This document shows positions 1 through 36,686 of a stretch of 36,686 bases of DNA, in pieces. Under the pieces are notes generated by a model. That model had not been told where the DNA came from and searched no databases. It saw only the letters and a program-made list of their open reading frames with translations. How positions within the stretch are numbered: position 1 is the stretch's first letter; every line of letters begins with the position of its first letter. Source of the stretch: a virus; the IMG/VR virus record IMGVR_UViG_3300020455_000042, positions 1-36,686 of that record. One strand, written 5' to 3'. A program made the position numbers and the translations under genes.

Positions 1-1
1 T

Positions 2-337
2 GTAAGTGGTAGTATGAAAAGCAAGGACAGAAAGGACGAGTATGATGAAGTCAGCGATACCGACAATAAAATCATTGTTGCAACATATGGTGTGGCGGCT
101 GTTGGCATTAATATACCTCGCATTTTTAACCTTGTTCTCGTTGAGCCTGGTAAGTCTTTTGTTCGTGTTATACAGTCTATCGGGCGTGGTATTCGTAAAG
201 CACAAGATAAAGACCATGTTCAGATATGGGATATAACATCAAGTGCTAAGTTTAGCAAAAGACATTTAACTGAAAGGAAAAAGTTTTATAGAGAAGCAAA
301 ATATCCCTTTCATATCGAAAAGGTAGATTATAGATGA
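2..337 (+). CDS. uvsW: UvsW-type DNA/RNA helicase, C-terminal part (5' truncated by window)
   Basis: The reading frame is open from base 2, so the gene begins upstream of the window. Only the second RecA-like lobe is visible. It has an IIVATYGVAAVGINIP stretch (motif V region) and QSIGRGIRK (motif VI with the arginine finger), followed by the WDI segment and basic tail seen in T4 UvsW. In T4, UvsW is a superfamily 2 helicase that unwinds R-loops and branched DNA and moves replication from origin-dependent to recombination-dependent initiation. The stop overlaps the next start (ATGA), suggesting translational coupling. The family call is confident. The N-terminal Walker A lobe cannot be checked here. 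Confidence 0.88.
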   Translation, partial: VSGSMKSKDRKDEYDEVSDTDNKIIVATYGVAAVGINIPRIFNLVLVEPGKSFVRVIQSIGRGIRKAQDKDHVQIWDITSSAKFSKRHLTERKKFYREAKYPFHIEKVDYR

Positions 338-837
338 CAAAAATATTAACAGTAGAGAATCAATCATATGATTTGGACATGGTTCCTGAAGAGATTGAAG
401 ACATACGATATTGCGTTTTAGATTATAGCAACCCTAAGGAAGCCGACTATATTTTTGTCCCGTTGGTATTTTTAGAAAGTTTTAATGCACCAGCGGCAAT
501 ATTACAAGTAGGACAGTATCAAGTAAAAGTTCCGTTGGATTGGAGTTTAATTGTTTGCGATCCAATGGTAGGAGATCCAGAAGTATTACCTGTTACAAGT
601 TTAAATGACAGAGGATTTAAAGCCTTTGTGTTTAATCCACTTACAGGATTTTTACCTGAGTTCACTGAAATTGAAATTGTAAACATATATCAAGAAGTAA
701 AATGGTATTTTCCAAAACTAAAGTTTGGACATATATTGGCTGTACCATTAACAGATAAAGAAAATAGTAAGTGTATATTTTTTGTTAAAGAAACAAATAA
801 GATACCTGACATTTTAAGCACGGAGGACCTGTGGTAG
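334..837 (+). CDS. conserved-looking phage protein of unknown function (167 aa)
   Basis: I recognise no domain. The 167-residue protein is acidic, has no signal peptide or membrane segment, and looks like a soluble alpha/beta protein with many aromatic and proline residues. It starts at an ATG overlapping the uvsW stop by 4 nt. Its last 16 codons (ending KETNKIPDILSTEDLW) recur almost unchanged about 310 nt downstream as a remnant in front of the gene at 1161, so this 3' end has been duplicated. The position just after uvsW suggests membership of the replication/recombination block, but no function can be assigned. Confidence 0.8.
   Translation: MTKILTVENQSYDLDMVPEEIEDIRYCVLDYSNPKEADYIFVPLVFLESFNAPAAILQVGQYQVKVPLDWSLIVCDPMVGDPEVLPVTSLNDRGFKAFVFNPLTGFLPEFTEIEIVNIYQEVKWYFPKLKFGHILAVPLTDKENSKCIFFVKETNKIPDILSTEDLW
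787..837 (+). repeat. 51-bp gene-end repeat, copy A (inside intact gene)
   Basis: The final 17 codons (including stop) of the gene at 334-837. The same codons recur at 1099-1149, with one conservative amino-acid change (I to V) and several synonymous base changes. Confidence 0.85.
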
Positions 838-1022
838 AAGTTTTAGGATATATTTTAGTAGCAGTAAAGATTGTAGCACTAGGAGATATCACAGGTGTAG
901 CACTTGATTACTTTGCTGATGCCAATACTTGTGTTACTCATGCAATAGAATTAGAAGCAACTGCACCATTAGGTGTGGGATATGTTTGTTTAGAGGACTT
1001 TGTAGAATTAAATGATAGTTGA
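831..1022 (+). CDS. small hypothetical protein with hydrophobic N-terminus (63 aa)
   Basis: The gene starts at GTG 831, inside the end of the previous gene, with a GGAGG Shine-Dalgarno sequence 6-7 nt upstream. Residues 4-20 are hydrophobic and could be a membrane anchor or weak signal sequence. The rest is acidic, with two cysteines (in DANTC and YVC) that could form a disulfide if exported. With the 28-codon ORF that follows, it makes up the segment lying between the two copies of the 51-bp gene-end repeat. It therefore probably belongs to a unit inserted or retained by duplication. The function is unknown. Confidence 0.65.
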   Translation: MVEVLGYILVAVKIVALGDITGVALDYFADANTCVTHAIELEATAPLGVGYVCLEDFVELNDS

Positions 1023-1098
1023 TAGTATTGAAACGACTGTAAATGCAATAATACAGCTAACACTGGTGATTTGGTTACTCGGCTTTTATATCGGATGA
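1012..1098 (+). CDS. putative 28-residue single-pass membrane peptide
   Basis: This short ORF starts at ATG 1012, overlapping the end of the preceding gene by 11 nt, and stops at TGA 1096-1098, exactly where the relic repeat begins. The peptide starts MIVDSIETTVN and continues with a stretch of about 15 hydrophobic residues (IIQLTLVIWLLGFYIG), a plausible membrane span. Many T4-like phages carry very small membrane proteins, so it may be expressed. No strong Shine-Dalgarno site is present, and translation would probably depend on coupling to the upstream gene. No family is recognised. Confidence 0.45.
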   Translation: MIVDSIETTVNAIIQLTLVIWLLGFYIG

Positions 1099-1149
1099 AA
1101 AGAAACAAACAAAATACCTGATGTACTGAGTACAGAGGATTTATGGTAA
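1099..1149 (+). pseudogene. relic copy B of the 3' end of the gene at 334-837
   Basis: The frame reads KETNKIPDVLSTEDLW then stop, matching 15 of 16 residues at the end of the protein encoded at 334-837. An in-frame TGA at 1096-1098 lies immediately before it, so it cannot be the end of a longer protein. The base differences from copy A are mostly at third positions, so the duplication is not very recent or was acquired from a relative. The segment also carries the GAGG-type ribosome-binding context upstream of the next genes, which may be why it persists. Confidence 0.8.
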
Positions 1150-1160
1150 AGGAGAATAAT

Positions 1161-1337
1161 ATGACATTACACGAACAAATCGTACAAGCGTACGAAACAT
1201 ATCTTAAAGAACACGAAACGTGGGAAGGCAAAAGCACTAAAACAGCCGCAACACGGGCTCGTGCCGCACTTGGAGATTTAGGCAAGTTAACAAAAAGTCG
1301 ACGTGCTGAAATCCAAGAACGCAAGAACGCAATGTAA
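1161..1337 (+). CDS. small basic helical protein, possibly histone H1/Hc1-like
   Basis: The 58-residue protein starts at ATG 1161, chosen over an upstream in-frame ATG at 1143 because AAAGGAG sits 6 nt before it. The C-terminal half reads TKTAATRARAALGDLGKL and then KSRRAEIQERK, a basic alpha-helical pattern reminiscent of the bacterial Hc1/histone H1-like family (alternating Ala/Arg, then Leu-Gly-Lys-Leu and a basic tail). If that is right, it could bind nucleic acid. The similarity is judged by eye and is weak, so 'hypothetical' is the safe label. The stop overlaps the next start. Confidence 0.7.
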   Translation: MTLHEQIVQAYETYLKEHETWEGKSTKTAATRARAALGDLGKLTKSRRAEIQERKNAM

Positions 1338-1546
1338 TGAGAGGACAAAGACGCTGGCTTAAATTGTGGGCGAGAACAGTAGGCATGCCTGTTGGTCTTA
1401 ACGATGATGACAAGCCAGAGTTTTTGCCTATTACACAAAGTGATGTTCATAAAGCATTATGGTTCAGAACCTTCTGGATTGTCTTGCATATTTTAACATG
1501 TGGCTTTATAATAGTAGGTAACGGAAGGGTATTAGGATTATGGTAG
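1337..1546 (+). CDS. small single-pass membrane protein (69 aa)
   Basis: It begins at the ATG overlapping the previous stop (TAATG arrangement). The N-terminus is strongly basic (RGQRRWLKLWAR), followed by an acidic, proline-rich middle and one hydrophobic segment near residues 42-62 (LWFRTFWIVLHILTCGFIIVG), the probable transmembrane helix. Positive charge before the helix predicts a cytoplasmic N-terminus. The function is unknown. It belongs to a string of small overlapping genes. Confidence 0.65.
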   Translation: MRGQRRWLKLWARTVGMPVGLNDDDKPEFLPITQSDVHKALWFRTFWIVLHILTCGFIIVGNGRVLGLW

Positions 1547-1731
1547 AGTTAACTCCTGAAATATCTGATTTTATGGATCGGGTAAAACGACAAGATAAAT
1601 TTACAAACATAGATTATATAACTCCGCTTATGGATCATTTTAATTTCACAGAAGAACAAGCAGAAGAAGTTAGGCATGAGTATGTAGCTGAAATATTTAG
1701 ACGTATGCCTTATGGTAATCCTGATGAATAA
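1540..1731 (+). CDS. small acidic hypothetical protein (63 aa)
   Basis: ATG 1540 overlaps the end of the previous gene by 7 nt. The protein is probably all-helical and is rich in Glu/Asp (for example FTEEQAEEVRHEYVAEIFRR), with no membrane segment or metal-binding motif. Its end overlaps the next gene. No family is recognised. Its compact arrangement among overlapping genes and clean codon pattern support it being real. Confidence 0.65.
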   Translation: MVELTPEISDFMDRVKRQDKFTNIDYITPLMDHFNFTEEQAEEVRHEYVAEIFRRMPYGNPDE

Positions 1732-2191
1732 ACTTAGTATCAAAGAAGAGATGCGAGCTATAGACCAACGTGATAAAGGTTGGTGGGATAGTTTGACTGA
1801 AGAAGAACAAAAGAAAGTAGGCATTTTTATTTTAATGCGTTACACCAGTGCAGTACAAACAAAGAATCCAGATATAGAGTATCATTATCTAGCACTTACA
1901 AATGAGCTTGTAAACAAGCACTATAACATCTTAAGACGTGACCCTCAACTGCAACATAAGTTGTTACAGTGTGTTGGGTTGGGTACTACACAATTTCATC
2001 CTTGGATACCTCCTAGCAAACAGCGAAAAGGCAAATCTGGTAAACTAATAAAATGGTTGCAAGAACTATATCCAATATACAATGACGATGAACTAGAACT
2101 GTTAGTAGCCAACAACGACAAAAAAGATTTTGAAAACATAGCTGAAGAAATGGGCATGGATAAAAAACAAATTAAAGAGTTATTTAAATGA
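1724..2191 (+). CDS. conserved-looking hypothetical protein (155 aa)
   Basis: I chose ATG 1724 (MNKLSIKEEM), which overlaps the previous stop, over the in-frame ATG at 1712. The protein is soluble and mostly helical, with a WWDSLTEEEQKKVG segment near the N-terminus, a PWIPPSKQRKGKSG basic loop in the middle and an acidic C-terminal helix pair. It has no catalytic signature. It lies between uvsW and a zinc-finger gene. The function is unknown. Confidence 0.7.
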   Translation: MNKLSIKEEMRAIDQRDKGWWDSLTEEEQKKVGIFILMRYTSAVQTKNPDIEYHYLALTNELVNKHYNILRRDPQLQHKLLQCVGLGTTQFHPWIPPSKQRKGKSGKLIKWLQELYPIYNDDELELLVANNDKKDFENIAEEMGMDKKQIKELFK

Positions 2192-2895
2192 CAACTGCTG
2201 AACAAGTAGTATCACAACTAGGAAACATACAAGTGACAAAAGGCAAATATACTTGTGAATATTGTAAAAAGAGTTTTCAACGTGAAAGCACTTTACTAGC
2301 ACATAGTTGTGAAAAGAAAAGACGCTGGCAAGCTAAAGATAATCAAGAAGTCTTGGTTGGATTTGCAAGCTATGATTTGTTTTACAGAATAGAAATGCAA
2401 AGTAAACCTAAGGAATACAAAGATTTTGTTGATGGTCAATACTATACAGCCTTTGTAAAGTTTGGTGCATATTGTTTGAACACCAGAGTAATTGACCAAG
2501 AGCAGTTTACACGTTGGCTTATTAAGAACAAAGTTAAACTAAAAGATTGGCCCACTGACAAAATGTATTTGTTGTTTGTTCAGGATCATTGTAAACGTGA
2601 AAGTGTTGAACGTGCATTGGAACGTTTTGTAGAACATGCTTCACAAACAGAATATTTTGAAACTTTTTGGGAAACAGCCAGCGGATATGTAATTGCTGAC
2701 TGGGTTGAAATGGGCAAGATAAGTCCATGGATTATTATAAGTAGTAGACGAGCTGAACGTGCTATTGAAAGCATGCCAGGCGAATGTGTTGCTAGAATTG
2801 CAAAGTGTATCGATGCAGATTATTGGAGTAAGAAGCGTCAACTCAATCCACATGATGCTAATTTTGTACAGGAGATGATTGATGGGACTACCTGA
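2188..2895 (+). CDS. zinc-finger protein of unknown function (235 aa)
   Basis: The N-terminus contains a single zinc-finger pattern, C23-x2-C26-x12-H39-x-C41 (TCEYCKKSFQRESTLLAHSC), resembling a C2H2/C2HC finger and suggesting nucleic-acid or protein binding. The remaining 190 residues are helical and rich in aromatics, with a basic stretch after the finger (EKKRRWQAK) and no recognised enzyme motif. The start overlaps the previous gene by 4 nt (ATGA). The stop lies inside the start of the DnaE-like gene, so the two are probably co-translated and may work together. The role in DNA metabolism is inferred from context. Confidence 0.75.
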   Translation: MTTAEQVVSQLGNIQVTKGKYTCEYCKKSFQRESTLLAHSCEKKRRWQAKDNQEVLVGFASYDLFYRIEMQSKPKEYKDFVDGQYYTAFVKFGAYCLNTRVIDQEQFTRWLIKNKVKLKDWPTDKMYLLFVQDHCKRESVERALERFVEHASQTEYFETFWETASGYVIADWVEMGKISPWIIISSRRAERAIESMPGECVARIAKCIDADYWSKKRQLNPHDANFVQEMIDGTT

Positions 2896-3457
2896 TATTG
2901 ATATAGACTTTGCTGATAGAACACAAGCATTAAAATTGTTCAAACATACGCCAGCCAAATTAAAAGAACGCAAGCATAACACAGGTGTATATTTTCATAG
3001 AGTACCGAGTAATCCATTTACTGACATCTGTACTATTGAACACACTGATGCTGACGATCACGGATTCTTTAAACTGGATCTATTGAATGTTAGTATCTAT
3101 AAGGATGTAAAAGATGACGATCATCTTAAAGAATTAATGGAAAGGGAACCACTATGGGAGTTATTAGCTCACGAAGCCTTCGTAGAAAAAGTCTTTCATC
3201 TCAGCGGGCACGACAAACTGTTGAAACAATTGAAGCCACAATCGGTAGAACAATTGGCGGCAACGCTAGCAATTATCAGACCAGCCAAGAGGCACCTACA
3301 AGACAAAGGGTGGCCAACGATAATGAAAGAAGTGTGGACAAAACCACTAAACGATAACAAGGCTTATTATTTTAAGAAAGCCCACGCAATTAGTTACGCA
3401 ATGGTTGTAGTTGTACACATGAATTTGTTATGTGAACAGTTACAGTCTGCGGACTAG
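2882..3457 (+). CDS. miniature Pol III alpha (DnaE)-like core protein, 191 aa
   Basis: ATG 2882 was chosen because CAGGAG lies 7 nt upstream; a TTG precedes it. The protein carries, in the right order, four landmarks of the C-family polymerase core. LPDIDIDF (residues 3-10) matches the catalytic PDFDVDF motif. HNTGVYFHRVP (32-42) with FFKLDLL (62-68) matches the HAGGVVI and KFDFLGL segments that supply the third aspartate. VFHLSGHDKLLKQLKP to RPAK (104-136) matches FQLES...LQP...RPGP. FKKAHAISYAM (164-174) matches FNKSHSAAYAL. The PHP, tau-binding, OB and beta-binding regions are absent, and the fingers are reduced to short linkers. It could be a minimal nucleotidyltransferase, a decoy of the host polymerase, or a relic. 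The overlap with the zinc-finger gene suggests a joint role. Confidence 0.6.
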   Translation: MGLPDIDIDFADRTQALKLFKHTPAKLKERKHNTGVYFHRVPSNPFTDICTIEHTDADDHGFFKLDLLNVSIYKDVKDDDHLKELMEREPLWELLAHEAFVEKVFHLSGHDKLLKQLKPQSVEQLAATLAIIRPAKRHLQDKGWPTIMKEVWTKPLNDNKAYYFKKAHAISYAMVVVVHMNLLCEQLQSAD

Positions 3458-3820
3458 CTGTATATTTCTACGTTTAACTCTTTTTTGTATTATATTGTTT
3501 AAACTTATAGTAGGACCATGCATTACTTCAAAATCTTTAATACTAAAAGTCAACAAACAACTTCTAAATTTTTCAAAATTTGTTTTAAAAATTATGTTAA
3601 TGGGTATCATACGGTTTGTACCCCACCACCATTCTTCTCCAATTTCTAAAAATTCACGTTTGTCTTCTATGTCTTTAATGTTTTCGAAGTTATACATACT
3701 AGCAAGATTATTATCCATATTCTGTATTATGCCTACATATTCGTTGCCACCATACTTTATAAGTGTCAAAAAAGGAAATTCATCTAGTAGGTCCTGATAT
3801 TTCTTTGGAATGTTGTTCAT
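3440..3820 (-). CDS. conserved-looking hypothetical protein on the minus strand (126 aa)
   Basis: This is the only convincing minus-strand gene in the window. The protein (start MNNIPKKYQDLLDEFPFLTL) has a central GEEWWWGTNRMIPINIIF stretch and ends with a basic QKRVKRRNIQLVRR segment. From memory, small T4-like marine phage proteins share this layout (YVGIIQN near residue 30, WWW...NRMIPIN, basic tail), but no function is known to me. Its 3' end overlaps the end of the convergent DnaE-like gene by 18 nt. Its start faces the rightward late gene at 3863, so the 42-nt gap must hold divergent signals. Confidence 0.75.
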   Translation of the reverse strand: MNNIPKKYQDLLDEFPFLTLIKYGGNEYVGIIQNMDNNLASMYNFENIKDIEDKREFLEIGEEWWWGTNRMIPINIIFKTNFEKFRSCLLTFSIKDFEVMHGPTISLNNIIQKRVKRRNIQLVRRL

Positions 3821-3836
3821 AGTAATTACTTATTCA

Positions 3837-3844
3837 AATAAATA
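3837..3844 (+). promoter_or_regulatory. T4-type late promoter word AATAAATA
   Basis: Matches 7 of 8 bases of the T4 late consensus TATAAATA. It lies 18 nt upstream of the virion gene at 3863, with AAGGA between as a ribosome-binding site. Confidence 0.55.
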
Positions 3845-3862
3845 GTTGTAAGGATTAGAAAT

Positions 3863-4642
3863 ATGTATCAAGCAACTGTATATCAATATAACCAAAGAGC
3901 TGAAACTCTTATACCTCAACGAAGAGGTACTAGCTATTATGGCCCAGATAATCACAAGCCAATGGTGGCTTATAAAGGACTTAATGTCGAATTTGATTTT
4001 TTTGTCAAAGATACTGATCGTAAACCTCAATCATTGGATAATAAAACGTATACTGCGACAGTGCTTGACAGAACTAGCAAAGCTAGTGTACTAACCAAAA
4101 CACTTATCCCTACAGATTATTCCCAGGGAAAACTTGTACTCAAGTTAGACCATGAAGAAACTTTAGCTTTAGATGCAAAGTTATATGATCTTATAATTAC
4201 TTATACAGTTACAGATGTGGGCGGAAGCTACGGCGGATTAAGTGACCAAAACAATAGAATTACTTTCGTACTAGAAATAAAAGATGGTGCAGTAGCAGAA
4301 CTTAGACCAAGTGAAACAGTTAGTAATTTTAATCCAGATGGTAATGATAATATTGGTGACCGAATGACAGGCCCTGTACTCAATAACAGTATAAGTGGAT
4401 TGAATACAGTGCAAGTACATTTTACAGACTACTTAGGTACATATAAAATGCAAGGCTCACTGAGTCTACAACCTCTATCAAGTGACTGGTTTGATATTAG
4501 TGGACAAACTCATACACTTAGCAGTATAACAACTGCCGTTAAATATCATACATTCGTCGGCATGTACTACTTTGTCAGAGTGGTTCATACACCGGATCTT
4601 GGAAACACTGGAACACTTGACAAAGTCATCTATAGAAGCTAA
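3863..4642 (+). CDS. probable virion structural protein (259 aa)
   Basis: The sequence is rich in Thr, Ser, Asn, Tyr and short beta-type segments, typical of phage tail or baseplate decoration proteins. Alternating hydrophobic stretches such as KLVLKLDHEETLAL and YDLIITYTVTD suggest immunoglobulin-like beta sandwiches in residues 35-145. The C-terminal half (about 180-259) looks like a second beta domain ending in YYFVRVVHTPDLG. There is no signal peptide or catalytic motif. A late promoter word and AAGGA site precede ATG 3863, so expression with the virion genes is expected. Its exact place in the particle is unknown. Confidence 0.6.
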   Translation: MYQATVYQYNQRAETLIPQRRGTSYYGPDNHKPMVAYKGLNVEFDFFVKDTDRKPQSLDNKTYTATVLDRTSKASVLTKTLIPTDYSQGKLVLKLDHEETLALDAKLYDLIITYTVTDVGGSYGGLSDQNNRITFVLEIKDGAVAELRPSETVSNFNPDGNDNIGDRMTGPVLNNSISGLNTVQVHFTDYLGTYKMQGSLSLQPLSSDWFDISGQTHTLSSITTAVKYHTFVGMYYFVRVVHTPDLGNTGTLDKVIYRS

Positions 4643-4651
4643 TATAAAAAC

Positions 4652-5671
4652 ATGATAGTACTGGACTTTATTCGTCAGCAAATGCCTGGTGGTTGGAAAC
4701 AAACTCCTAGTGGATGGATCAGTGGCAACTGTCCAATGTGCAATAAACGTGGACACAATCCAGATAAACGTGGCAGAGGTGGCATACGTTTTGAAGATGA
4801 TCATTTCCAATACAACTGTTTTAACTGTGGATTTAAAACTGGGTGGAGTGATGGTAGACGTATAGGTGGAAAACTACAAGAACTATTAACTACATTTGGA
4901 ACAGACCCCGCTGATATACAAAGAGTAAACTTAGAACTATTGCGTGAAGAAGAAGCAGGCGACATTGCTGGACAGTATATTGAAAAAGCAAAAGAACAAA
5001 AAGTACAAATTGATTGGCCCACTATAGAGCTTCCACCAAACAGTTATCGTATTGGTGAATATCCTATAGACGAATTGGATAAAAAAGAACTAGATAAACT
5101 TGCATTGGCTTGTACATATGTTATGAAAAGAGGTATGGACTTTCATGAACATTGGTACTGGTCACCTCATATGCATTTTGCAAATAGGATAATACTACCT
5201 TTTTATTACAAAGGTAACATAGTTGGATATACTGCAAGATGGTGTCCTGACAATAGACCAGATGCAATGCCCAAGTATTATAATAATATGCCCAAGAACT
5301 TTGTATACAACTTAGATGCACAAAAAACACATGATACTATAATTGTAACTGAAGGACAGTTTGATGCACTACAAATGGGAGGTGTAGCACTAGCAGGTAA
5401 TACACCAAACAGTACACAATGTAAAATAATAGAAGAATTAGATAAACAAATAGTGCTTCTTCCAGACTTTGATAAAAGTGGCATGGATACTGTAAATGTA
5501 GCAGTAAAACAAGGATGGGCAGTAAGTTTTCCTGAATGGGAAGATGATATTAAAGATGCTAGTGATGCAGTGATACGTTATGGAAGATTATTCACTGTTC
5601 AGAGTGTGCTAGAAAGCATAGAAACAAATGCAACAAAAATTAAAATACTTGCAAAAGCTAGATGTAGGTAG
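4652..5671 (+). CDS. DNA primase, T4 gp61-like
   Basis: 339 residues, close to T4 gp61 (342). The N-terminus has a zinc ribbon with C27-x2-C30 (CPMC) and C56-x2-C59 (CFNC), the element that reads the priming site. The C-terminal half has a TOPRIM domain: IIVTEGQFDAL (about residues 229-239, with the catalytic glutamate) and LLPDFDKSGMD (about 268-278, with the metal-binding aspartates). It makes RNA primers for lagging-strand synthesis and works with the gp41-type helicase encoded 17 nt downstream, forming the primosome. It begins 9 nt after the virion gene at 3863. Confidence 0.9.
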   Translation: MIVLDFIRQQMPGGWKQTPSGWISGNCPMCNKRGHNPDKRGRGGIRFEDDHFQYNCFNCGFKTGWSDGRRIGGKLQELLTTFGTDPADIQRVNLELLREEEAGDIAGQYIEKAKEQKVQIDWPTIELPPNSYRIGEYPIDELDKKELDKLALACTYVMKRGMDFHEHWYWSPHMHFANRIILPFYYKGNIVGYTARWCPDNRPDAMPKYYNNMPKNFVYNLDAQKTHDTIIVTEGQFDALQMGGVALAGNTPNSTQCKIIEELDKQIVLLPDFDKSGMDTVNVAVKQGWAVSFPEWEDDIKDASDAVIRYGRLFTVQSVLESIETNATKIKILAKARCR

Positions 5672-5688
5672 TATAATAAAGGAATATT

Positions 5689-7080
5689 ATGAGCGAAGAT
5701 TATAGCACAGAACTACAGAAACTGTACATTGATTTCTTGTTAGCAGACAAGGATCTTTTCGTGCGGTGTAATGCTATCTTAGAAAGCAGTTACTTTGACA
5801 GGCAATTCAGAGATACTGTTGACTTTATTAAAAAACATGTTGAAGAATACAGTGATATTCCCATGCTAGAACAAGTAAATGCAGTGGGTAATATTGGTGC
5901 AAGTGATGTGCGAGCAACAATGACAGATGAACACAAAAACTGGTTCATGGACAACTTTGAACAGTTTTGTAGACACAAAGCATTGGAGGCGGCAATACTA
6001 CAAAGTGCTGATAAACTTGAGAACAAAGAGTATGGCACAGTAGAAGGCATTATCAAAGCGGCAACAGAAATTGGATTGGCTAAAGACTTTGGCACAAACT
6101 ATTGGGAAGATCCAGCAGGACGTATACAAAGTATAAAAGACAGTAGAGGTCAAAACAGTACAGGCTGGGAGACATTTGATAAATTTTTGTATGGTGGATT
6201 TAACACTGGCGAATTGAATATATTTGCAGGTGGTAGTGGTAGTGGTAAAAGTTTGTTCATGCAGAACTTGGCATTGAACTGGGCATTGCAAGGCAAGAAT
6301 GTTGTGTACATTAGTTTGGAACTTAGTGAAGAATTATCTAGTATGAGACTAGATGCTATGCTTACTGGTATGGGTACAAAAGATGTAATGAAAAATGCTA
6401 GTGATGTAGAGTTGCGTGTTAAGATGGCAAGTAAAAAAGCTGGCGGTTTACAGATTGTACAAATGAAAAATGGTTGTACTGTAAATGATATTAAAGCATA
6501 TCTCAAAGAGTTTCAAATACAAAACAATATTAGAGTAGATGCATTGTTAATCGATTACTTGGATCTTATGATGCCAGTAACAGTAAAAGTAAATCCAAAT
6601 GACCAGTTTATCAAAGATAAATTTGTAAGTGAAGAATTACGAAACTTGGCAATTGAATTAGGTGTATTGTTTGTAACTGCTTCGCAGTTGAATAGAAGTG
6701 CAGTTGATGAGATTGAATTTGATCACAGCCACATTGCAGGCGGGATAAGTAAGATCAATACAGCAGACAATTTGATTGGTATTTTTAGTAGTAGAGCTAT
6801 GCGTGAGCGTGGTCGAGTGCAGATACAATTTATGAAAACACGAAGCAGTAGTGGAGTTGGACAAAAATTGGATCTTAAATTTAATGTAGACAGTTTGCGT
6901 ATCGAAGACCTAGATGAGGATGAGCAGGAAGATACAGGCACAACCAGTATCTATCAAAAACTAAAAACTAAAAGTTCAGTTGCACCTGCAGGAGAAACTG
7001 TTACTGAAAATAACTTAGATGCAAGTAGCAATGTTCTAGCAACTGATAGACTAAAAAGTTTACTAAGGAAAGCAGATTAA
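5689..7080 (+). CDS. replicative DNA helicase, T4 gp41 / DnaB-like
   Basis: 463 residues, compared with 475 for T4 gp41. An N-terminal helical domain (about 1-150) is followed by a RecA-type ATPase core: Walker A GGSGSGKS (about 181-188), YISLELSEE (H1a region with the catalytic glutamate), Walker B ALLIDYLDLM (about 284-293), FVTASQLNR (about 326-334, H3-type) and a final SRAMRERGRVQIQFMKTR segment with the expected arginine finger. It unwinds DNA 5' to 3' as a hexameric ring on the lagging strand. GGAATATT precedes the ATG. The C-terminal 60 residues are acidic and low-complexity. It ends one base into the next start. Confidence 0.93.
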   Translation: MSEDYSTELQKLYIDFLLADKDLFVRCNAILESSYFDRQFRDTVDFIKKHVEEYSDIPMLEQVNAVGNIGASDVRATMTDEHKNWFMDNFEQFCRHKALEAAILQSADKLENKEYGTVEGIIKAATEIGLAKDFGTNYWEDPAGRIQSIKDSRGQNSTGWETFDKFLYGGFNTGELNIFAGGSGSGKSLFMQNLALNWALQGKNVVYISLELSEELSSMRLDAMLTGMGTKDVMKNASDVELRVKMASKKAGGLQIVQMKNGCTVNDIKAYLKEFQIQNNIRVDALLIDYLDLMMPVTVKVNPNDQFIKDKFVSEELRNLAIELGVLFVTASQLNRSAVDEIEFDHSHIAGGISKINTADNLIGIFSSRAMRERGRVQIQFMKTRSSSGVGQKLDLKFNVDSLRIEDLDEDEQEDTGTTSIYQKLKTKSSVAPAGETVTENNLDASSNVLATDRLKSLLRKAD

Positions 7081-7502
7081 TGAAGATCAGATTAGCAACA
7101 AAAAAAGAAATAAAAAAACATATGCCAAATGATCCGGTTAGACCACATATTAAGTCCGATTGGCGTACTTCTTTTGGCAGAGAAGTATTTGTATTAGATA
7201 ACAAAGGAGAGGTAGATGCAGTCATCTGTGTTGCATATACTGACGAGATACCAAAATCAGAAAAAGATTTAAGTTTTCCTGGATTAGACGTTGCAGTAAT
7301 GTATACTGTATGGAGTTACAAAAAAGGAGCTGGTAGAGAAATTGTTAACCAAGCACTTACTATGTTAAAAGCAACTAAACCAATGGTGCAAAGGTATGTA
7401 ACACTAAGCCCACTTACAGATGTAGCAACAAGATTCCATCAACGCAATGGTGCATTTAATATTGGCGTACACAAGGAGTGTCAAAATTTTGAATATTTTT
7501 AA
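7080..7502 (+). CDS. GNAT-like N-acyltransferase family protein (140 aa)
   Basis: The length and layout suit a GNAT fold: beta strands around VDAVICVAYTDE, a VMYTVWSYKKGAGREIVNQAL segment resembling motif A (beta4, a Gly-containing acyl-CoA loop, then helix alpha3), and a C-terminal TRFHQRNGAFNIG stretch typical of the last GNAT strand-helix unit ('FYxkxGF' pattern). The acceptor substrate is not predictable. ATG overlaps the helicase stop (TAATG). The basic N-terminus (MKIRLATKKEIKKHM) fits the first GNAT strand. Assignment is by pattern only, and catalytic activity is not shown. Confidence 0.6.
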   Translation: MKIRLATKKEIKKHMPNDPVRPHIKSDWRTSFGREVFVLDNKGEVDAVICVAYTDEIPKSEKDLSFPGLDVAVMYTVWSYKKGAGREIVNQALTMLKATKPMVQRYVTLSPLTDVATRFHQRNGAFNIGVHKECQNFEYF

Positions 7503-7602
7503 AAAGGAAGTTGCTGAAGCAAAGGTGCTGTGTACCTTATCTCTTATTATTTGTGATTCTGAACTACAAACACTGTGTATTAAAAATGAGTCATTATTAT
7601 GA
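7489..7602 (+). CDS. putative 37-aa peptide, TTG start
   Basis: This ORF starts at TTG 7489 within the end of the GNAT-like gene, with GGAG 11 nt upstream (rather far). It ends with a TGA overlapping the next ATG (ATGA). The product starts MNIFKKEVAEAKVL and has three cysteines. The region between 7503 and 7753 otherwise has no gene, and two linked small ORFs fill it almost exactly, which is the main reason to list them. No family is recognised and expression is uncertain. Confidence 0.35.
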   Translation: MNIFKKEVAEAKVLCTLSLIICDSELQTLCIKNESLL

Positions 7603-7742
7603 GCCTAAGTTTTGCCTGTAATTTGTGTTTGCATGCCATTGATGATTTTGCTCTTATTGTAAATGGATCCTATGTTCATTCTCAGGATTCTGCAACTGCC
7701 ATAAGTGCTAGTCACCAATGCTCCAGCAATGATATTTACTAA
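7599..7742 (+). CDS. putative 47-aa Cys/His-containing peptide
   Basis: The ORF starts at ATG 7599, coupled to the preceding short ORF through ATGA, and ends 11 nt before the gene at 7754. The product has CNLCLH near its start and HQC near its end, so it could bind zinc, but the spacing fits no finger class I can name. No clear Shine-Dalgarno sequence is present. It is included because it fills an otherwise empty 250-nt stretch. Confidence 0.35.
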   Translation: MSLSFACNLCLHAIDDFALIVNGSYVHSQDSATAISASHQCSSNDIY

Positions 7743-7753
7743 ATACTACTAAG

Positions 7754-7993
7754 ATGAAGCGTAAAACAAGATCAATTTTGGAAGAAATAAATGCAATGTC
7801 ACCCAAACGTGACAAAAAGCATATTGTTGAGTCCAACGGACAGCAAGTAATTGTTACAGCAATTAATTTGATTAATATGATCAACGAAAGTTTTGATGTA
7901 GAAACAGCAAGTGATTTAAACAAAAGATTAATCAATGCTATTCGAACAAAAGATCCTAAAAAGTTCGCTCGTGGTATTGGAAAAGTGCAGTGA
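7754..7993 (+). CDS. small conserved-looking hypothetical protein (79 aa)
   Basis: A basic, helical protein (MKRKTRSILEEINAM at the start, KDPKKFARGIGKVQ at the end) with a central hydrophobic helix around VIVTAINLINMI. I recall similar short proteins in marine T4-like phages, without known function. Its stop overlaps the GTG start of the nucleotidyltransferase gene, so the two are probably co-translated. Confidence 0.65.
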   Translation: MKRKTRSILEEINAMSPKRDKKHIVESNGQQVIVTAINLINMINESFDVETASDLNKRLINAIRTKDPKKFARGIGKVQ

Positions 7994-8775
7994 AGATAAA
8001 AGAGATACTAGTCGGTGAGAAAAAACGCCAAAAGCGTGGTAGCAGACTAAAAAGGTTAAAGGGCAAAAGTTTAATTGGCAAATTACGGGAAGGCGGCAAT
8101 ATCTTTCCAGACAGTGTGAGCTTTGACCACGCTAAGATTCCAGCACTAATGAAACAAATCAACAGTGTGCTTGCTAAGACAGGAAGCAAGGCTATTCCAA
8201 TTGGCAGTGGTGCAACACCTACCAAAGGAAAAATAAGCGGTGACTTAGATATGATAGTTGACTTGGATCAACTAAAGCAACACTTTAATATGGAAGATCA
8301 AAAAGATCCAGTTATTAGAAAAAAGCTAAGACAAGTATTTGACCTAGCAGGATTTAATACAGGACAAAGTGGTACTAGTGTACATGTTGAAGTACCAGAC
8401 GGCAATGAAACACATCAAATTGATATTATGGTTGTACCTAATGCAGAGAATGCGGCAAAGTTTCATACTCACAGTATTCCACAAGGTAGCAAATTCAAAG
8501 GTGTAAACAAAATGATTACACTTGCTAAATTAGCAAAGGACCAAAACATGTTATGGTCACCTTACCAAGGATTGTTTAGCAGAGATGCAAATGGTAAGAA
8601 AGCTGATTTAATATCTAGTAATATCGATGAGATAGCAAGAACATTATTAGGCCCTAATGCCTCAGGAAAAGATATAGGCAGTGTCGAAGCTATTGTTTCT
8701 GCATTGGGTAAAGAAAAAGGTGATGCATTGCTAGCAGATTTGCGTAGTGATCCAAATTGGAAAGAGCTTGACTAA
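7990..8775 (+). CDS. Pol-beta superfamily nucleotidyltransferase (261 aa)
   Basis: GTG start overlapping the previous stop (GTGA). The signature of the Pol-beta-type nucleotidyltransferase fold is visible: a GSGATP loop (about residues 73-78), then GDLDMIVDL (about 85-93), giving the paired metal-binding aspartates, and a third acidic strand HQIDIMVV (about 143-150). The family transfers a nucleotidyl group to RNA, DNA, small molecules or proteins; the acceptor cannot be read here. The N-terminus MKIKEILVGEKK is basic and somewhat like a T4 capsid-targeting leader. It is followed, with a 1-nt overlap, by the ligase-like gene, suggesting a shared nucleic-acid-repair or modification task. Confidence 0.7.
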   Translation: MKIKEILVGEKKRQKRGSRLKRLKGKSLIGKLREGGNIFPDSVSFDHAKIPALMKQINSVLAKTGSKAIPIGSGATPTKGKISGDLDMIVDLDQLKQHFNMEDQKDPVIRKKLRQVFDLAGFNTGQSGTSVHVEVPDGNETHQIDIMVVPNAENAAKFHTHSIPQGSKFKGVNKMITLAKLAKDQNMLWSPYQGLFSRDANGKKADLISSNIDEIARTLLGPNASGKDIGSVEAIVSALGKEKGDALLADLRSDPNWKELD

Positions 8776-9848
8776 TGCGAGCATGGCAAATACTCACAGA
8801 AGCTACACAAAAAGGTAGAGAGTACAATCATTTAGAAGACCTAGTTACATTTGAAGGTAGCAGAGGTGCGTTAAAAGCCGCAGAGATACTAACACGATTA
8901 GGACAAGATTCAAAAGACGTTAGCATCAAGTGGGACGGCAATCCAACTATATTTTGGGGAAGAGAACCAGACGGTCAATTTGTAATGACTGGTAAAAATG
9001 GTTGGGGCAAAAACAAAACAACCAGTAGTGGACAACTACAAGACTTTATTATGAATACAGGCAAAGGCGAAGATTGGCGTAAAGACTTTGCTGGAGAAAT
9101 GGCAGGAGTGTTTGAGATACTAGAAGCAAACACACCCACTGACATGAAGGGATATGTATACGGAGATTTACTGTATACCCCACGAAAGCCCGTAACAAGC
9201 TCACAGCAGGGCTTACAGTTCACGCCTAACAAAGTTACATATACTGTTGATCCTAACAGTGCGTTAGGCAAGCGTATAGCGGGCAGTCAATTAGGTGTAG
9301 TAGTACATACATACCATGATGCATTTGGAGATAAGTCAGGTACTCCAATCAAAGACACAAAGAGTATCAATAGTAATGCGGTAGTTGTACTAGGACAAAC
9401 ATATGTAACACATCAACCCAAAGTTGATACAAGTGCAGTTCAGGATATAGTTAGTACGGCAAATGCGAACGCACAAATAATAGACAACTGGTTAAAGCCG
9501 GAACAGGGACTGAGTAGAAAAGATGCAATACTCTATAACTATGTTAACCAAATGACCAAAGCAGGTAAGTTAGACCAACTCAGGACAGGATTTTTCGATT
9601 GGCTAAAAACCAGCAAGGTCAGCCAAGGACAGCAAGCAAAACTTATGGCAGGTGACGACAAAGGTCTGAATGCTATACTGGATCTTGTTGTGAAAATACA
9701 AACTATGAAAAATAACTTAATTGACCAACTGGATAATTCAAGTGCTGATGTCACTGCTACAACAGGCGGTGAACGTGGCGGAGAAGGCTATGTCGCAACC
9801 AGGGATAAAATTAAACTAGTTCCAAGACATAGATGGACACCTAATTAA
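8775..9848 (+). CDS. ligase-like covalent nucleotidyltransferase (resembles DUF6267 family), 357 aa
   Basis: The motifs of the DNA/RNA ligase superfamily occur in order: motif I IKWDGNP (about residues 50-56; the Lys would carry AMP), a motif III-like YVYGDLLYTP (about 127-136), and EGYVATRDKIKLVPR near the C-terminus (about 336-350), matching motifs IV and V. Family members form an enzyme-AMP intermediate and seal or adenylate nucleic acid. I recall similar marine phage proteins labelled DUF6267. The N-terminus MRAWQILTEA closely resembles T4 internal-protein leaders with an LTE prohead-protease site, so it may be packaged in the capsid. It overlaps the nucleotidyltransferase gene by 1 nt. 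Confidence 0.65.
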   Translation: MRAWQILTEATQKGREYNHLEDLVTFEGSRGALKAAEILTRLGQDSKDVSIKWDGNPTIFWGREPDGQFVMTGKNGWGKNKTTSSGQLQDFIMNTGKGEDWRKDFAGEMAGVFEILEANTPTDMKGYVYGDLLYTPRKPVTSSQQGLQFTPNKVTYTVDPNSALGKRIAGSQLGVVVHTYHDAFGDKSGTPIKDTKSINSNAVVVLGQTYVTHQPKVDTSAVQDIVSTANANAQIIDNWLKPEQGLSRKDAILYNYVNQMTKAGKLDQLRTGFFDWLKTSKVSQGQQAKLMAGDDKGLNAILDLVVKIQTMKNNLIDQLDNSSADVTATTGGERGGEGYVATRDKIKLVPRHRWTPN

Positions 9849-10338
9849 ATTAATACATAAGAAAGAATGGCGTGAAGTTTACGATGATGGAAAGTACATT
9901 ATCAAAAAAACTAAACCTGATGCATTTAATTTTGAAAAATACAAACGTTTTCAACTAGACAATCCTTGGTGTGTAAAAGTACACAGTTTTGAAGATGGTG
10001 TTATCGTAATGGATAAAGTAGAAGGTATCCCATGGCAACAATATAGAACACAATTAACACGACATCAACTGTGGAATATCTGCGTAGTGCATAGAAACAT
10101 AGTTGTAAAAAGTTTTTTTGATTTTATGGATAAAGATTATATAGATCCAAATCAACCTGTGTTTTATCATAGAGATGCTACAAACGGTAATTTAATTATG
10201 CAAGGAGACAAACCAATTTTTGTTGATCCTGACGGAACTGTAACTATGCCTTGGGATATGTTTTTGCAAAGATGCGGAGAACAAACACAACAATGGTTTA
10301 ATGAATATTTGTACTGGGCTCATAGGAACGATAAATAA
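9844..10338 (+). CDS. kinase-fold (APH/LPS-kinase-like) protein with non-standard start
   Basis: The frame is open from 9820 to the stop at 10336-10338. Coding signal upstream of the first ATG (10009) is clear: WREVYDDGKYIIKKTKP looks like a kinase N-lobe with an ATP-binding lysine. The C-lobe has YHRDATNGNLIM (about residues 107-118), matching the HxD...N catalytic loop, then PIFVDPDGT, a DFG-like metal-binding loop. No ATG, GTG or TTG occurs in frame between 9820 and 10009. ATT 9844, which overlaps the stop of the previous gene, is the most plausible start; an ATA at 9829 or a frameshift from the previous gene are alternatives. The substrate is unknown. It sits beside two nucleotidyltransferases. 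Confidence 0.5.
   Translation: MKLIHKKEWREVYDDGKYIIKKTKPDAFNFEKYKRFQLDNPWCVKVHSFEDGVIVMDKVEGIPWQQYRTQLTRHQLWNICVVHRNIVVKSFFDFMDKDYIDPNQPVFYHRDATNGNLIMQGDKPIFVDPDGTVTMPWDMFLQRCGEQTQQWFNEYLYWAHRNDK
10330..10337 (+). promoter_or_regulatory. late promoter word GATAAATA, exactly 5 nt before ATG 10343
   Basis: 7 of 8 match to TATAAATA, lying across the stop of the kinase-like gene. No Shine-Dalgarno sequence lies between it and the ATG. Confidence 0.6.
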
Positions 10339-10342
10339 TATT

Positions 10343-11197
10343 ATGGAACACAAGAAACAGTATACATTACAACAATGGTCAGCAATACAAGGTGGACATG
10401 AAATGCCAGAAACATCCAAATCGCAATATAGTTTCATAGGCGATATATTAGAAAGTAAAATGTTTAGAAGCAAAAGTCGTGTAGAAGGCAGTAATGCCAG
10501 AGACATGGCTGACTTTGCAATGATGAACATGTTGGCATTATACATATTAAGCAACGAATATGATTTTGCTCCAGTAGCACAAGACTACGCAAAAAGAACT
10601 ATAATGTATGGAAATTTTAATAGTTTTAGAGCAGGTGGTACTGATTTAAATATTGCACTTACAGCCGTAAGAAATGGTATGGCAGATAGTGGCGATAAAA
10701 ATAAATTGCAGAGTGATAAACTTGAATTCAATGATGTTAAAATAAAAGCATTTTTGAATACTATGAAAGCAGGAAGACCTCCTGCTAGTATACAAAGTTT
10801 CTTTATGAGATTAGAAAAAGACTTGGATATACAAAATAGTAACTATCGTAGTATCAGGAGATTGGTACAAGACTGGCCTCGTTTAAATAAAATGCAAAAG
10901 CAATTGGTTATTACAAGAATGTTACAATTTTTTAGAACAAAAGCATTGCGTAGTGAACTATACAGTTACATCAGAGATATGAGCAGAAGTCAAGGACTTG
11001 AAGCTAAAAATGCACACAATGCCGAACAGCCAAGAATGAGAGGTTCTGATACACTAGCTAAAATTGCTATGGCAACAGGAGCGATTGCAGGCGGCTATGC
11101 GTTAGGTAAAAGCATAGGCAGTGGTATATCTGGAATGGATAAATTTGCAGGTATGAGACAAAAGTTAACAACGAAAGATTATAGCGGCTCGAACTAA
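10343..11197 (+). CDS. hypothetical, probably late/virion-associated protein (284 aa)
   Basis: ATG 10343 was preferred to the in-frame ATG at 10301 because a late promoter word ends 5 nt before it. The protein is basic and helical, with many Arg, Lys, Met and Ser residues (for example FFMRLEKDLDIQNSNYRSIRRL). Near the C-terminus is a glycine/alanine-rich hydrophobic segment (LAKIAMATGAIAGGYALGK) that could be a membrane-active helix. No enzyme motif is visible. A late protein carrying such a helix could be an internal or tail component involved in DNA delivery, which is conjecture. The next gene starts 2 nt after its stop. Confidence 0.6.
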   Translation: MEHKKQYTLQQWSAIQGGHEMPETSKSQYSFIGDILESKMFRSKSRVEGSNARDMADFAMMNMLALYILSNEYDFAPVAQDYAKRTIMYGNFNSFRAGGTDLNIALTAVRNGMADSGDKNKLQSDKLEFNDVKIKAFLNTMKAGRPPASIQSFFMRLEKDLDIQNSNYRSIRRLVQDWPRLNKMQKQLVITRMLQFFRTKALRSELYSYIRDMSRSQGLEAKNAHNAEQPRMRGSDTLAKIAMATGAIAGGYALGKSIGSGISGMDKFAGMRQKLTTKDYSGSN

Positions 11198-11199
11198 CA

Positions 11200-11604
11200 A
11201 TGAGTAGTTTTGTAGCATATACGTTAGTTGACATCAGTAACACAAATGAATCAAGACACGATAGAAATAAAATTAAGTTCTTTCAACAACAAAACCTTAA
11301 CACACTTATACAAACAATAGGATTAAGAAGTCAGCCATTGGAACCTTCTATTAGTGTATTAATGGCACAAGATATAGTAAAATACGGCTTTGGAAAACAG
11401 TATCATGGACTACATACAGTATGGCAATTACAGTTTAGTATAGAACATTATGACGTATTAGACGATATGAGTGTTTTATTACAAGATTGTAACGGAATAC
11501 CAATATATACAGGGTTAGAAGAGACAGCAGAACTAAACAGTAAGTGTTTTGAAACTACTGGTCCAATTAACTTGTGTTTTAAAAGATACATCGATATACG
11601 ATAA
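11200..11604 (+). CDS. hypothetical protein (134 aa)
   Basis: A soluble alpha/beta protein starting MSSFVAYTLVDISNTNESR, which reads like a beta strand followed by a charged loop. It contains TIGLRSQPLEPSISVL and a WQLQFSIEHYDVL stretch. No recognised domain. It follows the previous gene after 2 nt and is therefore in the same transcript. Its stop lies inside a late promoter word at 11600. Confidence 0.65.
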   Translation: MSSFVAYTLVDISNTNESRHDRNKIKFFQQQNLNTLIQTIGLRSQPLEPSISVLMAQDIVKYGFGKQYHGLHTVWQLQFSIEHYDVLDDMSVLLQDCNGIPIYTGLEETAELNSKCFETTGPINLCFKRYIDIR

Positions 11605-11607
11605 ATA
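11600..11607 (+). promoter_or_regulatory. late promoter word GATAAATA
   Basis: 7 of 8 match to TATAAATA at the end of the gene at 11200. The next gene begins about 200 nt on, so its message would include the repeat cluster at 11640-11697. Confidence 0.4.
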
Positions 11608-11639
11608 TCTTTGTAATAAATTTAGGCACAACTCAGGCT

Positions 11640-11697
11640 CCGTCAAAATTCTAACTATTTGTATCCGTCAAATTGATTCGACCGTCAAAATTTTGAC
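11640..11697 (+). repeat. iteron-like cluster of CCGTCAAAATT repeats
   Basis: Three direct copies: 11640-11650 (CCGTCAAAATT), 11665-11674 (CCGTCAAATT, one A shorter) and 11682-11692 (CCGTCAAAATT). The third copy runs into its own inverse, giving the 14-bp perfect palindrome GTCAAAATTTTGAC at 11684-11697. This is the only repeat array in the largest coding-free stretch of the structural region (11605-11812). Such spacing (25 and 17 bp) suits a DNA-binding protein site: replication origin, operator or packaging-related site. I see no gene in the surrounding 208 nt. Confidence 0.7.
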
Positions 11698-11812
11698 CGT
11701 ATCGAAAACGACAAAAAACGAAATAAGTAGTAGTATAAGACAATAAGGCAAATACTGGCAAACATAAACTAGACGCTAATATGAATTGCAAGAGCAAACG
11801 AAAAGCAGAACT

Positions 11813-12061
11813 ATGTCAACCACAGAACTTGAACGAACCAATTTAGAAGCCCATGTTGATCTTTGTGCAGAAAGGTACAAGGGATTGGAAACACGTTTGG
11901 AAAATGTAGAAAAAGCAGTAAAAGACCTCCACTCAGAAATGAGAAGGATGCATGACGAAAATGTCAAAAACCATCAATCAACAAATAAAATAATGTTAGG
12001 TGCCGCGGCAACAGTTGTAGCAGGTATACTATCAACCATTATTGTTCTAATAATGAATTAA
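11813..12061 (+). CDS. coiled-coil protein with C-terminal membrane helix (82 aa), XhlA/holin-like
   Basis: I chose ATG 11813 (MSTTELERTN). An in-frame TTG at 11786 would add 9 residues. Residues 10-55 form a heptad-like coiled coil (ERYKGLETRLENVEKAVKDL), and the last 25 residues are a single hydrophobic span (AAATVVAGILSTIIVLIM). The soluble coiled coil plus C-terminal anchor resembles the XhlA family of small phage lysis-associated membrane proteins, but also other anchored phage proteins. It lies far from the SleB-type lysin at 27 kb. The role is uncertain. Confidence 0.6.
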   Translation: MSTTELERTNLEAHVDLCAERYKGLETRLENVEKAVKDLHSEMRRMHDENVKNHQSTNKIMLGAAATVVAGILSTIIVLIMN

Positions 12062-12067
12062 TTTCCG

Positions 12068-12075
12068 TATAAATA
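12068..12075 (+). promoter_or_regulatory. late promoter, exact TATAAATA, 5 nt before ATG 12081
   Basis: An 8 of 8 match to the T4 late consensus. Only CTAAT separates it from the ATG, leaving no room for a Shine-Dalgarno sequence. Confidence 0.75.
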
Positions 12076-12080
12076 CTAAT

Positions 12081-12368
12081 ATGAACTTAGACGAACTTGA
12101 TAATAGCAGTGTGGTCGAAGCACAATTAATATGGGCAAGAAAAGGTAACAATCTTACTCGCAAATATCGCTGTGTAGTAGGTAAACGTGCAGGAAGAATT
12201 GTTAGTAAACCTGGACAATGCAGTGCTCCAATTGATATTAAGAAACGTTTGGTGTTGAAAAAGACAAAAGCTCGCATGGGTAAACGTATGGCTCGCAAAG
12301 CTCAAAGGACCAAAAGATTCAATCCTGCAAGTAAAGCACTTAAAAGATTGAACAAACGGAGAAAATAA
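12081..12368 (+). CDS. small, very basic protein (95 aa), possibly nucleic-acid binding
   Basis: The C-terminal half is extremely rich in Lys and Arg (for example KKRLVLKKTKARMGKRMARK and LKRLNKRRK), while the N-terminus is acidic (MNLDELDNSSVVEAQ). The middle holds YRCVVGKRAGRIVSKPGQC, with two cysteines. The charge suggests binding to packaged DNA or RNA. The exact late promoter 5 nt upstream indicates late expression, consistent with a capsid or DNA-condensing protein. No named family is recognised. Confidence 0.7.
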   Translation: MNLDELDNSSVVEAQLIWARKGNNLTRKYRCVVGKRAGRIVSKPGQCSAPIDIKKRLVLKKTKARMGKRMARKAQRTKRFNPASKALKRLNKRRK

Positions 12369-12369
12369 C

Positions 12370-12771
12370 ATGAAGATAATGGATATTATTGATGACAAGT
12401 ACACAAAGAACGACACATGGATTAAAGATGGTGTTCTTATGTGTAATAAAGAATGCTGTGGAGCACCAGTAAGTGAATGTTCATGTGATTCAAGCTGTAA
12501 AAAATGTAACTGCTATAACCTAAAAGAAGCAGGTGTATTAGAACGTTATGGAATACGTCCAGGTGTTGCTCAAGGCAGAGATGCGGCAGATGATATGATC
12601 AATATGAATAAACGTAACATTAATAAACAACTGGATACAAATAGAGAAATGGGAATTAGAAATGCCAGTGCGAATCGTAGAAATGTGAGATTATCTAAAA
12701 AGATAGCTACTGGACTTCCGCAGAGAATACTTAATCCTCAGCAACCACAAGCACCGGAAGGACAAGGCTAA
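12370..12771 (+). CDS. cysteine-rich hypothetical protein (133 aa)
   Basis: Residues 25-48 contain eight cysteines in CNKECCGAPVSECSCDSSC followed by KKCNCYN, a density typical of a metal cluster or metallothionein-like knot. The C-terminal two-thirds are basic, Asn-rich and low-complexity (RNINKQLDTNREMGIRNASA). GGAG lies 8 nt upstream of the ATG. The stop overlaps the next start. The cysteines probably bind zinc, but no family is recognised. Its place among late genes suggests a virion-assembly role. Confidence 0.65.
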   Translation: MKIMDIIDDKYTKNDTWIKDGVLMCNKECCGAPVSECSCDSSCKKCNCYNLKEAGVLERYGIRPGVAQGRDAADDMINMNKRNINKQLDTNREMGIRNASANRRNVRLSKKIATGLPQRILNPQQPQAPEGQG

Positions 12772-12995
12772 TGAGAGCAATGGTAACCAAAGGTGGATTG
12801 TATACTTGGCTTAATGTCAGAGAAAATAAATTTTTAGAAGAAAAGTTTCAAGGTATAGATAGTTTACCAAAAGAAGACTTAAATGAGAGAGAACAATTTT
12901 TAGCACAGACACTTGTTGGCAGAGGTATACTTGAAAGAAGTATAAAAGATAAAAAAACATCATATAAACTTAACACAAACAAATATGCGAGGTAA
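12771..12995 (+). CDS. hypothetical protein (74 aa), winged-helix-like layout
   Basis: ATG overlaps the previous stop (TAATG). The charged protein has helices around NKFLEEKF and EREQFLAQTLVGRG and ends with a basic hairpin-like RSIKDKKTSYKLN. The succession of helices then a 'wing' is compatible with a small winged-helix fold, but that is speculation. No known function. Confidence 0.6.
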   Translation: MRAMVTKGGLYTWLNVRENKFLEEKFQGIDSLPKEDLNEREQFLAQTLVGRGILERSIKDKKTSYKLNTNKYAR

Positions 12996-12997
12996 TT

Positions 12998-13477
12998 ATG
13001 GACCAACAAACAAAAGCTATGCACGATATTTTATCAAAACTTAAAAGTGTAGATAACACTACAAAAATTGTAGCTGAACGTGCCGAACAAGATATTGATC
13101 TCAATATAGCAATCAATCAAAAAATTACGGAAAATAGTGTAAGCGTACAAAACTATCGTATTGATATTGTACTACAAAAGTTTGGTGACAAGCAAAAAAG
13201 ATTTTATAACATTTGTGAGGATAATAAAATTATTCACAAAGATATTGCGTTATTTGAAACAGCTATGGGCATTGTAAAAAACTTAATGCTCAATAAGCAT
13301 AAAAAAGTAGAAGATCTACTTAGTGAAGACCTTAATTACAACAATGCATTGTATGAAGTTTATATGTATAAAACAAAAGCAAAAAAGACTTTGAATGAAG
13401 ATGTAATGTTGGCAAAAATGAGTGCCGCACAAAACAGACTTCACAGTGCGAAATCAAAAATATTAGAAAAACTATAA
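12998..13477 (+). CDS. helical hypothetical protein (159 aa)
   Basis: The protein is almost wholly helical and charged, with heptad-like spacing in residues 10-55 and 130-159 (AKMSAAQNRLHSAKSKILEKL at the C-terminus), suggesting a coiled-coil oligomer. GAGGTAATT precedes ATG 12998. The stop codon lies inside the exact late promoter TATAAATA at 13473. It is probably an assembly or virion-associated protein by context. No family is recognised. Confidence 0.65.
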   Translation: MDQQTKAMHDILSKLKSVDNTTKIVAERAEQDIDLNIAINQKITENSVSVQNYRIDIVLQKFGDKQKRFYNICEDNKIIHKDIALFETAMGIVKNLMLNKHKKVEDLLSEDLNYNNALYEVYMYKTKAKKTLNEDVMLAKMSAAQNRLHSAKSKILEKL

Positions 13478-13480
13478 ATA
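13473..13480 (+). promoter_or_regulatory. late promoter, exact TATAAATA
   Basis: 8 of 8 match overlapping the previous stop, 25 nt upstream of ATG 13506 with an AAGGAACGGGA ribosome-binding region between. Confidence 0.75.
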
Positions 13481-13505
13481 CAATATAAGGAACGGGAATA
13501 GAAAC

Positions 13506-14804
13506 ATGTATCTAAATGATTTAAATTCAAGTCAACATAATGTAGATAAGTTGAACAAGATACTCGCTAATACATTTAAACACGATGTAGATTTGTCTGA
13601 GATGAGTACTGATTCACTTAACAGAATGTTGAATACAACAAACGCTAAAATGACAGCGATTAAAGAAAGTGATCTCAAGTATTGGGAAAACGCACAGTAT
13701 AATAAACTAGGTTTGATAGCACATCAACTAAAAACATATATTACTGAAATAGCTCCAACTAGAACAGACGGTAAAAAAATGAAAAAAGAAAGCATTGTTA
13801 ATGAAGCTGACTTGGATCAAGCAGAAGTATTGCTAGCCGCTCAAGAACTAGTTGACGAACTTCAAACTATGGTTGAAAAAGTAGCAGAAATGCAAGTGCA
13901 GAAACTTATGCCAATTGTAGACGCAATGAAAGAACAAGTAGGTTTTGAAGTTGCTGAAGCATACAATAATGCCGCTGATGGTGCATTAGGTCAACTACTA
14001 GATGCAATGAAAACTGCCAAAGGTGCAGTTGAAAATGCAACACTAGCCGCTAGAGGTGAACCAGTAGATATGCCAGCATCAACAGACATGGGTATGGATG
14101 ATTCTGCAATGGATCCAGAAGCACCAATGGATGCACCAGATGACTTTGGTGGAGACGAAGCAGAAGCTGGTGAAGAAAATGCAGTAGGCAGAGAACTTAA
14201 AGGTGAAAGTGCCCTTGCACAGATGGAGAAGGATGTACTTTCCGAAAAAAAGTTTTTAGAGAGCAAAGACAAACTCTTTAAAATGGTCGAAAGTGGCAGT
14301 ATGACAATGGAACATTTTATCAATGTCATCAACGAACTGAAAAACAAATATGGTGTTGAAATAAATCCAAATTGGGGTCAGGCTCAGAAAGATATGGCTG
14401 GTCGTCCACCATCAGCAAACTTTGATATGACTAAAAAACCAGATGCAGGTATGATGGATACGCCAAATGCGGGACCTGACGTGGGTACGGATATGCCACA
14501 GTTTAAACCTGCACCAGATAGACCACTCAATAGATTTGCACCTCCCCCAACAGGACCAGGTGGAGATGAAGCATTACCTAGGTCAACACAGCCTAAACCA
14601 ATGGACAATGTGGGTAGAGCAGATCCAAATGCTAATCAAGTCAAGCCAATGCAATTTGGTAAGACTGCTGATTTAAAAGGTCGTAACGACACTTCAAAAA
14701 GGACTAGCAGACTAAATGCTAATCCAAATGCTATGAGTGATATGTTTAGCAATCTTTTCAACAGACAAAGATCTAACAATCTATCTGGACGTGGTAGAGG
14801 TTAA
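13506..14804 (+). CDS. probable virion structural or scaffold-like protein (432 aa)
   Basis: The N-terminal third is helical (LNKILANTFKHDVDLSEM). Residues 100-160 form a long coiled coil with QAEVLLAAQELVDELQTM and MVEKVAEMQVQKLMPIVDAM. An acidic Met/Pro/Asp-rich stretch follows (for example MDPEAPMDAPDDFGGDEAEA), and the C-terminal 130 residues are Pro/Asn-rich and disordered. I recall similar proteins annotated as structural in marine T4-like phages. An exact late promoter precedes it. The acidic core-type composition would suit a prohead-core protein, but a virion role is equally possible. Confidence 0.65.
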   Translation: MYLNDLNSSQHNVDKLNKILANTFKHDVDLSEMSTDSLNRMLNTTNAKMTAIKESDLKYWENAQYNKLGLIAHQLKTYITEIAPTRTDGKKMKKESIVNEADLDQAEVLLAAQELVDELQTMVEKVAEMQVQKLMPIVDAMKEQVGFEVAEAYNNAADGALGQLLDAMKTAKGAVENATLAARGEPVDMPASTDMGMDDSAMDPEAPMDAPDDFGGDEAEAGEENAVGRELKGESALAQMEKDVLSEKKFLESKDKLFKMVESGSMTMEHFINVINELKNKYGVEINPNWGQAQKDMAGRPPSANFDMTKKPDAGMMDTPNAGPDVGTDMPQFKPAPDRPLNRFAPPPTGPGGDEALPRSTQPKPMDNVGRADPNANQVKPMQFGKTADLKGRNDTSKRTSRLNANPNAMSDMFSNLFNRQRSNNLSGRGRG

Positions 14805-14808
14805 TTAA

Positions 14809-15123
14809 ATGCTCATATGCGAAGTTTTGAATGAAGAGCAAGGCGATATATTAAATGACCTAGAAGAAATGCTTACTAGGGCAAAAGCCAATATGAAAAC
14901 AAAAATACCAACTAATATGGTATTATCAAAACTTCGTGCAATGGGTCATAGTATAGACATTACTAGTTTAATTGAAATGCTATCAACTATTACAATAGTA
15001 GGCGCCGTTAACAGAAAAGATATCACACTGGATACAGCATTACCCCGTTCCGATGCTGGTCCAGAAGATAAAACAGTTAGCGATATGGCAAAAAAACAAA
15101 TTGATAAGGATATGAACAAATGA
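14809..15123 (+). CDS. hypothetical protein with capsid-targeting-like N-terminus (104 aa)
   Basis: The N-terminus MLICEVLNEEQGD has the short hydrophobic leader plus an (L/I)xE site (LNE) that the T4 prohead protease gp21 uses. The rest is helical (LEEMLTRAKANMKTKIPTNM) with a charged, probably disordered tail. It begins 4 nt after the structural gene and overlaps the next one by 4 nt, so it is co-expressed with virion genes. No domain is recognised; the packaging role is inferred. Confidence 0.6.
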   Translation: MLICEVLNEEQGDILNDLEEMLTRAKANMKTKIPTNMVLSKLRAMGHSIDITSLIEMLSTITIVGAVNRKDITLDTALPRSDAGPEDKTVSDMAKKQIDKDMNK

Positions 15124-15746
15124 GTTATAGTATAAATGCAACAAACGCTAGATTGATAGCAAGGGCGGATCTTACTATATTCAATGAAACTCAGACCCTT
15201 ATGAAACAAGTGATTACAGATGCTGGAAATGGTTTGTATGAAACAACTATAACTGATGGCACTGAAATGACCGAAAGCACACCACAAATTGTAGTAACAG
15301 GAAGTACGGCAAATCCTACGATTACAGCTTTAGATACTGTAACACTAGGTGGACAAACTGTTATACTTGGTGCTACAGGTACAAACTTAAACGCAGTTAT
15401 AGCAGATATAAATGATTCAGCAATACCTGGTGTTGTTGCAAGTAAAAATGCCGCCGATAATCTTGTAATTACATTTACATGTAGTCAAACTACAACTTGG
15501 CAATTTGTCGTAGGAGCAGGTTCAGGAACAGCAAATGCTGATTTGGGTCTTACTGCGGCAACATCTACTGCAACTAATCCAAGTAGTGTTGACTACTTTA
15601 ACGCTTGGCAAGGCAATACTCCTAGTAGACCAAAATCTGATCAAATGAATCAAGTTATTCTTTACTTCCAACAACTTGGATATACTATAGAGCGTCTTAA
15701 GAATACCTCAACAGGTAGGACACTCAAATGGAAGATATCATATTAA
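15120..15746 (+). CDS. probable virion structural protein (208 aa)
   Basis: It begins MSYSINATNARLIARADLTIF, an N-terminus I associate with a conserved structural protein of marine T4-like phages. It then has a Thr/Ala/Gly-rich beta region (about 40-160, with VVTGSTANPTITALDTVTLG) and a helical C-terminus ending in YFQQLGYTIERLKN. The composition fits a tail or baseplate component. It is coupled to the previous gene through ATGA. No enzyme motif is present. Confidence 0.65.
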   Translation: MSYSINATNARLIARADLTIFNETQTLMKQVITDAGNGLYETTITDGTEMTESTPQIVVTGSTANPTITALDTVTLGGQTVILGATGTNLNAVIADINDSAIPGVVASKNAADNLVITFTCSQTTTWQFVVGAGSGTANADLGLTAATSTATNPSSVDYFNAWQGNTPSRPKSDQMNQVILYFQQLGYTIERLKNTSTGRTLKWKISY

Positions 15747-15753
15747 ACTTATA

Positions 15754-15870
15754 ATGTTTTGGAACTCCCTTAGTGGAAATACCCAAGCAACTATTATATG
15801 TATTATACTTTCAATAATTTTAGCATATTTTGATCCAAGATGGCAAACTTTCCCATTGACATCACCATAA
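15754..15870 (+). CDS. putative 38-aa single-pass membrane peptide
   Basis: ATG 15754 to TAA 15868-15870. After MFWNSLSGNTQ comes a hydrophobic stretch of about 15 residues (ATIICIILSIILAYF) and a short polar tail. It fills almost exactly the gap between the structural gene and the nuclease gene. No clear ribosome-binding site is seen. It could be a small membrane protein such as a lysis accessory, but there is no evidence beyond the hydrophobic profile. Confidence 0.5.
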   Translation: MFWNSLSGNTQATIICIILSIILAYFDPRWQTFPLTSP

Positions 15871-15889
15871 TTTCCTGTTACATTTAACT

Positions 15890-16555
15890 ATGTTAAAAAT
15901 TACTACACCCTACCCTTATAAAGAATTTAAACGTAAGAGTGTAGGCGGTAAACGTCTATACGAAAATCCTTATGGCGAACCTGTGCCTAGTGTAACAACT
16001 ATACTCAGTAAGACCAAAGATATGACTCACCTCAATGCTTGGAAAAAGCGTGTGGGTGAAAAGAAAGCACAAGAGATCGTAACTGAAGCCGCAAACGTTG
16101 GTACAGTTATGCACGAAATGTTGGAAGCATGGAGTCTTAATGAACAGTACACAGGCAAAAACTTGTTACAAGCTAAGATGATGGCAGAAACTGTTATTAA
16201 GAATGTAGAACCAGATATTACAGAAGTATGGGGTAGTGAAGTAAACTTGTGTTACCCAGGACTATATGCAGGCACTACAGACCTAGTGGGCATATACAAA
16301 GGTAATCCTTGTATTATGGACTTTAAACAAACTAACAAACCTAAAAAGCGTGAATGGATCGATGATTACTTTATGCAAGCCGCGGCATATGGCATGGCAC
16401 ACAATGAAGTATTTGAAACTAAAATTGAACATGCGGCAATCTTTATGTGCAGTAGAGATTGTGATTGGCAACTGTGGGAAGTAGGTCCAGAAGAATTTAA
16501 ACAATGGGAAGAAAAATGGGCAAAGAGAGTAGAAGAGTTCTACAACTTGTCATAA
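15890..16555 (+). CDS. PD-(D/E)XK exonuclease, RecB/Cas4-like (221 aa)
   Basis: The core motifs are clear: VGTVMHEMLEAW (about residues 71-82; the His and Glu of the RecB-like N-terminal motif), YAGTTDLVGIYKGNPCIMDFKQTNK (about 125-149; split here as GTTD, then DFK, the D...(D/E)xK metal site), and QAAAYGMA (about 163-170; the QxxxY motif). The family comprises single-strand exonucleases and repair nucleases. It lies among late genes, immediately before a late promoter. A role in DNA degradation, recombination or packaging is possible. Confidence 0.82.
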   Translation: MLKITTPYPYKEFKRKSVGGKRLYENPYGEPVPSVTTILSKTKDMTHLNAWKKRVGEKKAQEIVTEAANVGTVMHEMLEAWSLNEQYTGKNLLQAKMMAETVIKNVEPDITEVWGSEVNLCYPGLYAGTTDLVGIYKGNPCIMDFKQTNKPKKREWIDDYFMQAAAYGMAHNEVFETKIEHAAIFMCSRDCDWQLWEVGPEEFKQWEEKWAKRVEEFYNLS

Positions 16556-16558
16556 ATA
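16551..16558 (+). promoter_or_regulatory. late promoter word CATAAATA
   Basis: 7 of 8 match, overlapping the stop of the nuclease gene. CAGGAG follows before ATG 16577. Confidence 0.6.
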
Positions 16559-16576
16559 CTGTATCAGGAGTAAACA

Positions 16577-17236
16577 ATGGCTACAACAAGAATTAGTAAA
16601 ATTAAAGTAAGACAAGGCAACTTTGCTGACTTACCTGTATTAGATCCAGGCGAGCTTGGATATGCAAAAGACAGTAGACGTCTTTTTATTGGAAACGATA
16701 CAGTAAGTATTGGAACAGGAAATGGTGTACTTACAGATTTTACAATTCCACTAGCATTGAGTAAACCTAATATTACTACTGTTAGTGTTGCAGGTAGTCC
16801 AGTTAATGCATCTACTTACACTATCTCAGGTACAACGTTAACTTTTGCTAGTGCTCCAACAGGTGCAATTACTGTAGGATTTAACAGTGAGATTGACATT
16901 GTAAATGATGTAACATTGCCTAGTGAAGTTAGTTTGCCTGCAAATGGTAGTAGTGCAAGTACAGGTTTTTCCGTTGATACTTCATTGTACAATATTGTAG
17001 TAATGGATTATACTCTTGAAAGCACCAACGGTGTTAGAATTGGGCAACTTCGTTTTGGAACAGACACTAGTGCAAGCACAAGCACTATTGCTGATAACAA
17101 TACCGAAACAGCTCCAGTAGGAATTACTTTCAGTGTAGATATTGGCACTGCCAATACAATGCTACTAAAGTATACCGATACAGATAACCTTATAGCGAAA
17201 TTTAAATATACATATCAATTGTGGAACAGCAATTAA
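16577..17236 (+). CDS. virion protein with Mtd-type N-terminal domain (219 aa)
   Basis: The first 40 residues (KIKVRQGNFADLPVLDPGEL, then GYAKDSRRLFIGN) match the pattern of the major tropism determinant N-terminal domain found on phage tail-fibre and receptor-binding proteins: RxG...pvLxpGELGY..d..rlfiGn. The rest is Thr/Ser/Val-rich beta structure, as in tail decoration proteins. A late promoter word and CAGGAG precede it. It is short for a fibre, so it may be a fibre adaptor or small receptor-binding protein. The next gene starts inside its end. Confidence 0.7.
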   Translation: MATTRISKIKVRQGNFADLPVLDPGELGYAKDSRRLFIGNDTVSIGTGNGVLTDFTIPLALSKPNITTVSVAGSPVNASTYTISGTTLTFASAPTGAITVGFNSEIDIVNDVTLPSEVSLPANGSSASTGFSVDTSLYNIVVMDYTLESTNGVRIGQLRFGTDTSASTSTIADNNTETAPVGITFSVDIGTANTMLLKYTDTDNLIAKFKYTYQLWNSN

Positions 17237-17673
17237 TACACACTGCATGGTTTGAATCGCCTAGCACTAGACTCAGTCGGTGGAGGGCTTTTCGTAAAGG
17301 TTTGAATACTGATAACACTCTTGAAGTGTGTGAGACAGTAGTTAACTGGTGGAAAATGGCACCTATAAGTAAAATGACCATTGATCCTGTTGACAGTAAT
17401 ACATGGCCCACTCCTTGGGAAATGTTACATAGTGGAGATTTTTGTGAGAACAGTATTGCATTAGGAATAAGTTATACTATACACTATGCTAATGAGAGCA
17501 TACCTAATGAACTGATGTTTATCACAAGTAAGGAAAATAGCACACAGATTTTATGTGCATGGATTGATAATAAGTATCTGCTTAATTACGAACACGGATC
17601 GATAAGTACACTACCAACCGAAAATGTATCGATCAGCTTTCAAAAGAAAATAGCAGATGTCATCAAATCCTGA
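17221..17673 (+). CDS. hypothetical protein (150 aa), GTG start
   Basis: GTG 17221 lies inside the end of the Mtd-like gene. No ATG is available near the N-terminus, and the protein pattern (TAWFESPSTRLSRWRAFRKG at the start) is intact. PVDSNTWPTPWEMLHSGDFC and a later YTIHYANESI stretch look like a conserved phage family I have seen without known function. Cys and Trp residues are frequent. It is followed by a 63-nt gap before nrdA. Confidence 0.65.
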   Translation: MEQQLIHTAWFESPSTRLSRWRAFRKGLNTDNTLEVCETVVNWWKMAPISKMTIDPVDSNTWPTPWEMLHSGDFCENSIALGISYTIHYANESIPNELMFITSKENSTQILCAWIDNKYLLNYEHGSISTLPTENVSISFQKKIADVIKS

Positions 17674-17736
17674 TACATAACTTGGTTCGTGTGGGTAATA
17701 AGTACAGAGATACACAGATGAAGAAGGAAAACAATA

Positions 17737-20043
17737 ATGAGTGAAATTCAAGTAATCAAACGAAATGGTAATAAAGACGAACTAGATTTAGAAAAACTGC
17801 ACAAGGTAGTTTTTTCAGCATGTGAAAACCTTAATGGTGTTAGTGCAAGTGAAGTAGAGATTAAAAGTAGTTTACAATTTTATAGTGGTATTACCAGTAG
17901 TGAGATTCAAGAAACACTTATTAAAAGTGCGGCAGATTTAATTAGTGAAGAACAACCAAACTATCAATGGGTTGCAGGACGACTAATTGTCTATCACCTT
18001 CGTAAAATGGTCTACGGGCAATATGATCCTTGGCATATTTTAAAATTAATTAAGACTAATGTAGAAGAAGGATTTTATGATTCAAGTCTACTAGAAAAAT
18101 ATACAGACGAAGAATGGGATGAATTAAATTCGCATCTTAAACACGATAGAGATGAAACCATGACCTATGCGGCAATGGAGCAATGGCGTGGCAAGTATCT
18201 TGTACAAAATCGTGTTACAAATATAATCAAAGAAACTCCACAAATGGCATACATGCTAATCTCAGCAACATTGTTTGCTGAATACCCTAGAGAAACAAGA
18301 TTGCAATGGGTAAAGGATTATTATGACGCAGTTTCATTATTTTATATTAGCTTACCTACTCCTGTCATGGCTGGCGTTAGAACTCCACAACGCCAATTTT
18401 CGTCATGCGTCCTCATTGAGACTGATGATAGTCTTGATAGCATCAATGCTACTACTAGTAGCATCGTTAAGTATGTTTCAGCAAAAGCAGGAATTGGAAT
18501 CGGAGCAGGTAGCATTAGGGCTCTCGGAAGTCCCATTCGTAAGGGTGACGCCTATCACACAGGAGTCGTACCTTTCTACAAAATGTTTCAAAGTGCAACA
18601 AGGAGTTGTAGTCAAGGCGGAGTGCGAAACGGAGCGGCAACATTATACTATCCCATATGGCACTACGAAGTAGAAGACCTACTTGTACTTAAAAACAACA
18701 AAGGTACAGATGATAATCGTGTGCGTCATATGGATTATGGTGTACAGTTTAACAAACTGTTTTATGAAAGATTAATTAGCAATGGCGAGATAACATTGTT
18801 CTCACCTAGCGATGTTCCTGGTTTGTACGAGGCGTTCTTTGCAGACCAAGACAAGTTTAAAGAACTATACGAACGTGCAGAACGTAACACAAGACTACGC
18901 AAAAAAGTAATCAGTGCAACAGAACTTTTTAGTCAATTTATGGAAGAACGTAAAAACACAGGAAGAATATATCTACAAAATGTAGACAATGCAAATAGTC
19001 ACAGTAGCTTTTTAGAAGAAGTAGCACCAATAAGACAAAGTAACTTGTGTGCAGAAATTGACTTGCCTACTAAGCCGTTGAATGATTTCAATGACGAAGA
19101 GGGAGAAATAGCATTATGTACATTGAGTGCAATCAATTGGGGTAAAATTAAAAGTCCAGAAGAGTTTGCAAAGCCATGTGAACTAGCAGTTAGAGGACTT
19201 GATGCACTACTAACATATCAAGACTATCCTGTAAAAGCGGCTGAAAATGCAACAGAAGGTAGACGCCCGTTAGGTGTTGGTATTATTAACTTGGCATTTT
19301 GGATGGCAAAGAACAATATGTCATATACTCAACCAGACTTAGAAATGATAGATGAATTTGCAGAAGCATGGAGTTACTATTTGATTAAAGCAAGTGCAGA
19401 CCTAGCTGAAGAGCAAGGTGCATGTTTATGGAGTGACCAAACAAAATATCATAACGGACTTACACCTAACCAAACATACAAGCAAGATGTGGATGAACTA
19501 GTACCACACAAAGAACGTATGCCTTGGAGAGAATTAAGAGATCAACTAAAACGTACTGGCATTAGAAATTCAACATTGATGGCACTAATGCCAGCTGAAA
19601 CATCAGCACAAATTAGTAATGCTACAAACGGTATTGAACCACCTCGCAGTTTAGTAAGTGTCAAACAAAGTAAACATGGTGTTCTAAAACAAGTGGTACC
19701 AAGTATACACAAGCTAAAGAACAAGTATGAATTACTTTGGGATCAAAGATCACCTGAAGGATATCTAAAGATTATGGCAGTATTACAAAAGTATATTGAC
19801 CAAGGCATCTCGGTTAACACAAGTTACAATCCTGTGTTTTATGATGATGAAAAAATTAGCATGAGTGAAATGCTAAGACACTTAATGATCTTCTACAAGT
19901 ATGGTGGTAAACAGTTGTATTATTTCAACACCTATGATGGACAAGGTGAATTAGATATTGACAAATTAGCAGAATCAACTAATATAACTGTACCTGAAGA
20001 TGAATTAATTGAAGAAGAAGACTGCGAAAGCTGTGTAATTTAA
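17737..20043 (+). CDS. nrdA: ribonucleoside-diphosphate reductase, class Ia alpha subunit
   Basis: 768 residues, close to the E. coli NrdA length. An N-terminal ATP-cone (about 1-95, VIKRNGNKDELDLEKL) provides allosteric activity control. The active site shows SSCVLIE (first redox cysteine), NLCAEIDLPT (Asn, thiyl-radical Cys and Glu), ALCTLSA (second redox cysteine), LYYFNT (the tyrosine pair of the radical path) and a C-terminal CESC tail that shuttles electrons from glutaredoxin. The enzyme reduces NDPs to dNDPs for phage DNA synthesis. AGGAAAAC precedes ATG 17737. It forms an operon with nrdB and glutaredoxin. Confidence 0.97.
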   Translation: MSEIQVIKRNGNKDELDLEKLHKVVFSACENLNGVSASEVEIKSSLQFYSGITSSEIQETLIKSAADLISEEQPNYQWVAGRLIVYHLRKMVYGQYDPWHILKLIKTNVEEGFYDSSLLEKYTDEEWDELNSHLKHDRDETMTYAAMEQWRGKYLVQNRVTNIIKETPQMAYMLISATLFAEYPRETRLQWVKDYYDAVSLFYISLPTPVMAGVRTPQRQFSSCVLIETDDSLDSINATTSSIVKYVSAKAGIGIGAGSIRALGSPIRKGDAYHTGVVPFYKMFQSATRSCSQGGVRNGAATLYYPIWHYEVEDLLVLKNNKGTDDNRVRHMDYGVQFNKLFYERLISNGEITLFSPSDVPGLYEAFFADQDKFKELYERAERNTRLRKKVISATELFSQFMEERKNTGRIYLQNVDNANSHSSFLEEVAPIRQSNLCAEIDLPTKPLNDFNDEEGEIALCTLSAINWGKIKSPEEFAKPCELAVRGLDALLTYQDYPVKAAENATEGRRPLGVGIINLAFWMAKNNMSYTQPDLEMIDEFAEAWSYYLIKASADLAEEQGACLWSDQTKYHNGLTPNQTYKQDVDELVPHKERMPWRELRDQLKRTGIRNSTLMALMPAETSAQISNATNGIEPPRSLVSVKQSKHGVLKQVVPSIHKLKNKYELLWDQRSPEGYLKIMAVLQKYIDQGISVNTSYNPVFYDDEKISMSEMLRHLMIFYKYGGKQLYYFNTYDGQGELDIDKLAESTNITVPEDELIEEEDCESCVI

Positions 20044-20055
20044 GAAAGTGAAAAG

Positions 20056-21183
20056 ATGAGTGTACTAAATGAAAAGGCACGGAACAAGCACCTCGAAAGT
20101 TTGATGTTCTTGGATCCAAATGGAGGCGTTGACATCCAACGTTATGATACGTTAAAGTATCGTCAGTTTGACAAACTAACTGATAAGCAGTTGGGTTTCT
20201 TTTGGAGACCTGAAGAAGTAGATGTGTTGCGTGATGCAAAAGACTTTAAAGAGTTAACGGATCATGAACAACATATTTTTACCAGTAACTTAAAAAGACA
20301 AATACTACTGGATAGTGTGCAAGGCAGAGCCCCAGCTGATAGTTTTAATCCACTTGTAAGTTTACCTGAGCTAGAGAATTGGGTAACAACTTGGACATTT
20401 AACGAAACTATCCACAGTCGTAGTTACACACATATTATTAGAAATGTGTATTCAAACCCTAGTATTATCTTTGATGAAATGATGGACATTGCACCTATTA
20501 TGGATTGTGCAACTGACATCAGCAAGCACTATGATGACCTTATTGAAATGGGCATGTGGTACAATTTACTCGGTGAAGGTACACACACTGTCAACGGTAA
20601 GAAGATTGTAGTTGACAAATACGAATTGAAAAAGTTAATATGGAAAGCTATGATGAGTGTAAACATTCTTGAAGGTGTTCGCTTTTATGTATCGTTTGCA
20701 TGTAGCTGGGCATTTGCTGAACTTAAGAAGATGGAAGGCAATGCTAAAATTATTAAACTTATTTGTAGAGATGAGAATGTACATTTGGGTAGTACCCAAA
20801 CATTACTAAAACTGATGCCCAAAGATGATCCCGACTTTGCTCGTATCCAAGAAGAAACTCGGGACGAAATGATCCAACTATTTGTAGATGCAGTAGACCA
20901 AGAAAAGCAATGGGCAGACTATTTGTTCAAAGACGGATCAATGATTGGTCTAAATGCACAACTATTGGGTGAATATGTTGAATGGACTGCTAATAAACGT
21001 ATGATAGCAGTTGGACTTGACAGCCCATACAAAGGTGTAAGTAATCCTTTGCCTTGGACACAAAAGTGGATTGCAGGTGCAGAAGTACAAGTCGCACCAC
21101 AAGAAACAGAAATTTCAAGCTATGTAATTGGCGGCACCAAACAAGATGTTAACGGTAGCACCTTTGCTGGAATGAAATTGTGA
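20056..21183 (+). CDS. nrdB: ribonucleoside-diphosphate reductase, class Ia beta subunit
   Basis: 375 residues, matching E. coli NrdB almost throughout. Di-iron ligands are visible: D in LLDSVQGRAP, E and H in NETIHSRSYTHI (also carrying the radical tyrosine), E in ILEGVRFYV, and E and H in CRDENVHLG. The C-terminus (SSYVIGG and tail) fits docking to NrdA. The subunit generates the tyrosyl radical needed by NrdA. It starts 12 nt after nrdA and its stop overlaps the GTG start of the glutaredoxin gene, so all three are co-translated. It is more like the enterobacterial class Ia type than class Ib. Confidence 0.97.
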   Translation: MSVLNEKARNKHLESLMFLDPNGGVDIQRYDTLKYRQFDKLTDKQLGFFWRPEEVDVLRDAKDFKELTDHEQHIFTSNLKRQILLDSVQGRAPADSFNPLVSLPELENWVTTWTFNETIHSRSYTHIIRNVYSNPSIIFDEMMDIAPIMDCATDISKHYDDLIEMGMWYNLLGEGTHTVNGKKIVVDKYELKKLIWKAMMSVNILEGVRFYVSFACSWAFAELKKMEGNAKIIKLICRDENVHLGSTQTLLKLMPKDDPDFARIQEETRDEMIQLFVDAVDQEKQWADYLFKDGSMIGLNAQLLGEYVEWTANKRMIAVGLDSPYKGVSNPLPWTQKWIAGAEVQVAPQETEISSYVIGGTKQDVNGSTFAGMKL

Positions 21184-21452
21184 TTACGGTATATAGTAAG
21201 CCATTGTGTCATTATTGCACAATGGCTAAACAATACCTTGAAACAAACGGATTCGAGTACGAAGAAATACGAGTGGATACCAATCCTGAAGCTAGAGAGT
21301 TTTTGATAAGTGAAGGGCATAGAACTATGCCTCAAATTTACAATAATGGAAAATTACTAGTAGCAGGAGGAGGGCAAGCACTTGTTCGTATGGATCCAAA
21401 AATGGTAAGAGAACTCATAGGAGAAATCGATGTTGGTGACATCCAATTATAA
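21180..21452 (+). CDS. glutaredoxin
   Basis: GTG start in a GTGA overlap with nrdB. The 90-residue protein has the thioredoxin fold order, with the active site KPLCHYC (Cys-His-Tyr-Cys, residues 9-12), a GHRTMPQIY segment containing the cis-proline, and a GGGQALVRMD glutathione-binding region. It delivers electrons to the redox cysteines of the NrdA protein, and its location at the end of the nrdAB operon fits that job. T4 has an equivalent (NrdC). Confidence 0.93.
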   Translation: MITVYSKPLCHYCTMAKQYLETNGFEYEEIRVDTNPEAREFLISEGHRTMPQIYNNGKLLVAGGGQALVRMDPKMVRELIGEIDVGDIQL

Positions 21453-21777
21453 AAAGAATGATATTGTAGGCATAAAATTAAGTACAGGTGAAGAAGTAGT
21501 AGCAAGATTTGATAAGTTTGATTCAGCAACTAATCAAAAAACACTACACATTGTAAAGCCAACTGTACTAACACTAAACCCACAAAACGGACAAGCAATG
21601 CTTATTCCATGGCTAATGAGTATGGACGTACATAGTGGTGATCCTGTTACAGTTAGTCAAGATCAAATTGTTGCTATGTATAAACCATCCAAAGGCATTG
21701 CTGATGTTTATATGCAAGGGTCAAGTGGTATTGCAATGCCAACTGCAAATGATGTAGCAGGCTTAATTAAACAATAA
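21430..21777 (+). CDS. Sm-like/SH3-barrel protein (115 aa)
   Basis: ATG 21430 lies 7 nt after AGGAG inside the glutaredoxin gene. The N-terminal half (YKKNDIVGIKLSTGEEVVAR, then VKPTVLTLNPQNGQAML) has the five-strand pattern of an Sm/SH3-like barrel, as in LSm or Hfq proteins: basic KxxD, GxxV...GEE, then G-containing strands. The C-terminus is a charged tail with YKPSKGI. RNA binding is possible but not shown; many phage structural adaptors have the same barrel. The late promoter word at its end drives the PAAR gene. Confidence 0.5.
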   Translation: MLVTSNYKKNDIVGIKLSTGEEVVARFDKFDSATNQKTLHIVKPTVLTLNPQNGQAMLIPWLMSMDVHSGDPVTVSQDQIVAMYKPSKGIADVYMQGSSGIAMPTANDVAGLIKQ

Positions 21778-21780
21778 ATA
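21773..21780 (+). promoter_or_regulatory. late promoter word AATAAATA, 5 nt before ATG 21786
   Basis: 7 of 8 match spanning the stop of the Sm-like gene. Only CATTT lies between it and the PAAR start codon, with no Shine-Dalgarno sequence. Confidence 0.6.
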
Positions 21781-21785
21781 CATTT

Positions 21786-22091
21786 ATGGCAAGGAATGTT
21801 CATAGAGAAGGCGACAGTAGAATTTGCGGTGCAACAACTGTCGCTCAACAAAATACAGTAAGAGCAAACAATAGATTTGTCAGTATTCAAGGTGATCCAA
21901 ACACCCACGGTGGAGGATCGTTGAAAGCAACTGATACTGTAGGTAAAGTCCGTATTGGCGGAATACCTATTATTCTTGTTAATGATCCTGCTAGTCCAGA
22001 TGGTTTATGTCCTATACCACCTCATTGTGGACCAAATGCCAGTAGTGCAAGTCCAAATGTAAGAGCAGGTGGCGGACAGACGGTGCAATAA
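21786..22091 (+). CDS. PAAR-like spike-tip protein (101 aa)
   Basis: Small PAAR-family protein: VHREGDSRICGATT at the N-terminus, a KVRIGGIPIIL repeat and Cys/His residues near the end (GLCPIPPHCGPNASSASPNV) that would bind the structural metal at the sharp tip. T4 has a comparable gp5.4 tip on its gp5 spike. The protein would pierce the cell envelope at the tail end. The gene has a late promoter word 5 nt upstream, and its stop overlaps the next gene start (TAATG), so tip and following virion protein are co-translated. Confidence 0.85.
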   Translation: MARNVHREGDSRICGATTVAQQNTVRANNRFVSIQGDPNTHGGGSLKATDTVGKVRIGGIPIILVNDPASPDGLCPIPPHCGPNASSASPNVRAGGGQTVQ

Positions 22092-24643
22092 TGTCATTTA
22101 AAGATTTTAAAAATGGTTTGCAAAGTGCAAACGATTACTTAGACACAAAACATCACATAAGCGGAACACAAGCCGCTGGTACTGATGCTCTGCGTGGTGT
22201 AATAAGTGCAGAGTATAGTTTTACTCTCAGAGAACTATTATGTGGACTATTAGCGGGTAATGGTCTTAAACTGCCCAATGTACAAATTTGTCTACACAGT
22301 AACATTGGTGCATTACTTAATCTACCTAATCTACAAAGTGAACTTAACGATGCATTGAATGAACTTCAAGGTGAGTTAGAAAAATTTATGGATCACACAA
22401 AGTTTGACCAAGTGTTGGGCAGACTTAATGGTGTGTTAGCAGAAGCACAAAACGTTTCTAATATGATAAATTTTTGTAAAACACCAGTTGATCCTATTGC
22501 TATTCCTAACATGCTTGAACGTGCAATGGGTAGTTTCCTTGGTGCAGGTAAAGATATAACAGATAGTATAGGACAGATAGCAGATGCTGATATGTGTGCT
22601 TGTATTGATTCTAGTGGAGGTTTTAACACAAACATTTTCCAAGGAGGTCTGTTAGGAAACCTATCAAATAATATTAATAAAATTACAAGTGGTTCACTTG
22701 TAAAGACTGAACTAGATGCAATTCTCAATGATGTCAAAGGCATTGGAAATTCAATTAAAGGCCTAATTGCATTTGAAAATGATATAGGCGGTAGCTTCGC
22801 TAGAGGAGGCAGTCAATTTGCAACACCAGATCCAGGTTGTAATGCACAAATTGGTGTTATGCACAATGGAGCAAGTGGTGGCATTGCCGGTAATGCAAGA
22901 CTCACAAGTCAACTTAAAAGTTTATATGATAGACTAGGTGGTTATCCAGTACAATTTTCTAAAGGTTCAAGTACAGGACAGCCTGGAGTTGGTCATCAAT
23001 ATGATTCAAATGGTGACAGAGTATTTGGTGAAGAAGTAGTTGAATTCCCAAATATCTTTCACTTATTACTAGACCAAGAACTTTTAGATTTACTACAACA
23101 AGATGATAACCCACAGCCAAACGTAGACACACAAACTCCTGTCTATGATTATTGTGGTAATGTAATTGGATTTACTAAAAATCATCAACAGAGAGAAACA
23201 GAACAAAGTGCAGGATCTTTACCACAAGCACCAAATAGTCCAGGATACAATGCTGGAGGATTTACAACTGATACAAGTAATGTATCTGGAGGCGGCTCAA
23301 CTGTAAGTGGTACAACAATAATTAATAACTTTGCTGGCACAGGTAATACACTTTATGTAGTTGGAAGTGAAGCCGCACAAAATACATTGACTACTAATGA
23401 AAATGATATAGTTGTTAGAAGTGACATACTTACTGTATTCACTAGAAAAGATCCATCAAGTAATGCTACAGGAACTATAAACGATTATCAACAAGCTACT
23501 AGCACACTTTTAGAATTTTTAAACAACCTTAATGTTGAATCTGGTAGTGGATTAATTGTAAAAGATGCTGGAGTAAGCAGAGCAAGAAAAGTTGAACAAA
23601 CTGCTGGACAGATTAAAGTTACTAACGCAGATGGTGTTGGTGGCGACATTAAAATTGAACTAGAAGAAAATACTAGAATACCAGGTACAGCCGCAATTAA
23701 AATACCAGTAGGAACAACTGCACAGAGACCACAAACTGAAGTAGGCGAAGTAAGGTACAATAGTGATACACATAATATCGAAGCATACTTTGGTGATACT
23801 ACTAGTTGGAAGAGTTTGCTAACAACTTCTAGTGCTACAGGTATTAATGGCGGTGCAAATGTAGGATCTGGTAGCGGAATATTCAAAGATGTTAGTGGTG
23901 TTGATCTTAGATTTAGAAGTATTATTGGCGGTAATGGTATTACTGCTACACAAAATGCAGATGATATTACTTTAACAGATAGTATAACCGCAAGTAACTT
24001 AGGAACTGGTGCAGGCTTGTTTGGTGCAAGAACTGGTGATAATTTTGCATTTAAAAGTGTTACAAGCACAGACGGAACTGTACAATTTACTAGTAATACC
24101 AATACCGTAGACTTAACAAGTATGGGTGGGATACCAAGTGACCCATTACAAACTACTGATGGTAGTGCTACAATACTACAATTTAATGGTACTACTCCAG
24201 AACCTGCCGTAGGTAAAACATGGTTCTTTGAAATTAAAACATTAGGTGTAGCTACAACAGGTGAAAAGCAAGCATTTAAAATTGAAGGTTTGGTTACCAA
24301 TACAGGTGGTAATTACAGCCTAATAGGCACAAATATAAAAATAGATCTCCAAAAAAGTGGTACAGCAGATATTGGTGTAACTCCATGGGATAGCATGGCA
24401 AGTTATAACCAAGGTGACACAGTTGAATTTGAACTGAACACATACACTGCCAACAATGCAATTACAGGTGGATATCCTAATAACAACCTAGATCCTGCAC
24501 AGGATTCAACAAACTGGACACTAGCATACAGTGGTTGGAATGTTAGTGCAGAGATAATTGCAAACCAATTCCGTGTACGGGCTAAAGGTGCAACTGGAAA
24601 AACAGTTACCTGGAGTGCGGCAATCAGCTTTGTAGAAGCATAA
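22091..24643 (+). CDS. large virion protein, probably tail fibre/spike-associated (850 aa)
   Basis: The N-terminal 300 residues are helical with scattered cysteines (FTLRELLCGLLAGNG, CIDSSGGF, DPGCNAQIG) and look like an attachment domain. A proline/Gln-rich linker follows, then a long Gly/Thr/Asn-rich beta region (about 400-700) typical of fibres. The C-terminus holds PWDSMASYNQGDTV, then YTANNAIT and NWTLAYSGW, an arrangement reminiscent of CBM5/12-type carbohydrate-binding modules. It follows the PAAR gene without a gap. Cell-surface recognition is therefore likely but not proven. Confidence 0.7.
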   Translation: MSFKDFKNGLQSANDYLDTKHHISGTQAAGTDALRGVISAEYSFTLRELLCGLLAGNGLKLPNVQICLHSNIGALLNLPNLQSELNDALNELQGELEKFMDHTKFDQVLGRLNGVLAEAQNVSNMINFCKTPVDPIAIPNMLERAMGSFLGAGKDITDSIGQIADADMCACIDSSGGFNTNIFQGGLLGNLSNNINKITSGSLVKTELDAILNDVKGIGNSIKGLIAFENDIGGSFARGGSQFATPDPGCNAQIGVMHNGASGGIAGNARLTSQLKSLYDRLGGYPVQFSKGSSTGQPGVGHQYDSNGDRVFGEEVVEFPNIFHLLLDQELLDLLQQDDNPQPNVDTQTPVYDYCGNVIGFTKNHQQRETEQSAGSLPQAPNSPGYNAGGFTTDTSNVSGGGSTVSGTTIINNFAGTGNTLYVVGSEAAQNTLTTNENDIVVRSDILTVFTRKDPSSNATGTINDYQQATSTLLEFLNNLNVESGSGLIVKDAGVSRARKVEQTAGQIKVTNADGVGGDIKIELEENTRIPGTAAIKIPVGTTAQRPQTEVGEVRYNSDTHNIEAYFGDTTSWKSLLTTSSATGINGGANVGSGSGIFKDVSGVDLRFRSIIGGNGITATQNADDITLTDSITASNLGTGAGLFGARTGDNFAFKSVTSTDGTVQFTSNTNTVDLTSMGGIPSDPLQTTDGSATILQFNGTTPEPAVGKTWFFEIKTLGVATTGEKQAFKIEGLVTNTGGNYSLIGTNIKIDLQKSGTADIGVTPWDSMASYNQGDTVEFELNTYTANNAITGGYPNNNLDPAQDSTNWTLAYSGWNVSAEIIANQFRVRAKGATGKTVTWSAAISFVEA

Positions 24644-24646
24644 ATA
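24639..24646 (+). promoter_or_regulatory. late promoter word CATAAATA
   Basis: 7 of 8 match overlapping the stop of the large virion gene. No gene begins within 140 nt, so it may be coincidental or read into the gene at 24791. Confidence 0.3.
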
Positions 24647-24686
24647 CACTATCAAGTAAAAAAGTTAATTTTTTTATCTTTTTTGG

Positions 24687-24715
24687 TTGACAAGTAAGTC
24701 ATCTTGCCATACAAT
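24687..24715 (+). promoter_or_regulatory. sigma70-type promoter TTGACA-N17-TACAAT
   Basis: -35 TTGACA at 24687-24692, 17-bp spacer, -10 TACAAT at 24710-24715. Expected transcription start near 24722. It is recognisable by host RNA polymerase, so the gene at 24791 and followers are probably early. Upstream (24657-24675) is an A6/T7-rich stretch that may act as a weak terminator. Confidence 0.8.
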
Positions 24716-24729
24716 CTTACTATAGTAAG
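24716..24729 (+). promoter_or_regulatory. 14-bp perfect palindrome at the transcription start (operator-like)
   Basis: CTTACTATAGTAAG is its own reverse complement and begins immediately after the -10 box, covering the predicted start site. That is the usual location of a repressor operator. Remaining bases up to 24790 hold no gene I can support beyond an 11-codon ORF beginning at ATG 24731. Confidence 0.5.
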
Positions 24730-24790
24730 AATGAATGGAGAGATGTCATGGCACATCGAAGACTAACATAGGCAATAGAAAGGCAAAACA

Positions 24791-25081
24791 ATGAGGTCAA
24801 AAAATACTGGCGATGGTAGAAAAATCCTGGCAAAGGTTGAGGTCCCATTAAGCGTAGAAGATATAGCGACATTCGCTTTACGTTATCTAGACGAAATTAA
24901 TGATGACGATCCCAAAGACACCCTCATAAACGCAAACAAGCGAGAAATATTTAATATGGCAAAAACTGCTATATTTAAATGGGGAACACAAGAACCAAAA
25001 ACATATGTAGCTGAAAATATGAATGGGCATTTTGAACCAGTGCATAGAGTTGTACGAACAAAATTTCCGGAGTGTGATTAA
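24791..25081 (+). CDS. hypothetical protein (96 aa)
   Basis: Starts MRSKNTGDGRKILAKVEVPL; mixed alpha/beta with an acidic centre (YLDEINDDDPKDTLIN). No recognised domain, no membrane segment. It is the first gene after the strong sigma70-type promoter at 24687 and overlaps the next start by 1 nt, so it is probably an early gene made with the gene that follows. A weak AAAGGC site precedes the ATG. Confidence 0.65.
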   Translation: MRSKNTGDGRKILAKVEVPLSVEDIATFALRYLDEINDDDPKDTLINANKREIFNMAKTAIFKWGTQEPKTYVAENMNGHFEPVHRVVRTKFPECD

Positions 25082-25428
25082 TGGCTGACATAATAAATTT
25101 TGGTTTAGAAAGAGCAAAACGTAAAAGTGGTATGAAAGATACTGCCTTATTACAAGATATGATTGACCAAGGATATGATCCTTGTAGTCCTAAAGATATT
25201 CAAGATTATCAACAATGGAACACGTTTCAAAACATCATATACGATGATATAGACATAGGTCATAACTGGAGCGAAGAAGCATTGGATAGACTATTTGAAG
25301 ATATTAAGAATTTTGATCCAACTCAAAATATCACATATACTGTAGATGTTGATTTGGATGAAATCAAGGATTTGGTTGTAAGCACAGAAGACGACTTGGA
25401 TTATACAAGTCTTCTACCAGCCAAATAG
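25081..25428 (+). CDS. acidic hypothetical protein (115 aa)
   Basis: ATG overlaps the previous stop (TAATG). A basic N-terminal helix (GLERAKRKSGMK) precedes a strongly acidic remainder (DDIDIGHNWSEEALDRLFED and VDVDLDEIKDLV). Such charge could mimic DNA or bind a basic host protein, as several early phage proteins do, but this is only a possibility. No domain is recognised. Confidence 0.65.
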   Translation: MADIINFGLERAKRKSGMKDTALLQDMIDQGYDPCSPKDIQDYQQWNTFQNIIYDDIDIGHNWSEEALDRLFEDIKNFDPTQNITYTVDVDLDEIKDLVVSTEDDLDYTSLLPAK

Positions 25429-25459
25429 TAGTGTTAAACAAGTTTAATAGGAGATTAAA

Positions 25460-25924
25460 ATGAAAAACTTACTAACCGTGCTAACCGTAGTTTTTGGAGT
25501 AACAACTGCTCATGCAACAGAAACACAGGTAGTTTGTATTCCAACTGTAGCAAGTGTTACAGTAAATGGAGTATTAGATGTTAACGAATCAACAAAACTA
25601 ATGAACACAGCCCAAGCATCAGGTGAATTTGCACCATTGTTTGAGCCAAGTCCAAGGTTTAGAACTATTCAAAGTGGAGCCGAACCGCATCATACTTGGA
25701 TTGGTGTAGATGATTCGGATGAATTTACTCAGTATATTGCAGTTATGAATTTTCCTACCATGACATATACAAGAACTGCACATACTAAATTTTGGAACCC
25801 AGGTGACTCGGTTACTAAAAATTTAGCAGTACATTCTGTAACTAGTGCATGTGAAAAAAGAGCTGTAGGTAGTGACGGATCTGGTAAACTGATCTCATTG
25901 CCAAAAGTAAATATCCTTAACTAA
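25460..25924 (+). CDS. exported protein of unknown function (154 aa)
   Basis: The N-terminus MKNLLTVLTVVFGVTTAHAT is a textbook Sec signal peptide (Lys, hydrophobic core, AHA cleavage site), so the mature protein is predicted to be periplasmic. Two cysteines (VVCIP and SACEK) could form a disulfide. The body is beta-rich, with WIGVDDSDEFTQYI and MTYTRTAHTKFW. TAGGAG precedes the ATG. It is followed by a strong terminator. Phages use early exported proteins for exclusion or envelope changes; nothing in this one identifies its role. Confidence 0.7.
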   Translation: MKNLLTVLTVVFGVTTAHATETQVVCIPTVASVTVNGVLDVNESTKLMNTAQASGEFAPLFEPSPRFRTIQSGAEPHHTWIGVDDSDEFTQYIAVMNFPTMTYTRTAHTKFWNPGDSVTKNLAVHSVTSACEKRAVGSDGSGKLISLPKVNILN

Positions 25925-25941
25925 AGTAAAAAAAGATGAGA

Positions 25942-25966
25942 AAAAGACGCCTTTCTGGCGTCTTTT
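25942..25966 (+). terminator. Rho-independent terminator
   Basis: A 10-bp stem (AAAAGACGCC / GGCGTCTTTT) with a 5-nt loop (TTTCT) runs into T residues at 25961-25968. It ends the transcript of the exported-protein gene, and the next promoter begins directly after it. Confidence 0.9.
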
Positions 25967-25969
25967 TTG

Positions 25970-25998
25970 TTGACAGTATGACATCTTGGTGCTATACT
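25970..25998 (+). promoter_or_regulatory. sigma70-type promoter TTGACA-N17-TATACT
   Basis: -35 TTGACA at 25970-25975, 17-bp spacer, -10 TATACT at 25993-25998. A near-consensus strong promoter for the small genes from 26024. Its spacer shares CATCTTG, with nearly the same phase, with the promoter at 24687. Confidence 0.88.
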
Positions 25999-26023
25999 GT
26001 ATGTAGTTAATAAGGAGAAAGAC

Positions 26024-26344
26024 ATGGGAATGAACGTAACAGTGATCCACAAAGCATTTGAAGATGCACCAATCAAAGTAGCAGAAGTTGAAACAACACT
26101 TACTGATGTTGATGAAGCACTTGAATATGCTTATCGTTGGACAAACAACGTAATGGGCAGTTGGAGCCGACCTGAGAAGACTTTCTCAGATGGTGAAACA
26201 AACGGTGATTACAATCCAGCAGTAACAACACTTGCTCCACTACATAATGGAATGGGACTTCGGTCAACTAGCATGGGAGATCAAATGATAGTTGAAGGTA
26301 AAACTTACGAAGTTGCAATGCTTGGCTTTGAAGAGGTTGCTTAA
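26024..26344 (+). CDS. hypothetical protein (106 aa), probably early
   Basis: AAGGAGAAAGAC precedes ATG 26024, an excellent ribosome-binding site. The protein is acidic and alpha/beta, starting MGMNVTVIHKAFEDAPIKVA, with a WTNNVMGSWSRPEKTF stretch and LHNGMGLRSTSMGDQM. No membrane span. It is the first gene after a near-consensus promoter, so it should be abundantly expressed early. I recognise no family. Confidence 0.7.
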   Translation: MGMNVTVIHKAFEDAPIKVAEVETTLTDVDEALEYAYRWTNNVMGSWSRPEKTFSDGETNGDYNPAVTTLAPLHNGMGLRSTSMGDQMIVEGKTYEVAMLGFEEVA

Positions 26345-26511
26345 TGTTTGATGTATTTTCAGATAAAATTGGAACTGTCCGTAGTGCTTTGACTCTTGCT
26401 GATGCAGAGAAGAAAGCAAAAAAGGTTGCCAAAGATGTTGGCCCAGTTGCAATATTCAAAAGAGAAGATCCATTTACAGTTGTTAAATGGATATTTCCAA
26501 GGAGCAAATAA
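26344..26511 (+). CDS. small hypothetical protein (55 aa)
   Basis: ATG 26344 overlaps the previous stop (TAATG), and its own stop overlaps the next start in the same way. The product is basic and amphipathic (MFDVFSDKIGTVRSALTLAD, then EKKAKKVAKDV). No domain. The continuous chain of overlapping starts and stops supports translation. Confidence 0.6.
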   Translation: MFDVFSDKIGTVRSALTLADAEKKAKKVAKDVGPVAIFKREDPFTVVKWIFPRSK

Positions 26512-26696
26512 TGTTGGTTAGATTTATAAACAGAGGTTGGAAGACCGATGATGGAATGAAAGAAGTTGATGTCGTAGCAACTGAACTCAATGAGTTTACG
26601 AATGCTCCACAACTTAGAATATCAAATCCTTGGTGGACTGGTGATACATTGGTTTGCGAATGGAGTAACAACGAATGGGTCTGTGACCTAGACTAG
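26511..26696 (+). CDS. small hypothetical protein (61 aa), SH3-like composition
   Basis: I chose ATG 26511, preceded by AAGGAG 6 nt upstream, over an in-frame ATG at 26487. The product has short beta-type strands with many Trp (FINRGWKTDDGMKEVDVV and WSNNEWVCDL), compatible with a small barrel. Function unknown. Part of the overlapping early cluster. Confidence 0.6.
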   Translation: MLVRFINRGWKTDDGMKEVDVVATELNEFTNAPQLRISNPWWTGDTLVCEWSNNEWVCDLD

Positions 26697-26705
26697 GAGT
26701 CTAAA

Positions 26706-26882
26706 ATGAACGATATTATCCAAGATATTGAAATACTTGAAGGTGCAATAATTAACCTAACAGAAGGCGCAAGTGATGAAAAGCGAATGGCTATATATTC
26801 GCTTGAAAGTATGATTGCTGAAAAGAAAGCAGTAGTTGAGCAATTCGAAAAAGAACATGCTCCTAAAGAACTTGACATTTAG
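26706..26882 (+). CDS. small helical protein (58 aa)
   Basis: ATG 26706 with AGGAG about 6 nt upstream. The product is two charged helices (MNDIIQDIEILEGAIINL and SLESMIAEKKAVVEQFEKEH), likely a helical hairpin or coiled coil. The -35 box of the next promoter (TTGACA at 26872) lies inside its last codons. Function unknown. Confidence 0.6.
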   Translation: MNDIIQDIEILEGAIINLTEGASDEKRMAIYSLESMIAEKKAVVEQFEKEHAPKELDI

Positions 26883-26900
26883 GCTGGCAATAGCTATATT
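26872..26900 (+). promoter_or_regulatory. sigma70-type promoter TTGACA-N17-TATATT
   Basis: -35 TTGACA at 26872-26877 within the 3' end of the preceding gene, 17-bp spacer, -10 TATATT at 26895-26900. It would drive the gene at 26921, giving a leader of about 15 nt with AGGAGA. Confidence 0.82.
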
Positions 26901-26920
26901 ATATGTATAGGAGAATTGCT

Positions 26921-27145
26921 ATGGCTACTTATGAAGTTGAGAACATTTTTTATAATAATTACGGTGGTGTACAAACCAAAAGTTGTGATTTGTTTGCCAC
27001 AAAAAACCAAGCTCTAAAGCATATGAAAAATATTGCAAAACAAAGATATGGTTTAAAGCAAAGAGGAGAGATCAAAGATGGTGAAATTGCGTTCACAGAT
27101 GATTCAGGCAAAGTAAAAGAACGCATCATTTTTGGTCAATTATAA
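26921..27145 (+). CDS. hypothetical protein (74 aa), probably early
   Basis: ATG 26921 is preferred over 26903 because TAGGAGA sits before it and 26903 would lie at or ahead of the predicted transcription start. The product is MATYEVENIFYNNYGGVQTK followed by a basic helix (ALKHMKNIAKQRYGLKQ) and a beta hairpin (GEIAFTDDSGKVKERIIFG). It is compact and soluble. No family is recognised. Confidence 0.65.
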   Translation: MATYEVENIFYNNYGGVQTKSCDLFATKNQALKHMKNIAKQRYGLKQRGEIKDGEIAFTDDSGKVKERIIFGQL

Positions 27146-27175
27146 TTAAATAAAAAGAGTAAGTGAGGCAAAAAA

Positions 27176-27856
27176 ATGAAAAAAGCAGGAAAAATACTAG
27201 CCGTATTTTTTAATACAGTCGTGTTAACTATTTTTGGATTCGTTGGATTTATGGTGGTAGAAGATGGTCAAGCTGGATCAGTAACTACTATGAATGCACC
27301 AGGACCAAAAACTATTGAAACATTATACTCAAATGCAGAAACTGTTCAACTTATAAAAGTTGTGCAAGAATTACCCCCAAAACTTGTAAGCGAAGATAAT
27401 GAAGCAATTTGTATGGCTCTGAATATCTATTACGAAAGTCGTAGTGATAACCTAGCCGGACAATATGCAGTCGCTGATGTTGTCCTAAACAGAGTGCAGG
27501 ATGGCAGGTATCCAAATAGTGTTTGTGAAGTAGTTTATCAAGGTCCAGTTAGAGAAAGTTGGAAAACAAAACAAGATCCTGACTTGTCAGAAAGTGAAAG
27601 AGTATACAATCCTATTAGGAATATGTGTCAATTTAGTTGGTACTGTGATGGTAAAAGTGACGAACCCAGAGACGAAACAGGCTGGGCTCAAGCACAGTAT
27701 GTAGCTGGTGCTATTATGTATAGTGGAAAATACAGAGGCATAAGTGAAGGTGCAACACACTATCATGCAACATATGTAAAGCCTAAGTGGCGTTTTGATA
27801 GAGGTATGAACCATATAGGTCGTATTGGATCCCACATCTTTTATAGATGGGATTAA
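27176..27856 (+). CDS. SleB-type cell wall hydrolase (endolysin) with N-terminal signal anchor
   Basis: 226 residues. The first 35 (ILAVFFNTVVLTIFGFVGFM core after MKKAGK) form a signal sequence or signal-anchor, so export could use the host Sec machinery rather than a holin pore, as in SAR endolysins. The catalytic domain (about 80-226) matches the SleB/Hydrolase_2 family: CMALNIYYESRSD with the catalytic Glu, QYAVADVVLNRV, CQFSWYCDGK, and ATHYHATYVKPKW near the end. It cleaves peptidoglycan glycan strands for lysis. Unlike T4 gene e, it is not a T4-type lysozyme. Confidence 0.88.
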   Translation: MKKAGKILAVFFNTVVLTIFGFVGFMVVEDGQAGSVTTMNAPGPKTIETLYSNAETVQLIKVVQELPPKLVSEDNEAICMALNIYYESRSDNLAGQYAVADVVLNRVQDGRYPNSVCEVVYQGPVRESWKTKQDPDLSESERVYNPIRNMCQFSWYCDGKSDEPRDETGWAQAQYVAGAIMYSGKYRGISEGATHYHATYVKPKWRFDRGMNHIGRIGSHIFYRWD

Positions 27857-27867
27857 GCCTAAATTAG

Positions 27868-27875
27868 CATAAATA
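27868..27875 (+). promoter_or_regulatory. late promoter word CATAAATA, 5 nt before ATG 27881
   Basis: 7 of 8 match to TATAAATA. TAGTT separates it from the ATG and no Shine-Dalgarno sequence is present. Confidence 0.6.
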
Positions 27876-27880
27876 TAGTT

Positions 27881-28579
27881 ATGTTAATAAATGAAGTAAC
27901 AAAAACAGTGAGTGAGGGTCCTAACGATCCTCACATTTTTAAAGCAATATTCCTTGCAGGCGGACCAGGTTCCGGCAAGGGTTTTGTTGTGAAAAATCTT
28001 ATGGGTGGTGACTCTACTGGTTTACGAATTGTAAACAGTGATGATGTATATGAAAAACTGGCAAGTATAGCAAAGCCAGAGCCACTAGATCTTAAAGACC
28101 CAGAAGTGGTTGCAAGTCCACAAGGGCAGGAAGCCAGAGAAAAAGCAAAAAAGATAACCCAAATGAGACAAGGTAATTACTTGAATGGTAGGTTGGGATT
28201 AATAATCGATGGCACAGCCAAAGACGTAGAAAAAACAAGACGTCAGAAAGATGAGTTAGAATCATTGGGCTATGATACTATGATGGTATTTGTTAATACT
28301 AACTTAGATATGGCTCAAGAAAGAAATAAACAGCGAGACCGTCAATTACCAGACGAAATGGTAATGAAGATGTGGCATGCTGTTCAGGATAATTTAATGA
28401 AGTTCCAACAAGTATTTGGTAACCAAAATTTCTACTTAGTAGATAATAGTGGCGGGTTGGAAGATCCAAGTCGCAAGGAAAATTTTGAGGTAGTAGAAAG
28501 AGCAGTTAAAAGGTTTATAACAACGCCACCTCGTAAACCACAAGCAAAATCCTGGCTAGCGGATCAACTTCCGCAATAA
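27881..28579 (+). CDS. zeta-toxin-like P-loop kinase (232 aa), possibly packaged
   Basis: FLAGGPGSGKGFVVKNL (about residues 25-41) is a Walker A of the zeta-toxin/nucleotide-kinase type. IVNSDDVYEKL (about 50-60) gives the following acidic pocket, LGLIIDGTAKD (about 105-115) resembles a Walker B, and ERNKQRDRQLPDEMV (about 147-161) supplies the lid arginines. Relatives phosphorylate UDP-GlcNAc, nucleosides or RNA ends; the substrate cannot be fixed here. The N-terminus MLINEVTK resembles a capsid-targeting leader with INE as the possible cleavage site. Transcribed from a late promoter word exactly 5 nt before the ATG. Confidence 0.72.
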   Translation: MLINEVTKTVSEGPNDPHIFKAIFLAGGPGSGKGFVVKNLMGGDSTGLRIVNSDDVYEKLASIAKPEPLDLKDPEVVASPQGQEAREKAKKITQMRQGNYLNGRLGLIIDGTAKDVEKTRRQKDELESLGYDTMMVFVNTNLDMAQERNKQRDRQLPDEMVMKMWHAVQDNLMKFQQVFGNQNFYLVDNSGGLEDPSRKENFEVVERAVKRFITTPPRKPQAKSWLADQLPQ

Positions 28580-28582
28580 ATA
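28575..28582 (+). promoter_or_regulatory. late promoter word AATAAATA
   Basis: 7 of 8 match spanning the stop of the kinase gene, 21 nt before ATG 28604, with AAAGGA between. Confidence 0.5.
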
Positions 28583-28603
28583 TGTAATAGTAAAGGATTT
28601 GCG

Positions 28604-28951
28604 ATGTATACATATCAATGCAATACGATTAGAGTGATAGACGGAAACACAGTAGATGCAAGTATCGATTTAGGCTTTAATGTGACTATCAGACAAAGAA
28701 TTAAGTTGTATGGTGTGAATGTAGGTGACATCAGAAGTAGTGATGACACAGTGAGACAACAAGCAATCGCTAGTAAGCAGAAGTTAACAGAACTATTAGG
28801 CAATGAGTTTGTGTGTGAGACAATAGTAAACAAAAGAGGCAAAGCAGGTCGTGTAATGGGAAAACTTAGTACCATTGGGACCGACGGAAGCAAAGTCGAT
28901 GTCAACCAGCAATTAATTAATCAAGGTTTTGCTGAACGTTTTGGAGAATAA
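28604..28951 (+). CDS. SNase-like (thermonuclease-fold) protein with altered active site (115 aa)
   Basis: The OB-fold nuclease pattern is clear: CNTIRVIDGNTVDASIDLGF, then RQRIKLYGVNVGD, RQQAIASKQKLTELLG and KAGRVMGKLS. The usual RLxGIDTPE metal and catalytic segment reads LYGVNVGD here, so the Asp is Asn and the Glu is Asp, while the two arginines (RQR and GRVM) remain. It may be a weak nuclease or a nucleic-acid-binding derivative. Late promoter word and AAAGGA precede the ATG. The stop is joined to the next gene (TAAATG). Confidence 0.75.
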   Translation: MYTYQCNTIRVIDGNTVDASIDLGFNVTIRQRIKLYGVNVGDIRSSDDTVRQQAIASKQKLTELLGNEFVCETIVNKRGKAGRVMGKLSTIGTDGSKVDVNQQLINQGFAERFGE

Positions 28952-30832
28952 ATGTTTCTAGGTATTTTAGTTTTTATAACAGCCCTATCAATATCAGCAG
29001 TAGCAATCTATTATAGTATAGCAGGACTTGTGGCTATTTTTGCCGCCGCCGCTATTCCAATTATGATTATGGGAGGCGCATTAGAGATAGGCAAACTTGT
29101 AACCGCAGTATGGTTACACAAATATTGGCGTAAAACTGTATGGTGGCTGAGAACTTATCTCGCTATTGCCGTAGTTGTGTTGATGTTTATAACAAGCATG
29201 GGTATCTTTGGTTTCCTTAGTAAAGCTCACATAGAACAAACTTCTGCAAGCACAGAAAGTGTAGAGCAAGTACAAAGAATAGAAACGGAACTTGCAAGAT
29301 TTGAAAGTATTATTACTCGTGCTGAACAAAAGATTGAAAAAGCTGAAAGCAGTACAGGTAATCGTAATGATGATATCAATGCACAAATTGAAAAAGAACA
29401 ACAACGTATTGATAATGCATACACAAGAATTCAACCTGCAATAGACGAACAACAAAAAATTATAGCTGATGCTAGAAGTGCAGACAGTGATAGAACAAAA
29501 CCCTACGAAGACCAGCTATCCAACATTAAAGATGAGATAGTTAGATTAGAAACAAGTGCAAAAGAATACGAAGAAAAAATAGCTGGTCTTAAAGTAGACA
29601 ATAGTGCAGTTCAACCATTATTAGATCAAATTGCAAGCATACAATCAACCATAGTAAAAGTTGAAGGTCAAATTGCAAGTGGAGAAAGAGAACAGGTTAA
29701 ACAAGCACAAACAACAATAGGAAGTGTAGCTGATGGTAGTGTAGGACCAAGAACAAGAGCGTCGGCTAATGCATGGATTGAACAACAAAAAATTGTAATA
29801 AATGGCATTAATGATGAAGTTAGTCGTTTAAGAGCTGAATCTAAAACAACAGTAGATGAAGAAAGAACAAGACTAAGTGATGTTGTTAAAGACATAAGAG
29901 AAAAACAAATACCTGCATTAAAAGACAGAGAAATACAGATGTTATCAAAAATTGATAATGTTCGTGCTACTGAGTCACCTGTAATTGCTACAGCCAGAGA
30001 CGAGATTGCTAGAATTAGAAAGAGTGCAGACGATCAAGTAAAAGCCAGCAACGGACTAATACAACAACTCAGAGAAAAAATTAAAGTAGATGGTGGAGAA
30101 GATATTGACTCCATTATAGATGAACAAAATGAAAAGATAAAATCTGCAAATGCAGAGATTGACAAGTTAACAGAACAAAAGTATACTTTAGAAGCAGAAT
30201 ATAGAAAACTTGAAGCTGAAGTAGGGCCTATCAAGTATATTGCAGAACTGATTTATGGCGAGAATGTAGAAAAAGACTTATTAGAAGATGCAGTACGTTG
30301 GGTTATAATTACTATTATATTTGTATTTGATCCACTAGCAGTACTATTGCTTATTGCAAGTCAATACACATTTGAATGGAGAAGAAATGAAAAACAACAG
30401 TTATCCAATAAAGATGATGATCCAAAACCTATTGAGGAAGATCCCACTGATCCAGAAGAAGAAAGACAATACGAAGATGTCGACCAAGAAACATTGGACA
30501 AAGAGTTCGAGCATGAAATACAAGATGATGATGGAGTAGAAGGTCCACATCTTTTAAAGGACAAAGAAATAGAAGAACTTTTGGAAAAGGCAGATCCAGA
30601 AGTATTGGAAGAAGTTGCGAAAGAACTTGACAAAGAGCCTTATAACCCATATACTGATAATAGAGCTGATGAAGAACTTAGTGAAGACGAACTAGCTCTA
30701 AGACAAAATAGAAAACTATATGCACCTGATGGAAAACTAGCGGCTATGCCAAATGGTAAAACTGTTAAAAGTGTTAAGATAAAAAGTATAAAAGAAAAAG
30801 CGGAAGAAAACGAGAGAAAAGAGGACGAATAA
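28952..30832 (+). CDS. large membrane-anchored coiled-coil protein (626 aa)
   Basis: The N-terminal 95 residues hold three hydrophobic segments (FLGILVFITALSISAVAIYY, IFAAAAIPIMIMGGALEIG, YLAIAVVVLMFITSMGIFGF). About 350 residues of coiled coil follow (for example RIETELARFESIITRAEQKI), then another membrane helix near 450-475 (RWVIITIIFVFDPLAVLLLI), and an acidic tail of about 150 residues. The long rod between membrane anchors suggests a cell-envelope or membrane scaffold rather than a virion part. I recall similar proteins in marine T4-like phages without known function. It follows the SNase-like gene directly. Confidence 0.75.
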   Translation: MFLGILVFITALSISAVAIYYSIAGLVAIFAAAAIPIMIMGGALEIGKLVTAVWLHKYWRKTVWWLRTYLAIAVVVLMFITSMGIFGFLSKAHIEQTSASTESVEQVQRIETELARFESIITRAEQKIEKAESSTGNRNDDINAQIEKEQQRIDNAYTRIQPAIDEQQKIIADARSADSDRTKPYEDQLSNIKDEIVRLETSAKEYEEKIAGLKVDNSAVQPLLDQIASIQSTIVKVEGQIASGEREQVKQAQTTIGSVADGSVGPRTRASANAWIEQQKIVINGINDEVSRLRAESKTTVDEERTRLSDVVKDIREKQIPALKDREIQMLSKIDNVRATESPVIATARDEIARIRKSADDQVKASNGLIQQLREKIKVDGGEDIDSIIDEQNEKIKSANAEIDKLTEQKYTLEAEYRKLEAEVGPIKYIAELIYGENVEKDLLEDAVRWVIITIIFVFDPLAVLLLIASQYTFEWRRNEKQQLSNKDDDPKPIEEDPTDPEEERQYEDVDQETLDKEFEHEIQDDDGVEGPHLLKDKEIEELLEKADPEVLEEVAKELDKEPYNPYTDNRADEELSEDELALRQNRKLYAPDGKLAAMPNGKTVKSVKIKSIKEKAEENERKEDE

Positions 30833-30837
30833 GTTAA

Positions 30838-31263
30838 ATGAGGGAAAACCCAATTTATACTGTCACGCCGCCAGACATGCTTCTACCAGACAATGGTCCG
30901 ATAATATCTGTGCTTAGTAAAGAACTTAATTTTATACATGACGTAGAACTATTATATGAAAATTTATTTAAATCAGTTCCTATTACGTTATGTCATCCAG
31001 GCGGAAATATAGACGAAACCAATGTTGCCTGGATAGTTAGTATGATGAGATTTAGTGATACAGTCTATGTCGACTTAAATACTATCACTGAACTTGGAAT
31101 AGTTTGTGTATTAACACAAAGCTATGAAAACGTTATCATTATTAGTAATGATAAAAAGAGGAAAGGTATGAGACAACTTTTTAATACAATGAGAGAATAT
31201 AATATATATGAAAGTGTCGAAGATTATGCTGATATAATGTTGGATAGTCTTGAGACAGTTTAG
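30838..31263 (+). CDS. conserved-looking hypothetical protein (141 aa)
   Basis: The start MRENPIYTVTPPDMLLPDNG and a Rossmann-like alternation (TLCHPGG, DTVYVDLNTITELG, ENVIIISNDKKRKG) suggest an alpha/beta nucleotide-binding-type fold, but no P-loop is seen. I recall similar proteins in marine T4-like phages, unassigned. Its end lies within 30 nt of the IF-3 gene start, so they are probably co-transcribed. Confidence 0.65.
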   Translation: MRENPIYTVTPPDMLLPDNGPIISVLSKELNFIHDVELLYENLFKSVPITLCHPGGNIDETNVAWIVSMMRFSDTVYVDLNTITELGIVCVLTQSYENVIIISNDKKRKGMRQLFNTMREYNIYESVEDYADIMLDSLETV

Positions 31264-31291
31264 AAACAACAGACGTCAAGGAAATGATCAT

Positions 31292-31786
31292 ATGATCAAT
31301 GACGCAATCAGATTCCCACAGCTCAGAGTAGTAGGAGAATCTGGTCAAATGGGTGTGATGAGCAAAAATCAAGCTCTTGCACTAGCAGAACAACATAAAA
31401 CAGATCTAGTAGTAATTAGTGCAGACGGTGATCCGCCTATAGCAAAATTACTAAATGCAAACAAATACTTTTATGAACAAAAACGTAAAGCAAAAGAAAC
31501 TGCTAAACGACAACGTGAAAATCAGATTGTTGTAAAAGAAATGCAATTCAGACTTGGAATAGATCAACACGATTTTGAAACAAAGTGCAAAAGCATTTCA
31601 AAATTTTTAACAAAAAACAACAAAGTAAAATGTTTGATAAGATATAAAGGCAGAGAAAATGCCAACAAGCAACAAGGTTTTGTTATTATGGACCGCATTA
31701 TTGAACATGTTGGAATGGGTATATGGGAAACCAAACCCGCTATAAATGGCAACCGAATGATCGGTGTCTTGATGAGGAAAGAATGA
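31292..31786 (+). CDS. infC: translation initiation factor IF-3
   Basis: Both IF-3 domains are present. The N-domain: MINDAIRFPQLRVVGESG, ALALAEQHKTDLVVISADGD, then PPIAKLLNANKYFYEQKRK. The basic linker is KRKAKETAKRQRENQ. The C-domain: VKEMQFRLGIDQHDFETKCK, VKCLIRYKGRENANKQQG and a GNRMIGVLMRKE end. ATG 31292 has AAGGAA 8 nt upstream. A TTG at 31250 would add 14 basic residues resembling normal IF-3 N-termini and is the main alternative. IF-3 binds the 30S subunit, prevents 50S joining and proofreads start codons. It is coupled by ATGA to bS21. Confidence 0.93.
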   Translation: MINDAIRFPQLRVVGESGQMGVMSKNQALALAEQHKTDLVVISADGDPPIAKLLNANKYFYEQKRKAKETAKRQRENQIVVKEMQFRLGIDQHDFETKCKSISKFLTKNNKVKCLIRYKGRENANKQQGFVIMDRIIEHVGMGIWETKPAINGNRMIGVLMRKE

Positions 31787-32031
31787 ATAAAAGATTTAAA
31801 CCAATGAGTTCAGATATAAACGATAGAGCAGGTTTGTATGTTGAAGTAAGAAACAATGACGTTACTCGTGCATTGCGAAAACTAAAAAAATTAATGAACA
31901 GCGAAGGCATGATTAAAGACATGCGTAAGAACGAATTCTACGAAAAGCCTAGTGCAGTAAAACGCAGAGAGAAAGCTCAAGCTAGAAAACGTTGGCTAAA
32001 GTTACAAGAAAAAAATAAAGATAATTTGTAA
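31783..32031 (+). CDS. rpsU: ribosomal protein bS21
   Basis: 82 residues. After a 16-residue lead (MNKRFKPMSSDINDRA) comes the bS21 core: LYVEVRNNDVTRALRKLKKL, then IKDMRKNEFYEKPSAVKRRE and a basic helix ending KRWLKLQEKNK. REFYEKP is the family hallmark. In bacteria bS21 sits on the 30S platform by the anti-Shine-Dalgarno end of 16S rRNA and helps mRNA selection. Its ATG overlaps the IF-3 stop (ATGA), with GAGG just upstream, so the two products are made together. bS21 has been reported in pelagiphages and other phages; IF-3 beside it is less familiar to me. Confidence 0.93.
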   Translation: MNKRFKPMSSDINDRAGLYVEVRNNDVTRALRKLKKLMNSEGMIKDMRKNEFYEKPSAVKRREKAQARKRWLKLQEKNKDNL

Positions 32032-32038
32032 AAAAAGG

Positions 32039-32067
32039 TTGACTTCGCAAACAACTTATACTATATT
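32039..32067 (+). promoter_or_regulatory. sigma70-type promoter TTGACT-N17-TATATT
   Basis: -35 TTGACT at 32039-32044, starting 7 nt after the bS21 stop, 17-bp spacer, -10 TATATT at 32062-32067. Predicted start near 32074. It directs transcription into the structured region that has no ORF of note. Confidence 0.8.
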
Positions 32068-32073
32068 AGTTAT

Positions 32074-32450
32074 TAATAAGGCGACGGTCTTGTTGGAGTA
32101 GTGCAAGGAAATGTGTCTGACCAAGAGGCATAACTTGATTGCTTAGGCGTGGTAGCCAGGTTCGAAGTCTAGCGACCGAGAATCACATCGTCCTCCCGGA
32201 CGGAAGTAAGTGCTAGGGGATTTTGAGAATGGTATCTCGGTCGACCTAGTTGGAGGTGAAACCCAAGTCCTCCCTACTCACTATAACTTGACAGTAATAA
32301 GATTACAGTCAGACAGATGCGATAAGAGATAAGGTGTCTAGAGATAAGAATACACATAAGTACAAACAACCCGATAAGATACTTGGGAAACGATATATAA
32401 GAATAGGGTAGCTACTTAATAAGCTCGTTAGGGACCACGGTTAGTCCCTA
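32074..32450 (+). ncRNA. structured non-coding RNA of unknown class (about 380 nt)
   Basis: No convincing ORF exists between bS21 and Hsp20 (32032-32520), and the segment is far less A+T-rich than neighbours between 32080 and 32280. Helices by eye: 9-bp CGACCGAGA (32173-32181) with TCTCGGTCG (32235-32243); CGTCC/GGACG hairpin (32189-32202) inside it; long-range GAGTAG (32096-32101) with CTACTC (32274-32279); TTGG/CCAA or competing GGAGG/CCTCC near 32250-32273; TGACAGTAAT/ATTACAGTCA (32289-32311, one mismatch); TAGGGAC/GTCCCTA (32429-32450). GGTTCGAAGTC at 32159-32169 resembles a tRNA T-arm. It has its own sigma70-type promoter. Both ends are estimates. Confidence 0.7.
32321..32378 (+). repeat. 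four GATAAG repeats inside the ncRNA
   Basis: GATAAG occurs at 32321-32326, 32328-32333, 32343-32348 and 32373-32378. The array lies in the A-rich, apparently less structured part of the RNA, as expected for a protein- or RNA-binding stretch. Confidence 0.55.
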
Positions 32451-32458
32451 GATAAATA
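32451..32458 (+). promoter_or_regulatory. late promoter word GATAAATA upstream of hsp20
   Basis: 7 of 8 match immediately after the last hairpin of the ncRNA, 62 nt before ATG 32521. Confidence 0.5.
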
Positions 32459-32463
32459 AAAGT

Positions 32464-32520
32464 GTAGATGCCAAATATGGGTCTACTTACATTAATCTTG
32501 CTTAATAAAGGAGATAGCAA
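32464..32520 (+). promoter_or_regulatory. two hairpins in the hsp20 leader
   Basis: First hairpin: GTAGA (32464-32468) with TCTAC (32482-32486), extended by CCA/TGG inside. Second: TTGCT (32498-32502) with AGCAA (32516-32520), a 13-nt loop that displays AAGGAG, the hsp20 Shine-Dalgarno sequence. Either could tune translation of the heat-shock gene. Confidence 0.4.
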
Positions 32521-32952
32521 ATGAATAGATTAACAACCCTCGACATTAATAAATTAACCCCCTATGCAGTAGGATTCGATAGAGTATTTGACGACATGTT
32601 TAGATATATCGAACACAATACTAATAGCACGGGTTATCCTCCCTACAACATTATCAGAGATGGTGAAAAGTTTCAAATCGAAATTGCACTAGCAGGTGTA
32701 GACAAAAAAGATTTGGAAATCACAGTTGCTGATGGTGTGCTTACCATTGCACACAACCCAGAAGGTGAAGTAGAAACCGGAAAATGGGATTGGATTCACA
32801 AAGGTATTGCACAGAGAAGCTTCAAGCGAAACTTCACACTAAGTGATGATATTGTAGTGCAAGGTTCTAGAATGGAAAATGGTATGCTTTATATTGAACT
32901 AGAGCGAATCATTCCAGAGGAAAAGAAACCTAAAACAATCGCTATCAAATAA
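32521..32952 (+). CDS. small heat-shock protein Hsp20 (alpha-crystallin family)
   Basis: 143 residues with the alpha-crystallin domain: YNIIRDGEKFQIEIALAGVD (strands 2-3), KKDLEITVADGVLTIAHNPE (strands 4-5), RSFKRNFTLSDDI (strand 6 region) and NGMLYIELERIIPEEKKPKTI, holding the G-x-L motif and the I-x-I-type tail. It is an ATP-independent chaperone that keeps unfolding proteins soluble, as in many marine T4-like phages. AAAGGAG lies before ATG 32521. It is followed by a strong terminator. Confidence 0.93.
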   Translation: MNRLTTLDINKLTPYAVGFDRVFDDMFRYIEHNTNSTGYPPYNIIRDGEKFQIEIALAGVDKKDLEITVADGVLTIAHNPEGEVETGKWDWIHKGIAQRSFKRNFTLSDDIVVQGSRMENGMLYIELERIIPEEKKPKTIAIK

Positions 32953-32959
32953 CAATAGT

Positions 32960-32985
32960 GGGGGGATAATTCCCCCCTCTTATTT
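32960..32985 (+). terminator. Rho-independent terminator after hsp20
   Basis: GGGGGG (32960-32965), ATAATT loop, CCCCCC (32972-32977), then TCTTATTT. A short but very GC-rich stem followed by a T-rich run. Confidence 0.85.
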
Positions 32986-32986
32986 G

Positions 32987-32994
32987 GGTAAATA
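32987..32994 (+). promoter_or_regulatory. late promoter-like word GGTAAATA, 5 nt before ATG 33000
   Basis: 6 of 8 match to TATAAATA, directly after the terminator. CTAGT separates it from the ClpS start codon, with no Shine-Dalgarno sequence. Confidence 0.5.
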
Positions 32995-32999
32995 CTAGT

Positions 33000-33299
33000 A
33001 TGGATACAGAAGTCGAAATAAAACAAACAGACAAGTTGGATATTTCAAAGCCAAAGAAATATAGCGTCATTCTTTTCAATGACGAAAGTACACCAATGGA
33101 ATTTGTAGTTGAATTGTTAAAAAGTATTTTCAGTCACACTGACGATACTGCAAGTGAAATTATGTTAAAAGTACATGATGAAGGCAAAGGAGTTGCTGGT
33201 GTGTACTATTATGAAATAGCAGAACAAAAAATTGCAGAAAGCATTTCGGTAAGTCGTGGAGCAGGATACCCACTGGCTTTGGATCTAGAAGAACTATAA
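33000..33299 (+). CDS. clpS: ClpS-like N-degron adaptor of the Clp protease
   Basis: 99 residues, full ClpS length: disordered N-terminal tail ([20 protein letters not shown]), then [40 protein letters not shown] and AEQKIAES. The N-degron pocket residues are retained (Asn-Asp, then Glu replacing Asp in NDE, and the His of KVH). Host ClpS hands proteins with N-terminal Leu, Phe, Tyr or Trp to ClpAP. A phage version could redirect host proteolysis or protect phage proteins. It has a late promoter-like word 5 nt upstream and no Shine-Dalgarno sequence. Confidence 0.9.
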
Positions 33300-33315
33300 A
33301 CATATAGAGGTTCCC

Positions 33316-34473
33316 ATGAGAATAGAAGATGAAGTTAAACTTGACTACAGTGATGTCTTGATTAGACCCAAGCGAAGCACACTAGGTAGTCGTAAACAAG
33401 TGCGGATGGAACGCAAATTTGAATTCAGACATTATAATAGTAACCAAGAACACCATTACGAAGGTATTCCTATTATGGCTAGCAACATGGATGGAGTTGG
33501 CACATTTGAAATGGCTGATACATTAGGCGAACAAAGTATTTTTACTTGTCTAGTAAAAACATACAGTGTAGGTGAATTGGTTGGTTATTTTGATGAACAA
33601 GATGCACCTGCATGGAGATGTCAGCATGTTGCTATGAGCATTGGTGTAAAAGAAGAAGATGAACAAAAGTTTAGAAATGTATATGAACAAGTTGGTGACA
33701 AACTAAAATATGTTTGTATTGATGTAGCAAATGGATACAGTCAACGTTTTATAGAATATGTAAAACAGTTTAGACAAAACTATCCTAACTTGGTCATTAT
33801 TGCAGGTAATGTTGTTACCGCAGATCAAACACAGGAGTTAATACTAAATGGAGCAGACATCGTCAAAGTCGGAATCGGACCAGGGTCGGTTTGTACGACT
33901 CGCATACAGACTGGGGTGGGCTATCCCCAACTTAGTGCGGTTATTGAGTGTGCCGATGCGGCGCATGGACTGGGAGGACATATTATTGCTGACGGCGGTT
34001 GTACTTGCCCTGGTGATGTTGCAAAGGCTTTCGCTGGAGGTGCTGACTTTGTAATGCTTGGAGGTATGCTTGCAGGACATGACGAAGGTGGTGGAGAAAT
34101 AATTACCAAACACTATCTGACAGACGAAATAGATGAAAGCAAATATAAAAATGGTCTGTTCGGTAATGGAGAACAAAATTCAAGAATTGTCAGAGAAGAA
34201 AAGTTTATACAATTTTATGGCATGAGTAGTACAACTGCTAATGACAAACATTTTGATGGACTAAAAGACTATAGAGCATCTGAAGGACGTACAGTGCTTG
34301 TACCATACCGAGGTCCTGTTGCAATTACATTGCAAAACGTACTAGGAGGTGTAAGAAGTACACTTACATATGTAGGTGCTATTAAACTAAAACAATTAGC
34401 CAAGTGTACAACATTTATCAAAGTAAACAACCAGTTTAATAAAACCTATGAAGCAACCACCACAGGTAACTGA
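33316..34473 (+). CDS. guaC: GMP reductase
   Basis: 385 residues of the IMPDH/GMPR barrel family. GMP-reductase-type segments: [20 protein letters not shown] at the start, [49 protein letters not shown] (the catalytic Cys-Thr loop), [20 protein letters not shown] and [17 protein letters not shown]. It lacks the CBS pair of IMPDH. It converts GMP to IMP with NADPH, returning guanine nucleotides to the purine pool. Compared with the 347-residue family, about 30 extra residues lie in the flap before FYGMSS (from KHYLTDEID to SRIVREE). AGAGG precedes the ATG. Confidence 0.93.
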
Positions 34474-34479
34474 TAAATA
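34472..34479 (+). promoter_or_regulatory. late promoter word GATAAATA, 5 nt before ATG 34485
   Basis: 7 of 8 match spanning the guaC stop. ATTAC separates it from the ATG, and no Shine-Dalgarno sequence is seen. Confidence 0.6.
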
Positions 34480-34484
34480 ATTAC

Positions 34485-35579
34485 ATGAGAGCAAACCAAT
34501 TTATAAGAGAATACGAAGATCTCGGACAAGAGAAACAAAATATAATCCAAACTATTAGTGGATTAGATGCCAACACTCCTGAGCAAGCGGCATTATTAGA
34601 TCGTATTTGGAAACTGTTAAACAGCGAAACATTTGGTAATAATATTAACAAAAGTTTTGTAGCAACTACCTCTGACGAATATATGCCTGAAAAAACATTG
34701 GAAGTGCATAGACGTAATGTAGCTGAAATTATCAGTAGACTTGACAGCGACTACGGAGCATTAAACGGATTTCTCAAAAAACTAGAAGGCGGCGGTGCTA
34801 TTGATATTGGAGCATTAAGTCAACCAGTAAACACATTTAATAGTGTGTTTGGTGGAGATGCAGTTGCAATCAAAGCCTTTGATGCACTAAGAGGTTATGG
34901 TGTAGGTGAGAAACAAAAAGGCCCAGGTGAATTTGCACTTGCTATGATGAGTAACAAAATACGTTTAGCACAAGGCGAAGGCGACACTGAGATTGACGGT
35001 ATTGGTAAAGTAGAAGTTAAAGCCGCAATGGGTGCTAAAGGTAGTGGCGGACGTTTAGGACATGGTGGTCCAAATGCAGAAGCACAAATGAAAACTATTA
35101 CGCAATACGAACAAGTAATTCCAAATTTGGTAGCAGGTATCAAAGCCAAAGCAGGTGGAACTATTAGCTTGGGTGTATTCTGTGATCAAATGGACGCAGA
35201 ACTTCCAGTTGGTGGTCAGAATGCAATGGGTCAGAACAATAAAATAAGATTTGATATAGGTAGTAAACTATGGAAACCAATATTTGGCAATGGTGGAGAT
35301 GCTATTGCTAGAGTATTTTCTTCAACTGAAGGAAGACAAGCTACCGAAGAAGAGTATGTAAAACAAAACTTTGAATGGTACAAAGCCAGAGATAATTTTG
35401 ATGCATACTTGTTAATTAGTTTTACATTTGGTAAGACAGCAATGGGTAAAACTGGAGATGATATTATTAAGATCAAACGAGCTGGAATGCTTGGACAGTT
35501 TGCAATAAGTGTAGTGCCAAGCAAAGCGGCACCAAGAGAAGCCTTTGCACAAATTTCATTAAACAACGCAGGTGTGTAA
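34485..35579 (+). CDS. putative capsid-packaged protein, possibly PD-(D/E)XK nuclease-like (364 aa)
   Basis: The N-terminus MRANQFIREYEDLG closely parallels T4 internal-protein leaders, with IRE as the possible prohead-protease site. Residues about 144-190 read GPGEFALAMMSNKIRLAQGE, then GDTEIDGIGKVEVKAAMG. The acidic cluster followed by VEVKA resembles the E-x-K core of PD-(D/E)XK nucleases (as in restriction enzymes), with a glycine-rich loop afterwards. The C-terminal half is alpha/beta with no further recognised motif. A late promoter word lies 5 nt before the ATG. Packaging and nuclease roles are inferences. Confidence 0.6.
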   Translation: MRANQFIREYEDLGQEKQNIIQTISGLDANTPEQAALLDRIWKLLNSETFGNNINKSFVATTSDEYMPEKTLEVHRRNVAEIISRLDSDYGALNGFLKKLEGGGAIDIGALSQPVNTFNSVFGGDAVAIKAFDALRGYGVGEKQKGPGEFALAMMSNKIRLAQGEGDTEIDGIGKVEVKAAMGAKGSGGRLGHGGPNAEAQMKTITQYEQVIPNLVAGIKAKAGGTISLGVFCDQMDAELPVGGQNAMGQNNKIRFDIGSKLWKPIFGNGGDAIARVFSSTEGRQATEEEYVKQNFEWYKARDNFDAYLLISFTFGKTAMGKTGDDIIKIKRAGMLGQFAISVVPSKAAPREAFAQISLNNAGV

Positions 35580-35631
35580 ATTTTACGCACACGATATGTG
35601 CTATACGCATAACTTAGGACAGTAATCCTTA

Positions 35632-35639
35632 CATAAATA
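35632..35639 (+). promoter_or_regulatory. late promoter word CATAAATA
   Basis: 7 of 8 match. The predicted start, about 6 nt past it, lies after the ATG at 35641, so that ATG is unlikely to be used from this promoter; the first well-supported start is 35764. Confidence 0.5.
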
Positions 35640-35640
35640 A

Positions 35641-35763
35641 ATGTGTAAGAAAAGCGACCTCAGCTTAGAAAAAATGAGTGGCACATGGGAAAGACTATGT
35701 GACGCCGGAAACAGACCGGGGTATTGCTTCCCTCAAGCATCATTAAAATTAAAGGAGACCAAG
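35641..35763 (+). other. probable leader region before the gene at 35764 (alternative N-terminal extension)
   Basis: This stretch is open in frame with the next gene, and an ATG at 35641 would add 41 residues. It lacks a ribosome-binding site, and the late promoter start would fall inside it. It contains GC-rich inverted elements, such as CCGG around 35706-35719 and GGGG...CCC around 35719-35733, so it may be a folded leader. Either reading is possible; I favour leader. Confidence 0.4.
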
Positions 35764-35916
35764 ATGGCAAGAAAGCTATACGGAAGCCTTATGAGCATGT
35801 TTGAGAGTAAGAAACTCAAAGATTCAGACATACTAATATGGGCAAAAACAGAATACTCAAAAGATTGGGAATTCGCATTTAACCACATAAAATATCATGG
35901 CAAAGGACCGAAATAA
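35764..35916 (+). CDS. small basic hypothetical protein (50 aa)
   Basis: ATG 35764 follows AAAGGAGACCAAG, an excellent ribosome-binding site. The product is MARKLYGSLMSMFESKKLKD, then ILIWAKTEYSKDWEFAFNHI and a basic tail. It is helical, soluble and unassigned. It is the first of a series of very small genes at this end of the window. Confidence 0.65.
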   Translation: MARKLYGSLMSMFESKKLKDSDILIWAKTEYSKDWEFAFNHIKYHGKGPK

Positions 35917-35917
35917 T

Positions 35918-36076
35918 ATGAAGAACTTTATTTCAAAAATATTTAAATTTGGTTGGGAAAGACAAGACCCAATCGAAACTTACTTGGCAAATTCAGTAGA
36001 TTTAGTAGACCTAGAACAAAGGCAAAAAGCACTTGTATATGGTACAGTCAATCCAAACTTGAGAGGATGGATATAA
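35918..36076 (+). CDS. small DUF3563-like protein (52 aa)
   Basis: ATG 35918, one base after the previous stop. MKNFISKIFKFGWERQD is followed by TYLANSVDLVDLEQRQKAL, matching the YLA.A.D..DLE.R motif of DUF3563, a short protein family common in proteobacteria. Its last base overlaps the next ATG. The function of the family is unknown to me. It is longer in content than a chance ORF and fits neatly into the chain of genes, but is missed when only larger frames are considered. Confidence 0.7.
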   Translation: MKNFISKIFKFGWERQDPIETYLANSVDLVDLEQRQKALVYGTVNPNLRGWI

Positions 36077-36267
36077 TGACAGCATTAGCTATGGAATATG
36101 TATTAAGTCCACTAGGACAATTTTTTGTAGATTTTGCAAACGGATTCAGAATGTTTTTTGAAGTCGCAGGCAGAGCCAGAGCCGCAAGCGAGTTAACACG
36201 ATTAGGTTATCACAAAGAAGCTAAGAAACTAATGACCGAAGTTGCAAGACTAAGGGGTGAAAAATAA
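36076..36267 (+). CDS. small DUF1127-like protein (63 aa)
   Basis: TAATG overlap with the previous gene. MTALAMEYVLSPLGQFFVDF, a hydrophobic helix, precedes GRARAASELTRLGYHKEAKK and a short basic tail, similar to DUF1127-type alphaproteobacterial small proteins (RA..EL.RLG..eA..Lm). Those host proteins act in RNA-linked and nutrient-stress regulation in some alphaproteobacteria. Overlaps the following 18-codon ORF. Confidence 0.7.
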   Translation: MTALAMEYVLSPLGQFFVDFANGFRMFFEVAGRARAASELTRLGYHKEAKKLMTEVARLRGEK

Positions 36268-36323
36268 TGTGGCCCTATACAGATGAAGAAGCAGACTTTT
36301 TAAACAAGCCTGCTACAAAGTAA
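36267..36323 (+). CDS. putative 18-aa coupled peptide
   Basis: TAATG overlap with the preceding gene; product MWPYTDEEADFLNKPATK. It is too short to be sure, but its Trp-Pro-Tyr-Thr opening and acidic helix look designed rather than random, and the coupling matches the two genes before it. The downstream stretch to 36342 holds no other gene. Confidence 0.45.
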   Translation: MWPYTDEEADFLNKPATK

Positions 36324-36342
36324 CACACTTAAAAGTAAAAAT

Positions 36343-36368
36343 ACAGGTTGATTTTCGGGTCAACCTGT
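36343..36368 (+). repeat. 9-bp perfect inverted repeat over the -35 region
   Basis: ACAGGTTGA (36343-36351) and TCAACCTGT (36360-36368) with an 8-nt loop. It covers the -35 box and most of the spacer of the next promoter. No T-run follows, so it is more likely an operator than a terminator. Confidence 0.7.
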
Positions 36369-36376
36369 ACTATATA
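36348..36376 (+). promoter_or_regulatory. sigma70-type promoter TTGATT-N17-TATATA
   Basis: -35 TTGATT at 36348-36353, 17-bp spacer, -10 TATATA at 36371-36376. Predicted start near 36383, leading to the pseudoazurin gene at 36408. Confidence 0.72.
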
Positions 36377-36407
36377 GTATTATACAGACATATTAAAAGG
36401 AAACTAA

Positions 36408-36686
36408 ATGAAAGTATTAACAGTATATCTTACACTGTTGTTTACAGTGTTTACATTAACTCCAGTGTTTGGAGAAGACTTAACTATTGAGATGTTAAAC
36501 AAACGTGACGATGGAGCAAAAATGGTTTACTCTGCAGACATTGCAAGAGTAGAAGTTGGCACTTCAATCACATGGATACCAACTAGTAAAGGACATAATG
36601 TAGAGTTTATCGCTGGTCCTGATGGATGGGACTTACCAAAGAAATCTAAAAATAGTAAAGAAGTTACAATTACATTTGACACGCCA
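36408..36686 (+). CDS. pseudoazurin-like cupredoxin (3' end beyond window)
   Basis: ATG 36408 is preceded by AAAAGGAAACTAA. A Sec signal peptide (MKVLTVYLTLLFTVFTLTPV, then FGE) is followed by the pseudoazurin pattern IEMLNKRDDGAKMVYSADIA, TSITWIPTSKGHNVEF and a GWDLPKKSKNS stretch. The His of KGHNVE is the first copper ligand. The remaining Cys, His and Met ligands should lie past the window end and are not visible. Pseudoazurin is a periplasmic blue-copper electron carrier. In a phage it would be an auxiliary metabolic gene, comparable in idea to plastocyanin in cyanophages. Confidence 0.8.
   Translation, partial: MKVLTVYLTLLFTVFTLTPVFGEDLTIEMLNKRDDGAKMVYSADIARVEVGTSITWIPTSKGHNVEFIAGPDGWDLPKKSKNSKEVTITFDTP

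Follow-up and report, generated by a model that had tools for sequence, protein, structure and literature searches.

Genomic setting and composition of the interval

The interval at positions 32032–32520 raises the question of whether it encodes a single structured RNA of an unknown class, as claimed by a sequence-only reading, or several separate elements. The window, i.e., the whole stretch of DNA that was analysed, is the IMG/VR virus record IMGVR_UViG_3300020455_000042 with a length of 36,686 bases. On the plus strand, the interval is preceded by the genes of IF-3 (PF00707/PF05198) and S21 (PF01165) and followed by those of Hsp20 (PF00011), ClpS (PF02617) and an IMPDH/GMP-reductase-like protein. 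NrdA, with phage homologues, and NrdB are encoded elsewhere in the window. Based on the IF-3/S21/Hsp20/ClpS neighbourhood and the presence of NrdA and NrdB, the window appears to be part of the genome of a marine myophage of the T4-like type.

The Rfam 15 scan was performed with fast filters on the whole window and with lax filters on positions 32000–32560. The fast scan returned no matches, and the lax scan returned two clear ones, manA (RF01745) and ROSE_3 (RF02523). Together with the comparison of relatives, i.e., IMG/VR loci fetched via Hsp20, the results showed that the interval is a compound region upstream of the phage hsp20 gene, comprising two promoters and three RNA elements, each conserved on its own. 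Its five parts are a sigma70-like promoter, a manA-motif RNA, a 49-nt RNA, a T4-type late-promoter motif and a ROSE-like thermometer (Table 1), and we regard this reading of the region as a whole as likely. Newness is confined to the 49-nt RNA, and the manA and ROSE-like parts belong to known kinds.

The promoter and the absence of ORFs described by the sequence-only reading were both confirmed, as TTGACT-17-TATATT was found at the start of the interval (Table 1) and no ORF of at least 50 aa starts between the S21 stop (32031) and hsp20 (32521). The claim of a folded RNA holds as far as structure is concerned, with covariation and with z-scores against shuffled sequences of −2.34 (32075–32280) and −1.85 (32075–32520), but the fold is that of three elements with two promoters and not of a single RNA. 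Likewise, the term unknown class applies to the 49-nt part, which had not been singled out, but not to the ~207 nt of manA and the ~65 nt of the ROSE-like element.

Table 1. Features identified in and next to the interval upstream of hsp20 (positions in the window).
Feature	Position	Strand	Basis or remark
sigma70-like promoter TTGACT-N17-TATATT, presumed early	32039–32067	+	10/12 consensus matches
manA-motif RNA (RF01745), about 207 nt	32077–32283	+	cmscan, full length, model 1–192/192
Linker with three GATAAGA repeats	32284–32403	+	comparison of relatives
49-nt RNA, two hairpins, pseudoknot at the first	32404–32452	+	covariance model R1 built here, 67.9 bits
Pseudoknot pairs A32405-T32416 and G32406-C32415 of the 49-nt RNA	32405–32416	+	covariation
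T4-type late-promoter motif ATAAATA	32452–32458	+	expected start ~32465
ROSE-like RNA thermometer, ~65 nt	32462–32526	+	RF02523, 35.3 bits, E 1.3e-5
hsp20 (alpha-crystallin small heat-shock protein), gene 3' of the interval	32521–32952	+	PF00011, E 5e-17

The manA-motif RNA

The manA-motif RNA starts ~10 nt downstream of the sigma70-like promoter, which relatives both with and without manA also have in front of the module. The match (58.9 bits, E 1.6e-14, cmscan with lax filters) exceeds the curated gathering score of 55.2 bits and includes the proposed manA pseudoknot (32097–32101 with 32274–32278), and by sequence comparison, positions 32077–32283 are assigned to RF01745. The scores of manA in IMG/VR relatives ranged from 28.5 to 75.6 bits. 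When the Rfam structure was mapped on eight relatives, 402 of the 438 cells were paired, and the conserved helices are kept by compensatory change, with changes on both sides in 32114–32130, 32142–32206, 32148–32155, 32192–32199 and others. The fast first look at the window's own record missed manA, so manA negatives obtained with fast filters are not evidence of absence.

Weinberg et al. (2010, PMC2864571) described the manA motif as a riboswitch candidate that occurs in marine bacteria and in T4-like cyanophages and lies in what may be the 5' UTRs of mannose/fructose, nucleotide, ibpA and photosynthesis genes; it has also been annotated in cyanophage S-CREM1 (PMC9964418). No ligand was found in the papers searched, and the element described here is a further member of this known, still orphan, class of riboswitch candidates. 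It shares with the published representatives (PMC2864571) the full-length match above the cut-off, a marine T4-like phage as carrier and an ibpA-type chaperone gene nearby. Unlike them, it is not cyanobacterial, and ~240 nt, including a conserved RNA and the late promoter, separate it from the start of hsp20, the gene downstream. Neither a terminator nor an SD-masking element was found just 3' of manA in the window. The manA element is presumed to be a metabolite-sensing cis-regulator. Because of ACGGAAGTAAG in the window, a glutamine riboswitch was also considered, and it was rejected, as it was unmatched in the lax-filter scan of 32000–32560. In Pelagibacter phage Mosig (L201, 2844–3051), manA (64.0 bits) is located directly before a rubrerythrin gene, which is absent from the gene classes listed in the 2010 paper (PMC2864571). 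As for the linker that follows manA, GATAAGA also occurs at the corresponding place in several relatives without manA.

According to an earlier proposal, the whole interval is one unknown RNA, for instance a two-piece tmRNA, a permuted tRNA or a regulator of the 6S kind. The T-arm-like string GGTTCGAAGTC is indeed present, but it lies inside a manA stem-loop, which does not support a tRNA reading. The long, 9-bp helix also exists (32174–32181 with 32235–32242, 53 nt apart) but is not conserved and was rejected as a defining helix: only three of eight pairs are formed in the relative L001, and no compensatory pairs were detected. The manA helices that compete with it are present in all eight relatives or maintained by compensatory change, and the manA hairpin 32225–32228/32235–32238, which the 9-bp helix would break, is invariant. 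The covariation check on relatives spoke for the manA helices, the 49-nt RNA and hairpin I of the ROSE-like element and against the 9-bp helix. ARAGORN found no gene in the window, and no match to tmRNA (RF01849/RF04321/RF00023), 6S or RNase P was obtained up to E = 10 in 32000–32560. Moreover, the interval contains a late promoter and separately mobile parts. Because these parts occur separately in relatives, the view of the interval as one RNA is mainly refuted, and we consider it highly improbable.

The ROSE-like element upstream of hsp20

The element preceding hsp20 has the anatomy of a ROSE-like thermometer. Hairpin I is formed by GTAGATGCC..GGGTCTAC and shows compensatory changes across phages. 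In the 3' hairpin, ATCTTGCTT pairs with the Shine-Dalgarno (SD) sequence AAGGAGAT and leaves a bulged G, so that the U(U/C)GCU of the sequence just upstream of hsp20 (ATCTTGCTTAATAAAGGAGAT) folds against the SD site. The scores are below the Rfam gathering scores (35.3 vs. 43 bits for RF02523 and 21.8 vs. 45 bits for RF00435), and therefore the element is called ROSE-like and is not filed as a member of either family.

In the short ROSE-like element of Pseudomonas ibpA, the 3' hairpin holds the SD in an imperfect pairing with U(U/C)GCU (PMC3669281). The phage element shares with known ROSE-like thermometers (RF02523/RF00435; the Pseudomonas ibpA short form, PMC3669281) the two hairpins, the length of ~60 nt, the U(U/C)GCU–SD pairing, the bulged G and the small heat-shock gene downstream. 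It differs from them in that it precedes a phage gene, lies below the Rfam cut-off and is expected to be transcribed from a T4-type late promoter. Among the non-cyanobacterial phage hsp20 leaders that were read and have the element, nearly all show the U(U/C)GCU anti-SD hairpin with the bulged G, and in three cyanophages the leader has the CTCGCTT (UCGCU) form. In cultured T4-like phages (L203–L210 and L212: cyanophages, pelagiphages and Melnitz), the hsp20 SD is likewise preceded by U(U/C)GCU or a close variant, and phage-encoded ROSE-like thermometers may be general.

According to computed folding of the leader up to the ATG, the SD would be hidden by the element, with an unpaired probability of 0.15 at 10 °C that rises to 0.64 by 45 °C. 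When 20 nt of the hsp20 coding sequence were included, a rival pairing won and the SD was mostly free at all temperatures. Heat control is a plausible function, and both this rival pairing and the score below the gathering threshold make thermometer action less than certain.

In L005, L009, L019, L021, L063 and their relatives (~2791–2989), an ORF of ~65 aa encoding a phasin-like protein lies between the 49-nt RNA/late promoter and hsp20, and in these loci the ROSE-like element before hsp20 is missing.

Structure and covariation of the 49-nt RNA

In the aligned relatives, a conserved block corresponding to 32404–32452 lies between manA and the late promoter, and it is also present in relatives without manA. 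In the window, where the covariance model R1 found a single copy, the RNA reads A-GGGT-AGCT-A-C-T-TAATA-AGCT-CG-T-TAGGGAC-CACGGTTA-GTCCCTA. A DNA pattern built from its loops, X-GGGT-(4-bp stem)-N-C-Z-TAATA-(stem)-CG-N-(7-bp stem)-CAYGGTTA-(stem), matched at least 120 IMG/VR stretches, and 106 of the 120 distinct matches, among the matches listed, have the structure.

In 74 non-redundant copies, 96.4% of the cells pair, compared with 65.8% after shuffling and 31–51% with slid partners, the stems and the pseudoknot being left free by the search pattern except for a filter of three out of four pairs in the first stem. The same set contains 303 double-change cells (79 after shuffling), and 12 of the 13 pairs have changes on both sides. 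Positions X and Z, which flank the 5' strand of the first stem, form a standard pair in 69 of the 74 sequences (AU 34, CG 21, GC 11 and UA 3), and this covariation indicates a pseudoknot. The secondary structure is thereby strongly supported. The loops CNUAAUA and CAYGGUUA are near-invariant, partly by construction, as they are fixed in the search pattern.

Neither the copy from the window, 13 relatives, nor the best-scoring copy searched with the laxest filters gave a credible match among the 4227 families of Rfam 15. The literature search, whose coverage excluded subscription journals and preprints, yielded no description of this RNA.

Distribution of the 49-nt RNA

The covariance model R1 found exactly one copy in 47 of 54 phage contigs of up to 203 kb, some of which may be incomplete, and none in the other seven; locus L193 has two copies. 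The genes adjoining the RNA vary and include S21, gp32-like, outer-membrane-like and clamp loader genes, among others. An action together with the neighbouring IF-3 and S21, as had been suggested from the sequence, found no direct support; in relatives, the RNA lies beside many other genes.

When one genome for each of 84,980 species of bacteria and archaea was scanned with the exact pattern, the single match was located in a metagenome-assembled contig. Because of this single match, the RNA looks phage-specific, and an origin from a host gene was rejected on the same grounds.

As to cultured phages, blastn with two copies gave no real match, and only the covariance model identified a copy in Methylophilales phage Melnitz (46560–46607, 39.8 bits, E 8.8e-10). 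It is located 124 nt after a two-piece tmRNA, which is adjoined by a glutamine riboswitch, and it overlaps a small hypothetical CDS on the reverse strand. The tmRNA and the riboswitch were reported in the paper on Melnitz (PMC9004378), the text of which has no mention of a hairpin, noncoding RNA, small RNA or pseudoknot. The model detected no copy in Mosig, HTVC008M, C48C1, HTVC103P and four cyanophages.

Possible role of the 49-nt RNA

The reading we favour, and consider rather probable, is that the 49-nt RNA represents a class of its own among small phage RNAs and works in trans, possibly at the ribosome or in ribosome rescue. It comprises a PK1-like pseudoknot and a hairpin with a conserved loop, and genomes of marine T4-like phages usually have a single copy, in some cases placed in a tRNA operon or provided with a separate promoter and terminator. 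That the RNA is a distinct molecule acting in trans is probable because it is found at other places in relatives, mostly as the only copy in a genome, and because it sometimes has its own promoter and a terminator-like U-tract or lies between tRNAs. In L083, L164, L179 and L196, a sigma70-like promoter was found with the −35 box 40–45 nt upstream of the RNA, and L083 and L164 are read as complete small-RNA genes of ~60 nt because they have both a promoter of their own and a terminal U-tract. Of the 75 copies, 12 have a tRNA at a distance of no more than 60 nt, always on the same strand (random positions: 4.7%). Stable small RNAs are known from phage tRNA clusters, e.g., RNAs C and D of T4. By description only, the 49-nt RNA resembles them as a small structured RNA that in some relatives occurs in a phage tRNA operon, and differs from them in that a genome usually has one copy, which in many cases is not part of a tRNA cluster. 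Just upstream of the RNA in L083 and L196, an operator-like inverted repeat GTATCAAC...GTTGATAC surrounds the promoter −10 box.

The main rival is a role only in cis at RNA 3' ends, as an unusual transcription terminator or a hairpin for 3'-end processing or stabilisation. As a rule, the gene upstream has the same orientation and stops 5–25 nt before the RNA, 17 copies lie between convergently arranged ORFs, and a U-tract follows the second stem in 21 of the 75 copies, all of which would suit such an element; a cis role is also conceivable since the RNA is partly used here as an hsp20 leader or intergenic element. However, most copies are without the U-tract, several are located 2–12 nt from tRNAs inside tRNA operons, and a terminator would not need the near-invariant loops. 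A general terminator was rejected on copy number, as it would recur within contigs of this size. We consider an exclusive cis role unlikely.

Somewhat less probable still is that the RNA derives from or mimics tmRNA, i.e., that it is a free PK1-like pseudoknot that might bind ribosomes, S1 or SmpB and tune trans-translation. Its pseudoknot half resembles PK1 of the two-piece tmRNAs of related phages, which is an indirect echo of the tmRNA proposed for this interval. The scheme is the same and the letters are nearly so: the motif GGGT-(4 bp)-NCZ-TAATA can be compared with CGGA-TGAC-TGCG-TAATA-GGTCA in the L129 tmRNA and GGGT-TGAC-TGCC-TAATA-GGTCA in PK1 of the Melnitz tmRNA. With PK1 of the alphaproteobacterial two-piece tmRNA (RF01849/RF04321), the 5' half shares the H-type pseudoknot, the order of stems and the TAAT(A/T) third loop. 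The 49-nt RNA differs from it in being stand-alone, in a loop that is one nt shorter and in a second hairpin with the loop CAYGGUUA, which has no tmRNA counterpart, and it has neither a tag frame nor a tRNA-like end. A tmRNA occurs within 1 kb in 11 of the 75 copies, compared with 5.5% for random positions, but there is none near most copies, and small H-type pseudoknots can look alike by convergence. The associations with tRNA, tmRNA and the U-tract each concern a minority of copies. For the favoured trans-acting RNA, the PK1-like scheme and the tRNA and tmRNA neighbourhoods are a lead pointing to the translation apparatus. In L111, a weak match to hammerhead type III (2527–2569; 30.8 bits, cut-off 48.5) sits between a permuted tmRNA and the 49-nt RNA.

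The 49-nt RNA shows very strong covariation and is absent from Rfam, and a phage genome usually keeps a single copy of it, in changing gene surroundings. The cultured carrier Melnitz makes work on its transcript, partner and knockout feasible. If it acts on ribosomes or trans-translation, marine T4-like phages would steer host translation by an RNA and not by a protein.

Proposed working of the region

Early in infection, the host sigma70 RNA polymerase would start at ~32075 and produce a transcript beginning with the manA-motif domain, the presumed metabolite-sensing cis-regulator. The same early transcript would carry the 49-nt RNA, made together with manA, and this RNA would probably act in trans after being set free or retained as a small RNA in its own right. 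Late in infection, the T4-type late promoter at 32452, the motif of which is kept adjoining the module in relatives, would give a shorter hsp20 mRNA; judging from the position of the motif, a start ~7 nt downstream of ATAAATA would leave the ROSE-like element alone as the leader. Its anti-SD strand would then keep the ribosome site covered, and warming or unfolding stress would expose it by opening the hairpin. Most of the interval is accounted for by a thermometer and an orphan riboswitch candidate that precede a phage chaperone gene. This arrangement suggests that in these phages chaperone output may be set by both a presumed metabolite signal and temperature.

All 13 ATAAATA cores present in the window are located on the plus strand. 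Several of them occur at gene ends, directly before the next gene, and they constitute a usable late-promoter map of the window.
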